This document shows, piece by piece, positions 1 to 64,000 of a stretch of 64,000 bases of DNA; position 1 is the first letter of the stretch, and the number at the start of each line of letters is the position of its first letter. A program made the position numbers and the translations under genes. The stretch comes from Martinezella rhizogenes (lineage in GTDB: Bacteria > Pseudomonadota > Alphaproteobacteria > Rhizobiales > Rhizobiaceae). The stretch spans positions 992,001 to 1,056,000 of the forward strand of contig NZ_JUHG01000011.1 of the NCBI RefSeq assembly GCF_000799715.1, in the 5' to 3' direction. Under the pieces are notes generated by a model, which saw only the letters and a program-made list of their open reading frames with translations, ran no database searches and had not been told where the DNA came from.

Positions 1-42
1 ACTGGTCGGAAATATATCTTTTTGCGTGAGATTTTCAGTCAT
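1..42 (-). CDS. N-terminal fragment of a gene cut by the window edge
   Basis: An ATG on the minus strand at position 42 opens a frame that stays open to the window edge and reads MTENLTQKDIFPTS. A GGGGG ribosome-binding stretch lies about 7 bases before the ATG. Only 14 residues are visible, so no family can be named. The call rests on the start codon and ribosome-binding site alone and could be chance. Confidence 0.4.
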   Translation of the reverse strand, partial: MTENLTQKDIFPTS

Positions 43-120
43 TGCACTACCCCCAAAAGTTTCGCAATTGCTCTGATCGGAACAGGCAAAACTCTAGGTT
101 GGCCGTATGACAGGTAGATG

Positions 121-150
121 AAAAATGCCCGCGCAAGCGAGCGCGCGGGC
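121..150 (-). terminator. Intrinsic terminator of the GNAT gene
   Basis: On the minus strand an 8-bp perfect stem (GCCCGCGC with GCGCGGGC) is followed by a run of five T. It lies about 35 bases past the stop codon of the acetyltransferase gene and should end its transcript before the edge gene. Confidence 0.75.
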
Positions 151-183
151 GGTAATCGGGCCAGCCTGTGGAAATCGTCGTGG

Positions 184-753
184 TTAGACCGCGATCGCCA
201 CCGGCGGCAGGTCTTCGTCGTCAACGTCCTCGGCAGCGGCAACCGTTGCGGCATCATCATGCCAGGCAATCATGCCCTTCAGCCGCTCATGGGTGTCGGC
301 GGCGAGGGGCACGACAAGCACCCTGCCCGGATCGACTGGCCCTGGAAACGCCAACGCGTTATAGGCGACCTTTTCGAAGCCGAGCGGCCCATAGTAAGGC
401 GGATCGCCCACCAGGATCACGGCTTCCGATCCCTTGCGTCTGGCGGCCTCGATCGCGATCCGCACCAGTTCCCGGCCGATGCCCCGGTTCTTGTGCGACG
501 GACGGACGGCGAGCGGCCCAAGCAGATGCCCCTTGACCGAGCCGGCGAGCACCGGCGTCATCCGGACCGAGGCGATCGTCTCGCCGTCGTCGGCACAGAT
601 GAAGGAGAGCGTGCGGTCATGCGGCCCTTGCTCACGAATCCGCGCAGCGGCGCGTGTGAACCGGCCAGGACCGAATGCTTCTTCGTTGATGAGTTCGATG
701 ACAGCGTCGTGCGACGCATCCTCAGTGAGGTAGACCAGATCGTGCTTGTACAT
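184..753 (-). CDS. GNAT-family N-acetyltransferase (YhbS-like)
   Basis: A 189-residue cytoplasmic protein of the Gcn5-related acetyltransferase fold, the group often annotated YhbS. The acetyl-CoA pyrophosphate-binding loop is visible as RPSHKNRGIGRELV (about residues 85-98), preceded by the strand LLGPLAVRP. The segment GDPPYYGPLGFEKV is typical of YhbS relatives. Members transfer an acetyl group from acetyl-CoA to an amine; the substrate cannot be read from sequence. The last 25 residues are acidic (DDEDLPPVAIAV end). It is monocistronic, divergent from the glutathionyl-hydroquinone reductase gene, and ends in a clear terminator. Confidence 0.85.
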   Translation of the reverse strand: MYKHDLVYLTEDASHDAVIELINEEAFGPGRFTRAAARIREQGPHDRTLSFICADDGETIASVRMTPVLAGSVKGHLLGPLAVRPSHKNRGIGRELVRIAIEAARRKGSEAVILVGDPPYYGPLGFEKVAYNALAFPGPVDPGRVLVVPLAADTHERLKGMIAWHDDAATVAAAEDVDDEDLPPVAIAV

Positions 754-1060
754 TAGACCACAGAAACCAGATAGACAGACGGGATGGTTCTCGAAAACGC
801 TTCTCGAGCGTTCGGGATCATCGGCGTCGTCGCAGGCTTCTGGTTGCTGTCATGACAAGTGGTCCTCAAAGTGTGACAAGCCCGATAGCAGGAAATATTC
901 GGCGCGTCCAATGCAAAATGCGCGCAGTCGTTTGTTGATGCATGATCATGTCGGGATGATGTCGTAACGCACTGTTCATCATTTGCCGTCTCGCTATTCC
1001 GCAGACATGCCATATTTTCCAGAGCAAGTTTTTCGACAGGATTTCCGAAAGGATGGAACA
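754..1060. other. Divergent intergenic region, no gene seen
   Basis: About 300 bases between two divergent genes. It must hold both promoters, but I see no convincing -35/-10 pair, riboswitch or small gene. The reading frames across it have no recognisable similarity. An upstream in-frame ATG at 983 could extend the next gene but lacks a ribosome-binding site. Confidence 0.5.
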
Positions 1061-2050
1061 ATGGGCATGTTGGTTGATGGCGTCTGGCACGACGTCTGGT
1101 ACGACACGAAGGAAACCAAGGGCCACTTCAAGCGCGCCGCCTCACAGTTCCGCAACTGGATCACCGCCGACGGAGCGCCGGGGCCGAGCGGTACTGGCGG
1201 CTTCAAGGCAGAGGCCGGGCGCTACCATCTCTACGTCTCGCTCGCCTGCCCCTGGGCGCACCGTACGCTGATCTTCCGCAAGCTGAAGAAGCTTGAGGAC
1301 CTGATCTCCGTTTCCATAGTCGATCCGCTGATGCTGGAAAATGGCTGGGAATTCAAAGGCAAGGATGGCGGCACGGTCGACCATCTCTTCGGTGCAAAGG
1401 CGCTCTGGGAAGTCTACGTCAAGGCAGATCCACATTATTCCGGCCGCGTCACCGTTCCCGTCCTCTGGGACAAGCAGACCGGCACGATCGTCAACAATGA
1501 GTCCGCCGAGATCATCCGCATGTTCAACAGCGCCTTCGACGGCCTGACCGGCTCGAAGGATGATTTCTACCCGACGGACCTCAGAGCCGAGATCGATACA
1601 CTGAACGAGGTCGTCTACGACACGGTCAACAACGGCGTCTACAAATCCGGCTTTGCCGGCACGCAGGAAGCCTATGACGGCAATGTCCGCCGCCTGTTCG
1701 AAACCCTCGATATGCTCGACAAGCGCCTGGAGGCAAGCCGCTATCTCCTGGGCGACCGGCTGACCGAGGCCGACTGGCGGCTCTTCACCACGCTCGCCCG
1801 CTTCGACGCCGTCTATGTCGGTCATTTCAAATGCAATATCCGTCGCATCGAGGACTATCGCAACCTGTCAGGCTACCTGCGCGACCTCTATCAGGTTCCC
1901 GGTGTCGCCGAGACCACGAACCTTACGCATATCAAGGATCACTACTACCGCAGCCACAAGACGATCAATCCGACCGGTATCGTCCCCCTCGGCCCCGATC
2001 TGGATTTTGACCGCCCACATGGGCGAGAAAGATTGGCGAAGGCGGCATGA
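1061..2050 (+). CDS. Glutathionyl-hydroquinone reductase (Xi-class GST, YqjG/ECM4 family)
   Basis: A 329-residue Xi-class glutathione transferase. Such enzymes reduce glutathionyl-hydroquinones to free hydroquinones using glutathione, with a catalytic cysteine. The signature LACPWAHRTLIFRKLK (about residues 64-79) carries that Cys in the CPWAHR motif, and TVPVLWDKQTGTIVNNESAEI is the glutathione-binding segment. The alpha-helical C-terminal GST domain contains LTEADWRLFTTLARFD. The ATG at 1061 is chosen because it follows AAAGGATGG at good spacing and matches the family start (MGMLVDGVWH); the in-frame ATG at 983 would add 26 unlikely residues. Single gene. Confidence 0.9.
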   Translation: MGMLVDGVWHDVWYDTKETKGHFKRAASQFRNWITADGAPGPSGTGGFKAEAGRYHLYVSLACPWAHRTLIFRKLKKLEDLISVSIVDPLMLENGWEFKGKDGGTVDHLFGAKALWEVYVKADPHYSGRVTVPVLWDKQTGTIVNNESAEIIRMFNSAFDGLTGSKDDFYPTDLRAEIDTLNEVVYDTVNNGVYKSGFAGTQEAYDGNVRRLFETLDMLDKRLEASRYLLGDRLTEADWRLFTTLARFDAVYVGHFKCNIRRIEDYRNLSGYLRDLYQVPGVAETTNLTHIKDHYYRSHKTINPTGIVPLGPDLDFDRPHGRERLAKAA

Positions 2051-2061
2051 GGCGCGGTCAA

Positions 2062-2277
2062 TCTCGCCCCTTGCGGGCGAGAAAGCAAAATCAGCATTTA
2101 GCGTCAGCTAAGTGCTAGATTTTGCAAGAGAGGGGGTAGGCAGGGACGCAAGATGCAGACCCCCGCTCTTGCAATTTCAATGGCTTAGAAATTGCGCCAA
2201 ACCTCGAATCCTGAGCTGCTTTCGAAGCCGCAATTCCTAAACCAGTGAAATTGCTTTCTCGCCCGCCAAGGGCGAGA
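2062..2277 (+). repeat. Composite palindromic intergenic element, copy A
   Basis: A 216-bp element bounded by inverted ends of the form TCTCGCCC...GGGCGAGAAAGCAA. Inside are two long imperfect hairpins: a left one closed by GCAAAATC/GATTTTGC and a right one closed by GCAATTTCA/TGAAATTGC, separated by a G-rich then C-rich segment (GAGAGGGGGTAGG ... GCAGACCCCCGCTC). A second, inverted copy lies at 21674-21927, with conserved ends and joints and divergent loops. It is noncoding and starts 12 bases after the preceding stop codon. It resembles the Rhizobium-specific intergenic mosaic element (RIME) class, but I cannot confirm the family. Confidence 0.8.
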
Positions 2278-2345
2278 TAGGCTTCCCCCGCCGCTCGTTT
2301 GGCTTTCCACGTCGAACCGCGTCATGATGTTCGGCACGAAAGCCG

Positions 2346-2837
2346 TCACCAATAATTCGAGGGCGCCTCGCCGCCCTCCAGCTCCTTCAGCCGCCGATAC
2401 GTCGCCTTGGTCGTCCCAATCGGCAGGGCGTCGAGCGGAAAGAAGCCACTTTCGACGATCTCGAGATCCGGCTTGCGCGGCGCGGTCTGCTCGACCTGCA
2501 CACGGAAAAAGACGACATGGTCGCGTTTGCTGGTGCGGTTGTTGAAATAGACGTGGAAGAGCTGCGGCCGGCCCGATATCGCCAGATTGCCCTCCTCCCG
2601 CAGTTCCTTCACCAGCGCCTGCTCCACCGTCTCGTGACGCTCGACGCCGCCGCCGGGCATATGCCAGCCGGCGATATAGGAGTGCCGCACGAGAAAGATC
2701 CGCCCTTCCTGATCGAAACAGGCAGCTCGCACACCCATGGTCATGCTGCGGGTGAGCGCGAAATAGCTATGGAGCATTCGCCCGAGTAGCCTCACCCGCC
2801 AACCGCGGGATTCGTCGGGAGACGTACGCTCGTTCAT
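2346..2837 (-). CDS. Nudix hydrolase
   Basis: A 163-residue Nudix hydrolase, a family that cleaves nucleoside diphosphates linked to another moiety. The Nudix box runs GGGVERHETVEQALVKEL then REEGNL; relative to GX5EX7REUXEEXGU the first Arg is Lys and the last Gly is Asn, while the metal-binding glutamates are kept. The substrate cannot be predicted. The start at 2837 (MNERTSPDES) is chosen over 2894 because GGAG lies about 10 bases upstream and the longer form would run deep into the divergent neighbour. It is divergent from the metallophosphoesterase gene. Confidence 0.85.
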   Translation of the reverse strand: MNERTSPDESRGWRVRLLGRMLHSYFALTRSMTMGVRAACFDQEGRIFLVRHSYIAGWHMPGGGVERHETVEQALVKELREEGNLAISGRPQLFHVYFNNRTSKRDHVVFFRVQVEQTAPRKPDLEIVESGFFPLDALPIGTTKATYRRLKELEGGEAPSNYW

Positions 2838-2917
2838 GTCACAGCTCCGCCATCGCGATCGGCCAGCGGCAAATGGATGTATTTGTTTTGACAATGGACT
2901 GGGCTATGTCTCAACCC

Positions 2918-3823
2918 ATGTTCAAACTCGCGCATATTTCCGACGTTCATCTGGGTCCCTTGCCCCGGCTTTCGATCAGAGAACTCGCTTCGAAACGCAT
3001 TACCGGATTTGTGAACTGGCACCGAAACCGGCGCAAGCATCTTTTCGGCGGCACCCTCGATCTTCTTCTGGACGATATCAGGGCAAAGCAGGCCGACCAT
3101 CTCGCCGTAACCGGCGATCTGGTCAATCTCGGCAGCGGTATCGAGATACGGACCGCCGCCGAATGGCTGAAGACGGTCGGCGATCCCGCCTTCACCTCCG
3201 TCGTTCCCGGCAACCACGATGCCTATGTACCCGGCGCCTATGAGAAGGCCATGCGCGCCTGGTATCCCTACGTTCAGGGCGATCATGCGCCACCGGAGTG
3301 GCCGGAAGACCGGCACGTCTTCCCCTATCTGCGCATCCGCGACCGCGTCGCCATCATCGGCTGCTCGACAGCGGTTGCCACTCCCCCCTTTGCCGCCAGC
3401 GGCTTCTACTCCGCCCGGCAGGCGCGCGAGACGGTGAACATGCTGCGCGCCGCGGGCGAGGCTGGCCTCTTTCGCGTGCTGATGATCCACCACCCCCCGA
3501 TCCGTGGCGCGACCAGCTTCTACAAGCGCATGATCGGCATCCGCCGCTTTGCTGCCGTCGTCTCGAGCGGCGGCGCCGAGCTCGTCCTGCATGGCCATAC
3601 CCACCTCAACACGCTGCATTGGCTGAAGGGCCAGACCGGCCCGGTGCCGGTCATCGGCATCGCGTCTGCCTCACAAGGCCCCGGTGGGCTGAAGCCGGCC
3701 GCCGCCTACAATCTGTTCACCATAGGTGGCCATCCGGGTGCATGGGAGCTCAAGGCCGAGCGCTTCAGCCTCAACGCTCGCGGTGATGGCGTAGAGGCCC
3801 AGGGCATCGACATCCTGGCGTGA
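2918..3823 (+). CDS. Calcineurin-like metallophosphoesterase
   Basis: A 301-residue cytoplasmic metallophosphoesterase with all motif blocks of the dinuclear-metal phosphoesterases: ISDVHLG near the N-terminus, VTGDLVNLG, VVPGNHDAY, MIHHPP and LHGHTHLN. Members include 3',5'-cAMP phosphodiesterases (CpdA) and lipid or nucleotide phosphoesterases; this one cannot be assigned a substrate. The start MFKLAHISDVH places the first metal motif near residue 7, as is usual; in-frame starts at 2873 and 2906 are possible but lack good ribosome-binding sites. Single gene, divergent from the Nudix gene. Confidence 0.88.
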   Translation: MFKLAHISDVHLGPLPRLSIRELASKRITGFVNWHRNRRKHLFGGTLDLLLDDIRAKQADHLAVTGDLVNLGSGIEIRTAAEWLKTVGDPAFTSVVPGNHDAYVPGAYEKAMRAWYPYVQGDHAPPEWPEDRHVFPYLRIRDRVAIIGCSTAVATPPFAASGFYSARQARETVNMLRAAGEAGLFRVLMIHHPPIRGATSFYKRMIGIRRFAAVVSSGGAELVLHGHTHLNTLHWLKGQTGPVPVIGIASASQGPGGLKPAAAYNLFTIGGHPGAWELKAERFSLNARGDGVEAQGIDILA

Positions 3824-3919
3824 TAAAAGGTGGTATTTTGTGAAAACCGCCCTATCGTTTCGGTAGCGTTTTCGACTATCCGGAGCTACAATCCAACCAT
3901 CTGATTTTGGGAGGATATC

Positions 3920-4486
3920 ATGAGCTTTGGCGTCACGATGAAGAATTCCGCCATAATGGCGCTTGCCGCCGGATTCTTGTTCGGCGCCAGCCTGCAGGCC
4001 TTCGCCGCCGGCTCGGAGAGCGACGAGACCGCGCCGCCGCCGAAAACCAAGACGACCACCAAATGCACCGATGGCAAGGTCTGGGACAAGGACAAGAAGG
4101 AATGCGTGAAACCGCAGAAAAGCGGCTTCAATGACGACCAGCTTTTCCAGGCCGCGCGCGAATTCGCCTATGCCGGCCAATATGACAACGCCATCGCCGT
4201 GCTCAAGCTCGCCAGGAACCAGGAAGACCCTCGCATTCTCAACTATCTCGGCTATTCCAACCGCAAGGCCGGCCGCATGGAGCTCGGCATGAGCTATTAT
4301 CGCAGGGCCCTGCAGCGGGACGAAAACTATATCCTCGCGCGGTCCTACATGGGCCAGGCACTGCTTCAGCAGGGCGATGTCCAGGCAGCCCGCGTGCAGC
4401 TTGTCGAAATCCGTGATCGCGGCGGCGAGAATAGCTGGGCCTATCGCTCGCTACAGCAATCACTGAACGGTCAGATCACCTATTGA
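3920..4486 (+). CDS. Secreted TPR-repeat protein
   Basis: A 188-residue exported protein. A signal peptide (hydrophobic stretch ending QAFAAGS, cleavage near residue 30) is followed by a short Thr/Lys/Pro-rich segment with two cysteines (TKCTDGKVWDKDKKECVKP) and then tetratricopeptide repeats over about residues 70-180 (for example YAGQYDNAIAVLKLARN and GMSYYRRALQRDENY). TPRs are protein-binding scaffolds, so a periplasmic assembly or adaptor role is likely, but the partner is unknown. A strong GGGAGGA site precedes the ATG. Standalone gene. Confidence 0.8.
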   Translation: MSFGVTMKNSAIMALAAGFLFGASLQAFAAGSESDETAPPPKTKTTTKCTDGKVWDKDKKECVKPQKSGFNDDQLFQAAREFAYAGQYDNAIAVLKLARNQEDPRILNYLGYSNRKAGRMELGMSYYRRALQRDENYILARSYMGQALLQQGDVQAARVQLVEIRDRGGENSWAYRSLQQSLNGQITY

Positions 4487-4698
4487 GACGAGTGCGCGCA
4501 CCGCCTTTCCTCAAGATCCGGCCGGATGCGAAAAGGAAGTGACAGACGCAATTTTGAAGACTTGCGAAACGGCAGGAAAATGGTTCATACCAATACAGGA
4601 CGATGCTTCGGCTCAAGCCGCTTTTCCCCGGAGAAAAGCCGTCTTTTGCCGCAAGGCGTCCGCAGGACAATAAGCCTCAACGTCTCTCTGGAAAGACA

Positions 4699-5214
4699 AT
4701 GCCGACGCCGGTAGCAGCCATCGATATCAGACGCGATCTGGTCGGCCTTCTCCCGAAGCTCCGGCGCTTTGCCGTGACACTGACCGGCGATCTGGCCGAG
4801 GCGGATGAGCTCGTGCAGAGCGTCTGTCAGCGCGGTATTGCCAAATTCCACCTCTGGAACAATGACGGTCGGCTGGAAAGCTGGCTCTATACCATGGCCC
4901 GCCATCAATGGATCGACGAGGCACGGCGTCACCGCCTGCGGTCCGTCACCAAAGGAAGCGCGCTGGAACACGGCGAACTGGCAACCCCTGGCACACATAC
5001 CAATCCCGTCGAAGCAAGCGAAGCGCATCAGATGGTCATATCTTTGCCTGAAGGATTGGCCAGTGTCTTCCTGCTCGTCGATATCGAGGGGCACAGCTAC
5101 AAGCAGACGGCCGATATTCTCGGCATTCCCCTGTCGACGGTGGCGTCGCGGCTTTCCAGTGCCCGGCTTCGTCTTGCCACCCAGGGGCACAGCCGCTCGC
5201 CACGAAGGTTTTAG
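4699..5214 (+). CDS. ECF-type RNA polymerase sigma factor
   Basis: A 171-residue group-4 sigma factor. Region 2 covers LAEADELVQSVCQRGI through LESWLYTMARHQWIDEARR (core binding and -10 recognition). Region 4 is the HTH VFLLVDIEGHSYKQTADILGIPLSTVASRLSSARLRL near the C-terminus, written here in two parts: VFLLVDIEGHSYKQTADI and LGIPLSTVASRLSSARL. The start at 4699 has GGAAAGA at good spacing; in-frame ATG 4603 has none. The anti-sigma gene begins 2 bases after the stop, so the two are co-transcribed and probably autoregulated, although I could not identify an autoregulatory promoter. Confidence 0.88.
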   Translation: MPTPVAAIDIRRDLVGLLPKLRRFAVTLTGDLAEADELVQSVCQRGIAKFHLWNNDGRLESWLYTMARHQWIDEARRHRLRSVTKGSALEHGELATPGTHTNPVEASEAHQMVISLPEGLASVFLLVDIEGHSYKQTADILGIPLSTVASRLSSARLRLATQGHSRSPRRF

Positions 5215-5216
5215 CA

Positions 5217-6053
5217 TTGCAGGACATGAAGAAAATGCCGCTCGAAGCTCGTCTGTCCGCGTTTATGGACGGCGAAACGAGTCGTGAGGAAAAGGAAGAG
5301 CTGGAGCGGCTCATCGCCTCCGATCCAGAAGCACGCCGGATCTTCGACGAGTTGAGGCATGGCTCCGATGTCGGCCGCAAGGCTTTCGAGGAAGTACTGA
5401 AGGAGCCCGTACCGCTGGCGCTGGTGCGCTCCATCAAGAGCGCGCAGGCCCCAAAGGCGCGGGAACCCGCCCCTCGGCTCGCCCGGCCATCCTTGAAACT
5501 CGCGCCGACCGGCCGCCAGGCGCTTGCTGCCGCTCTCATCCTCTTCCTCGTCGGCGGCGGCATCGGCTATCTCCTCGGCATCCTGCCGACACGCGCCCCG
5601 CCCCCTGCCCCGATCACGACCGCGCAGAACCGCACATGGCTGGACGATATTGCCGCCTACCACCGCGTCTATTCGCGCCAGCCGCATCATGTCGTCGAAG
5701 TGCAGGCGACCGAGGCAGACGAAATCAGCAAATGGCTCACGGGTACGGTCGGCGTGAAATTCAATCTGCCGGATCTTGCCGCCGACGGGCTCGTTTTCCA
5801 GGGCGCGCGCATGTTCATCGCCGGCGGCAAGCCGGCTGGCCAATTGATCTACAAGAACCTCGACGGCGATGTCATCGCCATCTGTTTCGCGAAAGATGAG
5901 GGCGTCTCCGACGGCGGCAATCTCGATGAGACGATCAAGGACGATGTGAGTATCGTATCCTGGCATCGCAACGGCACCGCCTATGCCGTCGTCGGCCCTT
6001 CCTCCGACGCGATGCTCGATGAAATCGCCAACCGGGTCTCGACCGAGATTTAA
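5217..6053 (+). CDS. Membrane anti-sigma factor paired with the upstream ECF sigma
   Basis: A 278-residue protein with an N-terminal anti-sigma-like helical domain (LSAFMDGETSREEKEELER and SDPEARRIFDEL), one transmembrane segment at about residues 102-123 (ALAAALILFLVGGGIGYLL) and a roughly 150-residue periplasmic domain. The MDGE...E.L start is typical of RsiW/PrtR-like anti-sigma factors, but there is no HxxxCxxC zinc motif. It should hold the sigma factor at the membrane until a periplasmic signal arrives. TTG at 5217 is taken as the start because AAGG lies 8 bases upstream; ATG 5226 is the alternative. Confidence 0.8.
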   Translation: MQDMKKMPLEARLSAFMDGETSREEKEELERLIASDPEARRIFDELRHGSDVGRKAFEEVLKEPVPLALVRSIKSAQAPKAREPAPRLARPSLKLAPTGRQALAAALILFLVGGGIGYLLGILPTRAPPPAPITTAQNRTWLDDIAAYHRVYSRQPHHVVEVQATEADEISKWLTGTVGVKFNLPDLAADGLVFQGARMFIAGGKPAGQLIYKNLDGDVIAICFAKDEGVSDGGNLDETIKDDVSIVSWHRNGTAYAVVGPSSDAMLDEIANRVSTEI

Positions 6054-6162
6054 GCTGACCGCTGACCGAGGTCCTGCTTGCGGCTTCGGCCCAGCGAGAG
6101 GATACTGTTCCTCCATCAATCGCATCCGGAGGCATCGCCCGACGGGTGCCCGGAGATCGACC

Positions 6163-6366
6163 ATGTCCGACATCCTGCTGACTATCCCGGAGCTTGACAA
6201 GCGCATCGCCGCAATCAGGGGAAACCTGCGCGAATTGATCGAGCAAGCCGCCGCCTATTCCGGCGCGGCGGACGAAGAGCGGGCATCGGAGCGTATAGCA
6301 GATCAGGAAGAAGAGCTCGAACGCCTGATCAAACGTCGAGATGAGCTTTCCAAGACGCAATCCTGA
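6163..6366 (+). CDS. Small coiled-coil hypothetical protein
   Basis: A 67-residue charged protein with no family I recognise. Nearly the whole chain is predicted helix with heptad-like spacing (LDKRIAAIRGNLRELIEQAA, then EEELERLIKRRDELSK), suggesting a coiled-coil dimer. A CGGAG ribosome-binding site precedes the ATG by 8 bases. It follows the sigma/anti-sigma pair on the same strand with about 110 bases between, so it may or may not share that transcript. Confidence 0.65.
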   Translation: MSDILLTIPELDKRIAAIRGNLRELIEQAAAYSGAADEERASERIADQEEELERLIKRRDELSKTQS

Positions 6367-6417
6367 ATGCGGAGAGACGGGTAGAACGACTATCCATTCC
6401 CGTCTCTTGTCGCAGGA

Positions 6418-6822
6418 TCAGTGAGACGGAGCGGGCGAAACCGTCGTCGCGGTTTGCTCGCCTGTAAAGATGATGACGGCGAACAGCAGCACACCGATGA
6501 AGGTGACGACCGACGCCACGGCCACCACCGGCTCCATGGCCATGTTGCCGAGAAGCATGAAATACAGCGCCGGCACCATGACCGCGACGCCCGCCGTGTA
6601 GACGTAGTACTGGATCATCACCAGCCGCTTTTCTGCCTTTCGCGGGTTCAAGGCATGATAGCCGCCGAATATCGCCATCGTCACCCAACCAAGAAGATTG
6701 GCATGCGCATGAGCGGCGACGACGCTGTGATCCTCGGTGATCGCCATATTGAGACCTATCCCGATTCCGATAATCAGGAAGATGATCGCTGTCTTGAAGT
6801 ATAGACTGGCAATTCGTGGCAT
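6418..6822 (-). CDS. Four-helix membrane protein related to heme-copper oxidase subunit I
   Basis: A 134-residue integral membrane protein with four hydrophobic segments (near residues 8-28, 38-60, 70-92 and 100-120). Helix 2 carries HSVVAAHAHANLLGWV, which resembles the histidine-bearing helices of cbb3-type oxidase and nitric-oxide-reductase subunits, and relatives are often labelled cytochrome-c oxidase. At a quarter of subunit I length it cannot be a full oxidase. A GGGGGAAAT site precedes ATG 6822; the longer reading frame to 6921 is not supported. Confidence 0.7.
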   Translation of the reverse strand: MPRIASLYFKTAIIFLIIGIGIGLNMAITEDHSVVAAHAHANLLGWVTMAIFGGYHALNPRKAEKRLVMIQYYVYTAGVAVMVPALYFMLLGNMAMEPVVAVASVVTFIGVLLFAVIIFTGEQTATTVSPAPSH

Positions 6823-7182
6823 GATTTCCCCCTTAATTTTGTTGGACTTCGAAAATATCACACGAACGCTATTCCGGAAATACAAATTCAAACATCGACA
6901 GAGAACGGATTTATTTAACAATAAATGGATTTACCTTTTCCGTGAAATCAATGAGCAGTATTGATGTCATTGCTTCTGCGGACATTCAACCTGACACTCC
7001 AGGCCAGCAAATCCTGCTGACATCGCTGCCATCATGCGCTATACAACCGTCAAGCGACTTTCAGAGGAGAGCACTTTGATGAGAACCTACGGCACCCAAA
7101 ACCACCGCTGAAAAGCAGTGCCGTGAAGGGCTGCTTGTTTGGCCCATCCATCAAATTGCCATCTCGCCCCTGGAGGGCACTC
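6823..7182. other. AT-rich divergent intergenic region with a possible micro-ORF
   Basis: About 360 bases between divergent membrane-protein genes. The first 130 bases are clearly AT-rich compared with the neighbourhood. The only element I can point to is the 10-codon frame at 7079-7111, listed separately. No riboswitch or terminator was seen. Confidence 0.5.
7079..7111 (+). CDS. Possible 10-codon leader ORF upstream of the ABC exporter
   Basis: ATG at 7079 follows a strong AGAGGAG ribosome-binding sequence and encodes MRTYGTQNHR before TGA. The exporter ATG (7183) lies 71 bases after this stop. The ribosome-binding site is better than chance would usually give, but the peptide has no recognisable codon bias for attenuation and may not be translated. 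Confidence 0.3.
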   Translation: MRTYGTQNHR

Positions 7183-9030
7183 ATGTTTCGTCGCTTCGAA
7201 AAGCTCGTCGATCCGTTCCAGCATTATGACGACCTGACCCCGCCGCCGGATGCCTGGCGGTATCTCAAAAGCAATCTGCGCCCCTTCCGCTTCGTCATGA
7301 CCATGAGCCTTGCGCTCACCGTCATCGGCGCGGCGATCGAGGTCTGGCTGATCGGCTATACCAGCCAGCTCGTCGATATTCTGGCCACTGCCCGGCCGGA
7401 TCAGCTCTGGGCGTCCCACGGCACCGGCTTGCTCGCCGCCGCCGCTCTCGTGCTGATCGGCCGGCCGATTGCCGGCTATCTCCGCGAAAGCCTCGACGAC
7501 ATCGCGTTCCGGCCGAATGCCGAGACATTGGTCCGCTGGCGAGCCCATCGCCATGTCCTGCGGCAATCCGTCGGCTGGTTCCGCCAGGATTTTTCCGGAC
7601 GGATCGCCGCCCAGGTGCGCGATATCGGCAACTCCGCGACCGGAGCTGCCTATGCGGTGCTGCATACACTATCCTTCGTCAGCATCTATGTCGCAGGCTC
7701 GCTTTGGCTTATGGCCTCGATCGATTGGCGTCTCATCTGGCCGCTGCTCATATGGGTCAGCTGCTATCTCGGCCTGATGGTCTTCGTCATCCCCAGGCTG
7801 CGCAAGGCATCCGAGGAGTTCCAGGGCGCCTATGCTTCCCTGACCGGCATGCTGGTCGATACCTATGCCAATATCGACATCATCAAGCTCTTCGCCAATG
7901 CGGCGGAAGAAGACCGTGAAGGGCGGGAGCGTTTCGCTGTCGCTCGCGAGACATTCGTGCGAGTTCAGAGGCTCGAGGTCATGGTCAATTCCAGCATGCT
8001 GTTCCTCGGCAGCTTTCTGATCGTCGGGCTGGTCGGCTATGCCGTTATTCTGTGGCAGGGCGGTGGCGCGCCGCTTGGCCTCATCGCCGCCTCGCTCGCC
8101 CTGAGCTTCCGCATCACCGGCATGGCGGAATGGATGCTCGACGCCGTATCGTCGCTGTTCGGCCATCTCGGCGCGATGCGGCAATCGCTGCTGACCGTGG
8201 CGCAACCGCTCGCCATTGCGGGTGAGCCTGCCGCGCGCGAGCTTGTGGTCAATAGCGGCGCGATCGCCTTCCGAAACGTGACGCACCATTACGGCAAGGG
8301 CAATGGCGGCCTGAACGGTGTCTCGCTGCGGATAGCGCCGGGCGAAAAGGTTGGCCTCGTCGGCCGTTCCGGCACCGGAAAATCGACGCTCGTCAATCTG
8401 CTGCTGCGGTTCTTCGATCCGGAAGCCGGCTCCATCGAAATCGATGGACAGGATATCCGCAGCGTCACCCAGGAGAGCCTACGCCGGCAGATCGCCATGG
8501 TGAGCCAGGATGCCGCCCTGCTCCATCGCTCCGTTCGTGACAACATCGCTCATGGAGATCCGCGCTTTTCCGAGAGCGCGATTGCAGCGGCGCTGGATAA
8601 AGCGGCGGCGAGTGAATTCGTCGCCGCCCTGCGGGACCACGAAGGCCGCACCAGTTACGATGCTCATGTCGGCGAGCGCGGCGTCCAGCTTTCGGGCGGC
8701 CAGAGGCAGCGTATCGCGCTTGCCCGTGCTATCTTGAAGGACGCACCGATCCTCGTGTTGGACGAGGCCACATCCGCGCTCGACTCGGAGGTGGAGGCCG
8801 TCATCCAGGATACGCTCTATCGCGTCATGGAGGGCAAGACGGTGATCGCCATCGCTCACCGCCTCTCGACCATCGCCCGCATGGACCGTATCGTCGTTCT
8901 CGATGACGGGCAGATCGTCGAGAATGGCACGCATGGCGAACTGCTGGCGCAAAATGGCATCTACGCCGCTCTCTGGGCGCGCCAATCCGGCGGCTTCATC
9001 GGCGACGACGATCCCGCCCTGGCTGAATAG
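7183..9030 (+). CDS. ABC exporter, fused permease and ATPase (MsbA-like half transporter)
   Basis: A 615-residue type IV ABC half transporter that should act as a homodimer in the inner membrane. The N-terminal six-helix domain spans about residues 30-330. The nucleotide-binding domain follows with Walker A GRSGTGKST, Q-loop MVSQDAALLHRS, signature LSGGQRQRIALARAI, Walker B ILVLDEATSALD and H-loop IAHRLST, so it is complete. The substrate (lipid, peptide or drug) cannot be told. ATG 7183 is chosen for the CTGGAGGG site; the frame is open from 7123. It ends in a strong bidirectional terminator shared with leuA. Confidence 0.9.
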   Translation: MFRRFEKLVDPFQHYDDLTPPPDAWRYLKSNLRPFRFVMTMSLALTVIGAAIEVWLIGYTSQLVDILATARPDQLWASHGTGLLAAAALVLIGRPIAGYLRESLDDIAFRPNAETLVRWRAHRHVLRQSVGWFRQDFSGRIAAQVRDIGNSATGAAYAVLHTLSFVSIYVAGSLWLMASIDWRLIWPLLIWVSCYLGLMVFVIPRLRKASEEFQGAYASLTGMLVDTYANIDIIKLFANAAEEDREGRERFAVARETFVRVQRLEVMVNSSMLFLGSFLIVGLVGYAVILWQGGGAPLGLIAASLALSFRITGMAEWMLDAVSSLFGHLGAMRQSLLTVAQPLAIAGEPAARELVVNSGAIAFRNVTHHYGKGNGGLNGVSLRIAPGEKVGLVGRSGTGKSTLVNLLLRFFDPEAGSIEIDGQDIRSVTQESLRRQIAMVSQDAALLHRSVRDNIAHGDPRFSESAIAAALDKAAASEFVAALRDHEGRTSYDAHVGERGVQLSGGQRQRIALARAILKDAPILVLDEATSALDSEVEAVIQDTLYRVMEGKTVIAIAHRLSTIARMDRIVVLDDGQIVENGTHGELLAQNGIYAALWARQSGGFIGDDDPALAE

Positions 9031-9037
9031 GTGGAAA

Positions 9038-9071
9038 CAAAAAATCCCCTCGATCATCTCGAGGGGATTTT
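9038..9071. terminator. Bidirectional terminator between the ABC exporter and leuA
   Basis: A 13-bp perfect stem (AAAATCCCCTCGA with TCGAGGGGATTTT) around a 5-base loop, with A and T runs at its two sides, lies exactly between the convergent stop codons. It can end both transcripts. Confidence 0.9.
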
Positions 9072-9099
9072 GTCTTCACTGGACTACAGCGGCTGAAAT

Positions 9100-10812
9100 T
9101 CAGCCCTTCTTGGCCTTGATGTCGAGCACCCGGTTCGCCGCCGAGACGATCGCCTCGAGAGAAGCGGCGACGATATTGGTGTTGATGCCGGCGCCGAAGA
9201 GCTTGCCGCCGGGATAGGAGGTCTCGACATAGGAGATCGCCGCTGCGTTCGAGCCATGCTGCAGCGAATGCTCGGAATAGTCCTCGACCGTCATCTGAAT
9301 GCCGAGATAGATCGAGAGAGCATTGATGAATCCATCGATCGGGCCATTGCCGCGACCTTCGATGCGCTTCACCTCGCCATTGTCGGTGATCTCGGCTGCT
9401 ACGATGCGCAGGCCCTTATGCTCGGGATCGGCGAAAGTGTGGTGATCGACGAACCGGATACGGCCGTCAGGCTGCGTCACATAGCGCTCGATGAAGTGCT
9501 CGTAGATCCGCTTCGCCGGCAGTTCCTTGCCTTCTTCATCGGTGATCCGCTGGATCTCCTCGCGATATTCCACCTGCAGATTGCGCGGCAGATTGATGCC
9601 GTAGTCCTGCTGCATGATGTAGGCGATGCCGCCCTTGCCCGACTGCGAATTGATGCGGATGATCGCCTCGTAGGAGCGGCCGACATCCTGCGGATCGATC
9701 GGCAGATAGGGCACTTCCCAGATCGAATGGTTGGCAACCTTCGACGCCTTCATGCCCTTGTTGATCGCATCCTGATGCGAGCCGGAAAAGGCGGTGTAAA
9801 CCAACTCACCGACATAAGGGTGACGCTCACCGATCGCCATCTGGTTGGAATATTCGAAGACGTCCTTCATCCGTTCGATGTTGGAGCAGTCGAGCTCGGG
9901 ATCGACGCCTTGCGTGAACATGTTCAGCGCCATGGTGACGACATCGACATTGCCAGTGCGCTCGCCATTGCCAAACAAGGTGCCTTCGACACGGTCGGCG
10001 CCGGCCAGCAAGGCCAGCTCGGCGGCAGCGATACCGGTGCCGCGGTCATTGTGCGGATGCAACGAGATCAGCAGGTTTTCGCGATTGTCGAGATTGCGGC
10101 ACATCCATTCGATCTGGTCGGCATAGATGTTCGGCGTCGCCATTTCGACGGTGGACGGCAAGTTGATGATCAGCTTGTTGTCCGGCGTCGGCTTCACCAC
10201 CTCGATGACGGCGTTGCAGATTTCCAGCGCCACATCCAGCTCGGTGCCGGTAAAGCTTTCTGGCGAATATTCGAAACGATAACCGCCGCCGGCCTTGGCC
10301 GCCATGTCGGTGATCATCTTGGCGGCATCGACGGCGATCTGCTTGATGCCCTGCACATCCTTGGCGAACACCACGCGGCGCTGCAATTCGCTGGTGGAAT
10401 TGTAGAAATGCACGATCGGCTTGTTGGCGCCTTCCAGGGATTCGAAGGTGCGGGTGATCAGCTCGGGCCGGCACTGCACCAGGACCTGCAGCGAGACATC
10501 GTCCGGCACGTTGCCCTGCTCGATGCACCAGCGGGCGAAATCGAAATCGGTCTGCGAGGCCGAGGGGAAACCGATCTCGATTTCCTTGAAGCCCATGTCC
10601 AGCAGCAACTGGAACATGCGGGCCTTGCGGTCGTGGCCCATCGGGTCGACCAATGCTTGATTGCCGTCGCGCAGATCCACGGAACACCAGATCGGCGCCT
10701 TGGTGATGACCTTCGACGGCCAGGTGCGGTCGGGAATGTTGATCTGCGGGTAAGAGCGGTACTTCACCGCTGCTTCGGGCATGCCTTTGGGGGAATGGCT
10801 GTTCGCGTCCAT
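9100..10812 (-). CDS. leuA: 2-isopropylmalate synthase
   Basis: A 570-residue enzyme that condenses acetyl-CoA with 2-oxoisovalerate, the first committed step of leucine synthesis. The N-terminal TIM barrel shows the HMGL-like signature SVDLRDGNQALVDPM (metal-binding Asp, about residues 44-58) and the HxH metal site in SLHPHNDRGTG. The C-terminal third is the LeuA allosteric leucine-binding domain, with the helix near the end ending NRVLDIKAKKG. Length fits the longer type II-like group of LeuA. A GGAAGAG site precedes ATG 10812. A probable leucine leader peptide lies upstream, implying attenuation. Confidence 0.95.
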   Translation of the reverse strand: MDANSHSPKGMPEAAVKYRSYPQINIPDRTWPSKVITKAPIWCSVDLRDGNQALVDPMGHDRKARMFQLLLDMGFKEIEIGFPSASQTDFDFARWCIEQGNVPDDVSLQVLVQCRPELITRTFESLEGANKPIVHFYNSTSELQRRVVFAKDVQGIKQIAVDAAKMITDMAAKAGGGYRFEYSPESFTGTELDVALEICNAVIEVVKPTPDNKLIINLPSTVEMATPNIYADQIEWMCRNLDNRENLLISLHPHNDRGTGIAAAELALLAGADRVEGTLFGNGERTGNVDVVTMALNMFTQGVDPELDCSNIERMKDVFEYSNQMAIGERHPYVGELVYTAFSGSHQDAINKGMKASKVANHSIWEVPYLPIDPQDVGRSYEAIIRINSQSGKGGIAYIMQQDYGINLPRNLQVEYREEIQRITDEEGKELPAKRIYEHFIERYVTQPDGRIRFVDHHTFADPEHKGLRIVAAEITDNGEVKRIEGRGNGPIDGFINALSIYLGIQMTVEDYSEHSLQHGSNAAAISYVETSYPGGKLFGAGINTNIVAASLEAIVSAANRVLDIKAKKG

Positions 10813-10927
10813 GGTTTCGTCTCTTCCTTTCCCGTCATATGCCCCGCGTCTTAACCGATCATAGGCGGCTTGGCGATGACAAATGCGGACCCTCTAGGGG
10901 TATGCGGTCAATTTTGGGAAATGTCTC

Positions 10928-10972
10928 GAGGAGCGATGGCCGGGCGGGCTTTACGGCCGCCGAGCGCTCCTC
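10928..10972 (-). promoter_or_regulatory. Hairpin following the leuL leader, possible attenuator
   Basis: On the minus strand an 8-bp perfect stem (GAGGAGCG with CGCTCCTC) encloses a second stem GGCGG/CCGCC. It begins at the leader peptide stop codon, about 115 bases before leuA. There is no clear T-run after it, so a simple intrinsic terminator is not shown. It could be an alternative structure in an attenuator or a site of Rho control. Confidence 0.45.
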
Positions 10973-11096
10973 AAAGGACCCGGCAACCGCGCGTAAGGCC
11001 GAGAAGAAGAAGCGAAGTGAGGGCGCGCGTATTGTCACGCAGGGCAATGCGCCCACGTACAATCTGCTCGGAAATCTTTGCGCCAGTCGTCTTCAT
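10971..11096 (-). CDS. leuL: Probable leucine leader peptide upstream of leuA
   Basis: A 41-codon frame ending about 160 bases before leuA reads, near its end, ALTSLLLLGLTRGCRVL. It holds four consecutive Leu codons plus three more nearby, and its layout recalls enterobacterial leuL, which also has four Leu followed by Arg-rich residues. Its stop codon abuts a strong hairpin. Known leader peptides of this type make transcription of the leucine operon depend on charged tRNA-Leu. The ATG at 11096 has a weak ribosome-binding site and the true start is uncertain, since 41 codons is long for a leader. Confidence 0.6.
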   Translation of the reverse strand: MKTTGAKISEQIVRGRIALRDNTRALTSLLLLGLTRGCRVL

Positions 11097-11140
11097 GACC
11101 GCGCTTATAACCGCGCGGCGGAAAGGAAGCAACCCCCTGC

Positions 11141-12325
11141 TTATCTTTTCAGCACTTGCACAAAATGCGAGAGCGCCATCATCAACAAGCCGGCGATCAA
11201 GCCCCAGAAGGCGCCGGAAATCCCGGCGAAGGACACGCCGGATGCCGTAACGAGAAAGGTGACCGCCGCCGCCTCGCGCGATTCTACTCTCTGAAAGGCG
11301 TTCATGGCCGAGTTGGACAGCGCGCCGACCAGCGCCAGCCCCGCGACCGCCTCGATCAGGACCGGCGGGGCCAGCGTGACGAAGGCGATGACGGCGCTCG
11401 CAAGCAATCCGAGGATGATATAGACGACACCCGCGATGATCGCCGCCCAATAGCGCCGCTTGGGATCGGCATGGGCGTCCTGTCCTGCGCACATGGCGGC
11501 CGTGACGGCAGCGAGATTGATGGCATTGCCGCCGAAGGGCGCGCTCAGCAGCGAGAACAGGCCGGTGACGGCAAAGAGCGGGCCGGGTTTCGGATCATAG
11601 TGGTGCACCTTCAGCACCGCGATCCCCGGAATATTCTGGGACGCCATGGTGACGATGAACAGCGGCAGCGCGATGGAGACGAGCCCTGCAACGGTGAAAA
11701 CCGGCCTGACCAGCTCGACGCTCGGCAACAGCGAGTGCTCCAGCGACATCAACGCTCCATCCGGTATTCTCACGCCGAAGGCCAGCACCAGCGCAAAGGC
11801 GACCACCGCCGCCGGTACCGCCCAGAGCCGTTTGACCGCGCCGACTACGATCCAGGCAAGGACGATAGGCAAACCAAGCAATGGATTGAAGGCGATCGCG
11901 TTAACCGGCGCAAAACAGAGCCCGATCAGCACACCAGCCAGCATGGCATTCGCCAGTGGCGCCGGAATGGAGGCAACGGCGCGCCCAAGCGGCCGGAACA
12001 GGCCGGCAATCACGATCAGCACAGCACAGACCAAAAACGCTCCGACCGCCGCCGGAAAACCACCCTCGATCGCGCCGGTGCTGGCAAGCAATGCCGCCCC
12101 AGGCGTCGACCAGGCAATACTGATCGGCATCTTCGTCACGCCGCTGACCACGATGGCGCAAAAACCCATCGAAACCGACAACGCCATCAACCCGGACGCC
12201 GCCTGCGCCTCTGTCGCCCCGACCGCCTGCAACCCGTGCACGATCACGGCAAAGGAACTGGCGAAGCCGACAAAGGCGATGAGACAGCCCATGAACAGGC
12301 TTTGAAAGGAGAAATCTTTGAGCAT
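11141..12325 (-). CDS. BenE-family benzoate/H+ symporter-like transporter
   Basis: A 394-residue inner-membrane protein of the BenE family (nucleobase-cation-symporter-like fold) with about 11-12 hydrophobic segments. Recognisable blocks are FSFQSLFMGCLIAFVGFASS at the N-terminus, ISIAWSTPGAALLAS, and GLFSLLSAPFGGNAINLAAV. Characterised members import benzoate with protons; no benzoate catabolic genes are nearby, so the substrate here is open. The start MLKDFSFQ at 12325 matches the family; ATG at 12364 in the same frame is possible, and neither has a strong ribosome-binding site. Confidence 0.85.
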   Translation of the reverse strand: MLKDFSFQSLFMGCLIAFVGFASSFAVIVHGLQAVGATEAQAASGLMALSVSMGFCAIVVSGVTKMPISIAWSTPGAALLASTGAIEGGFPAAVGAFLVCAVLIVIAGLFRPLGRAVASIPAPLANAMLAGVLIGLCFAPVNAIAFNPLLGLPIVLAWIVVGAVKRLWAVPAAVVAFALVLAFGVRIPDGALMSLEHSLLPSVELVRPVFTVAGLVSIALPLFIVTMASQNIPGIAVLKVHHYDPKPGPLFAVTGLFSLLSAPFGGNAINLAAVTAAMCAGQDAHADPKRRYWAAIIAGVVYIILGLLASAVIAFVTLAPPVLIEAVAGLALVGALSNSAMNAFQRVESREAAAVTFLVTASGVSFAGISGAFWGLIAGLLMMALSHFVQVLKR

Positions 12326-12460
12326 GGCAGTGATGGAAGACTCATGGATGCGAAGGAAACGCATGGAGCATCTTAGACGGTGGTCATGCAAGAGTTGTTT
12401 GGGGAGAGAATAGCGCAACCCTAAAGGCCATCACGCACGCATCATTGCCAAATGAGCGCT

Positions 12461-12943
12461 CTAAGAGATCGCGACGATCTCAAGTTCTTGATCGCCGACG
12501 CTCGCGACATCTCCAACCGCCTTCCCCATCAGCAGCCTTCCCACCGGGGATACGAAGGAAATCGATCCGGTCTTGGGGTCCGCTTCATCCTCTCCGACGA
12601 TACGATAGGTCTGCACGCGCCCGTCGTCGCGGCTGAAGGTTACCGTGCTCCCAAAGGCAACCGTGTCGATCGAAGCAGGTGCAGGGATAGGCTGAGCCGT
12701 GCGAATTCTTTCCGCCAGGTAGCGCAGATCACGCAAGGGGCCGGCAGCCTGGCGCCGTCTTTCATTGATGTCTTCGATCGTGCTCGCTACGGCATAGGCC
12801 GCGCGCGCCTGTTGCAGCTGCGACTCCAGAGCCTTCAGTCCCGCCTCCGTCACAAGGTTCGGATGTGGTGAAATCGGACGGTCGGGCAACAGGGTTTCCG
12901 AAGCGGTTTCGAAACTCTCTTCCTTGGTGAAGGCAACGGCCAT
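12461..12943 (-). CDS. GreA/GreB-family transcription elongation factor-like protein
   Basis: A 160-residue protein with the Gre architecture: an N-terminal coiled coil (LVTEAGLKALESQLQQARAA to LRDLRYLAERIRTAQP) and a C-terminal FKBP-like domain (VAFGSTVTFSRDDGRVQTYR to GRLLMGKAVGDVASV). Gre factors enter the RNA polymerase secondary channel and stimulate cleavage of backtracked RNA. This copy looks like the additional rhizobial paralogue rather than the main GreA, since the first 30 residues are an unusual extension and the coiled-coil tip acidic pair is not obvious. CGGAG precedes ATG 12943. Confidence 0.8.
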   Translation of the reverse strand: MAVAFTKEESFETASETLLPDRPISPHPNLVTEAGLKALESQLQQARAAYAVASTIEDINERRRQAAGPLRDLRYLAERIRTAQPIPAPASIDTVAFGSTVTFSRDDGRVQTYRIVGEDEADPKTGSISFVSPVGRLLMGKAVGDVASVGDQELEIVAIS

Positions 12944-13111
12944 TTCGAACTCCGGTTAGTCGTGGTGTGTTCTTGCGGCGCATGAGGCGATTGCCCCACG
13001 CGTTTGTCAAAACCATATATACGACGAGAACGGACGAACCGCCAATCTTGACCCATCGGTGGATGGACGGCTGATCGGGTCTTTCAATGGCAACGAGAAT
13101 AATTCAGAGCC

Positions 13112-14068
13112 TCAGACAGCGCTCGCGTCGGCGGTCGATTCTTGCTCGATGGAGACAGCTTCCGTTACCGCCAGCTCGGCCATGGCGAGAGCGGCCTCGC
13201 GGGTCTTGGCGGCGGCGATGAAGCGGCCATTGTGGCAAAAACTCGCGCCCTCCACGCCGCAAACCACTTCCAGCTCACCATTGGTCAAGCCAGCCCAGGC
13301 GGCAGGCAGATCGGCCCGCAGCTCAAATCCCTGGTCGGCGCGGCGGATGCCGGTCAGACACCAATCCTTGTCGCGCGGGTGAACGACAAACAGCAGGTGA
13401 TCGGCGCCCGCCTTCACGATGGCGGGACGGAAGGGCATTCCCATCGGGAGTTCCAGAATACGGCCTTCGCCTGTCTCCACAATTGCCTGATGCACGAGCG
13501 CCTCGGCGCGCAATTTTGCAGCGCTCTGGCCTATCCTTGCCTCGACGAAACTACGCGCAATGGCAAGTGCGCTTTGGAATCCACGATCCTCGGCCTTGGG
13601 GTCGGTTTCGTCGAAAACGGGCTTCAAAGTTTCTAGCAGGGCTGGCAGTGTGAGCCCAGCCAGTTGCCCGGCAACGGAGGGGCTAAGCGCACCATTGTCG
13701 ACCAGATCGACCGGCAGCACGAAGCTGTTGTCGAAAGAGGTGTGCAGCGCCTCGATATGCGCTTCCGGCAGGCCGAAAGCGGCAAGATAATCGCGGCCAT
13801 AATGCTTCCAGATCAATCCGAACGAGCTGTAGGGCTGGCCATCGTCCCGTAACGGTGCGCCGCGCTGGTGGTGATCGAAGATCCGCTCTGCGGCATCATA
13901 TTTTCCGCCGACATCATAGATGATCCGATCCGCGCCGGGTGTAATCCATTCTGGCGCCCTGCTACGGACGATACGAGCCTGCGAGAAAAGCCGGGTCAGG
14001 ATGACGCTAGACAGCAGTTCATCGGCATGGAAGCCACCGGAATGGGTGACGAGGAAATCTGGGATCAT
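13112..14068 (-). CDS. MYG1/UPF0160-family DHH-like metal-dependent hydrolase
   Basis: A 318-residue protein of the MYG1 family. The diagnostic metal-binding blocks are VTHSGGFHADELLSSV at the N-terminus, IIYDVGGKYD and RIFDHHQRG, a DHH-type arrangement. Eukaryotic MYG1 is a 3'-5' RNA exonuclease; bacterial members are little studied, so the substrate is inferred only as a phosphodiester. The start at 14068 (MIPDFLVTHSGG) fits the family and has AAGG upstream; the frame extends to 14116. Monocistronic. Confidence 0.85.
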   Translation of the reverse strand: MIPDFLVTHSGGFHADELLSSVILTRLFSQARIVRSRAPEWITPGADRIIYDVGGKYDAAERIFDHHQRGAPLRDDGQPYSSFGLIWKHYGRDYLAAFGLPEAHIEALHTSFDNSFVLPVDLVDNGALSPSVAGQLAGLTLPALLETLKPVFDETDPKAEDRGFQSALAIARSFVEARIGQSAAKLRAEALVHQAIVETGEGRILELPMGMPFRPAIVKAGADHLLFVVHPRDKDWCLTGIRRADQGFELRADLPAAWAGLTNGELEVVCGVEGASFCHNGRFIAAAKTREAALAMAELAVTEAVSIEQESTADASAV

Positions 14069-14157
14069 ACCGATATGCGCCTTGTTGTTCGCGGAAGGTC
14101 CGCTTGGGATTGGCACCAGATAACCGTTGCTGGATGCCAGCTCAACCCGTCATCACG

Positions 14158-14197
14158 AAAAACGCCCTCGCCTGCCTTCCGGCAAGCGAGGGCGTTT
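14158..14197 (-). terminator. Intrinsic terminator of clpP
   Basis: On the minus strand an 11-bp stem (AACGCCCTCGC with GCGAGGGCGTT) and a second inner stem around the loop are followed by a run of T. It begins about 20 bases after the clpP stop codon. Confidence 0.85.
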
Positions 14198-14216
14198 TAT
14201 AATCGATATTGCTAGA

Positions 14217-14804
14217 TCAAATCTCAGCCTGAGACGTAACGATCCGCGAAACCAGGCCATAAGCCTTGGCTTCTTCGGCCGACAGCCAATAGTCGCGGTC
14301 GGTGTCCTTGGCGATCTTTTCGATCGGCTGGCCAGTGGCTTCCGAGAAGATCCGGTTCAGACGCTCGTTCATCTTGATGATCTCGCGAGCCTGGATCTCG
14401 ATATCAGAGGCCATGCCGCGCGTGCCACCGGACGGTTGGTGCAGCAGGAAGCGCGTGTTCGGCAGGCAAATACGACGCTCCTTGGGAACCGAAACGTAGA
14501 TCAGCGCACCAGCGGAGGCGACCCAACCGGTGCCGATGATCCAGACCTTCGGCTTGATGAACTTGATCATGTCGTGAATGGAATCGCCGGATTCGACGTG
14601 GCCGCCGGGCGAATTCACGTAGATGCGGATATCCTCATCGCTGGCGGAGGAAAGTGCCACGAGCTGCGAGCAAACCTTTTGAGCCAGTTCCTGCGTGATG
14701 CCGCCGTAAATGAAGATGGAACGCGACTTGAAAAGATTCGCCTCCGCGTCCTTGCCCAAGGGCTGCTCGGTCTTCTTGTCTTCCTGTTCGTCTTCGTCGT
14801 TCAT
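14217..14804 (-). CDS. clpP: ATP-dependent Clp protease proteolytic subunit (ClpP paralogue)
   Basis: A 195-residue ClpP serine protease subunit that forms the tetradecameric chamber served by ClpA or ClpX. The catalytic triad is complete: Ser98 in [11 protein letters not shown], His122 in LLHQPSGG and Asp171 in [12 protein letters not shown]. The loop [10 protein letters not shown] differs from the usual GQAASMGA of the housekeeping enzyme, suggesting one of the additional rhizobial ClpP copies. No propeptide is evident. GGAGAG precedes the ATG. It is not next to clpX or tig, again unlike the main clpP locus. Confidence 0.9.
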
Positions 14805-15036
14805 TCAACTCTCCAGCATGATGCGTCGTTCACCGCACATAGTGCGACTCAATGCGTAAAACAATGCCGGAAAAAGGCAAGGCGGGAATAGCACCTGGGA
14901 ATAGGGCGTTATGGTTGCGGATTACCGAAATGTAACTTGCCGCGGCTTTGAAAAACCGAAATTGCATCCTACGTCAGGTTAGCGCGAGAAAAAGCGCGCC
15001 CCGAATTTGCAGCAACAGATTGCCAAGGAGGCCATC

Positions 15037-15828
15037 ATGTCGCCTGAAGAACGTCAATTGCTCGCCTCTCTCTTCGACCGCGTCCGCGCCGCCGCCGGCA
15101 CCCAGCGCGATGCCGACGCGGAGAGCTTCATCAATCAGTCGGTTCACGACCAGCCCTATGCCCCCTATTTTCTCGCGCAGGCCGTCATCATGCAGGAACA
15201 GGGCATGAAGGCCGCGGCCGACCGCATCCAGCAGCTCGAAGCGCGCGTGCATGAGCTGGAACAGCAGGGCGCTGATAACCATCCGCAGGGCCAAAGCGGC
15301 GGTTTCCTCGGCGGCCTCGGCTCGCTCTTCGGCGGTGGCCAGCAGCAACAGCGCGGTCCCGCGCCCCAGGCCGGCTACCCGCAGCAGCAAGGTCATCTCT
15401 ATGACGATTACGCCCGCAATGCCCAACCGCAGCCCGGCCCATGGGGCGGCCAGCAACAACCGAGCGGCCCCTGGAGCCAGCAAGCAGCCCCTGCCTCGGC
15501 CGGCGGTAGCTTCCTGCGCGGAGCGCTCGGCACAGCCGCCGGCGTCGCCGGCGGCGTGATGCTGGCGAATTCGCTCTCCAGCCTCTTCAGCCCCCATCTC
15601 GGCGGCACCGCCGCTGGCGGCCTCTTCGGCGGCACCGGCACCGCTGCCGGCGTTGCCGAACAACCAGCCCAGGAGACGGTCATCAACAACTATTACGGCA
15701 ACGACGACAACAACGATCAGAATGATCAGAGCGCGGCCGATTACGCCCAGGATGCTGCCCAGGACGCTCAGGACGACGCCAATGACGATTCGTTCGACAA
15801 TAGCGGCGACGACAGCTCGTTTGCCTGA
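15037..15828 (+). CDS. DUF2076 family protein
   Basis: A 263-residue protein of the DUF2076 family, function unknown. The N-terminal helical part (MSPEERQLLASLFDRVRAAA, then QPYAPYFLAQAVIMQEQGMK and a coiled coil near residues 55-75) is the conserved portion. The middle is Gly/Gln/Pro-rich with QQQQ tracts, residues about 165-205 are Gly/Ala-rich and hydrophobic, and the tail is strongly acidic and Asn/Asp-rich. The low-complexity design suggests an intrinsically disordered or surface-associated protein. A perfect AAGGAGG site fixes the start at 15037. Confidence 0.8.
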   Translation: MSPEERQLLASLFDRVRAAAGTQRDADAESFINQSVHDQPYAPYFLAQAVIMQEQGMKAAADRIQQLEARVHELEQQGADNHPQGQSGGFLGGLGSLFGGGQQQQRGPAPQAGYPQQQGHLYDDYARNAQPQPGPWGGQQQPSGPWSQQAAPASAGGSFLRGALGTAAGVAGGVMLANSLSSLFSPHLGGTAAGGLFGGTGTAAGVAEQPAQETVINNYYGNDDNNDQNDQSAADYAQDAAQDAQDDANDDSFDNSGDDSSFA

Positions 15829-15852
15829 GGCCAATCGTCTTTGACCCATAAG

Positions 15853-15886
15853 AAAAGGCCGCCTCCCTCGGGATAGCGGCCTTTTT
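15853..15886. terminator. Bidirectional terminator between the DUF2076 gene and queF
   Basis: A 10-bp stem (AAAAGGCCGC with GCGGCCTTTT) flanked by A and T runs sits between the convergent stop codons and can serve both genes. Confidence 0.85.
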
Positions 15887-15890
15887 CAAT

Positions 15891-16355
15891 TCAACCGCGC
15901 CCGCGATAGGGCTGCACGCCCTGATCCGGCAGCCACACGCCTTCCGGCGGCTTGCCCGTCTGCCAGAAGACGTCGATCGGGATGCCACCACGCGGATACC
16001 AGTAGGCGCCGATGCGCAGCCACTTGGGCTCCAGCAACTCCACCAGACGCTTGGCGATATAGATCGAGCAATCCTCGTGGAAGGCGCCGTGGTTGCGGAA
16101 GGAATGCAGGAAAAGTTTTAGCGACTTCGATTCCACCAGCCACTCGTTCGGCACATAGTCGATGACGATATGGGCGAAATCGGGCTGGCCGGTCATCGGG
16201 CAGAGCGAGGTGAATTCCGGCGCGGTGAAGCGCACGACATAATCCGTGCCGGCATGGCCAGCGGGCACCTTCTCGAGAACGGCCACCTCGGGGTTCGCGG
16301 CCGTTTCCGTCTGGTTGCCGAGCATCGACAGGCCGGAAACATCGGTCTTGGGCAT
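15891..16355 (-). CDS. queF: NADPH-dependent 7-cyano-7-deazaguanine reductase
   Basis: A 154-residue short-form QueF that reduces preQ0 to preQ1 in queuosine synthesis for tRNA. The nucleophile Cys52 and Asp59 are visible in [10 protein letters not shown], the same spacing as in Bacillus QueF, and the QueF motif is [15 protein letters not shown] with HEDC following. The start codon lies 1 base after the upstream CDF gene and its GGAG site lies inside that gene, so the two are translationally linked. No other queuosine gene is in the window. Confidence 0.93.
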
Positions 16356-16356
16356 A

Positions 16357-17271
16357 TCAGGTCTCCTTGATCACTTTGACGCGGATGCCGTGGGCCTTTT
16401 CGCCCTCGGGTTCCACATGAATGGTTATTTCCGCGCCCGCATGGATCGCCCGTATGGCGTCTTCAAGGCGGTCGCAGATGCGATGTGCTTCCCGTACCGG
16501 CATGGCGGCGGGTACGACAAGGTGGAAATCGACGAAAGTCACGGCCCCTGCCCGGCGCGTCTTCAGATCGTGGACGCCGAGCGACCCATCCGCATGCGTC
16601 GCAATTGCCTGCTTGATCACCTCTTCCTCATCCGGAAGCACGGCCTTGTCCATCAGTCCATCGATGGACGTGGAGATGACCTTCCAGCCCTGATAGAGGA
16701 TGTTGATCGCGACGAGAATGGCAAGTACCGGGTCGAAAATCGGATAGCCGGTGCCAAGCGCCAGAAGCAAGCCGATGAGCACGCCGACCGAGGTATAGAC
16801 ATCCGACATGATGTGCTGCCCGTCCGCCGTCAGCGCTGGCGAACGGTGTTCGCGGCCCACGCGGATCAGCGTCAGCGCCCATACGCCATTGATGACGCCG
16901 GCGACGAGGTTGATGGCAAGACCAAGGACAGGCGCCTGCATCGGCTGCGGATTGCCGAGGTGCCCCACCGCCTCCTGCACGATCATCAACGCCGCAACGA
17001 CGATCATCACGCCCTCGGTAACGGCGGAGAGATATTCCGCCTTGTGGTGACCGAAGGGATGGTCGTGATCGGCCGGCTTCTGCGCATAGCGGATGACAAA
17101 AAAGGCGATGAAGGCGGCGACGACATTGACCGTGGATTCGAGACCATCCGACAACAGCGCGACGGAGCCCGTCACCCACCAGGCGGCCATCTTCAGCCCC
17201 ATGACGCCTAGGGATAGCGGCATGCCCCAGAAGGCCAGCCGCCGTATTGTCTGATTGCCCTGTTCGTTCAT
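16357..17271 (-). CDS. Cation diffusion facilitator (CDF) metal exporter
   Basis: A 304-residue inner-membrane transporter with six predicted helices and a cytoplasmic C-terminal domain. Metal-site residues are in [16 protein letters not shown] (helix 2) and the paired helix 5 segment [14 protein letters not shown], and [17 protein letters not shown] is the CDF loop. Helix 2 has D...E and helix 5 H...D, a pattern compatible with Zn or Fe export by proton antiport. The start at 17271 has GGAG at 9 bases; the frame is open to 17406. It is the first gene of an operon with queF, an unusual pairing, and an intrinsic terminator lies upstream in its leader. Confidence 0.88.
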
Positions 17272-17340
17272 GCGTGTCTCCAATGCGGATGCGGCCCATG
17301 CATATGCGAATGAATTGCAAAAACAGTGCCATTGAAATGC

Positions 17341-17371
17341 AAAACCGCCCGCGCGAAAATCGCGCAGGCGG
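17341..17371 (-). terminator. Intrinsic terminator inside the leader of the CDF-queF operon
   Basis: On the minus strand CCGCCTGCGCGA pairs with TCGCGCGGGCGG and is followed by TTTT. It lies 70 bases upstream of the CDF start codon and no minus-strand gene precedes it. It therefore either ends a short RNA made from the leader or is the expression platform of a regulatory leader. No known riboswitch core was recognised upstream. Confidence 0.65.
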
Positions 17372-17547
17372 CTCATTGGGGGCTCATATGGTGCAGAACG
17401 TACCATTTGTCAAAGGATGACCTGCACCTCGCACACCACAATTTATCCCCAATACACCGGTTAGACAGAACCGAGCAGCGCACTCGCTCGCCGGTGAAAA
17501 TCATGCTGGTAGTTTCCCGCGCGATCGCGCACTAAGCTATATGCTAG

Positions 17548-18333
<786 letters not shown>

Positions 18334-18372
18334 GAACCGCCGCCCTTCGGCAGCTTTCGATAAATCCAAACA

Positions 18373-19008
18373 TCAGGACCTGAACGCGACAAACGAGATC
18401 ACGTTGCCGTCCGGATCACGTACGTGAAAATCGGTGCCTCCCCAGGCCTGCTTGGTAAGTGGCTGCGCGAATTCCACACCCCTGGCCTTGAACTCTTCAA
18501 ACAGTCCCTGGACATTCGAAACCTCGATCGAAGCCAGAATGAGCGACCCTTCCTTTGCCGCTGCCGCAGCAAAGTAGGGCTCGTAGACGAGCCGCAAGTG
18601 AATCCAGATGCCGTCACGCGAGACCGCTCCATAGAACGGCGGTGCGCCATGCAGGAAATCTGTCACGAAGCCCAGTCTGTCCCTGAAGAACGCCGCGCTG
18701 GCCGTCACATCCCGCACGAAAAGGATCGGTATGACGCTCTTGAAAACCGGCGGCTCGGGCGATGTCGCCGGCGTCTTCGGCGCATTCACTGCCACGGCCT
18801 TCAACTCGGCCCAACTTTTGTGGCCCGCTTCGACCGCAACAATCTCCTGCGCCAGCGTCAGAGTGAATTTCATCGCCAGGATCTCACGATCCGTCAACGC
18901 GCTGAAACGGTCGAGCGTTCGAACTCTTCCACCAATGGAATAGTCACGATCACGGTGCCAGCGCATCAGCAGCTTGGCTTGTTTGCGATAGGTATCGAGG
19001 GTTGGCAT
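18373..19008 (-). CDS. VOC-superfamily (glyoxalase/bleomycin-resistance-like) protein
   Basis: A 211-residue two-part protein. The first about 75 residues (MPTLDTYRKQAKLLMRWHRD and following) are a small helical domain seen in some rhizobial proteins. The C-terminal domain, from about residue 90, is a VOC fold: VIPILFVRDVTASAAFFRDR, then HLRLVYEPYF, and the closing DFHVRDPDGNVISFV. It most resembles the bleomycin-resistance/glyoxalase group; no substrate is evident. GGAG lies 9 bases before the ATG. Convergent with bluB. Confidence 0.8.
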   Translation of the reverse strand: MPTLDTYRKQAKLLMRWHRDRDYSIGGRVRTLDRFSALTDREILAMKFTLTLAQEIVAVEAGHKSWAELKAVAVNAPKTPATSPEPPVFKSVIPILFVRDVTASAAFFRDRLGFVTDFLHGAPPFYGAVSRDGIWIHLRLVYEPYFAAAAAKEGSLILASIEVSNVQGLFEEFKARGVEFAQPLTKQAWGGTDFHVRDPDGNVISFVAFRS

Positions 19009-19158
19009 GGACGGACTCCTGCTGAGGATTATCAGCGGGCAGGCCTAGCCCTTTCGGCCTCAATGCCGATGTGCCCCACAGGAACGCTGGAAGATTAATT
19101 TACAGCCCACGGCAAGTCAAACCACCTATAACGTACCTGTGCGAGCAAGACTTGCAGC

Positions 19159-19197
19159 AAAACACCCCCATGCACTTTTCAGAGCGCATGGGGGTGT
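19159..19197 (-). terminator. Intrinsic terminator of trpE(G)
   Basis: On the minus strand a 12-bp perfect stem (ACACCCCCATGC with GCATGGGGGTGT) is followed by TTTT. It starts about 28 bases past the trpE(G) stop codon. Confidence 0.85.
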
Positions 19198-19225
19198 CCA
19201 AATTTCGCGGCTAACGGCTCTCGCG

Positions 19226-21415
19226 TCAGGCCGCCTTGGTTTTCGCCCGACGCGCCAGATGCGCCACCACATTCTCGATCATCCGCATACCGGCGTCGCC
19301 GCCGAGCGTCATGATCGATTCCGGGTGGAACTGCACCGCCGCGATCGGCTCCTTGACGTGCTCGATGCCCATGATCGTGCCATCCTCGCTTTCCGCCGTG
19401 ATCATGAAATCGCGCGGCAGGGTCGATGGATCGGCGAAGATCGAGTGATAGCGGCCGACGGTGACTTCACGGCCGAGACCGGAGAACACCAGGCCTGGCT
19501 CCAGCACGCGGATACGCGACGGCTTGCCGTGCATCGGCACTGCGAGATGGCGCAGCTCGCCACCATAGGCTTCCGCGAGCGCCTGCAGGCCAAGGCAGAC
19601 GCCAAAGATCGGCAGACCACGCGCCCTCGCCTTCTTGATCGTCGCCTTGCAATCGAAGTCTTTCGGATTGCCCGGTCCCGGTGACAGCACCACCAGATCC
19701 GGATCCAGCCGGTCGAAGACCTCTTCCGGCACCGGCGTGCGCACGGTGGAAACCGTGGCGCCCGTCTGGCGGAAATAATTCGCCAGCGTGTGCACGAAGC
19801 TGTCTTCATGGTCGATCAAAAGGATCTTCACGCCCTTGCCGACGGACGCGACGTCGCGCTGCTGCTTGCCGGAATTGCCGATCTTGGCATCACGGATGGC
19901 GGATAGCATGGCGGAGGCCTTCAGTTCAGTTTCGGCTTCTTCTTCCTCGGGGTTCGAGTCGTTCAGCAACGTCGCGCCGGCACGCACCTCGGCAATGCCG
20001 TCCTTGATGCGTACGGTGCGCAGCGTCAGGCCGGTGTTCATGTCGCCGTTGAAGCCAACCATGCCGATCGCCCCACCATACCACGCACGCGGGCTCTTCT
20101 CATGGCTCTCGATGAAGCGCATGGCCCAGAGCTTCGGCGCACCGGTGACGGTGACGGCCCAGGCGTGGCTGAGGAAGCCATCGAAGGCGTCCATGTCGTC
20201 GCGCAGGCGGCCCTCGATATGATCGACCGTGTGGATGAGGCGCGAATACATCTCGATCTGCCGGCGGCCGATGACCTTGACCGATCCCGGCTCGCAGACG
20301 CGGCTCTTGTCGTTGCGGTCGACGTCGGAGCACATGGTCAGCTCAGACTCGTCCTTCTTGGAATTCAGGAGCTTCAGGATCTGCTCGCTGTCGGCGATCG
20401 GATCGTCGCCGCGCTTGATCGTGCCCGAGATCGGGCAAGTCTCGATGCGACGGCCGGAGACACGCACGAACATTTCCGGCGAAGCGCCGACCAGATATTC
20501 CTGATTGCCGAGATTGATGAAGAAGGAATAGGGCGACGGGTTGATCGCTTTCAGCCGCTTGGAAATATCCGACGGCTTGCTGTCGCAGCGCTCCATGAAC
20601 TTCTGGCCGGGCACGACTTCGAAAAGATCGCCCTTGCGGAAGCTTTCCTTCGCCTTGGTCACAAGTTCCGCATATTCGCCCGGACGATGATCGCTCTTCG
20701 ACGGAATGGCGTCTGTATGGTGGAACGGCTCCGGGGCGATATCGCCGGCCTTACCCTCGGTCGAAACGCCGCCCTTGGCGAAGTCGTAGCGATCGATCCA
20801 CGCCTTGGCGGAGTAATTGTCGACCACCAGGATTTCGTCCGGCAGGTAAAGCACCATGTCGCGCTGATCGTCCGGACGCTTGAGCTTCAGGTTGATGGCG
20901 TCGAACTGGAAAGCGAGATCGTAACCGAAGGCGCCGTAGAAGCCGATGCTAGCATCAGCCTGCGAATAGAAGAGATCGGTGACGGCGCGCAGCACGGTGA
21001 ACACCGTCGGCATCTTCGAGCGCTCTTCCTCGGTAAAGACGCGATCCGGCGTCTTTACCGTCAGATCAAGGCGACGCGCGGTCGAGGCGCCGAACGTCAC
21101 TTCGGAAACCGTCTTCAGCTTCTCCGTGATGAAACCGAGAATGACTTCGCCACGCTCATTATAGGCTTCGATCCAGACATCGCGCCCATTGCAGGACAGG
21201 CCGAGCGGCGGATCGACGACGGCGGTGTCCCAACGGGTATAGCGGCCGGGATATTCGTAGTTCGACGAAAACACCGCGCCACGGCGCTCGTCGAGCTTGT
21301 CGATATAGGACGAAACCGCATCCGCATAAGGCGTCGGCCTACGCTGCCGGGTGACGGTGATCCCGCCCTTGGTCTCGTAGATTTCCGCACCGTCATCCCG
21401 AAGGATCGTTACCAT
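19226..21415 (-). CDS. trpE(G): Fused anthranilate synthase, TrpE and TrpG domains
   Basis: A 729-residue fusion that makes anthranilate from chorismate and glutamine, the first step of tryptophan synthesis. Residues about 1-510 are the TrpE chorismate-binding part, with [20 protein letters not shown] and [16 protein letters not shown]. Residues about 530-725 are the TrpG glutaminase, with the nucleophile Cys in [16 protein letters not shown] and the catalytic His in [10 protein letters not shown]. The fusion is characteristic of rhizobia and a few others. It is preceded by a trpL leader and attenuator, so charged tRNA-Trp controls expression. Confidence 0.95.
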
Positions 21416-21462
21416 TGTTCCTCACTCCGTTATCAGGCCCGGATGACAGACGGCCATTATAA

Positions 21463-21492
21463 CAAAAAAGCCGCCTCGAAATCTCGGGCGGC
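21463..21492 (-). terminator. trp attenuator terminator
   Basis: On the minus strand the stem GCCGCCCGAGA...TCGAGGCGGC (one mismatch region at the loop) is followed by TTTTTTG. It lies between the trpL leader peptide and trpE(G), 47 bases before the start codon. Ribosome stalling at the Trp codons of the leader should favour an alternative pairing with the AAGGCGGCCTCG segment upstream and let transcription continue. Confidence 0.9.
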
Positions 21493-21530
21493 TCACTCGT
21501 CGTCTTTGAACACGATTGGTCGAGGCCGCC

Positions 21531-21578
21531 TTAGCGAGCCCGCCACCAAACTGCAATGTTGTTCAAGGACATGTTCAT
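21531..21578 (-). CDS. trpL: trp leader peptide
   Basis: A 15-residue leader peptide, MNMSLNNIAVWWRAR, with two adjacent Trp codons. It ends 39 bases before the attenuator hairpin. A promoter places the likely transcription start at or next to the A of this ATG, which would make it leaderless, as I recall for Sinorhizobium meliloti trpL. There the terminated RNA (rnTrpL) and the peptide also act in trans on other mRNAs. A second in-frame ATG at codon 3 could be used. Confidence 0.88.
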   Translation of the reverse strand: MNMSLNNIAVWWRAR

Positions 21579-21586
21579 GGTGCGGA

Positions 21587-21615
21587 TTGTTAGCGTGAGA
21601 TGACGTGATGCGCAA
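21587..21615 (-). promoter_or_regulatory. Promoter of trpL-trpE(G)
   Basis: Minus-strand TTGCGC (-35) and TAACAA (-10) are separated by 17 bases. The predicted start lies about 8 bases after the -10, essentially on the trpL ATG. Confidence 0.6.
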
Positions 21616-21673
21616 GCGGGGGATGGGAGGAAAGTTCTTAGCGGACGGCAAGCACGGCAGGACGCGGAGCCGA

Positions 21674-21927
21674 TCTCGCCCCCGGCGGGCGAGAAAGCAA
21701 TTTCATTGGCTTAGGAATTGCGACACCGAAGACCCAGCATATTCAAAAGCTTAGCGCAATTTCTAAGTCATTGAAATTGCAAGAGCGGGGGTCTGCTTCC
21801 TGCGTTAACGGGCCGGCAATGCATCGCGCCCCTACCTACCCCCTCTCTTGCAAAAACTAAGACTTAGACGAGGGACGAGCCCTCATCTAAGCCAAAGTTT
21901 TTGCTTTCTCGCCCGCCAGGGGCGAGA
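21674..21927 (-). repeat. Composite palindromic intergenic element, copy B (inverted relative to copy A)
   Basis: A 254-bp element that matches copy A (2062-2277) when read on the minus strand. The ends TCTCGCCC...GGGCGAGAAAGC, the joint TTGCAAGAGAGGGGGTAGG and the joint GCAGACCCCCGCTCTTGCAA are nearly identical, while the hairpin loops and the centre differ in sequence and length. Conserved stems with variable loops indicate selection or recombination acting on structure. It lies between the trp promoter and the end of the ABC-F gene. Confidence 0.8.
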
Positions 21928-21945
21928 CAAGGCTCCGCACCCTTT

Positions 21946-23469
21946 TTACTCCCGCCGACCCGCCTCCGCGAAAAATGCCTCCGGCCCTTCCACCTCGACC
22001 AGCCGCTTCCGCTCGATCAGCCAGAAGCGGTTGCCGATGTTGCGGACGAAGCTGCGGTCGTGGGAGACGAGCAGGCAGCTTGCCTCCTGCGCCATCAGTT
22101 CCCCCTCCAGCGCCTCCTGCCCGTCGATATCGAGATGGTTGGTCGGCTCGTCGAGCAGGTAGAAGTTGGGATTGGTGAGCCTCAGCACCAGCATCGCCAG
22201 CCGGGCCTTTTGCCCGCCCGAAAGCCTGCCGATGGCGCGGCCCTGCATGTCGATGCCCATGCCGGCGCCGGCAAGCAGCGTGCGGGCTCGTTGCTCGCCA
22301 AGCTCGAACAGCCGCGTGATCACGCCGAGCGGCGTATCGTTCTGATCGAGATTGGACAGGGCCTGGTCGCTATAGCCGAGCACCAGCGACGGCGTCGCCT
22401 TGACCGCCCCCAAGGCAGTCTGATCGGCGATGGCCTTGCGGATCATCTCGACAAGCCGGGTCTTGCCCGCGCCGTTAGGCCCGAGCAGGACGATGCGGTC
22501 GCCCTGGCAGATCCAGTTCTTGCCGGTCTTGAACAGCAGCGTTCCGTCCGGCGTCTCGACGGAGGCGTCGTCGAGCGTCACCAGTATTTTCGCTTGCGTG
22601 CCGCGATTGGCGAGCTTGATCGCGCCCGCCGAGCGCTCCAGATAGCCCGGTCGGGCAGCCTCTTCCAAGCGTTCGGCCCGCGCCTTCAGCTGCTTCGTCT
22701 TCACCGTCAGCAGATCGCTGCCGGAATTGATGCCGAGATTGTTGAGCTTGGCCGCCTGCTTGCGCAATTGCTGCGCCACCTTCATGTCCTTCTGGAAACG
22801 CCGCTCGTCCGAGGCGTCCGCCTCGTCCAGCGCCGCCCGCGCCCGGCCATAGGGCAAGGCGTAGGTCTGCGATTGCTCCTGGCGCAGGAACAGGGTGCGG
22901 TTGGTGACGGCGTCGAGAAAGGCGCGGTCATGGCTTGCGATCAACACCGGCACATCGCGGGGCAGAGCGTTCAGCCACTCTTCCAACAGCGCGATCTTGG
23001 CGAGATCGAGATGGTTGGTGGGCTCGTCCAGCAGCAGCACGTCCGGCTCGGTCACCCAGACACGGGCGAGCAAGGCCAGCCGCTGCCAGCCGCCACTGAG
23101 TTCGCTTAACGCCCTCTCCCGCAGCACCTCCGGTACGTCGAGTGAATCGAGCGTGACATCGACGCGCCAGCCCTCGCTTTCGGCCTGCTCTGCCGACAGA
23201 GCGCGGAGAACCGCATCGTAAAAGGGCACATTCGCAAGATCAGCGGGAACATTCTGCTCGACATAGCCGACCGTGAGGCCGCGCGAACGGGTGATATCCC
23301 CCACCGTCGGCTCCAGCCTGCCCGCGATGCAGTTGAGCAGCGTCGACTTGCCCCGCCCGTTGGCCGCAACGATGCCGATGCGGTCGCCGGCCGTGACGGT
23401 GAAATTGAGATTGGATATGAGCGGCACGCCCAGGGTGATGCCGAAATTGCGGAGATTGATCAGAGTCAT
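21946..23469 (-). CDS. ABC-F family ATPase
   Basis: A 507-residue soluble protein with two ATP-binding domains and no membrane segment, as in the ABC-F translation factors and ribosome-protection proteins. Domain 1 has Walker A ANGRGKST, signature LSGGWQRLALLARV and Walker B LLLDEPTNHLD. Domain 2 has GPNGAGKTRL, LSGGQKARLAML and LLDEPTNHLD. The linker (about residues 230-300) is basic and helical. The exact subfamily cannot be set. ATG 23469 has GGAAGAAG upstream; the frame is open to 23496. Copy B of the repeat starts 19 bases past its stop codon. Confidence 0.88.
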   Translation of the reverse strand: MTLINLRNFGITLGVPLISNLNFTVTAGDRIGIVAANGRGKSTLLNCIAGRLEPTVGDITRSRGLTVGYVEQNVPADLANVPFYDAVLRALSAEQAESEGWRVDVTLDSLDVPEVLRERALSELSGGWQRLALLARVWVTEPDVLLLDEPTNHLDLAKIALLEEWLNALPRDVPVLIASHDRAFLDAVTNRTLFLRQEQSQTYALPYGRARAALDEADASDERRFQKDMKVAQQLRKQAAKLNNLGINSGSDLLTVKTKQLKARAERLEEAARPGYLERSAGAIKLANRGTQAKILVTLDDASVETPDGTLLFKTGKNWICQGDRIVLLGPNGAGKTRLVEMIRKAIADQTALGAVKATPSLVLGYSDQALSNLDQNDTPLGVITRLFELGEQRARTLLAGAGMGIDMQGRAIGRLSGGQKARLAMLVLRLTNPNFYLLDEPTNHLDIDGQEALEGELMAQEASCLLVSHDRSFVRNIGNRFWLIERKRLVEVEGPEAFFAEAGRRE

Positions 23470-23878
23470 GGTCTTCTTCCGGTTTGACCCGAACATGTCG
23501 CCGGCATCTATCGAAGGCGTCCTATCGCCTCATAATGCCGGAATTGCTCGGTCAATTGTCATGACGCAGCCACGCGAACGCAAAAGCTCGGCGCTGCGAT
23601 ACCCACAGGGGCAGACCAGAAGGAAGTGAGTGAGTGACAGCCTCTGATCAGCCCTGCAAACGCATTTGCAGGGCCGGAGTCGGACCGAACTGGCGAATAT
23701 GCCAAACTATCTTGCTCATACGGTCCTCCTCTCTCAAAACGGGGTTGTAGGCTGCGCAGCTTCAGTAGCATCGAAGGCTGCGATTTACAATTGCGTGCGC
23801 TTGGCGGCACCGCGCGTAAAACGCAAAAAAGAGGCGATGCCGAAGCATCGCCCAAGTTTGCTGCGTCGATAGGACTGC
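23470..23878. other. Intergenic region with a short hairpin, no gene seen
   Basis: About 400 bases upstream of the ABC-F gene. It holds a perfect GCCCTGCAAA...TTTGCAGGGC hairpin near 23651-23675 and, at its far end, the terminator of the TonB receptor gene (listed separately). Short frames on both strands show no family resemblance. Confidence 0.5.
23825..23853 (-). terminator. Intrinsic terminator of the TonB receptor gene
   Basis: On the minus strand GGCGATGC pairs with GCATCGCC and is followed by TCTTTTTT, about 26 bases past the stop codon. Confidence 0.85.
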
Positions 23879-26107
23879 CTAGAACTTCTGCGTCAGCGTC
23901 AGCTTGAAGACACGGCCGGGCTCGGAATAATAGGCCGACGGCTGCGTGAGACCCGTGGAAGCAACGTTGATCGCGTCATAGTAGGTCTTGTTGAAGATGT
24001 TGTAGACGCCGGCACGCAGCGACAGGCCCTTCACCTGCTCCGGCTCCCACCAGCCCGTCAGATCGAAGATGCCGTAGCCAGGCGCGCGGAAATTATCGCT
24101 CGTCTTCTTCGGCTCACTGGTTGCGGTGATGAAGGTCAGGTCCGTTCCCCAGACATCGGCCGCATATCCCACGGTGAAGGCTGCCTTGGCTGGCGCGACG
24201 GAGTCGATCCATTCGCCGCTATCGGAGTCCTTGCCGTTGACATAGGCAAGCGAGCCTTTGACGTGGATACCGTTGTCGAACTTCTTGTGCGCGTTGACCT
24301 CGATACCGAACATGCGGACGTTGGCACGGTTGAAGTATTCGGTGATCCCCAGCGGATAGGTACCCGTCAGATCGGCCGATCTTTCGTCGTCGATGAAGTT
24401 CTTGTATTTGTTATAGAATGCACCGATGTGACCGCCGAAATCGTCGTCGCCGAGATTTGTGCCGATTTCGATGCCGTTGCTTGTTTCCGGCTTCAGGTCC
24501 GCGTTGCCATAGCTGACATAACCGCCTGGTATGCCGTAGTTGAGGTAGAGTTCGCTGGCATTCGGCGCCCGGAAGCCCATGGCCCATTGCGCATAGAATT
24601 CGACATTGTTCTGCGGCTGGTATGCCGCACGCAGCTTCGGCGAAAAGCGGACATCGGACTGGCCGGACGGCAGACCGGTGTAATTGGAGCTGTCGCGAAA
24701 GGCAGCCGTGTTCTTCGGCGCGTAATCATACCAATCAAAGCGCAGGCCTGGCGTCAGCGAGAAGTTGCTGGAGCCGATTTCGATCTTGTCGTCAATGAAG
24801 GCGCCGACGCGCTTGCCATCGACATCGGGCATATCAGACTGGTTGGTATGTAGGAATGCGCAAGTCGCGCGCCAGCGGGGAAGAGCGCAATTGTCCTCGC
24901 CTGCCGAATACTGATGCAACTTGCTGAAGGCGACGTTCAGGCCGACGGTGACATTGTGACGGAAGTCGCCGGTATCGAAGGACTTCGACGCATTGCCGTT
25001 GAAGCCGATGCTGCGCTCTTCAAGCTCGTTCCGGCGCCAATAATCGCCGATGACCGAGGTATTGCGATAGCCCTCAACCCCGTTTTCACGCACAAGGTTC
25101 TGCCAGTAGAAGACGGCATTGGCGGTGTCGATGAGGGAATCGGCGCTCTCGGCCTCATATTTGTAGTCGAGCGACACGCGGTTGCGCTCGACATTGTCGG
25201 TCTTGTCGTAGTCACCCGGGCGGAAGTTGCCCGTCAGGCTCTGGGCGCTGCGCCAGTCAATCGTCTTGTCCTTGTTGTAATGCTCCGCCGTGATGCCGAA
25301 TGTGCCGATATCGGTATACTGGCGGATCTTGAACAGGCCGCTCCGCTCGTTGTAGTCGGCTGGATCCTGCTCTGTGCGCTTGGTCGAGTAGCCGCCGACA
25401 TCGCCGTTGTTTTCGCGTTCATGCCCATGCGTGTAGCCGCCCTGGAAGAGGACAGCGGTATTGTCGATGCGCTTGGCAACCCCCGCCGAGCCGCCGATGC
25501 TGCGGTCAGTGCCGTCATAGCCGAACTTGAAGATACCGCCCCAGGTGGCGTCGGGACCGATCAGGTCTTCCGGCTCCAACGTGCGCAGCACGAGCGCGCC
25601 GCCAAGAGCACCCGAACCTGCACGGCTGGAATCGGCACCACGCACGACATCGACCGCCGAAAGCGTATTGAAGCTGAAGCTGTTGACGCCACCATCGGCA
25701 TCGCGCGAGCCGTCGAGCAGAAAGGGAATCTCGATACCGTCGACGGTGGTCAGCACCCGGTCGTCGCCGAGGCCACGGATATTGACGCCACCGGTGGTGC
25801 GATTGAAACCGACACCAACCTCGGTGCTGCGGCCAAGATCCTCGATGCTGTTGATCTGTTTGTCGTCGATCTCTTGCGCAGTCGTCTCGGTGGTCGTCGG
25901 CGAGTCGGCGAGCACGTCTTTCGTCGCCTTGCCCTTGACGGTGATCGGCTTCAGAGCAGTGACACGATCGCCTTTCGGCGCCGCATCGTCTGTGGCCGCA
26001 TCATTTTGAGCGGCAGTCTGCGCATAGGACACCGTGCCGAGCCCAAGGGCCAGAAGCGTGGTGCATGCCAAGAGAACCGAGCGGGATCGCCGGACAACCA
26101 TAACCAT
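23879..26107 (-). CDS. TonB-dependent outer-membrane heme/hemoglobin receptor
   Basis: A 742-residue outer-membrane receptor. A signal peptide (cleavage near residue 30, after VSYAQ) precedes a plug domain of about residues 60-180 (VNIRGLGDDRVLTTVDGIEI) and a 22-strand barrel ending in KLTLTQKF with terminal Phe. FRAPNASELYLNYG and NADLKPETSNGIEIG are the FRAP and NPxL boxes of heme receptors, so it belongs with ShmR/HmuR proteins of rhizobia. It should use TonB-ExbBD energy, not encoded here. A RirA-type box and a promoter lie upstream, fitting iron repression. Confidence 0.9.
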   Translation of the reverse strand: MVMVVRRSRSVLLACTTLLALGLGTVSYAQTAAQNDAATDDAAPKGDRVTALKPITVKGKATKDVLADSPTTTETTAQEIDDKQINSIEDLGRSTEVGVGFNRTTGGVNIRGLGDDRVLTTVDGIEIPFLLDGSRDADGGVNSFSFNTLSAVDVVRGADSSRAGSGALGGALVLRTLEPEDLIGPDATWGGIFKFGYDGTDRSIGGSAGVAKRIDNTAVLFQGGYTHGHERENNGDVGGYSTKRTEQDPADYNERSGLFKIRQYTDIGTFGITAEHYNKDKTIDWRSAQSLTGNFRPGDYDKTDNVERNRVSLDYKYEAESADSLIDTANAVFYWQNLVRENGVEGYRNTSVIGDYWRRNELEERSIGFNGNASKSFDTGDFRHNVTVGLNVAFSKLHQYSAGEDNCALPRWRATCAFLHTNQSDMPDVDGKRVGAFIDDKIEIGSSNFSLTPGLRFDWYDYAPKNTAAFRDSSNYTGLPSGQSDVRFSPKLRAAYQPQNNVEFYAQWAMGFRAPNASELYLNYGIPGGYVSYGNADLKPETSNGIEIGTNLGDDDFGGHIGAFYNKYKNFIDDERSADLTGTYPLGITEYFNRANVRMFGIEVNAHKKFDNGIHVKGSLAYVNGKDSDSGEWIDSVAPAKAAFTVGYAADVWGTDLTFITATSEPKKTSDNFRAPGYGIFDLTGWWEPEQVKGLSLRAGVYNIFNKTYYDAINVASTGLTQPSAYYSEPGRVFKLTLTQKF

Positions 26108-26213
26108 TCCTTTCGAATTGCTTTACCGGGCTGGCTGGTTGCTACCGTTAAGAGCGCAAGGGGCTGGCTAGGTTCATTCCGTTAACAAGGCAGAAAAACA
26201 TGCCTTCTTTCTG

Positions 26214-26243
26214 CCGCATAAAAAACATGAGTATTATTGTCAA
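26214..26243 (-). promoter_or_regulatory. Probable promoter of the heme receptor gene
   Basis: Minus-strand TTGACA (-35) and TATGCG (-10) are separated by 18 bases and lie about 110 bases before the start codon. The -10 is a modest match. Confidence 0.5.
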
Positions 26244-26264
26244 TATATCCACCCAAGATAATCA

Positions 26265-26279
26265 TGAATAAAATTATCA
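26265..26279 (-). promoter_or_regulatory. RirA/IRO-type iron-responsive box
   Basis: The minus strand reads TGATAATTTTATTCA, an exact TGA-N9-TCA, the pattern described for the iron-responsive operator bound by RirA in Rhizobium. It sits 22 bases upstream of the proposed -35 of the heme receptor gene, in an AT-rich stretch. The motif is short, so its position before an iron-uptake gene carries most of the weight. Confidence 0.55.
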
Positions 26280-26386
26280 TGTTTAAAAGTGGATCGGAAG
26301 AGTTGCTGAATTGCAACGAAATCGCTGCGTCGAGCGTTTCCACCATGCCATCATTAGAAACAGGCAAAATACTTCATTAGAGAGGG

Positions 26387-27178
26387 ATGAAATACTTGAT
26401 GCTATTCCGGATCATCTCCGCCATGACTGCCATCACCGTGCTGACAGCAGCATCCCTCCCCCAAACCGGCCCGATGCCGCAGCAAAAACCCGATCAAGAG
26501 CAAGCTCAGCCTTCCGCCGGACCGCCTGTCCCGATCGAGAAACCGGCGGCTCCGGAGCCCCAGTCAACCACCGGGGAAATGCAGGGGCCACCCAGACCGC
26601 CGCTGGCCATCGCGGGGGAACCGGGCGACGAACATAAGGCGTGCCTCGCGCAATTGACCGCCATCGGCGCCAGCTTCAAGGATATTCCCCGCATTGACGA
26701 CGGCAATGGCTGCGGCATCGACAAGCCGATTGCCCTCAGCGAGCCGCTACCGGGCATCCAGATAAAGCCGGAAGGCACGATGCGATGCGAGACCGCCCTG
26801 GCGCTCGCTCATTGGATGAAGGAAAGCGTGATACCCTCCGCCATGGCGCTGAAGGACAATGGCCGGATTGTCACCGTCAACCAGGCCTCGACCTATATCT
26901 GCCGCCTGCGCAACAACGCTGCCACCGGCAAGATCTCCGAACATGCCCGCGGCAATGCCGTCGATATCGCCGGCTTCACCTTCGAGAACGGCAAGACCAT
27001 CGGCATCGAACCGCGCCGCGAAGACCCGACGCTCACAGGCGCGTTCCAGCGCACCGCCAGCGCCTCCGCCTGCCTCTACTTCTCAACCGTCCTCGACCCG
27101 GACAGCGATGCGGCCCACGAGACGCATTTCCATCTGGATGTGCTAAAGAGGAAAGGCGAGTTCAGATATTGCCATTAG
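26387..27178 (+). CDS. Extensin-like family secreted protein
   Basis: A 263-residue exported protein with an N-terminal signal sequence, a Pro/Gln/Glu-rich linker of about residues 28-75, and an extensin-like C-terminal domain from about residue 83. That domain carries CLAQLTAIGASF, CGIDKPIAL, RCETALALAHWMKE, SEHARGNAVDIAGF and the closing AHETHFHLDVLKR. The His and Asp residues of the last two blocks resemble the metal sites of LAS-type peptidases, so a cell-wall role is plausible but not shown. Cysteines are paired across the domain. Single gene divergent from the heme receptor. Confidence 0.85.
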   Translation: MKYLMLFRIISAMTAITVLTAASLPQTGPMPQQKPDQEQAQPSAGPPVPIEKPAAPEPQSTTGEMQGPPRPPLAIAGEPGDEHKACLAQLTAIGASFKDIPRIDDGNGCGIDKPIALSEPLPGIQIKPEGTMRCETALALAHWMKESVIPSAMALKDNGRIVTVNQASTYICRLRNNAATGKISEHARGNAVDIAGFTFENGKTIGIEPRREDPTLTGAFQRTASASACLYFSTVLDPDSDAAHETHFHLDVLKRKGEFRYCH

Positions 27179-27229
27179 GCTCCGCTGGAATGGCGATCTT
27201 GCCACAATGATCCAGATTTGCGCAGAACC

Positions 27230-28078
27230 CTATCTCGTTGCCCCACCAGCGTTTGAGAACCACAGGTCTTTGTAAATCGCGACAGCCGTTTCATCGGGCG
27301 AGCGATCTCGCGTCAGCCAGACCGACCGGATAGACCAGGCATCGCTGACACTTGGAGCCTTGCCGCGTTGTGTGGGGTCTGACGCACCGATGCAGGGGAT
27401 GAAAAAGGCGGGCATCAAGGACCGGGCGTTGTATCCCGCGTCCGTACGAGTGATCAGAACGGCAAGGCCGATCCTCTCGTTTGCCTGCCACGGCACGATG
27501 ATCCGACCTCCGGGCCGCAACGCCTCAAGCCACGATGTCGGAGGCGCAACCACGCCGGCATTGACGTAAATCAGATCGGCACTCGGCAATTCCAAAGAGG
27601 TCGCATCGCCGTGAACAACGGAAACGCCCTTGTACGACGCGAGATTTTCGCGTGCACGGCCAGCGAGTTCCTCGTCGATCTCGAAAGCGTGGACATGGCC
27701 ACCTGGCAGCACCAGCTTCGACAAAAGAGCGGTATAGTACCCGGTTCCCGTGCCGATCTGGATGACCGTCTCGCCGGACCTGGGAGCGACAGCACCGATA
27801 AAGGCCGCATGGAGAAACGGCTCTCCATTGTTGATGCCCTTTGCTCTATCCAAAGCGACGAGCACATTCTGATAGACAAAAGAAGGATCGTCGCTCGGCG
27901 TTTTGAGATAGCGCCGGTTGACGACGATCTGCCAGGGCCCGGGTCCAAGGAATGCTTCGCGCCGCACCAGCCCGAAAACACGCTCCAGCCGTTCATCTGT
28001 CGAATTACTGGCCGCCGCCATCATCTTCGCATGGAAGGCTCGTATCTCGTTCAAACTGGCGCGGCGATTTTTGGTCAC
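27230..28078 (-). CDS. Protein-L-isoaspartate methyltransferase-like SAM enzyme
   Basis: A 282-residue class I SAM-dependent methyltransferase related to the PCMT family. SAM motif I is VIQIGTGTGYYTALLS, followed by the acidic loop VHAFEIDEELA and motif SADLIYVNAGVVAPP. True PCMTs are about 210 residues; here an extra C-terminal region of about 70 residues is present, so the substrate may differ. GTG at 28078 is the start, with GGAG about 10 bases upstream. It lies downstream of fhs on the same strand after a 150-base gap. Confidence 0.8.
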   Translation of the reverse strand: MTKNRRASLNEIRAFHAKMMAAASNSTDERLERVFGLVRREAFLGPGPWQIVVNRRYLKTPSDDPSFVYQNVLVALDRAKGINNGEPFLHAAFIGAVAPRSGETVIQIGTGTGYYTALLSKLVLPGGHVHAFEIDEELAGRARENLASYKGVSVVHGDATSLELPSADLIYVNAGVVAPPTSWLEALRPGGRIIVPWQANERIGLAVLITRTDAGYNARSLMPAFFIPCIGASDPTQRGKAPSVSDAWSIRSVWLTRDRSPDETAVAIYKDLWFSNAGGATR

Positions 28079-28227
28079 AACCTGACTCCGCCTTTTGTCA
28101 CGATCATATCGAGGCTCGTTTCGATTTTACTTCTGATGTTTGCGACGTCAATGAAACTAGCGTTCTGCGAGAGCTAAGTTCAGTCGCGTTGGCTTCCAAA
28201 TAACCGCCGCTCCACCAGAATCAGAAC

Positions 28228-29907
28228 TTAAAACAATCCCTCGATATATCCCTGATCATTGAGGAAAATCCGTTCCGCCGCCGGGGATTTCGGCAGGCCG
28301 GGCATGGTCATGATCTCGCCGGTGATGACGACGACGAAGCCCGCGCCAGCCGAGAGACGCACCTCGCGGACCTGTACGATATGCCCCTCCGGCGCGCCGC
28401 GCACGTTGGGATCGGTCGAGAAGGAATATTGCGTCTTCGCCATGCAGACCGGCAGGTGGCCATAACCCTGGTCTTCCCAGGAGCGCAGCTGGTCGCGCAC
28501 GGCCTTGTCGGCGGTCACCTCGCCAGCATGATAGATCTTCGACGCGACGATCTCGATCTTTTCGAGCAGCGGCAGGTTGTCGGGATAAAGCGGCTGGAAT
28601 TTCGCCTGGCCGGATTCGGCAAGCTCCACCACCTTGTAAGCCAGATCCTCAATCCCCGCCGATCCCTCCGCCCAATGGCGGCAGAGGATCGCCTCGGCAC
28701 CGAGCCTTGCGACGTAATCCTTTACCGCCTCAACCTCGGCGTCTGTATCCGAAATGAAGTGATTGATGGCGACGACGACGGGCACGCCGAACTTGCGGAC
28801 ATTGGCGAGGTGCCGGCCGAGATTGGCGCAGCCCTTCACCAGGGCCTCGACATTCTCCTGGCCAAGATCGTCCTTCTTGACGCCGCCATTCATCTTCAAT
28901 GCCCGCACGGTCGCAACGATGACCGCCGCATCCGGCGAGAGCCCAGCCTTGCGGCATTTGATGTCGAAGAATTTCTCCGCGCCGAGATCGGCGCCGAAAC
29001 CCGCCTCGGTAACGACATAATCGGCAAGCTTCAGCGCCGTGCGCGTCGCGATCACCGAATTGCAGCCATGGGCGATGTTGGCAAAGGGACCGCCATGCAC
29101 CAGCGCCGGATTATTCTCCAGCGTCTGAACCAGGTTCGGCTGCATCGCGTCCTTCAACAGCACCGCCATTGCCCCGTCAGCCTTGAGATCGCGAGCATAG
29201 ACCGGCGTGCGATCGCGGCGATAGCCGATAATGATGTCACCGAGCCGCTTTTCGAGATCCTTCAGATCCGAAGCCAAACAGAGGATCGCCATGACTTCGG
29301 AGGCGACTGTGATGTCGAAACCGCCCTCGCGCGGATAGCCATTGGCCACGCCGCCCAGCGAGGCGACGATGTCGCGCAACGCCCGGTCGTTCATGTCCAT
29401 GGCGCGCCGCCAGGTGATGCGGCGGACATCGATATTCTCTTCGTTGCCCCAATAGATGTGATTGTCGATCAGCGCCGCCAGCAGATTGTGAGCCGAGGTG
29501 ACCGCATGGAAATCGCCGGTAAAATGCAGGTTGATGTCTTCCATCGGGATGACCTGCGCATAGCCGCCGCCGGCCGCCCCGCCCTTGACGCCGAAGCAGG
29601 GACCGAGGGACGCCTCGCGCACGCAGACGATCGCCTTCTTGCCGATGCGGTTCAGCCCGTCACCAAGGCCGACGGTCGTGGTCGTCTTCCCCTCGCCCGC
29701 CGGTGTCGGGTTGATGGCGGTGACGAGGATCAGCTTGCCGTCCTTGTTGCCCGCCTTCGAGGCAATGAACTTCGCTCCGATCTTCGCCTTGTCATGCCCG
29801 TAGGGTGCAAGGTCTTCGGCCGGAATGCCGAGCATGGCGCCAATCTCGATGATCGGCAGTTTCTTCGCAGCGCGCGCGATTTCTATGTCGGATTTTACCG
29901 TTGCCAT
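28228..29907 (-). CDS. fhs: Formate-tetrahydrofolate ligase
   Basis: A 559-residue enzyme that makes 10-formyltetrahydrofolate from formate, ATP and tetrahydrofolate, feeding one-carbon metabolism. The ATP-binding P-loop is [18 protein letters not shown] (about residues 63-80) and the family motif [20 protein letters not shown] follows. Length and both ends fit the family. The start at 29907 has GGGAG at 9 bases; the frame is open to 29946. It is divergent from the UPF0114 gene. Folate-cycle partners are not in the window. Confidence 0.95.
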
Positions 29908-30075
29908 GAGATCTGCTCCCGCCCTGGACATGAGGTATTCACACAACCGGGATAACCCAATAAATATCCACTGTGAATAGCCGCGAATTGTCGTCCGTCG
30001 TGAAACTATCCCGCCTTGCCGCGAGGCGGCGGCCCACCTATTGTCCCACGCCGGACGAACGAAAAAGGAAAAGAC

Positions 30076-30585
30076 ATGAAGTCCCTGGAACTACTGGTCG
30101 AGCGCATCATTCTCTCCAGCCGCTGGATTCTCGTCGTCTTCTATCTCGGTCTCGCGGCCTCGCTCGCGGTCTATGCGGTCTCGTTCGGCTACAAATTCTA
30201 CAAGGTCGCCATCAACGTCTTCCAATATGAAGAGGCGGACATGATTCTTGCGATCCTCGGCCTCATCGACGCCGCACTGGTGGCAAGCCTGATCGTCATG
30301 GTGATGATTTCCGGCTACGAGAATTTCGTCAGCCGCTTCGATGAAGGAGAGGATCAGGTCTCCTTTCTCGGCAAGCTCGATTCCGGCAGCCTGAAGATCA
30401 AGGTCGCCTCCTCGATCGTGGCGATTTCCTCGATCCACCTGCTCCAGATTTTCCTCAATGCCACCCAATACGACAATAGCAAGCTGATGTGGTTCACGAT
30501 CATCCACCTTGCCTTCGTCGTCTCGGCCGTCCTGCTCGGCTACCTCGAAAAGATCATGGCGAAAGTTAAAGGCAAGGACGCCTGA
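30076..30585 (+). CDS. UPF0114 (YqhA) family membrane protein
   Basis: A 169-residue inner-membrane protein of the UPF0114/YqhA family, function unknown. Four hydrophobic segments are visible (near residues 10-40, 50-75, 100-125 and 135-158). Family blocks are [38 protein letters not shown] and [23 protein letters not shown] precedes ATG 30076. Convergent with the next gene, 15 bases apart. Confidence 0.88.
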
Positions 30586-30600
30586 CATCGCAGAGCGCGG

Positions 30601-31548
30601 TTACTCGCTAACCGTCGCAGGGACAACGGCGGCCGGTGGCGGTGTCGCACAGTCGGCAATCGATTGCTTGTCCTTGCAGTCCCTCGCAAAGACGAGCTGA
30701 TCGGCGGTGGCAAGCTCCGTCGTCAACCGCAGCTTCAGCGCGTCCATCTGCTCAATGAGATGGATCGAGGTGGGTTGGGTACCCAGCATCAGGTCGAAGA
30801 GGGATTCATCCACGCCCATCTTCTTCAGAAAACCGGTGAGCCTTGCCCTCTGCTGCCTGCCAAGCTTGGTGGTATCGTACTTGCCGACGAACTGACGCCC
30901 GATTTCCTGCTTGGAGAGGACCGTTCGCTTGCCGTTCACCGTTTCGTATTCGGTGCGATATCGGATTCGGACTTCGCTGTAGGTCGTGGTGATCTGATGC
31001 ACTCCAAGGAGCGCGAAGGGGCTGGAGACGCGCTGGACGCCGCCGGCGAAAAACAGCGGACAGGCCGAAAAGCAGATGGCGCCGACAGAAAAAGTTTCAC
31101 CCTTGATGGACCGATCCTTTGAGCGTGCCGCCGAACAGATCGGCTCGGCATAGGGGCAATCGCGCGAGCGCGTCCGACCGACCGCTATCGCCAGCTTCTG
31201 CTTGCGGATCACAGAGGCCATCTCCATGGCCGCCCGGACATCCCCACCAGGCGAACTGACGATTATAGGTAACGTCCTGCCGCCGAGGCGCTTCAGCAGT
31301 TTTTGCAGCTTCTTCGGCGAATCCGCCATGATCTGCCCTTCGGCGGAGATCCAGTCGGGGCAATTATTCGTGGCACGACAGGTGGCCATGTCGCCATGAA
31401 CCAGCAGGAATTCCATCGGTTGGCCAACGCCTGAACCGGCAGCCTCGGCGGAGATGAAGGAAGACACGAGAAAACAAAGGACTGTCAGGAACGACAGTAT
31501 CTGTCGGCAACAGCACACGACAAGCTGTGGGGGAAAACGAAAGGGCAT
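30601..31548 (-). CDS. Exported ClpP/crotonase-fold protein (COG3904-like)
   Basis: A 315-residue protein with a long signal peptide (about 36 residues, three Cys in the h-region: VVCCCRQ). The mature part holds a ClpP/SppA-like fold: LPIIVSSPGGDVRAAMEMAS aligns with the oxyanion strand-turn, and FSVGAICFSACPLFFAGG is the place of the nucleophile, with Ser in FSAC. His in LLGVHQITTTYSE may be the second catalytic residue. It is probably a periplasmic serine protease or an inactive relative. A perfect 13-bp inverted repeat lies just upstream of the start. Confidence 0.75.
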   Translation of the reverse strand: MPFRFPPQLVVCCCRQILSFLTVLCFLVSSFISAEAAGSGVGQPMEFLLVHGDMATCRATNNCPDWISAEGQIMADSPKKLQKLLKRLGGRTLPIIVSSPGGDVRAAMEMASVIRKQKLAIAVGRTRSRDCPYAEPICSAARSKDRSIKGETFSVGAICFSACPLFFAGGVQRVSSPFALLGVHQITTTYSEVRIRYRTEYETVNGKRTVLSKQEIGRQFVGKYDTTKLGRQQRARLTGFLKKMGVDESLFDLMLGTQPTSIHLIEQMDALKLRLTTELATADQLVFARDCKDKQSIADCATPPPAAVVPATVSE

Positions 31549-32097
31549 GAAATAAACGCCTGGAAGCGATTGCTATGACAAGATCGATAGCAATCGCTTT
31601 GGACCTTCGCAAGGCGCGCTGGCACCATCAACCACCCATCGCGATCAGGTTGGCATTGCCGCCGGACCACTACCTTGTCGAAAACCGGTTGTTCGCGCGC
31701 GAAACGCCGCGGACGGGTCAGTCCGTCGGTCGTTAATCCGGAACCCTGGATCGCCGAAAGGCTGCGCACTGACCACGGCGTCGACAAGCCTGGAAACTTC
31801 AAGTTTCAACCAATGCATGCAGTCACGGCAGGCGCATACCGACAGTTTTTCCCGAGATTTTGCCCCTGCCCGGCATTCGGAAGACACGCCGCGGGCGCTC
31901 CCATGAAGGAAGTCGCCGGAACAACTTTTTCTGTCCGTATCGGGACCATTTAAAAAAAGTATTACAAATCAGCAATTTACAATATTAAGATATATGAAAA
32001 TGAAATTATTTCTGGATATGTGGTATTTTTGCGTCTAGCATTCGCCTGCAAATCCAGTATTTGATAGCGGCAACACGCTGTGGGCGCTCATATTCAA
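31549..32097. other. Long intergenic region without a recognised gene
   Basis: About 550 bases between divergent genes. The part next to the ClpP-fold gene has a 13-bp inverted repeat (listed separately); the stretch 31940-32050, just before the LuxR gene, is very AT-rich and likely holds its promoter. Frames of up to about 100 codons exist on both strands, but they overlap each other and show no family features. Confidence 0.5.
31564..31599. repeat. Perfect 13-bp inverted repeat upstream of the exported ClpP-fold gene
   Basis: AAGCGATTGCTAT and ATAGCAATCGCTT are exact reverse complements around a 10-base spacer. It begins 16 bases before the start codon on the minus strand, so it could be an mRNA leader hairpin close to the ribosome-binding region or a repressor operator. 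Confidence 0.7.
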
Positions 32098-32829
32098 ATG
32101 TCCTATTTCATCACTGCTGAGAGACAACTGTTGCTTTCCGCCGAGTTGGCCACAGCCCGGACGCAGACGGCTTTTGCCCAAGCTTTGGAACGGACGAGTT
32201 CGGCCTTCGGCTTCAGCCAGGTGGCTCTTATCAACGCCCCGGTCTCAGAAGACTCCATACTGACGCCACTTGTCATCGAAGGTTCGATACAACCGCAATT
32301 TCTGCGCGATTTTGATCGCCTGCAATTGCTTCGCCGCTGCCCGATGCTGTTGCATGTGCGGAACTCGGTAATGCCCCGCGCCTGGCACCTCCTGGAGAAA
32401 AACATCTCGCAAGACATGGAGCTGCCGCGCGAACTGCATACGCTCCTGCTCAGTCACGATTGTCCGATGGGCATCGTCATCCCCATCAACTCCTCCGACG
32501 GGCAGCGCCTCGTCTTCTGGCTCATGGGTAACCGCAGCAGCCTTGGCCAGAGCGAGCTCAACGAACTGAACATGATCGTGCTGCAGGCGCTCGACACTTA
32601 TAATTGCCTCAAGCGCAATGACGGCTCCGTGCCGCATATGCTTTCCGCCCGTGAGCTGGAAGTTGTCCGCTGGACCGCGCAGGGAAAGACCTCGGTCGAA
32701 ATCGGCCAGATCCTGTCCCTCTCCGACCACACGGTCAACGCCTATATGATGAATGCCATCAAGAAGCTCGATTGCGTCAATCGCACCCAGCTCGTCGCAA
32801 AGGCCATCCGGCTGAAACTGATCAGCTAA
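32098..32829 (+). CDS. LuxR-family transcriptional regulator
   Basis: A 243-residue regulator with an N-terminal autoinducer-binding-like domain (about 1-165) and a C-terminal LuxR HTH (about 180-243: LSARELEVVRWTAQGKTSVE, then IGQILSLSDHTVNAYMMNA). The usual acyl-homoserine-lactone contact pattern W-x3-Y-x8-DP is not present; the matching stretch reads FDRLQLLRRCPMLLH, with Cys before Pro instead of Asp. It resembles rhizobial LuxR solos such as VisR. No luxI gene is nearby. ATG 32098 is preferred; GTG 32080 is an alternative, and both have weak ribosome-binding sites. Confidence 0.82.
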   Translation: MSYFITAERQLLLSAELATARTQTAFAQALERTSSAFGFSQVALINAPVSEDSILTPLVIEGSIQPQFLRDFDRLQLLRRCPMLLHVRNSVMPRAWHLLEKNISQDMELPRELHTLLLSHDCPMGIVIPINSSDGQRLVFWLMGNRSSLGQSELNELNMIVLQALDTYNCLKRNDGSVPHMLSARELEVVRWTAQGKTSVEIGQILSLSDHTVNAYMMNAIKKLDCVNRTQLVAKAIRLKLIS

Positions 32830-32897
32830 TCCTTTTAGCCACTCCCTGGAATTCCGAAATTTCTGGCCTATCGACGCCGCAGGTCGCGGTGGAGAAT

Positions 32898-32924
32898 GGG
32901 CGATCGTCAGAACAACGATCGCCC
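32898..32924. terminator. Hairpin between the LuxR and DUF2333 genes
   Basis: A perfect 10-bp stem (GGGCGATCGT with ACGATCGCCC) lies between convergent genes. The T-run is poor on both strands (TGTCCTCTT on plus), so it is a weak terminator or a transcript-end stabiliser. Confidence 0.5.
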
Positions 32925-32931
32925 TGTCCTC

Positions 32932-34071
32932 TTAGCGGCCGCCGAGGACGGAGCGCATTTCCACCAGATTCGAGCGAACGCGCAGGATATAGAAGCCCAT
33001 CGTCGCGAGATGGCTCGGCATGATCCAGCCGTCCTCACGCCCGTTTGAGATGATGAAGGGCTGAATACGCAGCGCCGCCTCTAGCTGCTTCATGGTGCCG
33101 GCCCAAAGCGCGCCGAGATTACGCTCGGCGATGACTTTCTGGAAATCTGTCCCGACGGCGCTCAGGATACCGTAATAGCCGTAGAGCTGACCATAAGCGA
33201 ACCAGAAGCGGTCGTCGGCGCGCGTATCGAACCAGCCGTAATTATGGTTCTCCGATCGCTCCGCGAGAATGTCCGAGGTGCTGCCGAGATCGTTGGCGAC
33301 ACGATCGATGAATTGCAGCAGGTTGTCGGCACGGCTGTCGAAAACGACATTGCAGGCGCCAAGATCGGTATTGAACTTGCGCAGGCTGGTGATCGCCGCG
33401 CGATAATAGCTCGGCGTCGGCGTCTTCGGTCCGAAGGGACGCATGCCGAAATACCAGCTCGCTTCGTCGAATTGCAGATTACCGCGGGCGCTTTGCAGAT
33501 CGCCATTGATGCCCGACGTACCACGCACGCGGCCGAGCGTGTCGACCAGCTCCACCGCCGTGCGCCGTACCGCCTGATTCACGCCACGCTGGAAGGCGGC
33601 CTTGTTGTCGAGGAACGGCGTGTCATCCCAATTCATGCCGAAGAACCCGAGCTTGAAGAGCAGCATCGAGGAGATCCAGGCATTCTGGTTGACGTTGAAA
33701 TCGATGAGATCGGCGGTGACGTCAACGGTCCCGGACGTCTGGCAAGCTTTCGGCGCGGTCGCCGCGACCTGCTGCCCGCTCGCCGCCGGCACTTCCTGCC
33801 CTGCTCCGACCTTGCGGTCCTCGAACCGGTAGACGCTGGGGTAATTGGCATCAAAGCCACTCCAGACCTGCGTCTGCCAGATGAAGTAGATGTACAGCAC
33901 CGCCATCAGCGTCACGAAAGCGGCGAGCGGCAGCTTGATCAGCCAATTGCGGCGCTGATACCAGCCGTGCGCGGCCAGGAAGGGCCAGACGATCCCGACG
34001 ACGAGAAGCCCGAGACCCCGCGCAATGGCGGCGCCGATCCGCTTGAAGAACGCAGTAATGGAATCAAGCAT
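32932..34071 (-). CDS. DUF2333 family membrane-anchored protein
   Basis: A 379-residue protein of the DUF2333 family, function unknown. There is one or two N-terminal hydrophobic segments (about residues 13-35 and 46-68: LPLAAFVTLMAVLYIYFIW), then a soluble, probably periplasmic domain with ASWYFGMRPFGPKTPTPSYY and DDRFWFAYGQLYGYYGIL. The gene lies 126 bases downstream of the coiled-coil protein gene on the same strand and may share its transcript. Confidence 0.85.
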   Translation of the reverse strand: MLDSITAFFKRIGAAIARGLGLLVVGIVWPFLAAHGWYQRRNWLIKLPLAAFVTLMAVLYIYFIWQTQVWSGFDANYPSVYRFEDRKVGAGQEVPAASGQQVAATAPKACQTSGTVDVTADLIDFNVNQNAWISSMLLFKLGFFGMNWDDTPFLDNKAAFQRGVNQAVRRTAVELVDTLGRVRGTSGINGDLQSARGNLQFDEASWYFGMRPFGPKTPTPSYYRAAITSLRKFNTDLGACNVVFDSRADNLLQFIDRVANDLGSTSDILAERSENHNYGWFDTRADDRFWFAYGQLYGYYGILSAVGTDFQKVIAERNLGALWAGTMKQLEAALRIQPFIISNGREDGWIMPSHLATMGFYILRVRSNLVEMRSVLGGR

Positions 34072-34197
34072 GAAGGTCTCCCCTGAAGCGCCGCAATCCC
34101 CCGGATACGCAAAGGACGCTAGGACACTTTGAAACTGCGCAACATATTCACGCCCCTGCAGATATGTGTTTCCGCGGGAGACGGCAACCGGCTGATA

Positions 34198-35244
34198 TCA
34201 TTTTTCAATCGTGGACGATAACGAGGTCTCAGGCTCAGGCTCGACCGGTTGCTCCTCTTCCATCCCCCGCGTGGCTGGCGGCGGAGATTCCAGTCGCCGT
34301 GTAAAGACCTTGTCGGCATGCTCCTTGCGTCTTGCAAGATCATGACCGGCAAGCACATTCGCATCGAAGGCCTCGATCAACGCGGCGACTGGGGCCGCTC
34401 TTTCAACGGTAGGCAAAGGCGGCACGGCCTCCGACATCACCGCCTTCAGCAGGGCGATCCGTTGTTCGATATCGATCGCAAGCTTGCCCGCCATCGCGTT
34501 GACGGCGGCAACCTGCGCATTCAGAACCCCCGCCACATCCTCGTAGATATCGATGAGCCGCTGCAACGCCACCCGTCCGGGCTGCAAAGCGCGCTCTCGC
34601 GCATGGAGAGCATCCTGCTCTGCGAGCAGTCGCCGATACTCCGCTTCCAGTTCGGATCGCGAATCCAAAGCGCGAGTGGATGAAGCATCGACACGCCGGT
34701 CCACAATCCTCGGCGCCAGGTCATCAGCCTGGCGCTGGGTGTCCTCAATATCGAGATCGACGCGTTGCCGACGCTCGATGACCTGCGCCAGATGCGTCTC
34801 GCAACCCTGAAAGGCTTGAACCAGTAGCGGTCGCGCCTCCTTGAACAGTGCGTTGAGTGAGGCTGACGCCGCCAGCACCGCATCGAGTTCCGCCACGATC
34901 GATGCGGGCTCGGCATGTCCTTGGCCGATCCTGCGCGTGAACCAGGTTGATGTTTCAGCCCCAGCCGTTTCATCAAACAATCGCCGATGCTGTAAATCCG
35001 CAGCCGCGGTGACCTCATCGAGTTCCCTGACCAGCAATCGAGTTAGCGATTTCCAGCGCTCGAGCAACTCGAGCGTCTCGCGCACCTGCGCCTCCTCCAC
35101 CGGGACGTTGACGGCTCCGGGGCGGGCATCACCCCTGGCGTAGCCGGCAAGCACGGTGTTTGCCGCATCCAGACCCTTGATCGCATCGTCGAGCGTCACA
35201 CGCGCCCTGTCGAGTTCGCCATCGAAGGAATGAGCCTTGGCCAT
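34198..35244 (-). CDS. Large coiled-coil hypothetical protein
   Basis: A 348-residue protein that I do not recognise. It is Ala/Glu/Arg/Leu-rich with long helices (for example LLERWKSLTRLLVRELDEV and SELEAEYRRLLAEQDALHAR) and no signal peptide or membrane segment. The C-terminal 35 residues are Pro/Glu-rich. ATG 35244 follows GAGAG; a TTG at 35259 in frame is less likely. It probably acts as a cytoplasmic scaffold; its neighbour DUF2333 on the same strand is also of unknown function. Confidence 0.7.
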   Translation of the reverse strand: MAKAHSFDGELDRARVTLDDAIKGLDAANTVLAGYARGDARPGAVNVPVEEAQVRETLELLERWKSLTRLLVRELDEVTAAADLQHRRLFDETAGAETSTWFTRRIGQGHAEPASIVAELDAVLAASASLNALFKEARPLLVQAFQGCETHLAQVIERRQRVDLDIEDTQRQADDLAPRIVDRRVDASSTRALDSRSELEAEYRRLLAEQDALHARERALQPGRVALQRLIDIYEDVAGVLNAQVAAVNAMAGKLAIDIEQRIALLKAVMSEAVPPLPTVERAAPVAALIEAFDANVLAGHDLARRKEHADKVFTRRLESPPPATRGMEEEQPVEPEPETSLSSTIEK

Positions 35245-35330
35245 GAAAGCGTCTCTCAATTGCCGTTGTGGATGAGACTAACCGCTTATATGCGCGAAGA
35301 GAATGACTGAATGCGCGAGGCTTCCGCCTC

Positions 35331-35717
35331 CTACTGCGCGACGGCCGGGCTCTTCAGATAGGCGATGATATTGTCGAGATCCTTGTCGCTCTTCAAGCCC
35401 TGAAAAGTCATCTTCGTGCCCTTCACCAGGAATTGCGGGCTGGGCAGGTATTTTCTGAGCAGCGCCTCGTCCCAGACCTTGCCATCGGCGCCAAACGCCT
35501 TCATCGCCGTCGAGTAGTTGTAGTCCGGCACGGCGGCGACTGGGCGGCCGACCACGCCCATCAGCGATGGCCCGACATGGTTCTCATGGGCAGTCGCAGT
35601 GTGGCAGACGGCGCATTTCTTGAAGACTGCAGCACCAGCGATCGCATCACCGTCAGCAAGGGCGACGGAGCTGGAGAAGAGAGCAGCGGCCGCAGCCAGC
35701 AGACAGAGCGATTTCAT
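35331..35717 (-). CDS. Class I c-type cytochrome (cytochrome c2-like)
   Basis: A 128-residue periplasmic electron carrier. A signal peptide ends near residue 20 (SSVALADG). The heme-attachment motif is CAVCH in VFKKCAVCHTATAHENHVG, and the distal Met ligand is in LVKGTKMTFQGLKSDKD near residue 100. The sequence is typical of small cytochromes c2/c550 that feed terminal oxidases. A strong GGGAGGA site precedes ATG 35717. The gene stands alone; no oxidase genes are adjacent. Confidence 0.92.
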   Translation of the reverse strand: MKSLCLLAAAAALFSSSVALADGDAIAGAAVFKKCAVCHTATAHENHVGPSLMGVVGRPVAAVPDYNYSTAMKAFGADGKVWDEALLRKYLPSPQFLVKGTKMTFQGLKSDKDLDNIIAYLKSPAVAQ

Positions 35718-35812
35718 TGTTCCTCCCGACGCGAGATCAGAAAGCGATCCCGTTGCCGTGACCATAGAGACATTTGCGGCCAGTCGCCGGATGACGCAAT
35801 GACGCGGACGAC

Positions 35813-36394
35813 TTATTCCTCCGCCATTGCCTCTTCCCAGTGACGGCGGCAGAGCGAAACATATTTGTCGCTGCCGCCGATCTCGATCTGAGCGCCATCA
35901 CGCGCCGCCTTACCGGCCGCATCCAAGCGTACAACCATCGTCGCCTTTCGCCCGCAATGGCAAATCGTTCTGACTTCGCGCAACTCGTCGGCAATGGTCA
36001 GCAGCTCCTGCGAGCCCGGAAACAATTTCCCATGGAAGTCCGTACGCAATCCGTACGCCATGACCGGCAGGTCAAGGCGGTCGACGATATGGGCAAGCTG
36101 CCACACCTGCTCGTGCGACAGGAATTGCGCCTCATCGACGAAGACGCAGGCCAGAGGCTCTTCGGCATGCATTTTATCGACCAAGGCGTAGAGATCGTCG
36201 GCGGCGTCGAACGGTATGGCGTCCATCGTCAGGCCAATCCGCGACGCTATCTTGCCGCGACCGGCGCGATCGTCCAACGCTGCGATAAAGGCCGCAGTGC
36301 GCATGCCGCGCTCCTGATAATTGTAGGCCGCCTGCAACAGCATGGTCGACTTGCCGGCATTCATCGTCGAATAATGGAAATAGAGCTTCGCCAT
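35813..36394 (-). CDS. tdk: Thymidine kinase
   Basis: A 193-residue type II thymidine kinase that phosphorylates thymidine in the salvage pathway. The P-loop is STMNAGKSTMLLQ, the Walker B-like catalytic segment CVFVDEAQFLSHEQV contains the general-base Glu, and the zinc ribbon uses CHCGRKATM and SLCRRHW, as in the E. coli enzyme. The substrate loop GGSDKYVSLC is intact. Single gene, divergent from choX. Confidence 0.95.
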   Translation of the reverse strand: MAKLYFHYSTMNAGKSTMLLQAAYNYQERGMRTAAFIAALDDRAGRGKIASRIGLTMDAIPFDAADDLYALVDKMHAEEPLACVFVDEAQFLSHEQVWQLAHIVDRLDLPVMAYGLRTDFHGKLFPGSQELLTIADELREVRTICHCGRKATMVVRLDAAGKAARDGAQIEIGGSDKYVSLCRRHWEEAMAEE

Positions 36395-36629
36395 GACTTT
36401 CTCCTTGATTGCTTCATGGGTGCTCTGAAGCGCGAAGGAAAGACGCCTCTAGCGAAAACCACAGGATTTACCGTGGATTCACGCAATACGGGATCAGCTC
36501 GATGACACTCGACCGGAAAAATGAGTGGCGTCGCAATCAGCCCCTCCAAACCGGCGCAAATACGCAGTGGTCGCTTGTAAATGTCGGTTATTGGTGCTTG
36601 CTTGGGAACGTTAGACTGGGAGTCACGTA

Positions 36630-37586
36630 ATGATAAAAATGACATTTACCGCACTTGCCTTCGCTTCAACCCTTTCCGCGCTCACCCTGGGCGCAACCGC
36701 AGCTTCCGCCGCCGAACCCGCAAGCTGTAGCACCGTGCGCTTCGCCGATGTTGGCTGGACGGATATCACCTCCACCACGGCGACGGCCTCCATCCTCCTG
36801 AAGGCTCTCGGCTACGACACCGACGTCAAGGTGCTCGCCGTGCCGGTGACCTATCAGTCGCTGAAAAACAAGGACATTGACGTCTTCCTCGGCAACTGGA
36901 TGCCGTCCATGGCCGAGAACATCAAGCCTTTCGCCGAAGACAAATCGGTCGAAACCGTCGGTGCTAACCTGGAAGGCGCGAAGTACACGCTCGCGACCAA
37001 CGAAAAGGGTGCAGCACTCGGTATCAAGGACTTCAAGGACATTGCCGCCCACAAGGACGATCTGGACGGCAAGATCTACGGCATCGAGCCGGGCAATGAC
37101 GGCAACCGCCTGATCATCGACATGGTTGACAAGAACACCTTCGGCCTCAAGGGTTTCGAAGTGGTCGAATCCTCCGAACAGGGCATGCTTGCCCAGGTGT
37201 CTCGCGCCGACAAGGCAGGCAAGCCGATCATCTTCCTCGGCTGGGCTCCGCATCCGATGAACAGCAACTACAAGATGACCTATCTCTCCGGCGGCGACGA
37301 CGTCTTCGGACCGAACTACGGCGGCGCGACGATCTATACCAACGTCCGCGCCGGCTATCTGCAGGAATGCCCCAACGTCGGCGCCTTCGTAAAGAACCTC
37401 GTCTTCTCGCTGCCGATGGAAAACGAGATGATGGGCAAGATTCTGACTGACGGCAAGGAACCGGAAGTGGCTGCAACGGAATGGCTGAAGGCCAATCCGA
37501 CGGCAATCACCCCCTGGCTCGCCGGCGTCACCACCAAGGATGGCGGTGACGGGCTTGCGGCAGTCAAGGCCAAGCTTGGCCTGTAA
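36630..37586 (+). CDS. choX: Choline ABC transporter, periplasmic binding protein
   Basis: A 318-residue choline-binding protein with a signal peptide cut near residue 28 (AASAAEP). The residues reported to cage choline in Sinorhizobium ChoX fall on the same numbers: Trp43 and Asp45 in DVGWTDIT, Trp90 in FLGNWMPSM, Tyr119 in GAKYTLATN, Asn156 in EPGNDGN and Trp205 in FLGWAPHPM. Choline taken up serves as osmoprotectant precursor and carbon or nitrogen source. First gene of choXWV; a terminator-like hairpin follows, probably raising the level of binding protein over the membrane parts. Confidence 0.95.
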   Translation: MIKMTFTALAFASTLSALTLGATAASAAEPASCSTVRFADVGWTDITSTTATASILLKALGYDTDVKVLAVPVTYQSLKNKDIDVFLGNWMPSMAENIKPFAEDKSVETVGANLEGAKYTLATNEKGAALGIKDFKDIAAHKDDLDGKIYGIEPGNDGNRLIIDMVDKNTFGLKGFEVVESSEQGMLAQVSRADKAGKPIIFLGWAPHPMNSNYKMTYLSGGDDVFGPNYGGATIYTNVRAGYLQECPNVGAFVKNLVFSLPMENEMMGKILTDGKEPEVAATEWLKANPTAITPWLAGVTTKDGGDGLAAVKAKLGL

Positions 37587-37599
37587 CATCGAAGGGACA

Positions 37600-37627
37600 A
37601 GGGGCGGCTTAACCGCCCCTTTCTCTT
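37600..37627 (+). terminator. Intercistronic terminator-like hairpin between choX and choW
   Basis: AGGGGCGG pairs with CCGCCCCT around a 5-base loop and is followed by TTCTCTT. Partial termination or mRNA stabilisation here would give more ChoX than ChoWV. Confidence 0.65.
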
Positions 37628-37758
37628 CCATGGAAGGACTGCTTCCCTCCTATCGCGCCGCGCATCGGGTCGTGGCGCCATAGGCCGTTATTCTCCGGCG
37701 GCCGCATCCGGAACGACCCAAGACGTCCGGGTTCGCCGCCCCAAGAGTGGGCAAAGAC

Positions 37759-38604
37759 GTGAACTGGTTAACCGATTACCGCATCCCCATCGGCCCATGG
37801 GCCAAAGCCGTCGTCGATTGGCTGACGACCAATTTCATTTGGTTCTTCGACGGCCTTTCCTTCGCCGCTTCGCATGGGATCAAAGGACTGCTGTTCCTCC
37901 TGCAAGCGCCACATCCGCTGATCGTCGTCGTCGTTATCGCGGCCATCGCCTACTGGATGCGCCGGAGCGTTGCGGTCACCGCTCTCACCTTCATCGGCCT
38001 GCTCATCACCATCAACCAGGGCTATTGGAAGGAGACGACCGAGACGCTGGCGCTGGTGCTGGCCTCGACTTTCGTCTGCATGCTCGTCGGCGTCCCCCTC
38101 GGCATCGCAGCGGCACGACGCCCCTGGCTCTATGCCATCATGCGGCCGATCCTCGATTTGATGCAGACCATCCCGACCTTCGTCTACCTGGTGCCGGCAA
38201 TGATCCTGCTCGGCCTCGGCATGGTGCCGGGCCTGATCGCCACTGTCGTTTTCGCCATTCCCGCATCGATCCGCATGACCCGCCTTGGCATCATCTCGAC
38301 GCCGCCCTCTCTCGTCGAAGCGGCCGAAGCCTTCGGCGCGACGCCGCAACAGGTGCTGCGCAAGGTCGAAGTGCCCTTCGCCATGCCGCAGATCATGGCC
38401 GGCCTAACGCAGACGATCATGCTGTCGCTGTCGATGGTGTCCATCGCCGCCCTTGTCGGCGCACCTGGCCTCGGCGTGCCGGTGCTGCGCGCGCTGAACA
38501 GCGTCAATGTCGCCAAGAGCTTCGATTCCGGCGCCTGCATCGTCATTCTCGCGATCATTCTCGACCGCATGTTCCGCGCACCCGGTGAAGGAGATCGCTC
38601 ATGA
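37759..38604 (+). CDS. choW: Choline ABC transporter, permease
   Basis: A 281-residue inner-membrane permease of the glycine-betaine/choline class with about six helices. The permease-ATPase contact loop is EAAEAFGATPQQVLRKVEVP, and QTIPTFVYLVPAMILLGLG is typical of ProW/OpuAB relatives. GTG 37759 (NWLTDYRIPIG) fits the family start; GTG 37747 in frame is possible. Its TGA overlaps the choV ATG. Confidence 0.92.
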   Translation: MNWLTDYRIPIGPWAKAVVDWLTTNFIWFFDGLSFAASHGIKGLLFLLQAPHPLIVVVVIAAIAYWMRRSVAVTALTFIGLLITINQGYWKETTETLALVLASTFVCMLVGVPLGIAAARRPWLYAIMRPILDLMQTIPTFVYLVPAMILLGLGMVPGLIATVVFAIPASIRMTRLGIISTPPSLVEAAEAFGATPQQVLRKVEVPFAMPQIMAGLTQTIMLSLSMVSIAALVGAPGLGVPVLRALNSVNVAKSFDSGACIVILAIILDRMFRAPGEGDRS

Positions 38605-39650
38605 CCACCGCCGTCGCCTTCAACAATGTCAGCATCATCTTCGGCGACCGCCCCGAGGCAGCCCTCAAGCTTGCGGACGAAGGAAAGACCCGCGACGAGA
38701 TCGGCAAGGCAACAGGCCTGGTGCTCGGCGTCGCCAATGCCTCACTGGAGGTCGAGGAAGGCGAGATCCTCGTGCTCATGGGCCTGTCCGGTTCCGGCAA
38801 ATCGACGCTGCTGCGCGCCGTCAACGGCCTGGCGCCAGTCGTGCGCGGCAATGTCGTCGTCAACACCAAGAACGGGCCGGTCAATCCTTATGACTGTAGT
38901 CCCAAGACACTGCGCGACCTGCGCATGCACACGGTTTCCATGGTGTTCCAGCAGTTCGCATTGCTGCCCTGGCGCACCGTTGCCGACAATGTCGGCTTCG
39001 GCCTCGAGCTTGCCGGCGTTCCGGAGCCGGAGCGTAAAAAACGCGTCGATGAACAGCTGGAACTCGTCAACCTGACGCAATGGGCGAGCCGCCGGGTCAA
39101 CGAGCTCTCCGGCGGCATGCAGCAGCGCGTCGGCCTTGCCCGCGCCTTTGCCACCGGCGCGCCGATCCTGCTGATGGACGAGCCGTTCTCGGCGCTTGAT
39201 CCGCTGATCCGTACCCGCCTGCAGGACGAGCTTCTGGAGTTTCAGCGCCGCCTGAAGCGAACGATCCTCTTCGTCAGCCACGATCTCGACGAAGCTTTCC
39301 GCATCGGCAACCGCATTGCCATCATGGAGAGCGGCCACATCATCCAGTGCGGCACGCCACAGGAAATCGTCAGGAACCCCGCCGATCAATATGTCGCCGA
39401 CTTCGTGCAGCACATGAATCCGATCAGCATGCTGACGGCGGGCGATGTCATGCAGCAGGGCCTCGGTCATTCCGCCAATAGCGGCTCGGTCACCGCCACG
39501 ACGACGGCCTCAACGCCGCTCGTCGAGATCCTCGACGCGTTGACGCGCCAGCCAGGAAATATCGGCGTCGTTGACAATGGCGTGATTATCGGGACGATTT
39601 CCGCCCAGGATGTCGTGGCTGGCCTCACCAGCCATCGGAGGAAGGAGTAG
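38601..39650 (+). CDS. choV: Choline ABC transporter, ATP-binding subunit
   Basis: A 349-residue ATPase that powers choline import. Walker A is GLSGSGKSTLLRAV, signature LSGGMQQRVGLARAF, Walker B ILLMDEPFSALD and H-loop FVSHDLDEA. It has the N-terminal extension and the about 100-residue C-terminal regulatory tail of quaternary-amine importers, though the tail is shorter than a double CBS module. It overlaps choW by 4 bases (ATGA), so the two are translationally coupled. Confidence 0.93.
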   Translation: MTTAVAFNNVSIIFGDRPEAALKLADEGKTRDEIGKATGLVLGVANASLEVEEGEILVLMGLSGSGKSTLLRAVNGLAPVVRGNVVVNTKNGPVNPYDCSPKTLRDLRMHTVSMVFQQFALLPWRTVADNVGFGLELAGVPEPERKKRVDEQLELVNLTQWASRRVNELSGGMQQRVGLARAFATGAPILLMDEPFSALDPLIRTRLQDELLEFQRRLKRTILFVSHDLDEAFRIGNRIAIMESGHIIQCGTPQEIVRNPADQYVADFVQHMNPISMLTAGDVMQQGLGHSANSGSVTATTTASTPLVEILDALTRQPGNIGVVDNGVIIGTISAQDVVAGLTSHRRKE

Positions 39651-39690
39651 TCCACCCGGACTGCTCTTTCTGTCTCGTGGGAGAGAGACG

Positions 39691-40254
39691 ATGAACGATA
39701 AACCGTCCGTGCTGCGGGAAACCGACGATGAGGCGCGCAAGCAGGCACGCATCCTCTTGGGCTCTGCCCGCTACGCGGCGCTTGCCGTCTTCGATCCCGA
39801 GACCGGCTTTCCCTCCGTCAGCCGCGTGCTGACCGGCACCGATATCGATGGCGTGCCGGTCATCCTCGTGTCCGGCTTGTCAGCCCATACCAAAGCGCTG
39901 TCGAAGGATCCTCGCGCCTCGGCCCTTTTCGGCGAACCCGGCAAGGGCGATCCTCTCGCCCATCCGCGCCTCAGCGTCCAATGCAACGCCGAGCGCGTCG
40001 ATCGCGAACATCCGCTGCATGAACGTATCCGTTCTAGCTTTCTCGCCCGCCATCCCAAGGCGAAGCTCTACATCGATTTTCCGGATTTCTGCTTCTTCCG
40101 CCTCGTCCCGCTTGCCGCCAGCCTGAATGGCGGCTTCGGCAAGGCCTATATTTTATCGGGCATCGATCTGATGATTCCTTCGGCGGCTAACAAGATGCTC
40201 GCGAAAGAGGCAGGCGCGGCAGTGCGAGAATTAGTAGCCCGCCGCCCAACATAG
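39691..40254 (+). CDS. HugZ-like/pyridoxamine-5'-phosphate-oxidase-fold protein
   Basis: A 187-residue split-barrel protein. The N-terminal block ARILLGSARYAALAVFDPET and DGVPVILVSGLSAHTKAL are PNPOx-like; FCFFRLVPLAASLNGGFGKA is the segment shared with HugZ/HutZ heme-degrading proteins. Members use heme or flavin; rhizobia also have HmuQ-type heme oxygenases, so a heme role is suggested only by similarity. GAGAGAG precedes ATG 39691. It follows choV by 40 bases on the same strand and may be co-transcribed. Confidence 0.75.
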   Translation: MNDKPSVLRETDDEARKQARILLGSARYAALAVFDPETGFPSVSRVLTGTDIDGVPVILVSGLSAHTKALSKDPRASALFGEPGKGDPLAHPRLSVQCNAERVDREHPLHERIRSSFLARHPKAKLYIDFPDFCFFRLVPLAASLNGGFGKAYILSGIDLMIPSAANKMLAKEAGAAVRELVARRPT

Positions 40255-40372
40255 TCTCAGCCATCACGGGTGGGCCAGAGGGAAAAACGGGCGAGTGTTG
40301 GCGGATTTGCGACCTGAATATGGCACAAATCGACATGATTTGGGAAAATTAGACGTTTAGGCGGGAATTTGG

Positions 40373-40390
40373 CCCACCCATATGGGTGGG
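40373..40390. promoter_or_regulatory. Perfect 18-bp palindrome upstream of nolR
   Basis: CCCACCCATATGGGTGGG is fully self-complementary and lies about 165 bases before the nolR start. Nothing shows which protein binds it. Confidence 0.5.
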
Positions 40391-40440
40391 AAGCGACTTT
40401 ATATAATACATATCTAAAATAGCATACTCGATACCTTAAA

Positions 40441-40456
40441 TTTAGGTATATACAAT
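40441..40456 (+). promoter_or_regulatory. Possible NolR-box
   Basis: TTTAG-N9-AT matches the published NolR pattern (A/T)TTAG-N9-A(T/A) as I recall it. NolR is known to repress its own gene, which makes the site plausible. The pattern is loose and would occur by chance in about one of seven regions this size. Confidence 0.3.
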
Positions 40457-40553
40457 CTTTCACCCGTCTTGGTATTATTAGCTATCGGGTTAGCTTCCCG
40501 GTTTGGAAATTACGCAATTTCTGATGTACGCTCCGCATTAGGAAGATCAAGAG

Positions 40554-40871
40554 ATGAAAACAAGAAATTTGGCCGACCACTCCAACGTGGCGGCGGCACT
40601 ACTATCTGCAATGGCGAACCCCAAGCGCCTGATGATTCTTTGCAGCTTGGTCAAGGGTGAAGTCCCGGTCGGCGTATTGGCCAACCAAGTGGGGCTCAGC
40701 CAATCTGCGCTTTCCCAGCATCTTTCGAAGCTCCGTGCCCAGAAGCTGGTAAAGACCCGACGCGATGCTCAAACCATTTACTACTCCAGCACGTCAGAGT
40801 CGGTTATCCGGGTCCTTGAAACGCTGGAAGACATTTATTGCGAACCGGAAAAAAGTAGAACGGCTGCTTAA
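40554..40871 (+). CDS. nolR: NolR-type ArsR-family transcriptional repressor
   Basis: A 105-residue winged-helix dimeric repressor. The core SAMANPKRLMILCSLVKGEV and the recognition helix region VGLSQSALSQHLSKLRAQKL with RRDAQTIYYSS match NolR of Sinorhizobium almost residue for residue as I recall it. NolR represses nod genes and tunes core symbiotic and growth functions. It has none of the ArsR metal-binding Cys pairs. The N-terminus is shorter than in Sinorhizobium NolR. A terminator hairpin lies about 105 bases after the stop. Confidence 0.8.
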   Translation: MKTRNLADHSNVAAALLSAMANPKRLMILCSLVKGEVPVGVLANQVGLSQSALSQHLSKLRAQKLVKTRRDAQTIYYSSTSESVIRVLETLEDIYCEPEKSRTAA

Positions 40872-41306
40872 GAGCCAAAACTGGCTCTAGGACTGCCGGC
40901 GCATGATTCTCAAGAAATGGTACTTTCCGACCCTTGAGATCAAGCTACTTTCATGACCACACATTTATCTGATTTGGCTGGCAAATTTTCAATTTGCCAG
41001 CTTTTTCGTGTTGAGCCCCATCTGCGTACAAACGACACACGCCGCAGCCCCATTGCGTTCGCTAGTCGCTTCTCTCCGTACTAGATACGATCTGATCTGA
41101 TTTGGCTTGAGCAAACAAGACGAGACGAGACAGAACAGGACGAAAAACGAAATCACCGCATAATGCTCTTCCCGGGTCCTTCCGCTGTCTGCCCCCCGCT
41201 TCATCTTGACGCCAAGGGGCCGACTGATAATTTGACCAGACAGTCAATAATCACGCGGTTTATGCCGCGATCGGGAAATGGCCCCCGAATGGCCGAGGAG
41301 AACAGC
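40872..41306. other. Intergenic region with the nolR terminator
   Basis: About 430 bases. It holds the terminator at 40977-41006; beyond that nothing convincing is seen. Frames here lack ribosome-binding sites and family features. In-frame starts at 41163 and 41289 could extend the aminotransferase but are not favoured. Confidence 0.5.
40977..41006 (+). terminator. Intrinsic terminator downstream of nolR
   Basis: GCTGGCAAAT pairs with ATTTGCCAGC around a short loop and is followed by TTTTT. Confidence 0.85.
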
Positions 41307-42635
41307 ATGTCCGACCGCCTGAACGCCGCCCCCAACGATCTCAGCGCCTTCTGGATGCCGTTTACGGCCAATCGCCAGTTCAAGAAGGAACCGCGGCTCT
41401 TCGTCAGCGCTAAGGACATGTATTACACCACCCATGACGGACGGCAGGTGCTGGATGGAACTGCGGGGCTGTGGTGTGTGAACGCCGGACATTGCCGCCC
41501 GAAGATCACCGAAGCCATCAGCCGGCAGGCGGGCGAACTCGATTATGCACCGGCCTTCCAGCTCGGCCACCCCAAGGCCTTCGAACTGGCTAACCGGCTG
41601 GTGGATATCGCGCCGGAAGGCATGGACCATGTTCTCTATACCAATTCCGGCTCTGAATCCGTCGAGACCGCGCTGAAGGTAGCGCTTGCCTATCATCGCG
41701 TGAAGGGCAACGGTTCGCGCTCCCGCCTCATCGGCCGTGAGCGCGGCTATCATGGCGTCAATTTCGGCGGCATCTCCGTCGGCGGCATCGTCACCAACCG
41801 CAAGATGTTCGGCACGCTATTGACCGGCGTTGACCACATGCCGCACACGCATGTTCCCGGCAAGAATGCCTTCACCCGTGGCGAGCCCGAACATGGCGGC
41901 GACATCGCTTCAGAACTGGAGCGCATCGTCACGCTGCATGACGCCTCCACCATTGCCGCCGTCATCGTCGAGCCGGTCGCCGGCTCCACTGGCGTGCTGA
42001 TCCCGCCGAAGGGCTACCTGCAGAAGCTGCGCGAAATCTGCACCAAGCACGGCATCCTATTGATCTTCGATGAAGTCATCACCGGTTTCGGCCGCCTCGG
42101 CACCCCCTTCGCCGCGCAATATTACGACGTCACCCCGGACATCATCACCACGGCCAAGGGCCTGACCAACGGCGTCATCCCGATGGGCGCCGTCTTCGTC
42201 ACCTCGGAAATCCATGACGCCTTCATGCAGGGACCCGAACATATGATCGAGTTCTTCCACGGCTACACCTATTCCGGCAACCCCATCGCCGCCGCCGCGG
42301 CACTTGCCACGCTCGACACCTACAAGGAAGAAGGTCTACTGACACGCGCCGCCGAGCTCTCGGACTACTGGGCTGACGCACTGCACTCCCTGAAGGACTG
42401 CCCCAACGTCATTGATATCCGCAACACCGGCCTGATCGGCGCCATCGAACTCGCCCCCATTGCCGGTGAGCCCACCAAACGCGCCTTCACCGCCTTCCTC
42501 AAGGCCTACGAAAAAGGCCTCCTGATCCGCACCACCGGCGACATCATCGCCCTCTCCCCTCCGCTGATCATCGAGAAGCACCATATCGATGAGCTGTTCG
42601 GCAAGCTCAGGGAGATCTTGCAGAATAATATCTGA
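41307..42635 (+). CDS. Class III omega-aminotransferase (beta-alanine:pyruvate type)
   Basis: A 442-residue PLP enzyme of fold type I. Key parts are SGSESVETALKVALAYHRV (phosphate cup), GYHGVNFGGISVGG, LLIFDEVITGFGRLG with the PLP-ring Asp, and the Schiff-base Lys in TTAKGLTNGVIPMG. AGLWCVNAGHCRPKI and the overall pattern fit beta-alanine or taurine:pyruvate aminotransferases. It moves an amino group from a terminal amine such as beta-alanine to pyruvate. ATG 41307 has a perfect GAGGAG site. Single gene. Confidence 0.9.
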   Translation: MSDRLNAAPNDLSAFWMPFTANRQFKKEPRLFVSAKDMYYTTHDGRQVLDGTAGLWCVNAGHCRPKITEAISRQAGELDYAPAFQLGHPKAFELANRLVDIAPEGMDHVLYTNSGSESVETALKVALAYHRVKGNGSRSRLIGRERGYHGVNFGGISVGGIVTNRKMFGTLLTGVDHMPHTHVPGKNAFTRGEPEHGGDIASELERIVTLHDASTIAAVIVEPVAGSTGVLIPPKGYLQKLREICTKHGILLIFDEVITGFGRLGTPFAAQYYDVTPDIITTAKGLTNGVIPMGAVFVTSEIHDAFMQGPEHMIEFFHGYTYSGNPIAAAAALATLDTYKEEGLLTRAAELSDYWADALHSLKDCPNVIDIRNTGLIGAIELAPIAGEPTKRAFTAFLKAYEKGLLIRTTGDIIALSPPLIIEKHHIDELFGKLREILQNNI

Positions 42636-42699
42636 GGCGAGCAGCACAGCCGCCCACAAGGTCGAAATGGGCAATTGTCATCGGCGACGATGGAGAGGT

Positions 42700-42740
42700 C
42701 CCCTCTCCCCGCTTTACGGGGAGAGGGCTAGGGTGAGGGG
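42700..42740 (+). repeat. GC-rich palindromic repeat, copy 1 (left flank of DUF559 gene)
   Basis: A 41-bp unit: a hairpin CCCTCTCCCCG/CGGGGAGAGGG followed by CTAGGGTGAGGGG. It ends 20 bases before the DUF559 start codon. Copies of this type are widespread in Rhizobiales genomes. Confidence 0.85.
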
Positions 42741-42760
42741 CCTTCCACGGGGACAATCAG

Positions 42761-43164
42761 ATGCGTGGTCCAGAACCAAGTACAACAAAGCGTGCACGCA
42801 ACCTCCGTCAATCGGACAATTACGCCGAGACCAAACTCTGGTCGGAACTTCGCAACCGCCGACTGAACGGTTTCAAATTCGTCCGGCAATTTCCAATCGC
42901 ACCATATTTCGCGATTTCGCCTGCCGAGAGCGATCCCTTGTGGTCGAGATCGACGGCAGTCAGCATGCAGATAGTAAACGGGATATAGTTCGCGATGAAT
43001 TCATGAACGCGGAAGGCTGGTCAGTGGCTCGCTTCTGGAACATCGATGTGCTGACAGCCATGCCTTCCGTTCTCGACACCATTGTGGCGATTTGCGATGG
43101 CCGCTTAACGGACCCCATTGTTGCCCGTGACTTGAAATTTTTCCCGGCTACTCGCCAGGAATAG
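42761..43164 (+). pseudogene. DUF559 nuclease-like gene with a one-base frameshift
   Basis: Two overlapping frames join into one DUF559 protein of about 134 residues. The first (from ATG 42761) gives AETKLWSELRNRRLNGFKFV and RQFPIAPYF; the second, one frame over, gives DFACRERSLVVEIDGSQHAD and SVARFWNIDVL up to TAG 43164. Adding one base after 42912 restores YF-A-DFACRERS, the family consensus. DUF559 is a PDDEXK/Vsr-like endonuclease fold, with E and D in VVEIDGSQH as probable catalytic residues. The lesion may be real decay or a sequencing error. The gene is enclosed by inverted copies of a GC-rich repeat. Confidence 0.85.
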
Positions 43165-43203
43165 CCCCTCACCCCAACCCTCTCCCCGCTTGCGGGGAGA
43201 GGG
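43165..43203 (-). repeat. GC-rich palindromic repeat, copy 2 (right flank, inverted)
   Basis: The same unit as copy 1 in opposite orientation, starting at the base after the DUF559 stop codon: CCCCTCACCCCAACCCTCTC then a CCCCGCTTGCGGGGAGAGGG hairpin. Confidence 0.85.
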
Positions 43204-43261
43204 AGTCCGTTAGCTCTGTAACTGTCAAAAAACACAGGCCTATCAACAAATTCGGACAGAT

Positions 43262-43302
43262 CCCCTCTCCCCGTAGAACGAGGAGCGGACTAGGGTAAGA
43301 GG
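43262..43302 (+). repeat. GC-rich palindromic repeat, copy 3 (degenerate)
   Basis: A diverged unit in the same orientation as copy 1 (CCCCTCTCCCCG ... CTAGGGTAAGAGG). The hairpin arms have lost pairing. It lies 34 bases before adenine deaminase. Confidence 0.7.
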
Positions 43303-43335
43303 CAGCACGGAATCATAAGAACGACAGGATTTGCC

Positions 43336-45033
43336 ATGACCGCCAAACTCGAACGCTATATCGACCAGGGCGTCGGCCGGGAGCCGGCGGATATCGTGCT
43401 CAAGGGCGGGCGGTTCTTCGATCTGGTGACGGGCGAACTTGTCGCTTCCGACATCGCCATTTGCGGCGACCGCATCGTCGGCACCTGCGGCGACTATCAA
43501 GGCCGCGAGGAGGTCGATATTTCCGGCCGGATCGTCGTCCCCGGTTTCATCGACACGCACCTGCATATCGAATCCTCGCTGGTGACGCCGCATGAGTTCG
43601 ACCGTTGCGTCTTGCCTTACGGCGTGACCACCGTCATCTGCGACCCGCATGAGATCGCCAATGTGCTGGGCACGGAGGGCATCCAGTATTTCCTGGACAG
43701 CTCGCTCGAGACCATCATGGACATCCGCGTCCAGCTCTCCTCCTGCGTGCCGGCAACGCATCTGGAAACATCCGGCGCCGATCTGCCCATCGAGAAGCTG
43801 CTGCCCTTCCGAGACCATCCCAAGGTCATCGGTCTCGCCGAATTCATGAATTTCCCCGGTGTCGTCTACAAAGACCCTATCTGCATGGCCAAGCTAGACG
43901 CCTTCCAAGACGGCCATATCGACGGCCATGCGCCGCTGCTGCGCGGCAACGATCTCAACGGCTATCTCTCCGCCGGCATCCGCACCGAACATGAATCAAC
44001 CACTGCGGAGGAAGCCCTCGAAAAAATCCGCAAGGGCATGCATATTCTCGTCCGCGAAGGTTCGGTCTCCAAGGACCTGCACGCCCTGATGCCGATCCTG
44101 ACCGAGCGTCTGTCGCCCTATCTGGCGCTCTGCACCGACGACCGCAATCCGCTCGACATCGCCGAACAGGGGCATCTCGACTACATGATCCGCACGGCCA
44201 TCGCCCACGGCGTCGAGCCGCTGGCGATCTACCGCGCCGCCTCGATCTCCGCGGCTCGCGCCTTCGGCCTGCGCGACCGTGGCCTCGTGGCGCCCGGCTG
44301 GCGCGCCGATCTGGTCATCATCGACAGCCTGGAAAACTGCAAGGCCGAGACGGTGTTCTCGGCCGGCCGCCGCGTCACCGCAGAGCTGTTCGCAACCCGC
44401 AAGCCAGTCGCCCCGGTCGGCCTCGACAGCGTCCGGGCACGTCCGATCAATGCCGCCGATTTCGGCGTGCCGGTGACGGAGGGCGAAAGCTCGGTCATCG
44501 GCGTCATCCCCGGCAAGATCATCACCGAGCACCGCCGTTACCGCCTGCCGCTCAAGGGCAACCAGACTGACCTCGACCTCGGTAACGACATCATCAAGGT
44601 CGCCGTCATCGAGCGCCACGGCAAGAACGGCAATCACGCAAATGGTTTCGTCCAGGGCTTCGGCCTGAAGAAGGGCGCAATCGCCTCGACCGTCGGCCAT
44701 GACAGCCACAATATCTGCGTCGTCGGCGTCAACGAGGACGACATGGCGCGTGCCGCCAACCGTCTCAGCGACATCAACGGCGGCTTCGTCGTCGTCGAAA
44801 ACGGCGTCGTCACCGGCGAAATCGCGCTGCCCGTTGCCGGCCTGATGAGCCTCGAGCCCTATGAAAGCGTGCGCGACACGCTGCATCATCTGCGCCAGGC
44901 AGCCTATGCCCTCGGCGCGACACTGGAAGAACCCTTCCTGCAGCTCGCCTTCCTGCCCCTGCCCGTCATCCCACATCTGAAGATCTCGGACCGGGGCCTT
45001 GTCGATGTCGACAAATTCATGCTGATCGGCTGA
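43336..45033 (+). CDS. ade: Adenine deaminase
   Basis: A 565-residue amidohydrolase that deaminates adenine to hypoxanthine in purine salvage. The metal-binding HxH is in [34 protein letters not shown] and the later [20 protein letters not shown] carry further metal and substrate residues, and the C-terminal [20 protein letters not shown] is diagnostic for this family rather than for the ADA type. Length is normal. Its stop codon abuts that of the convergent glucosidase gene with no spacer. Confidence 0.94.
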
Positions 45034-46680
45034 TCAGCCAACCTGCCCGCAGAACACGCCCAATGCCGCGAGTGCGATGATCTCGCCGGCGTTGGCAGTT
45101 CCGAAGCCCGGCATCGGCATGGCCTCCGCCACTTTCACCCCCTCCGGCAGCGCGACCTTTACGGGCTTGCGGGAGAGATTGAAGACGAAAAGTAGCGTCT
45201 CATCGCCCTTCCCGCGCGTGAAGGCGAGTACATCTTCTCTTGTGTCGAGGAAGGTCATGTCGCCATCGAGCAGTGCCGGATGCTGCTTCCGGAAGGCCAG
45301 CGTCTCGCGATAGTGGTGCAGCACGGATTGCGGATCCGCCTCTTGCTTGTCGACGGCAAGCGCAGCATGCTGATAGGGCACCGGAAGCCATGATTTCTCC
45401 GCCGTGGTGAAGCCGGCATGCGCACGGCTTGCCTCCCAGGGCATCGGCGTCCGGCATCCATCGCGACCCTTGAAGGCCGGCCAGAAGCGGATGCCATAGG
45501 GGTCGCGCAGATCCTCGAAAGAAAGCTCCGCCTCGGGCAGGCCCAATTCCTCGCCTTGATAAAGGCAGATCGAGCCGCGCAGGGTAGACAGAAGGGAAAT
45601 CGCCAGCTTGGCGACACGCGGTTGCTCGGCCTCGGTTTCGGCGAAACGGCTGACATGGCGATTGACGTCATGGTTGGAGAAAGCCCAGCAAATCCAGCCA
45701 TCAGTTACATTTTCCTGGAAATCGCCGACACAGCGACGGAAATGTTGCGGCGTGAAATCCGGGCCCAGGAGGTCGAAGGTGTAGCACATATGCAGCTTGT
45801 CATCGCCGCTGGTATAAGCGGCCACAGTCTGCAGCGAGCGAGCGCCATCTCCCACTTCGCCAACGGTGGTGCGTCCCTCATATTGATCGAGCAGCGCCCG
45901 GAAACGCTTCAGGAAATCGATATTTTCCGGCTGCGTCTTGTCGTAGAGATGGTTCTGCATGCCATAGGGATTGCTCTCGGGCGCATCCAACCCGCCGATG
46001 GCGGTCAAAGCCGGTGGGTTATCCCTAAGTTCCTTGTCGCAGAAATAGTAGTTGACCGTATCCAGCCGGAACCCATCGACGCCGCGGTCGAGCCAGAACT
46101 TGACCGTGGCAAGCAAGGCGTCCTGGACTTCGCTGTTATGAAAATTCAGGTCCGGCTGCGACGTCAGGAAATTATGCTGGTAATATTGTCGGCGCACGCC
46201 GTCCCATTCCCAGCCCGGCCCGCCGAAGATCGACAGCCAGTTGTTCGGCGCCGTGCCGTCTGGTTTCGGATCGGCCCAGACATACCAGTCCGCCTTGGGG
46301 TTATCGCGGCTTGCCCGGCTCTCGACGAACCACGGATGGCGATCCGACGTATGTGAAATGACCTGATCGATGATGATCTTCAGGCCGAGCGCATGCGCCG
46401 ATGTCATCATCTCGTCGAAATCGGCAAGCGTCCCGAAGATCGGATCGACATCGCAATAGTCGGCGACATCATAGCCCATATCCGCCATCGGCGAGGTGAA
46501 GAACGGCGCCAGCCAGATGGCATCGACGCCAAGCGAAGCGATATGCGGCAGGCGACGGGTAATGCCCTTGATGTCGCCGAGCCCGTTAGCGTCGGTATCC
46601 TGAAACGATCGCGGATAGACCTGATAGATTACCGCTCCACGCCACCAATCGGCTTCCGCCACCTTGCCCGCTGATGTCAT
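45034..46680 (-). CDS. GH13 alpha-glucosidase
   Basis: A 548-residue cytoplasmic glycoside hydrolase of family 13, oligo-1,6-/alpha-1,4-glucosidase type. The four conserved regions are DQVISHTSDRHPWF, GFRLDTVNYYF (nucleophile Asp), TVGEVGD (acid/base Glu) and AFSNHDVNRH (third Asp). It resembles AglA of Sinorhizobium, which hydrolyses sucrose, trehalose and maltose, but no aglEFGK transporter is adjacent. ATG 46680 has GAGGCGG upstream; two TTG codons precede it in frame. Confidence 0.9.
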   Translation of the reverse strand: MTSAGKVAEADWWRGAVIYQVYPRSFQDTDANGLGDIKGITRRLPHIASLGVDAIWLAPFFTSPMADMGYDVADYCDVDPIFGTLADFDEMMTSAHALGLKIIIDQVISHTSDRHPWFVESRASRDNPKADWYVWADPKPDGTAPNNWLSIFGGPGWEWDGVRRQYYQHNFLTSQPDLNFHNSEVQDALLATVKFWLDRGVDGFRLDTVNYYFCDKELRDNPPALTAIGGLDAPESNPYGMQNHLYDKTQPENIDFLKRFRALLDQYEGRTTVGEVGDGARSLQTVAAYTSGDDKLHMCYTFDLLGPDFTPQHFRRCVGDFQENVTDGWICWAFSNHDVNRHVSRFAETEAEQPRVAKLAISLLSTLRGSICLYQGEELGLPEAELSFEDLRDPYGIRFWPAFKGRDGCRTPMPWEASRAHAGFTTAEKSWLPVPYQHAALAVDKQEADPQSVLHHYRETLAFRKQHPALLDGDMTFLDTREDVLAFTRGKGDETLLFVFNLSRKPVKVALPEGVKVAEAMPMPGFGTANAGEIIALAALGVFCGQVG

Positions 46681-46894
46681 CAACAATCCGCCTCGATTTC
46701 ATAAGGGTTCCTTCAAGTCGCACACTAAACTTGAGGCGGCAAGCTGCCAATCGGGGAAGGTGCAATCCAGAATACACGCGCAAGATTTATGAGGCCAATT
46801 TCGCAAAACTCCCGGAGGTAGAAAACTCCCGGCCGCCAGCGGCGATTCGCCCGGGGGGCTTGAAAGCGACGTTGCTTCAGATAACTTGCGACAT

Positions 46895-46914
46895 TGACCT
46901 GCACGTCCAGGTCA
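46895..46914. promoter_or_regulatory. Inverted repeat upstream of the oligopeptide transporter operon
   Basis: TGACCTG and CAGGTCA are exact reverse complements spaced by 6 bases, 65 bases before the operon start codon. It is a possible operator in a 298-base intergenic region that otherwise shows nothing recognisable. Confidence 0.4.
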
Positions 46915-46978
46915 TCTGCGGAACTAAAATAACCTTGAAAAAACAAGGTCCGTAACTCCAGAAAGGTGGGGAATAGAT

Positions 46979-48559
46979 ATGGCTTATTTCACCCGAAAAT
47001 TCATCGCGTCGGCGTTCGTCGGCACCTTATTGAGCGTTTCCGCACATGCGGCGACCCTCAATATCCACAACGGCGGCGACCCCACGTCGCTCGACCCACA
47101 GAAGATTTCCGGCGACTGGGAAAACCGCATCGACGGCGATATTTTCGAAGGCTTGGTGACGGAAGATCCCAAGGACAACCCCATTCCTGGGCAGGCTGCA
47201 AGCTGGACCATCTCCCAGGACCAGAAGGTCTATACCTTCAAGCTGCGTGACGGCATCAAATGGTCCGATGGCACGCCGGTGACCGCCGGCGATTTCGTCT
47301 ATTCCTTCCAGCGCCTGATGGACCCGAAGACCGCCGCTCAATATGCCTACCTGCAATATACGATCCTGAATGCGGAAAAGATCAACAAGGGCGAGATCAA
47401 GGATCTGAGCCAGCTCGGCGTCAAGGCGATCGACGACAAGACGCTGGAAATCACGCTTGAAAACCCCACCCCCTATTTCATTAACGCTTTGATGCACTAC
47501 ACGGCCTATCCGGTGCCGAAGCATGTCGTGGAAGCCAAGGGCGACGAGTGGGTCAAGATCGGCAACATCGTCACCAATGGCCCCTACAAGCCCACCGAAT
47601 GGGTGCCCGGTTCGCATGTCAGCATGGCCAAGAGCGACCAGTATTACGGCGCCAAGGACATCAAGATCGACAACGTCAACTACTATACGCTGGAAGATCA
47701 GGCCGCCGCGCTGAAGCGCTACCGCGCCGGTGAGTTCGATATCCTGACCTCTTTCCCCGCCGACCAATATGAATGGATCCAGAAGAACCTTCCCGGTCAG
47801 GCGCATGTGGTTCCGTTCCTCGGCACCTATTATTACGTCATGAACGCCACCAAGCCGCCCTTCAACGACAAGCGCGTGCGCCAGGCCCTCTCCATGGCCG
47901 TCAACCGCGAGGTCATCGGTCCGAAAATCCTCGGCACCGGCGAACTGCCGATGTATTCCTGGGTACCGCCGGGCACCGCCAATTATGGCGAGCCGGCTTA
48001 TGTGAGCTGGAAGGACGAACCCTACAAGCAGAGGGTCGAAGACGCCAAGAAGCTGCTCAAGGACGCTGGCTTCGGTCCTGACCATCCGCTGAAGGCGCAG
48101 CTCCGCTACAACACCAACGACAACCACAAGCGTATCGCCGTCGCGATCGCCGCCATGTGGAAGCCGCTCGGTGTCGATATCGAGCTCTACAACACTGAAA
48201 CCAAGGTGCATTACGACGAGATGCAGCGCGGTGAAGTGCAAATCGGCCGCGCCGGCTGGCTCGCCGACTACAACGATCCGATCAACTTCCTGAACCTGCT
48301 GTCGACCGGCGTCGAAATGAACTACGGCCGCTGGAGCAACCCGCAATATGACGCGCTGATCAAGCAGGGTAACGAGCAAATCGACCTGAAGAAGCGCGCC
48401 GAGGTCTACAAAAAGGCCGAACAGCTGGCGCTCGACGACAGTGCCGCAATCCCGATCTACTATTACGTTTCGCAGAATATCGTTGCACCGAAGGTCGAAG
48501 GCTTCGTGGACAATATTCAGGACATTCACCGTACTCGCTGGCTGTCCATCAAACAATAA
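46979..48559 (+). CDS. Oligopeptide ABC transporter, periplasmic binding protein (OppA-like)
   Basis: A 526-residue solute-binding protein of the SBP-5 family. A signal peptide ends near residue 24 (VSAHAATL). Typical segments are GDPTSLDPQKISGDWENRI, KLRDGIKWSDGTPVTAGDFV, and YVMNATKPPFNDKRVRQALS. The pocket fold and LGTYYYVMN resemble OppA/MppA that bind tri- to pentapeptides or murein peptide. First gene of a five-gene importer; a hairpin follows. Confidence 0.92.
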   Translation: MAYFTRKFIASAFVGTLLSVSAHAATLNIHNGGDPTSLDPQKISGDWENRIDGDIFEGLVTEDPKDNPIPGQAASWTISQDQKVYTFKLRDGIKWSDGTPVTAGDFVYSFQRLMDPKTAAQYAYLQYTILNAEKINKGEIKDLSQLGVKAIDDKTLEITLENPTPYFINALMHYTAYPVPKHVVEAKGDEWVKIGNIVTNGPYKPTEWVPGSHVSMAKSDQYYGAKDIKIDNVNYYTLEDQAAALKRYRAGEFDILTSFPADQYEWIQKNLPGQAHVVPFLGTYYYVMNATKPPFNDKRVRQALSMAVNREVIGPKILGTGELPMYSWVPPGTANYGEPAYVSWKDEPYKQRVEDAKKLLKDAGFGPDHPLKAQLRYNTNDNHKRIAVAIAAMWKPLGVDIELYNTETKVHYDEMQRGEVQIGRAGWLADYNDPINFLNLLSTGVEMNYGRWSNPQYDALIKQGNEQIDLKKRAEVYKKAEQLALDDSAAIPIYYYVSQNIVAPKVEGFVDNIQDIHRTRWLSIKQ

Positions 48560-48568
48560 TAGATAGGA

Positions 48569-48600
48569 AAAGGCCCTGCCCGCTCTTGCCGGGCGGGGCC
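48569..48600 (+). repeat. Intercistronic stem-loop after the oppA-like gene
   Basis: AGGCCCTGCCCG pairs with CGGGCGGGGCCT around a short loop, with no T-run. It probably protects the upstream mRNA end and raises binding-protein expression relative to the permease genes. Confidence 0.7.
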
Positions 48601-48611
48601 TCAACGCACCC

Positions 48612-49535
48612 ATGTTTCGCTATGCTCTCCGTCGTCTGCTGTCGACAATCCCCGTCTTGTGGATTGCCGTAACAGTGTGTTTTTTCATTCTGCGTCTTGC
48701 CCCCGGCGGCCCTTTCGATGGCGAACGGCCATTGCCGCCGGAAGTCAAAGCCAACCTCGCGGCCCACTACAATCTCGATAAGCCGCTGGTCGAGCAATAT
48801 CTGATCTATGTCGGCGATGTGATGAAGGGCGATCTCGGCCCATCCTTCGCCAACCAGGATTTCACCGTCACCCAGCAGATCATGTCAGGCTTTCCCTACA
48901 CGCTGACCATCGGTGGCGCCGCCTTCATCCTGTCGACCATCATCGGCGTGTTCATAGGCTGTCTTGGGGCGCTGTATCAAAACCGCAGCGCCGACTACTG
49001 GCTGGGCGGAGGCCTGCTCCTTGGCCTCGTCATGCCGAGCTTCCTGATTGCCCCGATCCTTCAGCTTATCTTCGGCAACACGCTTGGCTGGCTGCCGGTC
49101 GGCGGCTGGGGCGACGGCTCGATCCGGTTCCTGGTCCTGCCGATCATCGTTCTGACCCTGCCGCACGCGGCGCGCATCTCACGCCTCATGCGCGGCTCAA
49201 TGATCGAGGTGATGGGCCAGAACTTCATCCGCACCGCCAAGGCCAAGGGCATCGGCCCACGGCTGACGGTGATGCGTCATGCCTTGAAACCGGCGATGAT
49301 GCCCGTCGTCTCCTATCTCGGACCGGCGGCAAGCTATCTGCTCACCGGTTCGCTGGTGGTGGAAAGCATCTTCGGCCTTCCCGGCATCGGCCGGTACTTC
49401 GTCGGCGCAGCGCTGAACCGCGACTACGGCATGGTTCTCGGCACGGTCATTTTCTACATGGTGCTGATCGTGGTTCTGAACCTGATCGTCGACATCGCCT
49501 ACGCATGGCTAGATCCGAAAGTGAGAATGCGATGA
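48612..49535 (+). CDS. Oligopeptide ABC transporter, permease 1 (OppB-like)
   Basis: A 307-residue inner-membrane permease with six helices. The N-terminus MFRYALRRLLSTIPVLWIAV and the coupling segment NFIRTAKAKGIGPRLTVMRH are OppB/DppB hallmarks. Its stop overlaps the next start (ATGA). Confidence 0.92.
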   Translation: MFRYALRRLLSTIPVLWIAVTVCFFILRLAPGGPFDGERPLPPEVKANLAAHYNLDKPLVEQYLIYVGDVMKGDLGPSFANQDFTVTQQIMSGFPYTLTIGGAAFILSTIIGVFIGCLGALYQNRSADYWLGGGLLLGLVMPSFLIAPILQLIFGNTLGWLPVGGWGDGSIRFLVLPIIVLTLPHAARISRLMRGSMIEVMGQNFIRTAKAKGIGPRLTVMRHALKPAMMPVVSYLGPAASYLLTGSLVVESIFGLPGIGRYFVGAALNRDYGMVLGTVIFYMVLIVVLNLIVDIAYAWLDPKVRMR

Positions 49536-50449
49536 TCCTCAATTCCGCAAAACGAGAATTGCTGGAAGCAGAGTTGCTTGCAGCCGAGGGGCTCGCGCCG
49601 AAAGGACGTTCTCTCTCGGGCGACGCGATGCGCCGCCTGCTGCGCAACAAGGCGGCAGCACTCTCCCTCATTGTGCTGGCGCTACTGGTGCTCGTCGCCA
49701 TCGTCGGCCCGAGCTTACTCCCCTTCAACTACGAGGATCCGGACTGGACCTCCTTCCGTGGCGCACCGGACTTTGCCGCCGGCCATTATTTCGGCACCGA
49801 TGGCAACGGCCGTGACCTTTTGGCGCGCACGCTCTACGGCACGCGCGTCTCGCTGACCGTGGCACTCGTCGCCACCCTGGTCTCGGTCGTCATCGGCGTG
49901 CTCTACGGCGCCGTCTCGGGCTATTTCGGCGGCCGCGTCGACGCCGTTATGATGCGCTTCGTCGACATCATGTACGCGCTGCCCTACGTGCTCTTCGTCA
50001 TCCTGCTGATGGTGATTTTCGGCCGCAACGTCTACCTGCTGTTTGCTGCGATCGGAGCGCTCGAATGGTTGACCATGGCCCGCATCGTGCGCGGCCAGAC
50101 GCTGTCCATCAAGCAACGCGAGTTCATCGAGGCGGCACGGGCTTCCGGCCAGCGTCCGTTCAAGATCATTCTCAAACACATCGTTCCAAACCTCGTCGGG
50201 CCGGTCGTCATCTATGCAACGCTCACCATCCCCGAGATCATCGCCACGGAAAGCTTCCTGTCCTATCTCGGCTTTGGCGTGCAGGAACCGCTAACCTCGC
50301 TCGGTACATTGATCGCTGAAGGCTCGGCCGGCATGGAAACCACGCCCTGGCTGCTGTTCTTCCCCGCCGGCTTCCTGGTCGCGCTGCTGATGAGCCTGCT
50401 CTTCATCGGCGACGGCCTGCGCGACGCTTTCGATCCGAAGGATCGCTGA
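49532..50449 (+). CDS. Oligopeptide ABC transporter, permease 2 (OppC-like)
   Basis: A 305-residue inner-membrane permease with the OppC N-terminal extension, HYFGTDGNGRDLLARTLYGT, and the coupling loop EFIEAARASGQRPFKIILKH. ATG 49532 overlaps the oppB-like stop by 4 bases. The next gene starts 1 base after its stop. Confidence 0.92.
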   Translation: MILNSAKRELLEAELLAAEGLAPKGRSLSGDAMRRLLRNKAAALSLIVLALLVLVAIVGPSLLPFNYEDPDWTSFRGAPDFAAGHYFGTDGNGRDLLARTLYGTRVSLTVALVATLVSVVIGVLYGAVSGYFGGRVDAVMMRFVDIMYALPYVLFVILLMVIFGRNVYLLFAAIGALEWLTMARIVRGQTLSIKQREFIEAARASGQRPFKIILKHIVPNLVGPVVIYATLTIPEIIATESFLSYLGFGVQEPLTSLGTLIAEGSAGMETTPWLLFFPAGFLVALLMSLLFIGDGLRDAFDPKDR

Positions 50450-50450
50450 C

Positions 50451-51446
50451 ATGACAGAAACACTTCTCGAGCTCAAAGACTACTCCATCACCTTCCGCAC
50501 ACCGGAGGGCGAAGTTGCCGCCGTCTCAAAGATGAACCTGAAAGTTGGCCGTGGCGAACGCATTGCCATCGTCGGAGAATCCGGTTCCGGCAAGAGCCAG
50601 ACCTTTCTCGGCCTGATGGGCCTGCTCGCCAAGAACGGCCGCACCAGCGGCCAGGCGCTGCTTGACGGCAAGGACATCCTGAAACTGAAGCCGCGCGAAC
50701 TCGATCATGTGCGCGGCAAGGATGTGGCAATGGTCTTCCAGGACCCGATGACGGCCCTCAATCCATCGCTGCGTATCTCGCGGCAGCTGACGGAGCAGCT
50801 TGAGGTCCATGGCGGACTTTCGGCACGCGCCGCCTCGGCAGCCGCTCTGGACATGCTAAAGCGCGTCGGCATTCCCGACCCTTCCCGGCGCTTCAACCTC
50901 TATCCGCACGAGCTCTCCGGCGGCATGCGCCAGCGCATCGTCATCGCCATGGCGCTGCTGACCAAGCCGAAGCTCCTGATCGCCGACGAGCCGACAACTG
51001 CGCTCGACGTCACCATTCAGGCCCAGATCCTCGATCTCTTCAACGAGCTGACGGCGGAGATGAATACGGCGCTGGTGATGATCACCCACGATCTCGGCGT
51101 CGTCGCCGGTCTCGCCGATCGCGTCGCCGTTATGTATGCCGGCCGCATTGTCGAGGAAGCGCCAGTCGAGGAACTCTACGAAAACCCGGCTCATCCCTAT
51201 ACGGCAGCCCTGCACGCCTCCATCCCGCGACCGGATCAGGACGTCGACGATCTCGCCGTCATCCCCGGCCGGCCGCCGAACCTGATGCACCTGCCGCGCG
51301 GCTGTTCCTTCTCGCCGCGCTGCGCCCATGTGGAAGACGACTGTCTGGATGCGGCGCCGCCGCTCAATCAGCTGACACCACAGCGCTGCGCCGCCTGCTT
51401 CCATCCCCTTTCGGCTAATCAGGAACGGAGCCTCGTCCATGGCTGA
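50451..51446 (+). CDS. Oligopeptide ABC transporter, ATPase 1 (OppD-like)
   Basis: A 331-residue ATPase. Walker [15 protein letters not shown], signature [15 protein letters not shown], Walker [15 protein letters not shown] and H-loop [10 protein letters not shown] are complete. The C-terminal oligopeptide/dipeptide domain has Cys-rich [19 protein letters not shown], a likely iron-sulfur site. It overlaps the OppF-like gene by 8 bases. Confidence 0.93.
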
Positions 51447-52425
51447 GCAAACGCTGCTGAAGGTCGAGCACCTGACCACCGAATTCGAGCTGCCCTCGAA
51501 ATCCTTCTTCAAGCCGCCCTTGATCCTGACGGCGGTCAACGATGTCAGCTTCGAGCTGAAGACCGGGCGCACGCTTGGCATCGTCGGCGAATCCGGCTGC
51601 GGAAAGTCCACGCTCGGCCGCTCCATCCTGCGGCTGATCAAGGCGCAGAAGGGCCGCATCATGTGGCAGGGCGGCAACCTGCTGGATCTGTCCGAAGAGG
51701 AAATGCGCGCCGCCCGCCGCGACATGCAGATCATCTTCCAGGACCCGATCGCCTCGCTCGACCCACGCATGACCGTCGGTGACATCATCGCCGAACCGCT
51801 GACCGTATTCGAGCCGAAGCTGACGAGAGCGCAGCGGCAGGACCGCGTACGGGAGATCATGGCGGCCGTCGGCCTGGTGCCTGAGATGATCAACCGCTAT
51901 CCGCATGAGTTCTCCGGCGGACAGGCACAGCGCATCGGCATCGCCCGCGCCGTCATCACACGGCCAAAGCTCATCATCTGCGACGAGCCGGTTTCCGCTC
52001 TCGACGTCTCGATCCAGGGCCAGGTGATCACGCTTCTGCGCAAGCTGCGCAAGGAGTTCGGCCTGACGCTGATCTTCATCAGCCATGACCTCTCCGTCGT
52101 GCGCCTGATCTCGGACGACGTGCTGGTGCTCTATCTCGGCAAGGTGGTGGAAGCGGGCAGCGCCGCCACCGTCTTCGACCATCCGGCGCATCCCTATACG
52201 CAGGCGCTGTTCTCGGCGGCACCGATCCCGGATCCGAAACTGGCGCGCGGCCGCGAGCGCATCCGCCTGCAGGGCGATCCGCCCTCGCCGCTCTATCCGC
52301 CGCCCGGCTGCGTCTTCTCGCCGCGCTGCTGGAAGGCGACGGATATCTGTCGGACGAAGGCGCCGCCGACCGAGCAGGTGCGCCCCGGCCAGACCGCGGC
52401 GTGCTATCATATGGACTTACCGTAA
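51439..52425 (+). CDS. Oligopeptide ABC transporter, ATPase 2 (OppF-like)
   Basis: A 328-residue ATPase partner of the OppD-like protein. Walker A GESGCGKSTLGRSIL, signature FSGGQAQRIGIARAV, Walker B LIICDEPVSALDVSIQ and H-loop ISHDLSVVRL are intact. The C-terminal motif PPGCVFSPRCWKATDICRT repeats the Cys pattern of the OppD-like subunit. Last gene of the transporter; the sugar kinase follows 94 bases later. Confidence 0.93.
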   Translation: MAEQTLLKVEHLTTEFELPSKSFFKPPLILTAVNDVSFELKTGRTLGIVGESGCGKSTLGRSILRLIKAQKGRIMWQGGNLLDLSEEEMRAARRDMQIIFQDPIASLDPRMTVGDIIAEPLTVFEPKLTRAQRQDRVREIMAAVGLVPEMINRYPHEFSGGQAQRIGIARAVITRPKLIICDEPVSALDVSIQGQVITLLRKLRKEFGLTLIFISHDLSVVRLISDDVLVLYLGKVVEAGSAATVFDHPAHPYTQALFSAAPIPDPKLARGRERIRLQGDPPSPLYPPPGCVFSPRCWKATDICRTKAPPTEQVRPGQTAACYHMDLP

Positions 52426-52519
52426 GCCTGCAAAAGGGGACGGCGAAGCTCGCCGTCCACCTTGCCCAAGCGGCTCCATGCGGGTATGCAGCAAGCAGGC
52501 AAACTGCGGGAGGCAAGTC

Positions 52520-53437
52520 TTGGGCGGGCGTTTTCTATCGATCGGCGAATGCATGGTGGAGCTGTCGCAGGCCAAGGACGGTCATCTGCGCAAGGGCTTT
52601 GCCGGCGATACCTTCAACACCGCCTGGTACGCCCGCGCCTGCCTGCCGCAAGATTGGTTCGTCGATTATTTCACCGCGCTCGGCGATGATGCCATGTCCG
52701 ACGAGATGCTCGCCTTCATGGGTACCCACGGCATTGGCACGGCGAATATCCGCAGCCTTCGCGGAAAGACACCCGGCCTCTACATGATCAACCTGAAGGA
52801 CGGCGAGCGCTCCTTCAGTTATTGGCGCGACAGCTCGGCCGCGCGCCAGCTCGCCGCCGACGGCGATCAGCTGCGCATCGCGATCGAAGCATCCGATGTC
52901 CTCTATTTCTCCGGTATAACCCTGGCGATCCTGTCGCATGAGGATGCCGAGACGCTGCTCACCGAACTCCGCCGCGCCAAGGCCGTCGGCAAGCTGGTGG
53001 CCTTCGACCCCAATATCCGCCCGCGCCTCTGGTCAAGCCTCGACGCCATGCACACTTTGATAGGCGAAGGCGCCCGCGCCTCGACTCTGGTCATGCCGAG
53101 CTTCGACGACGAGGCGGCGCATTTCGGAGATGACTCGATTGCCGGTACCATTCGCCGTTACCGGCAACACGGTGCCAATATGGTCGTCGTCAAGAATGGC
53201 CCTGAAGGTGCGACAATCGGCACGGATGCCGGCGAGACGCTGGTTCCGGCGGTGAAAGTCGCCAAGGTCGTCGATACCACCAGCGCCGGCGACAGTTTCA
53301 ACGGCGCCTTCCTCGCGCATTGTCTGGAGCATGACGATCCGGTCGCCGCCGCTCGTTTCGCCGCCGAGATCGCTGCGAAAGTCATTCAGGAACACGGCGC
53401 CCTGGTGCCCCCGGAGAAGCTCCAGCTGGCCGGCTGA
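52520..53437 (+). CDS. PfkB-family sugar kinase, probable 2-dehydro-3-deoxygluconokinase
   Basis: A 305-residue ribokinase-fold kinase. The N-terminal GGRFLSIGECMVELSQ, the substrate region FAGDTFNTAWYARACLP, and the C-terminal PfkB signature DTTSAGDSFNGAFLAH with catalytic Asp match KDG kinases, which phosphorylate 2-keto-3-deoxygluconate for the Entner-Doudoroff route. TTG 52520 is chosen because GGGAGG lies 6-7 bases upstream; an ATG at 52478 in frame is unsupported. It may be read from the transporter operon. Confidence 0.85.
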   Translation: MGGRFLSIGECMVELSQAKDGHLRKGFAGDTFNTAWYARACLPQDWFVDYFTALGDDAMSDEMLAFMGTHGIGTANIRSLRGKTPGLYMINLKDGERSFSYWRDSSAARQLAADGDQLRIAIEASDVLYFSGITLAILSHEDAETLLTELRRAKAVGKLVAFDPNIRPRLWSSLDAMHTLIGEGARASTLVMPSFDDEAAHFGDDSIAGTIRRYRQHGANMVVVKNGPEGATIGTDAGETLVPAVKVAKVVDTTSAGDSFNGAFLAHCLEHDDPVAAARFAAEIAAKVIQEHGALVPPEKLQLAG

Positions 53438-53527
53438 GCGCTGTAATATTTCCATCATGGACAACCCGCACAATAGAACAGGCGCGGGAATCACCTTTGT
53501 TGCACCGCATTTGGTTGTACCGGCATC

Positions 53528-54667
53528 ATGAGGGTGTGGTGCGGATGGAACGTTTTGGACATGTTGCAACGTTTGTCGGACATCGATCACGAGATATGGG
53601 ATCAGGCTGCAACTCCGGTCGCAGTGCCCGAACGCTTGCTCATCGTCAGCGATGCCTGGCATCCGCAGGTGAATGGCGTCGTGCGCTCGATCGAAAACAC
53701 CAACCGCGAACTGGCGCGCATGGGCATTGAGGTCACCATGATCACACCGGAAGGCTTCCGCAACATCCCCTGCCCGACCTATCCGGAAATCCGCCTGTCG
53801 ATCGCAAGCTATCGCAAGGTTGCCGCCAGGATCGAAGCGGCGCAGCCGACCTATGTGCATATCGCCACGGAAGGTCCGCTCGGACTGACGGCCAGGCGTT
53901 GGTGCCTGAAAAACGGCATGCCGTTTTCGACCAGCTATCACACCCGCTTTCCTGAATACGTCGCCGCCCGGCTGCCGATCCCGCAAAACTGGCTCTATGC
54001 CTTCGTCAAATGGTTCCACAATGCCGGCTTCGGCTGCATGGTTGCGACACCGAGCCTTGCTTATGAGCTCAAGCAGAAAGGCATCAGCAACCTGCTGCCT
54101 TGGAGCCGCGGTATCGACTCGACGCTGTTTCGCCCGCAGCCGCTGGAGGACACCCCCTTCGGCCTGCCCCGCCCGATCTTCATGACCGTTGGGCGCGTCG
54201 CTCTCGAAAAGAACCTGCCGGCTTTCCTCGATCTCGACCTGCCGGGCTCAAAGGTCGTCGTCGGCGACGGCCCGGCGCGCGCCGAGCTGCAGAAACTCTA
54301 TCCGAAAGTGCATTTCCTCGGTTCGAAGTTTGGCGAGGCCCTGGCGCATGCCTATTCGCAGGCCGACGTCTTCGTCTTTCCGTCGAAGACCGACACATTC
54401 GGCAATGCCATCCTCGAAGCGCTGGCAAGCGGCGTCCCCGTCGCCGCCTATCCCGTCACCGGCCCCGCCGACATTCTTGGCGGCGATGAAGCGGCCGGCG
54501 TCGTCAATGATGACCTGAGGGAAGCCTGCCTAGCCGCCCTCTCCTCCTCCCGTGAGGCAGCGCGCGCACTCGCACTCAACTACTCCTGGGAAGCCGCTAC
54601 GACGCAATTCATCGGCAACGTCCGCGTGGCCAACCATCGTGGCCGGATGTTGGTTCACAAACACTAG
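53528..54667 (+). CDS. Family 4 glycosyltransferase
   Basis: A 379-residue GT-B glycosyltransferase. The acceptor domain begins LLIVSDAWHPQVNGVVRSIE, a pattern of lipid or mannoside GT4 enzymes (MgtA/PimB/SqdX-like). The donor domain has MTVGRVALEKNLPAFLDLDL and the nucleotide-sugar site FVFPSKTDTFGNAILEALAS with its E-x7-E-like acidic pair. It may glycosylate a membrane lipid; no pathway neighbours help. The start is uncertain: 53528 or 53561 (MLQRLSDIDHE). Confidence 0.82.
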   Translation: MRVWCGWNVLDMLQRLSDIDHEIWDQAATPVAVPERLLIVSDAWHPQVNGVVRSIENTNRELARMGIEVTMITPEGFRNIPCPTYPEIRLSIASYRKVAARIEAAQPTYVHIATEGPLGLTARRWCLKNGMPFSTSYHTRFPEYVAARLPIPQNWLYAFVKWFHNAGFGCMVATPSLAYELKQKGISNLLPWSRGIDSTLFRPQPLEDTPFGLPRPIFMTVGRVALEKNLPAFLDLDLPGSKVVVGDGPARAELQKLYPKVHFLGSKFGEALAHAYSQADVFVFPSKTDTFGNAILEALASGVPVAAYPVTGPADILGGDEAAGVVNDDLREACLAALSSSREAARALALNYSWEAATTQFIGNVRVANHRGRMLVHKH

Positions 54668-54674
54668 CTTCCTG

Positions 54675-54830
54675 CTATTCATCATCGAGCGGCGGCCATT
54701 GTTGCGCGCCGTGCAGGACACGGATCAGCTCGATATTGTCCTCGACCCGATAGACGACGAGAAACGACGTTCGCGTCACAACCAGCTCCCGCGTGCCCGG
54801 CAAACGGCGCTCGCGAAATTCAGCGACCAT
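54675..54830 (-). pseudogene. Remnant of a ParE/RelE-type toxin gene
   Basis: A 51-codon minus-strand frame, too short to be an intact toxin, encodes the C-terminal half of a ParE-family protein: RRLPGTRELVVTRTSFLVVY then RVEDNIELIRVLHGAQQWPP. Normal ParE is about 95-100 residues; the first half is missing, and a TAA stop lies directly before the ATG. No antitoxin frame is seen upstream. It is a decayed toxin-antitoxin locus. Confidence 0.75.
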
Positions 54831-54929
54831 TTATCGAGAAATCGGGAACCATGCATGGCAGTCATGCATTTTTATGATTACGATTGTTTATCGCACGACT
54901 TAAATAGACTCCCTTACGGAGTGTTAGAG

Positions 54930-55370
54930 ATGACCGACGATCTATTGAAATTGGATAACTTCATATGTTTCGCCCTCTATTCGGCGAACCATGCGATGAA
55001 CCGGCTGTACAAGCCAATGCTCGACGAGCTGAACCTCACCTACCCGCAATATCTCGTCATGGTGACACTGTGGGAAGAGGATGGCCAGACGGTCGGCGGT
55101 ATCGGCGAGAAGCTGTTTCTCGAATCAAGCACGCTGACGCCGCTGCTGAAGCGTCTCGAAGCCGCGGGCTTCATTCAGCGCACCCGCAGCAAGGAAGACG
55201 AACGACAGGTACTGATCCGCCTGACGAGTGAAGGGACGGCGCTGAAGACAAAAGCCGCCGCCATCCCCCCTTGCATCCTTGATGCGTCGAATACGACGGC
55301 AGCCGAGCTGACGCGGTTGAAGGCGGAAATCGTCACGCTGCGCGAAGCGCTAAACAAGGGCGCGGCCTGA
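54930..55370 (+). CDS. MarR-family regulator, OhrR-type
   Basis: A 146-residue winged-helix regulator. The N-terminal [20 protein letters not shown] with Cys13 and the next segment [20 protein letters not shown] match OhrR, in which the Cys senses organic hydroperoxides and releases DNA on oxidation. The recognition region [20 protein letters not shown] and wing [16 protein letters not shown] are intact. The usual target gene ohr is not nearby. GGAG precedes the ATG by 8 bases. Confidence 0.85.
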
Positions 55371-55382
55371 TCCCTCAGGCCG

Positions 55383-56813
55383 TCACCGCTTCTTCTTGGT
55401 CTCGTAGGGATTTTCCGACGTGCGAAAATGGATGCGGATCGGCACGCCCGGCATGGCGAAATCCGCACGCAGGCCGTTGATAAGATAGCGCACGTAGGAT
55501 TCCGGCAGAGAATCCGAACGCGTGCAGGAAATCATGAAGGCCGGCGGACGTGCCTTGACCTGGGTCATGTATTTCAGCTTGATGCGCCGTCCGGAGACAG
55601 CGGGTGGCGGATGCTGAACCTGCTGCGTTTCCAGCCAGCGATTGAGCTTGGCGGTGGCGATGCGCTTGTTCCAGACCTTGTCGGTATCGACGATCGCCTG
55701 CATCAGCCGATCCAGACCGTCGCCAGTCTGGCCGGCAATCGGCACGGCACGGATGCCGCGAGCCTGCGGCAACAGCCGGTCGGTCTTTTCGCGAAGGTCG
55801 GCAAGCACGGCTTGGCGATCCTCGATCATGTCCCACTTGTTGAAGGCGATCACGGCGGCGCGGCCCTCGCGGATCACCAGATCGACGATCTGCAGATCCT
55901 GCTTCTCAAACGGAATGGTGGCGTCGAAAATGATGACCACGGTCTCGGCAAAACGGATAGCGCGCAACGTGTCGGCGACGGAGAGCTTTTCCAGCTTCTC
56001 GGTCACCCTGGCCTTGCGGCGCATGCCGGCGGTATCGAACATCTTCACGGTGCGGCCGCGCCAAGACCAGTCTACCGAGATGGAATCGCGCGTAATGCCG
56101 GCTTCCGGGCCGGTCAGCAGCCGGTCCTCGCCGAGAAAGCGATTGATCAGCGTCGACTTGCCGGCATTCGGGCGGCCAACGATGGCGACGCGCAGAGGCC
56201 GGGTCTCATCATAAACCGGCTCTTCTTCTTCGATCTCCTCGCCATCCTCGCCTGTGGGGGAACGCGGAATTCTGACATTCGTCTCTGCTTCGTCATCCCT
56301 CGGCGGGAAAGCCTGGTCATGGCCGATCGCCTCGACGATTGCGTCGCGCAGATCCATCATTCCCTGGCCATGTTCGGCCGAGATCGGGCAAGGATCGCCG
56401 AGGCCGAGCGTATAGGCATCGTAAAAGCCGCTATCAGAGCCGCGCGCTTCGGATTTGTTGGCGACCAGCACGACCGGGCGGCCGCGCTTGCGCAGCATTT
56501 CCGCCAGCGTCTTGTCGACATGGGTCAAGCCCATCTTGGCATCAACCACGAACAGCGTCAGGTCGGCCTCGTCGATCGCCAGCTCGGTCTGGGCGCGCAT
56601 GCGGCCTTCGAGCGTCTCTTCGTCCGCTTCTTCGAGACCGGCGGTATCGACGATGCGGAAGCGGAGATCGATCAGCTTGGCCTCGCCGGGACGACGGTCC
56701 CGCGTGACGCCCGGCGTGTCATCGACAAGCGCCAGCTTCTTGCCAACCAGTCGGTTGAAAAGTGTGGACTTGCCAACATTCGGGCGACCGACGATCGCAA
56801 CCGTGAAACTCAT
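55383..56813 (-). CDS. der: Double-domain ribosome-assembly GTPase Der (EngA)
   Basis: A 476-residue GTPase with two G domains and a C-terminal KH-like domain, needed for 50S subunit maturation. G1 motifs are [16 protein letters not shown] (residues about 8-23) and [16 protein letters not shown] (about 212-227); G3 DTAGLE and DTAGMRR; G4 NKSE and NKWD. An acidic insert ([15 protein letters not shown]) separates the domains. It lies 15 bases downstream of the YfgM-like gene, so the two form an operon, the same order as yfgM-(bamB)-der in many Proteobacteria. Confidence 0.95.
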
Positions 56814-56828
56814 TTAATGATTTACCCT

Positions 56829-57512
56829 TCAGCCGTTTGCAGCCGGAGCCTTGCCGGATGCAGTGATGAGGTCAAGCAGCATTTGGGCGCGGTTGCCGAC
56901 ATTGCGCGGGCTCTGGGGATCGTCAACGATCGCCTGGAACCATTGCCTTGCCTTGGCGAAATCGCCTGCCTTGTAAGCGGCAAGGCCCAATACGTCGCGT
57001 GCTGAATGCCGGAACGTATTGGCGGGCACCGCCAGTTCCTGCGCCTCAGCCGCGACTTGATCATAGGTACCGGTGTCGACGAGCAGATAGGCCGCGCGCA
57101 GGCGAGCCGCATCCCGGATAACCGTCGGAAGAGCCGTCTCCTTGCCGATCGCCGAAAAAGCGGCAACGGCGCCGGCGGTATCGCCCTTCTGTGCCTGCAG
57201 CGTGGCGGCGCGCATGCGCGCCAGGAGCGGATAGGAACCACTGCCATCCTTCTCGATGGCGGCAAGGGCCGCCAGCGCCTCGTCGGTCTTGTTCTGATCG
57301 GCCAGCGTCAGCGCGGAAATGAACTGATCGCCGCTGTTGCCAGCCTGCTGACCAGACCAGTAGCGATAGCCGCTATAGGCGGCGGTGCCGACAACGACAA
57401 GCACGGCAGCGCCGATAATAACTCGGCCAAAACGGCGCCATACGAACCGCAATTGGTCCGAACGCAGTTCCTCGTTCACCTCGCGGATGAAGCTGTCGTC
57501 ATTGAATGCCAT
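56829..57512 (-). CDS. YfgM-like tetratricopeptide membrane protein
   Basis: A 227-residue protein with a single N-terminal membrane anchor (about residues 32-52: VIIGAAVLVVVGTAAYSGYR) and a periplasmic TPR-like domain (for example ALTLADQNKTDEALAALAAI and GLAAYKAGDFAKARQWFQAI). The start AFNDDSFIREVNEELRSDQL is typical. YfgM is an ancillary subunit of the SecYEG translocon that works with periplasmic chaperones. It is cotranscribed with der, as in related genomes. Confidence 0.88.
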   Translation of the reverse strand: MAFNDDSFIREVNEELRSDQLRFVWRRFGRVIIGAAVLVVVGTAAYSGYRYWSGQQAGNSGDQFISALTLADQNKTDEALAALAAIEKDGSGSYPLLARMRAATLQAQKGDTAGAVAAFSAIGKETALPTVIRDAARLRAAYLLVDTGTYDQVAAEAQELAVPANTFRHSARDVLGLAAYKAGDFAKARQWFQAIVDDPQSPRNVGNRAQMLLDLITASGKAPAANG

Positions 57513-57558
57513 TCTCGTCTCCGGCCCAGGCCAAATTATTCCAAAAGAGCTTATGGGT

Positions 57559-57610
57559 TAGAGCATGATGCCGAAAAGTGTGAGCGGTTTTCGGACGACA
57601 TCATGCTCTA
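57559..57610. repeat. Palindromic intergenic repeat, hairpin 1
   Basis: A long near-perfect hairpin with outer arms TAGAGCATGATG/CATCATGCTCTA and inner arms CCGAAAA/TTTTCGG. The sequence is a common interspersed repeat of Rhizobiales. It is noncoding, about 50 bases upstream of the YfgM-like gene. Confidence 0.8.
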
Positions 57611-57622
57611 CTCTCATGATGC

Positions 57623-57672
57623 TAGAGCGGATTCAGATTTTAGGTCTATTCGACCTAAAATCATCCGCTCTA
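57623..57672. repeat. Palindromic intergenic repeat, hairpin 2
   Basis: A second hairpin 12 bases from the first: outer arms TAGAGCGGAT/ATCCGCTCTA and inner arms GATTTTAGGTC/GACCTAAAATC. The two share the TAGAGC end, so they look like modules of one mosaic element. Confidence 0.8.
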
Positions 57673-57726
57673 CTGGCGCCTTCTACCCCATTTTGCGGCT
57701 GTTGTAAGGGGGAATGGCAGAAATCG

Positions 57727-58308
57727 TCACATAACGAGCGGCGAAACCCCGATAATCCACGCATGCAGCTTCCAAATGATCAATCCCCAGGCGATCACGC
57801 CGATGACGATCGCATATAGATCGTATTTGGCCGACACGAACGGACGCAGCGTTATCTCGCCGGCGCGCTCGCGCTTCTTCAGTGAAATCCGGAGAATAAC
57901 GCCCCAGGCGAGGAAGGCGGCAAACAGCAGCATGGCCGCGGCATCGCCATTAGACAGCAGATGCGCCAAAGCCCAGATCTTCACCGACAGCACCATTGGA
58001 TGCTTCGTCCTGACTGCGATATGCCCCGCCGGCAACAGCGAGGCGACAAGACAGATCATCGCGAACAGCATCAACAGGATCGTGATGTGACTCATCCAGA
58101 ACGGCGGCGACCAGATCGGGGTCATGTCGCGCGCCTGCCCGAACCCATAGATGAGAAGAATCAGCGTCAGGACGCTGGCAACCGAATAGCCGATCTTCCA
58201 GCCGGACTCGCCGAGGCTGGAGATCATCGAGCGGCGGAATTCCGGCGCGACGACGCGGATCAGGTGGAGACCGAGGAAGAGAACGATGCCGAGAATGAGC
58301 AATGACAT
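57727..58308 (-). CDS. NnrU family membrane protein
   Basis: A 193-residue inner-membrane protein with about six helices of the NnrU/isoprenylcysteine-methyltransferase-like group. Key block is HIAVRTKHPMVLSVKIWALA followed by HLLSNGDAAAMLLFAAFLAW. NnrU is linked to nitrite and nitric oxide reduction in denitrifiers, but no denitrification gene is in the window. The start MSLLILGIVLFLG at 58308 has AGGA upstream; the longer frame to 58431 is not supported. Confidence 0.88.
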   Translation of the reverse strand: MSLLILGIVLFLGLHLIRVVAPEFRRSMISSLGESGWKIGYSVASVLTLILLIYGFGQARDMTPIWSPPFWMSHITILLMLFAMICLVASLLPAGHIAVRTKHPMVLSVKIWALAHLLSNGDAAAMLLFAAFLAWGVILRISLKKRERAGEITLRPFVSAKYDLYAIVIGVIAWGLIIWKLHAWIIGVSPLVM

Positions 58309-58486
58309 GAGGAAATCCTGTTTTGCCGTTGTAACGACATCAGTATCGATTATGGCGAAAATTACCAGCGGCACCGTAGCTTTGCCGCATTTCCGGCAGA
58401 GGAAGCGACGGAACCGGGGCATAATCCCCAAACATATGTAGCGGCTTTCGGATGGAAGCGTGCTCGTTCAGATAATCGCGGTGCCC

Positions 58487-59467
58487 ATGTTTCGTTTTGT
58501 CTCCTTTGCGTCCCTCGCCATTTCTCTGGCTCTGCCCGTTGCAGCGCAGGCCGATGAGAAGCCGAAGCAATTGGTGATAATCTCCTTCGACGGCGCGCAT
58601 GACAACACGCTGTGGACGAAGAGCCGCGAGATCGCCTCGCGCAACGGCGCGCATTTCACTTACTTTCTCTCCTGCACCTTCCTGATGAACCGCGCCCAGG
58701 CGAAAGCCTATCAGGCGCCGGGGCAGCGGGCCGGAAAATCCAATGTCGGCTTTGCCAAGAGCGAAGACGACGTGCGGACCCGCATCGCCAATATCTGGGG
58801 CGCGCATCTGGAGGGCCACGATATTTCCAGCCATGCCTGCGGCCATTTCGACGGCAAGACGTGGAGTGCTGCCGACTGGAAGCAAGACTTCATGACCGCC
58901 CGCGTGGCGCTGCGCGACGCCTGGAAGAATGTCGGCCTGGCGGACAAGGAGCCACAGGGCTGGCAAGATTTCGCCACCAACGACGTCAAGGGTTTTCGCG
59001 CGCCCTATCTCTCCACCAGCGATGGGCTGGTGCCGGCGGAAAAGGCGATGGGCTTTCAGTATGACGCAAGCCTCGTCACCAAGGGTCCGGCGCTGCCGCA
59101 GGTGGTCGACAGCCTCTATCGCTTTGGCCTGCCGCTCATCCCCGAGGGCCCCGCCAACCGCCTAGTGATCGGAATGGACTACAACCTCTATGTCCGCCAT
59201 TCCAAGGGCGTCGAGGACAAGGCCAATTCCAAAACCTATGAGGATCGCACGTTCGCAGCCTTCGAAGCCGCCTTCGACAAGCAGTATAATGGCGACCGCA
59301 TCCCGCTACAGCTCGGCTTCCACTTTGTCGAAATGAACGACGGCGCCTATTGGCGAGCACTGGACCGCTTCGTCAGCGACGTCTGCCACAGGGACGGCGT
59401 CGCCTGCGTCAGCTATTCCGAGGCGATCCCGCTGATCGCAGCGCGGGGGAAACCGCAGCAGGGGTGA
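58487..59467 (+). CDS. Exported polysaccharide-deacetylase-like protein
   Basis: A 326-residue protein with a signal peptide (cleavage near residue 21, VAAQADE). The mature part resembles the NodB/CE4 homology fold: VIISFDGAHDNTLWTKSRE at the first strand (Asp of the TFDD-like motif is SFDGA), DISSHACGHFDG as the metal-binding H-x3-H-like segment, and VKGFRAPYLSTSDGLVPAE as the RxPY motif. Deacetylase activity on a polysaccharide is likely but the exact substrate is unknown. ATG 58487 begins the signal peptide; GTG 58460 is less likely. Confidence 0.78.
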   Translation: MFRFVSFASLAISLALPVAAQADEKPKQLVIISFDGAHDNTLWTKSREIASRNGAHFTYFLSCTFLMNRAQAKAYQAPGQRAGKSNVGFAKSEDDVRTRIANIWGAHLEGHDISSHACGHFDGKTWSAADWKQDFMTARVALRDAWKNVGLADKEPQGWQDFATNDVKGFRAPYLSTSDGLVPAEKAMGFQYDASLVTKGPALPQVVDSLYRFGLPLIPEGPANRLVIGMDYNLYVRHSKGVEDKANSKTYEDRTFAAFEAAFDKQYNGDRIPLQLGFHFVEMNDGAYWRALDRFVSDVCHRDGVACVSYSEAIPLIAARGKPQQG

Positions 59468-59491
59468 GGAGCGGTTCAGCGAAGCTGACGT

Positions 59492-59513
59492 AATCGACCC
59501 CGGCGGGTCGATT
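59492..59513. repeat. Short hairpin after the deacetylase-like gene
   Basis: AATCGACCC and GGGTCGATT are exact reverse complements around a 4-base loop, 25 bases past the stop codon, with no T-run. Possibly a Rho-protected mRNA end. Confidence 0.5.
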
Positions 59514-59640
59514 GCAGCGACGAACGCCCTGAGCCAAAGCGAAGGGCCGGTGGCGCGGCAAACGCAGAGCTTCTCTCGCCAGTCCAATTGCTCGATGAGA
59601 CTGTGACCGACATGACGTTACGCGCCTTCATCGAGACATG

Positions 59641-59663
59641 AAAAAGGCCCCGTTTCCGAAGCC
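59641..59663 (-). terminator. Intrinsic terminator of bacA
   Basis: On the minus strand GGCTTCG pairs with CGGGGCC (two G-U pairs) around a GAAA tetraloop and is followed by TTTTT. It begins about 9 bases after the bacA stop codon. Confidence 0.8.
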
Positions 59664-59671
59664 TCGTTTCA

Positions 59672-60976
59672 TCAGCCGTCGGCGTGAACGACGCCGGCTT
59701 CACGCTCCAAATAACGCTGATCGATCGACGGCAATGGCTCGTCATCGATCGCTGCTTCGAAAGTTTTAAGACGTTTGTAGATCGACAGAAGCTCGATGAT
59801 CGTCGTCCAGGAATTGACGAGATACTGGAACGAATTGCTGACCTGACCGAAGGCAGTCGCGATCTGCTGATATATGCCGTAAGTGATCGCGCCGGCGACG
59901 AAGGTCGGAACCAGCATAAACAGGACGAACATCGAGTCAGCCTGTAGATAGAAGTACCGGGCGACGTTGAAATAGACGTAGTGGAAGTAGATACGGTAGT
60001 AGTTCCGCCTCACATTTGCGAAAAGCTCTCCGACCGTCACGGGCTGCGCACGCTCGGCGTGATCCTCGCCATAAACGAGCTCCTTGCGGTACGCCGCTTC
60101 CACGCGTTGATTCTTGAAATTCAGACCGGGCAATTTGATGCCGGCAACGGCCAACAGCACCGTGCCGAAAATCGACCAGAACAGCGCCAGCCAGAAGAGC
60201 GCATGAGAAATCTTGCCGATGATTGGCAGTTCGGTGACATAGCTCGAAAGCGCGAGCAAGATCGGCAGAAATACGATCAGCGTCATCACCGAATTAATCA
60301 GGCTGATGCCCAATCCTTCGAGAACGTTGGAAAAGCGCATCGTATCTTCTTGAACGCGCTGGGAAGCGCCTTCGATGTGACGCAGCTTTTCCCATTTCGA
60401 CATATAAAAGTTGTTCATCGCCGTGCGCCAGCGGAAGATATAGTGGCTTGTGAAGAAGTCCGTCAGGATCGAGACAAACATACTGAGGAAGGCGATCTGC
60501 GCGAAGATCGTCATCAGCGTGTAGAAACTCTCCACCGTGACGCCCGGTTGCTTCGTGAGCGCCGCTTGCAAAAGATCACCGAAGGGACGGCGAAAGTTGT
60601 TCACGACCACCGACACCTGAACGCCGAAATAAGTGACCAGAATAATCAGCGCGGAGCCCCAAATCGACCACAGCTTCCAAGGATTGTTCCGAGCGCGAAC
60701 GTGCCATGCGCCGCAGAAGAGCGCGATGCACACAAGGAAAAAACCGTAAAACCACACGTTTCCCCATAGCAGGAAATAACTCAGATCGTATGGCTCTTGC
60801 CCTTCCCCCGGCATGACGAAACCTAAACGCGTCCCCAAGTTCGAAAAGAACGAATACCAGGCCGCGATACAGGCCAGCGTCCAGACCACCATTGAGGTAA
60901 AGAATAATTTCGGCTGAGGAAAGAATGAGTGAAACACGGGAAGCGCAGCTTTCTTGATTGGGTTTTCGAACCGCAA
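59672..60976 (-). CDS. bacA: BacA/SbmA-family peptide transporter
   Basis: A 434-residue inner-membrane proton-driven peptide importer of the SbmA/BacA family, with about seven to eight helices and no ATPase domain. Hallmarks are the central SHYIFRWRTAMNNFYMSKWE, HIEGASQRVQEDTMRFSNVL and, further on, NFKNQRVEAAYRKELVYGED. BacA of Sinorhizobium (about 420 residues) imports host NCR peptides and is required for bacteroid survival; it also affects very-long-chain fatty acids of lipid A. The sequence is full-length. It stands alone, divergent from the PadR-type gene. Confidence 0.9.
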   Translation of the reverse strand: MRFENPIKKAALPVFHSFFPQPKLFFTSMVVWTLACIAAWYSFFSNLGTRLGFVMPGEGQEPYDLSYFLLWGNVWFYGFFLVCIALFCGAWHVRARNNPWKLWSIWGSALIILVTYFGVQVSVVVNNFRRPFGDLLQAALTKQPGVTVESFYTLMTIFAQIAFLSMFVSILTDFFTSHYIFRWRTAMNNFYMSKWEKLRHIEGASQRVQEDTMRFSNVLEGLGISLINSVMTLIVFLPILLALSSYVTELPIIGKISHALFWLALFWSIFGTVLLAVAGIKLPGLNFKNQRVEAAYRKELVYGEDHAERAQPVTVGELFANVRRNYYRIYFHYVYFNVARYFYLQADSMFVLFMLVPTFVAGAITYGIYQQIATAFGQVSNSFQYLVNSWTTIIELLSIYKRLKTFEAAIDDEPLPSIDQRYLEREAGVVHADG

Positions 60977-61170
60977 TGACGTTTGTTAACGGCGAACCTA
61001 AGGCAGTTCGCTAGAAGCAGCAACCGGCCCAGCCTGTTTCTTACATAGATGTAATCGCTTATCCCACGATCGTGACGCGATTGTTCAGCCGGCCATAGGC
61101 AAATCCCCCGCTCCGCCGCACGCCCCACCCATCCCACTCAGCAAAAAATTCGCCGTCCCCTTGCAAGGCG

Positions 61171-61198
61171 TTATCTTACGATATATGTCTTACGACAT
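61171..61198. promoter_or_regulatory. Tandem palindromic operators upstream of the PadR-type gene
   Basis: Two adjacent 14-bp units, TTATCTTACGATAT and ATGTCTTACGACAT, share the core TCTTACGA; the second is a perfect ATGTC-TTAC-GACAT palindrome. A third unit (ATATCCTACGACAT, 61297-61310) lies inside the coding region. Such repeated sites 45-70 bases before a PadR start suggest autoregulation. Confidence 0.6.
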
Positions 61199-61241
61199 GA
61201 CTAACGATACAAAATCACATCACCCCAACAGGAGACACACG

Positions 61242-61922
61242 ATGAAAGGCTTTAGAGATCACATGTTCGGCGGTAGCTTTGACACCGTCGAGACATATAT
61301 CCTACGACATGGCGAACGCCGCGATTCCCGCGGCAGGCATGGGAGAGAGTTCATGAGAGGCTTCAAGGGCGGCATGTTCGGCGGCGGGTTTCGAACCGGC
61401 CGGAAATTCGACGCCGCCGATCTGCAGCTCATCATCCTCGCTTTGCTTTCCGAGCAGCCGCGCCATGGCTATGAACTGATCAAGACATTGGAAGAGCGCT
61501 CCGGCGGCTTCTATGTGCCGAGCCCGGGCGTCATCTACCCCGCCCTCACCTACCTCGAAGAAACCGGCCTTGCCGAAGTCGAGGCCAGCGGCACGAAGAA
61601 ACTCTACCGCATCACCGAGAGCGGTCAGAAGCGGGTCGAAGAGAACCGCGAACTGGTCGAGGCAACGCTCGCCAAGCTTGGTGCCATCGGCGAGAGAATG
61701 GCGCATGTCAAACGCGCGTTTGACGGCGAGAACAACGGCGACGAAGGTCGTGACGGCCCGTTCGGCCGCGAGGCCGGCGAGGTTCACCGCGCCCGCCACC
61801 TGCTGCACGCAGCACTGCGGTCGAAGCACCCTTGGAGCAAGGCCGAAGGCGCACGCATCGCGGCGATCCTCGAGCGGGCAGCCGCCGACATCATCCGTGG
61901 CGAGACGAAGACGGAAGATTGA
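61242..61922 (+). CDS. PadR-family regulator, YqjI-like
   Basis: A 226-residue regulator. The first 65 residues are rich in Gly, Arg, Phe and His (MFGGSFDTVETYILRHGERR ... GGMFGGGFRTGRKF), like the metal-binding N-terminal extension of E. coli YqjI though with fewer His and Cys. The PadR winged helix follows (LQLIILALLSEQPRHGYELI, YVPSPGVIYPALTYLEETGL). The C-terminal dimer helix AALRSKHPWSKAEGARIAAI and ILERAAADI also parallels YqjI, which responds to iron or nickel. GGAG precedes ATG 61242. Repeated operators flank its start. Confidence 0.85.
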   Translation: MKGFRDHMFGGSFDTVETYILRHGERRDSRGRHGREFMRGFKGGMFGGGFRTGRKFDAADLQLIILALLSEQPRHGYELIKTLEERSGGFYVPSPGVIYPALTYLEETGLAEVEASGTKKLYRITESGQKRVEENRELVEATLAKLGAIGERMAHVKRAFDGENNGDEGRDGPFGREAGEVHRARHLLHAALRSKHPWSKAEGARIAAILERAAADIIRGETKTED

Positions 61923-61974
61923 GCAATTCCAGGAAAAGCGCGTGGCGGTTTTCCATCAGGAATAGCATTGAGAC

Positions 61975-62008
61975 AAAAGGCTGGAGCGCTGAAACGCTTC
62001 AGCCTTTT
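61975..62008. terminator. Bidirectional terminator between the PadR-type gene and map
   Basis: AAAAGGCTG...CAGCCTTTT with an inner AGCG/CGCT stem lies between the convergent genes and overlaps the map stop codon. Confidence 0.85.
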
Positions 62009-62759
62009 AGCTATCCGCCAACGTCAGGATCACCGGCCCGTTGCGGGTGGCAACGACGGTATGTTCGAACTGGACCGTCGGCGCGCGCGGATCGCCATAC
62101 AGCGTCCAGGCATCGTCGCCGCCTTCCGCCCAGGTGGCGCCAAGCGACAAAAACGGCTCGACGGTGAACACCAGGCCGTCCTGCATGATCCGCGTTTCGT
62201 CTGGGTCGGCCCAGGTGGAAACCTCCGCCGGCTCCTCATGCAGCGAACGGCCAATGCCGTGGCTGGCGAGATTGGCGACCAGCGTATAGCGGTTCTTCTG
62301 CGCGAAAGCGCCGACGGCGTGGCCGATCTTGGAGAAAGGCGCGCCGCTGCGCACCTGGTTCAGGCCGACCCACAGCGCCCGCTTGCCGTCACGGCAAAGA
62401 CGCTCGATCTTCGGCTTCACCGGCGGCACCGCAAAGGACGAGCCAGTGTCGGAAAAGAACCCGTCCTTCTCGGCGGAAACATCGAGATTGACGAGATCAC
62501 CGGCCTGGATCACCCGCGGGCCGGGAATGCCGTGCGCCACTTCCTCGTTGACGCTGATGCAAGTGGCGCCCGGAAACCGATAGACAAGTTCCGGCGCGGA
62601 ACGCGCGCCGGCGTCTTCCAGCACCTTTCGGCCGATGGCATCGAGTTCCAACGTGGTGATACCCGGCTCCAGCGCCGCCGCCATCGCCTGCAGCGCATTG
62701 GCGCAGATGCGACCGATCTCTTTCAGCTTGGTCAATTCGTCGTCGTTCGAGATGATCAT
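62007..62759 (-). CDS. map: Type I methionine aminopeptidase
   Basis: A 250-residue enzyme that removes the initiator Met from new proteins. All five metal ligands are visible: Asp in LVNLDVSAEKDG, Asp in FFSDTGSSF, His in ASHGIGRSLHEEP, Glu in FTVEPFLSL and Glu in VQFEHTVVA. ATG 62759 (MIISNDDELTKL) has GGAAG at good spacing; the frame is open to 62810 and would overlap the next gene. It lies just downstream of the LLM oxidoreductase gene on the same strand. This may be an extra copy, since rhizobia often have more than one map. Confidence 0.92.
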   Translation of the reverse strand: MIISNDDELTKLKEIGRICANALQAMAAALEPGITTLELDAIGRKVLEDAGARSAPELVYRFPGATCISVNEEVAHGIPGPRVIQAGDLVNLDVSAEKDGFFSDTGSSFAVPPVKPKIERLCRDGKRALWVGLNQVRSGAPFSKIGHAVGAFAQKNRYTLVANLASHGIGRSLHEEPAEVSTWADPDETRIMQDGLVFTVEPFLSLGATWAEGGDDAWTLYGDPRAPTVQFEHTVVATRNGPVILTLADS

Positions 62760-62806
62760 TCGCGGCTTCCGGCTGGCTCGTATCCCCACCTTCCCAAGGC
62801 GAAGGC

Positions 62807-63868
62807 TCAAGCAGTCGCTTTCGCCTCTCCGACCTGTTCAGTCAATGCCTTTCTGACGAGCGGCGCGACTTTCGTGCCGTAGAGCTCTATGCCGCGCATA
62901 ATCTGATCATGCGGCATCGTGCCGATCGCCATCTGCAGCAGGAAGCGGTCGTTCTTGAACAGCTCGTGATGCGCGACGATCTTCTCGGCCACGGTTTCGG
63001 GATCACCAACGAAGAGCGCGCCGTTCGGCCCGCGCGACTGATCGAACTGTGCCCGGCTTGTCGGTCCCCAGCCACGTTCGCGGCCGATGCGGTTCATCAC
63101 CTCGGCCTGCGGGCCGTAGAACTGATCGGCGGCGGCCTCGGTCGTATCGGCGACGAAGCCGTGGACATTGATGCTGGTCTTCAGCTTGGCCTGATCCTGA
63201 TCGGCACGGCGGGCAGCCTCGCGGTAGAGATCGACGAGCGGCGCAAACCGGCGCGGCTCGCCGCCGATGATGGCAATCGCCATCGGCAGGCCCAACGCAC
63301 CGGCGCGCGCCACCGATTGGGGCGTGCCGCCGACCGCGATCCAGATCGGCAACGGATCCTGCAGTGGCCGGGGATAGACCCCTTGCCCGTTGATCGGCGC
63401 ACGCATCTCGCCAGTCCAGTTCACCTGTTCGCCATCGCGGATCGCCAGCAGCAAATCGAGCTTTTCCTCGAAGAGCTGGTCGTAATCCTCAAGATTGTAG
63501 CCGAATAGCGGGAAGGACTCGATGAACGAGCCTCGCCCCGCCATGATCTCGGCGCGGCCGTTGGAAATGAGGTCGAGCGTTGCGAACTGCTGGAAGACGC
63601 GCACAGGATCGTCCGAACTCAGCACCGTCACGGCGCTGGTCAGCCGGATAGTCTTCGTCTTCGCGGCAGCGGCGGCAAGCGCCACGGCGGGAGCCGAGGC
63701 CGCATAGTCCGGGCGATGATGCTCGCCAAGCCCGAAGACATCGAGACCGACCTGATCGGCCAGCTCGATTTCCTCAATGAGATTGTTCAGACGCCGCGCC
63801 GCCTCCGCGCCCTTGTTGAGGGTGGGATCGGGATTGACGTCGGCGAATGTATAAAGGCCAAGTTCCAT
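62807..63868 (-). CDS. LLM-class flavin-dependent oxidoreductase
   Basis: A 353-residue luciferase-like monooxygenase. Typical blocks are [60 protein letters not shown] and [15 protein letters not shown]. Members use reduced FMN or F420; this group is often induced by regulators encoded next door. Its ATG faces a perfect inverted repeat 65-90 bases upstream, probably the operator of a divergent regulator just outside the window. Confidence 0.9.
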
Positions 63869-63932
63869 GGTGAAATATCCATCTGTTGTTGATGGACCAA
63901 ATGGGAAGGCGGCGTTGCAATCGCAAATGTGA

Positions 63933-63957
63933 ATTATCGAACGGTTTGTTCGATAAT
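63933..63957. promoter_or_regulatory. Perfect inverted repeat, probable operator upstream of the LLM gene
   Basis: ATTATCGAAC and GTTCGATAAT are exact reverse complements with a 5-base spacer. The spacing and the ATC-N-GAT ends fit a LysR-, MarR- or TetR-type dimer site in a divergent promoter region. Confidence 0.65.
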
Positions 63958-64000
63958 GTTGATAGCGACCCCTAATAGGAATCCGAAATCAACGTCTTCC

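Follow-up and report, generated by a model that had tools for sequence, protein, structure and literature searches.

The DUF559 locus in the window

The window (the whole stretch of DNA that was analysed, 64,000 nt) carried a DUF559 gene enclosed by palindromic repeats, which raised the question of whether gene and repeats belong together in the way that RAYT transposase genes belong with REP sequences, as the initial annotation had proposed. The layout described there, in which two inverted hairpin repeats with inward tails enclose a DUF559 gene and a third, degenerate copy follows, was confirmed (Table 1). The order between the aminotransferase gene and ade was unit 1, DUF559 gene, inverted unit 2, and unit 3. 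Unit 1 was 42 nt long and ended 19 nt ahead of the ATG at 42761 (20 bases had been given); unit 2 was inverted at the gene end as described, but it overlapped the stop codon by one base instead of starting just after it; and unit 3 was located 58 nt beyond unit 2, as had been read, and was better kept in relatives (e.g., G006, G066, G050, G021, and G020).

Table 1. Features of the DUF559 locus, with positions counted from the first base of the window
Feature	Position	Strand	Description
Repeat unit 1, BoxC/TM type	42700..42741	+	palindromic core plus tail AGGGTGAGGGGC toward gene
DUF559 (PF04480) gene, subfamily A, frameshifted	42761..43164	+	two-frame family match
Repeat unit 2, inverted	43164..43203	-	tail toward gene; first base is last base of TAG stop
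Repeat unit 3, degenerate	43262..43303	+	divergent pair with unit 2
Aminotransferase–ade (adenine deaminase) interval	42636..43335	.	holds all three units and the DUF559 gene

Units 1 and 2 each consisted of a perfect palindromic core plus a G-rich tail, and the tail AGGGTGAGGGGC of unit 1 and its one-mismatch copy in unit 2 both faced the gene. The perfect palindrome CCCTCTCCCC-N(2-8)-GGGGAGAGGG was found in the 64-kb window only at units 1 and 2 and in none of 100 shuffles; the core (unit 1) folded as a single hairpin, and the tail alone, with at most two mismatches, was not enriched in the window (8 found vs 6.1 expected by chance).

The gene matched the PF04480 profile with a score exceeding the curated cut-off. 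A 1-nt frameshift near 42911 had been overlooked in the initial annotation: the ATG frame covered family positions 3 to 45 with a stop later, and positions 47 to 108 lay in another frame. An intact DUF559 gene in the window was ruled out by this frameshift, and the split over two frames makes the gene a pseudogene unless the draft sequence is wrong there. Intact relatives occurred in the genus, and the window holds what would be a decayed autonomous copy of the gene-repeat cassette. In the 6.54 Mb of the window's genome, 17 perfect cores were counted, and four of these bracketed the two subfamily A copies (see below) among its five DUF559 loci; the sole other subfamily A copy found (L004, G000:C1:119968-120356) was also frameshifted, which leaves this genome with no intact subfamily A enzyme among the copies found.

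Identity of the repeat

Known since the 1990s, BoxC/PIT/TM repeats have been linked to genome instability in Escherichia coli. The window's units matched the core and tail of the BoxC/PIT/triplex motif tabulated for E. coli (PMC4666352, Table 1), and a new repeat family was thereby ruled out. The core palindrome was followed by a third GGGTGAGGG strand as in the published TM table, and triplex folding is predicted from this match. The motif is given for more than 260 genomes, and transposase or integrase remnants were never found around E. coli BoxC sites, according to the available part of PMC4666352. A search for Rfam RNAs gave one match only, far under its cut-off. Among the matches listed from the open-access literature, with subscription papers and preprints largely outside the search, none tied DUF559 to BoxC, REP, or palindromic repeats. 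The link between DUF559 and BoxC-like repeats is, to our knowledge and within the literature searched, new; the repeat itself had already been described as BoxC/PIT/TM.

Inverted flanks of DUF559 genes

Flanks were scored irrespective of repeat class by local alignment of the upstream flank against the reverse complement of the downstream flank, with a threshold of at least 18. Three sets of loci were used: (i) 94 genus loci read from the PF04480 matches that a profile search gave across the genus, where 64 of 80 genomes, the window's included, had one (five loci of the window's own genome, 29 best-scoring ones, and 60 hand-picked among the matches listed, short and broken genes being taken first); (ii) 80 named loci, i.e., the best 80 relatives of the query, mostly from other Rhizobiales genera with some from Rhizobium and few from beyond, which overlapped the genus set for some loci (e.g., L163 and L164); and (iii) 29 phylum-wide loci, best-scoring among 299 genomes of which 112 had a match.

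The threshold was reached at 19 of the 94 genus loci (one unscored, 74 of the 93 scored falling below), at 44 of the 80 named loci (two unscored), and at 12 of the 29 phylum-wide loci, the last two sets being best-scoring picks and so neither a random draw. The corresponding count for control open reading frames was 1/307, so that the comparison asked for at the outset, DUF559 genes against other genes, came out far above control. The sole control gene that reached the threshold was lipB (L122, 2850 to 3569, reverse strand), located between inverted tRNA-like copies. Many DUF559 loci were shared through common descent, so that raw counts run too high; when 175 genus, named, and E. coli loci were grouped by homologous outer flanks into 30 site clusters, 18 of the 29 scorable clusters had at least one both-sided locus. 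The both-sided inverted-repeat pattern is common in DUF559 without being universal, and much of the family examined had no repeats flanking both sides. Among the 175 loci, with three subfamily A loci (L292-L294, of G039, G073, and G062) left out of this comparison, no pair had cassettes of at least 78% identity over at least 250 nt together with unrelated flanks, and gene mobility is therefore not claimed.

DUF559 subfamilies and repeat classes

The genus loci were assigned to subfamilies by short sequence signatures, and the repeat classes beside them were named TM, C, B, and D. The subfamilies displayed different profiles of repeats: (i) subfamily A had TM units within 400 nt at 16/16 loci, 13 of them with units on both sides and tails inward, the remaining three being cut by a contig end, a fragment with an outward upstream unit, and a locus where only the downstream unit fitted this pattern, and 15/16 reached the both-sided score, the other one being that cut by the contig end; (ii) subfamily C had its own unit (CCTTCTCCCC..GGGGAGAAGGTGCCCGAAGGGCGGATGAGGGG) at 27/28 loci, with the tail toward the gene at 25 of these 27 and units on both sides at 3/28; (iii) subfamily D had its own unit upstream at 4/4 loci; (iv) subfamily B had its own unit upstream at 11/20 loci; and (v) subfamilies E, F, and G had none of the TM, C, B, and D classes at 20 loci, one of the two E loci reaching the both-sided score with another repeat. 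Six genus loci were left unassigned. A strict scan for TM at the 29 highest-scoring genus loci found none, because these belonged to other subfamilies. Random genus DNA amounting to 400 kb (20 stretches of 20 kb) contained 3 TM, 4 C, 0 B, and 0 D units.

The distance from unit to start codon was 18 to 23 nt in 12 of the 14 loci (of 21) where it could sensibly be measured, a count of little weight in which one locus was probably included twice. Co-divergence of protein and repeat across 29 representatives was only weak (rho = 0.20, with 28 of 2000 permutations as high). The repeat classes were defined after viewing the same loci, which makes the test on copy numbers (see below) the more independent one.

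Copy numbers of the repeats

Perfect cores of TM, C, and B were counted in the same 80 genomes (backward-pattern controls were zero among those listed), the presence of subfamilies B and C being judged manually on score, identity, and coverage. Genomes with the cognate subfamily had more cores than those without it: medians of 21 vs 6 for TM (subfamily A in 17 genomes), 52 vs 16 for C (subfamily C in 32 genomes), and 19 vs 4 for B (subfamily B in 30 genomes). All three cognate effects stayed significant after four units were subtracted per carrier genome, and the non-cognate comparisons gave AUC values of 0.53 to 0.66. With phylogenetic correction on an ade gene tree of 79 genomes, t was 4.4 (TM), 5.9 (C), and 5.9 (B) for the cognate effects, and two of six non-cognate effects were nominally significant, namely C on B (t = 2.3) and C on TM (t = 2.9), the latter of which may stem from mixed pairs of TM and C units spaced by about 50 nt. 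Each of subfamilies A, B, and C thus predicts the genome-wide number of its own repeat after correction for phylogeny. Subfamily A itself was present at one or two sites per genome, and its 17 carriers held 2 to 47 perfect cores.

The mixed TM plus C pairs recurred at this spacing in G007, G034, and G039 (e.g., G007:C1:582820 and 582897), as if the two classes had moved together, and were also seen gene-less at phoR-pstS.

Gene-less and filled sites

Empty sites had been suggested as a check at ade, and gene-less versions were indeed found there and also at phoR-pstS. At ade, 22 of the 30 loci read were syntenic: seven with the cassette (the window's counted) and 15 gene-less, of which four had one or two units and 11 had no TM unit. 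In G031, a lone unit stood where filled relatives had unit–gene–unit–spacer–unit, and its outer sequence resembled, by eye, that to the left of unit 1 and to the right of unit 3 in those relatives; in G002, one core replaced the unit 1–gene–unit 2 stretch. The 11 gene-less relatives without TM carried a different hairpin at ade, whose ends GCCCCTCA...TGAGGGGC resembled those of the repeat.

At phoR-pstS, 24 of the 30 loci read were syntenic: four filled (one a fragment) and 20 gene-less, the latter comprising nine with TM or C units (six with a pair and three with a single unit) and 11 with none detected. At both sites, the gene-less and filled versions differed between repeat units, a state that, as far as sequence goes, can be explained by loss through unit-to-unit recombination as well as by insertion at a resident unit.

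ycjD and BoxC pairs in Escherichia coli

The DUF559 gene of K-12 is ycjD; its 3' end overlapped a BoxC core, with a full unit further on, and strain TC_EC10 had a full BoxC unit at the 3' end of ycjD, its tail facing the gene. On the 5' side lay a near-perfect, AT-richer hairpin (TCACCTCATTCTGACA..., L052, 2258-2302) of a type other than BoxC. Of the four BoxC pairs read in MG1655, three had inward tails and a spacer of about 17 to 30 nt, while in the fourth, at lldD-trmL, the tails pointed outward; an inward-tailed pair of E. coli reads as the cassette layout minus the gene.

These pairs varied between strains: (i) at hrpB-mrcB, two strains were without about 100 bp holding the BoxC pair, with edges differing by several bases, and one strain had the pair collapsed to a single core; (ii) at alx-sstT, two strains had the pair collapsed to a single core and a third had unrelated sequence; and (iii) at ygfF-gcvP, two strains were without the pair, but wider differences were present there. 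BoxC pairs and the window-type cassette thus both have relatives collapsed to one core.

BoxC places were more numerous in ycjD-positive records than in ycjD-negative ones (median 8 in 42 rows vs 5 in 18 rows, uncorrected for phylogroup). The 60 rows were spread over 4,776 matching records (662 of 5,426 genomes matched neither), and the search favoured K-12-like units, its further places being counted and taken as BoxC. As a clean empty/filled pair, ycjD was rejected, since ycjD-less loci carried a TetR/efflux operon instead: in the four read at length (L354-L357), a TetR regulator and efflux genes lay beside fabI, where ycjD lies elsewhere. In strain 2017-01-4CC (L359), ycjD had no 3' end, and the missing stretch lay between two direct copies of GAATATTCTCCAGCACCGTCTCC.

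The nuclease

The predicted structure of a subfamily A protein had a mean pLDDT of 87, and its best match, the only one with E below 0.001, was a DUF559 crystal structure. The next match was the homing endonuclease I-Bth0305I (TM 0.77 by target length); Vsr came lower (TM 0.58 by target length), with several mitoribosomal chains scoring between the two. For VsrA (CCNA_02930), a DUF559 protein of Caulobacter, a role in mismatch repair and an active site of five residues are proposed in the available part of PMC12907096. By spacing, these residues would correspond to E23, D52, D65, H69, and D75 of subfamily A, the last being off by one position; in 42 aligned sequences, the latter four were invariant and E23 was at least 90% conserved.

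A probable gene-repeat partnership and its alternatives

DUF559 genes resembled the RAYT genes of REP/REPIN-RAYT systems (REPtrons) in several respects that are described for the latter in the available parts of PMC2817692 and PMC8049555: a gene between two inverted palindromic repeats (found at 15/16 subfamily A loci and in part of the other subfamilies), a correlation of gene type with the abundance of its own repeat (found for TM, C, and B), a low copy number of the gene, which seems to be inherited at old sites, and repeats occurring as singles and inverted pairs. In contrast, RAYT is an IS200/IS605-like HUH tyrosine transposase, whereas DUF559 has an endonuclease fold, and REP is headed by GTAG, whereas the BoxC-like units, by eye, had no such head. 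The likeness to RAYT initially noted therefore stands for the two published hallmarks of inverted flanking repeats and gene–repeat correlation and fails for the enzyme, and a system of this kind would work like REP-RAYT without being one, its enzyme being no HUH transposase. The earlier interpretation as a whole was borne out in part, given that the repeat was already described, that the window gene is a frameshifted remnant, and that much of the family examined had no both-sided flanks.

Alongside the flanking, orientation, class specificity, copy-number correlation in three classes, gene-less sites, and presence or absence of repeat pairs observed above, DUF559 genes and BoxC-like repeats probably form gene-repeat partnerships that work like REP-RAYT, in which the nuclease would recognise and move the repeats. 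In the autonomous form, two units with inward tails would enclose the gene (repeat> gene <repeat); scattered single units and pairs would be gene-less, non-autonomous forms, and each subfamily would serve its own repeat class. The nuclease would act on single-stranded DNA, recognising the unit when folded either as the hairpin alone or, with the tail included, as an intrastrand triplex, and would nick it at the core/tail; host repair would then copy or excise the unit. For the most part, the genes seem to be inherited in place at old sites (one or two copies of subfamily A per genome), so that mainly the short repeats would spread. A bolder form of this reading, which is plausible but which we hold with somewhat less than even confidence, is that DUF559 is the transposase equivalent of the BoxC-like superfamily in Pseudomonadota. 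A REP-type system would then have evolved a second time, independently of the first, and its nuclease of the Vsr/homing fold, matched to the repeats class by class, would recognise units folded as single-stranded hairpin-triplex structures and spread them.

The main alternative is that DUF559 is a homing-like parasite and the repeats are older than it: something else would have moved them, and DUF559 would have cut its cognate repeat and been copied in by recombination, leaving bracketed genes. I-Bth0305I being the best fold match after DUF559 itself speaks for it, as do the single unit of G031 at ade against unit–gene–unit–spacer–unit, with outer sequence similar by eye, and the gene-less phoR-pstS relatives with a repeat pair (6/20) or a single unit (3/20); more targets would also yield the copy-number correlation. 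We nevertheless consider it unlikely: subfamily A occupied one or two sites although its carriers held 2 to 47 perfect cores, and the E. coli repeat pairs were themselves present or absent, so something moves or removes them. Less likely again is a passenger or regulatory association, with the hairpins serving the gene of a repair nuclease as terminators or insulators and a co-inherited factor behind the repeat abundance; the units lie directly beside the gene, unit 2 overlaps its stop codon, and a repair role is indicated for Caulobacter VsrA in the available part of PMC12907096, but this would leave unexplained both the inward tails and the finding that, across whole genomes, the presence of a subfamily mainly predicts repeats of its own class. 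That a common repeat met the gene by chance is hardly credible: such repeats are common in intergenic DNA and shared descent swells the raw counts, yet among the 29 scored site clusters 18 included a both-sided locus, whereas a single one of the 307 control genes had such flanks, and class specificity and the phylogeny-corrected correlation likewise stand against it.

The proposed partnership of nuclease and repeat differs from known systems as follows: (i) BoxC/PIT/TM has the same core and tail as the window's units, but its E. coli sites are described without a mobility gene in the available part of PMC4666352, whereas the repeats here were tied to DUF559 genes; (ii) I-Bth0305I and Vsr share the nuclease-domain fold according to the predicted model, but the DUF559 gene was bracketed by repeats and no host intron was seen at it; and (iii) VsrA is a DUF559 protein whose five proposed active-site residues have putative subfamily A counterparts by spacing, but the role proposed for it is mismatch repair (PMC12907096, available part). 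BoxC/PIT/TM is an old repeat family, and no enzyme was known to spread it; the proposed partnership offers a candidate, and if DUF559 is the BoxC enzyme, this open question becomes testable in E. coli through YcjD. If true, REP-like systems would have arisen with two unrelated enzyme folds, and a domain of unknown function would gain a role. The DUF559 family also gave weak matches to the anti-phage proteins Hhe and ProA, in their C-terminal parts, which suggests that defence makes use of a related nuclease domain.
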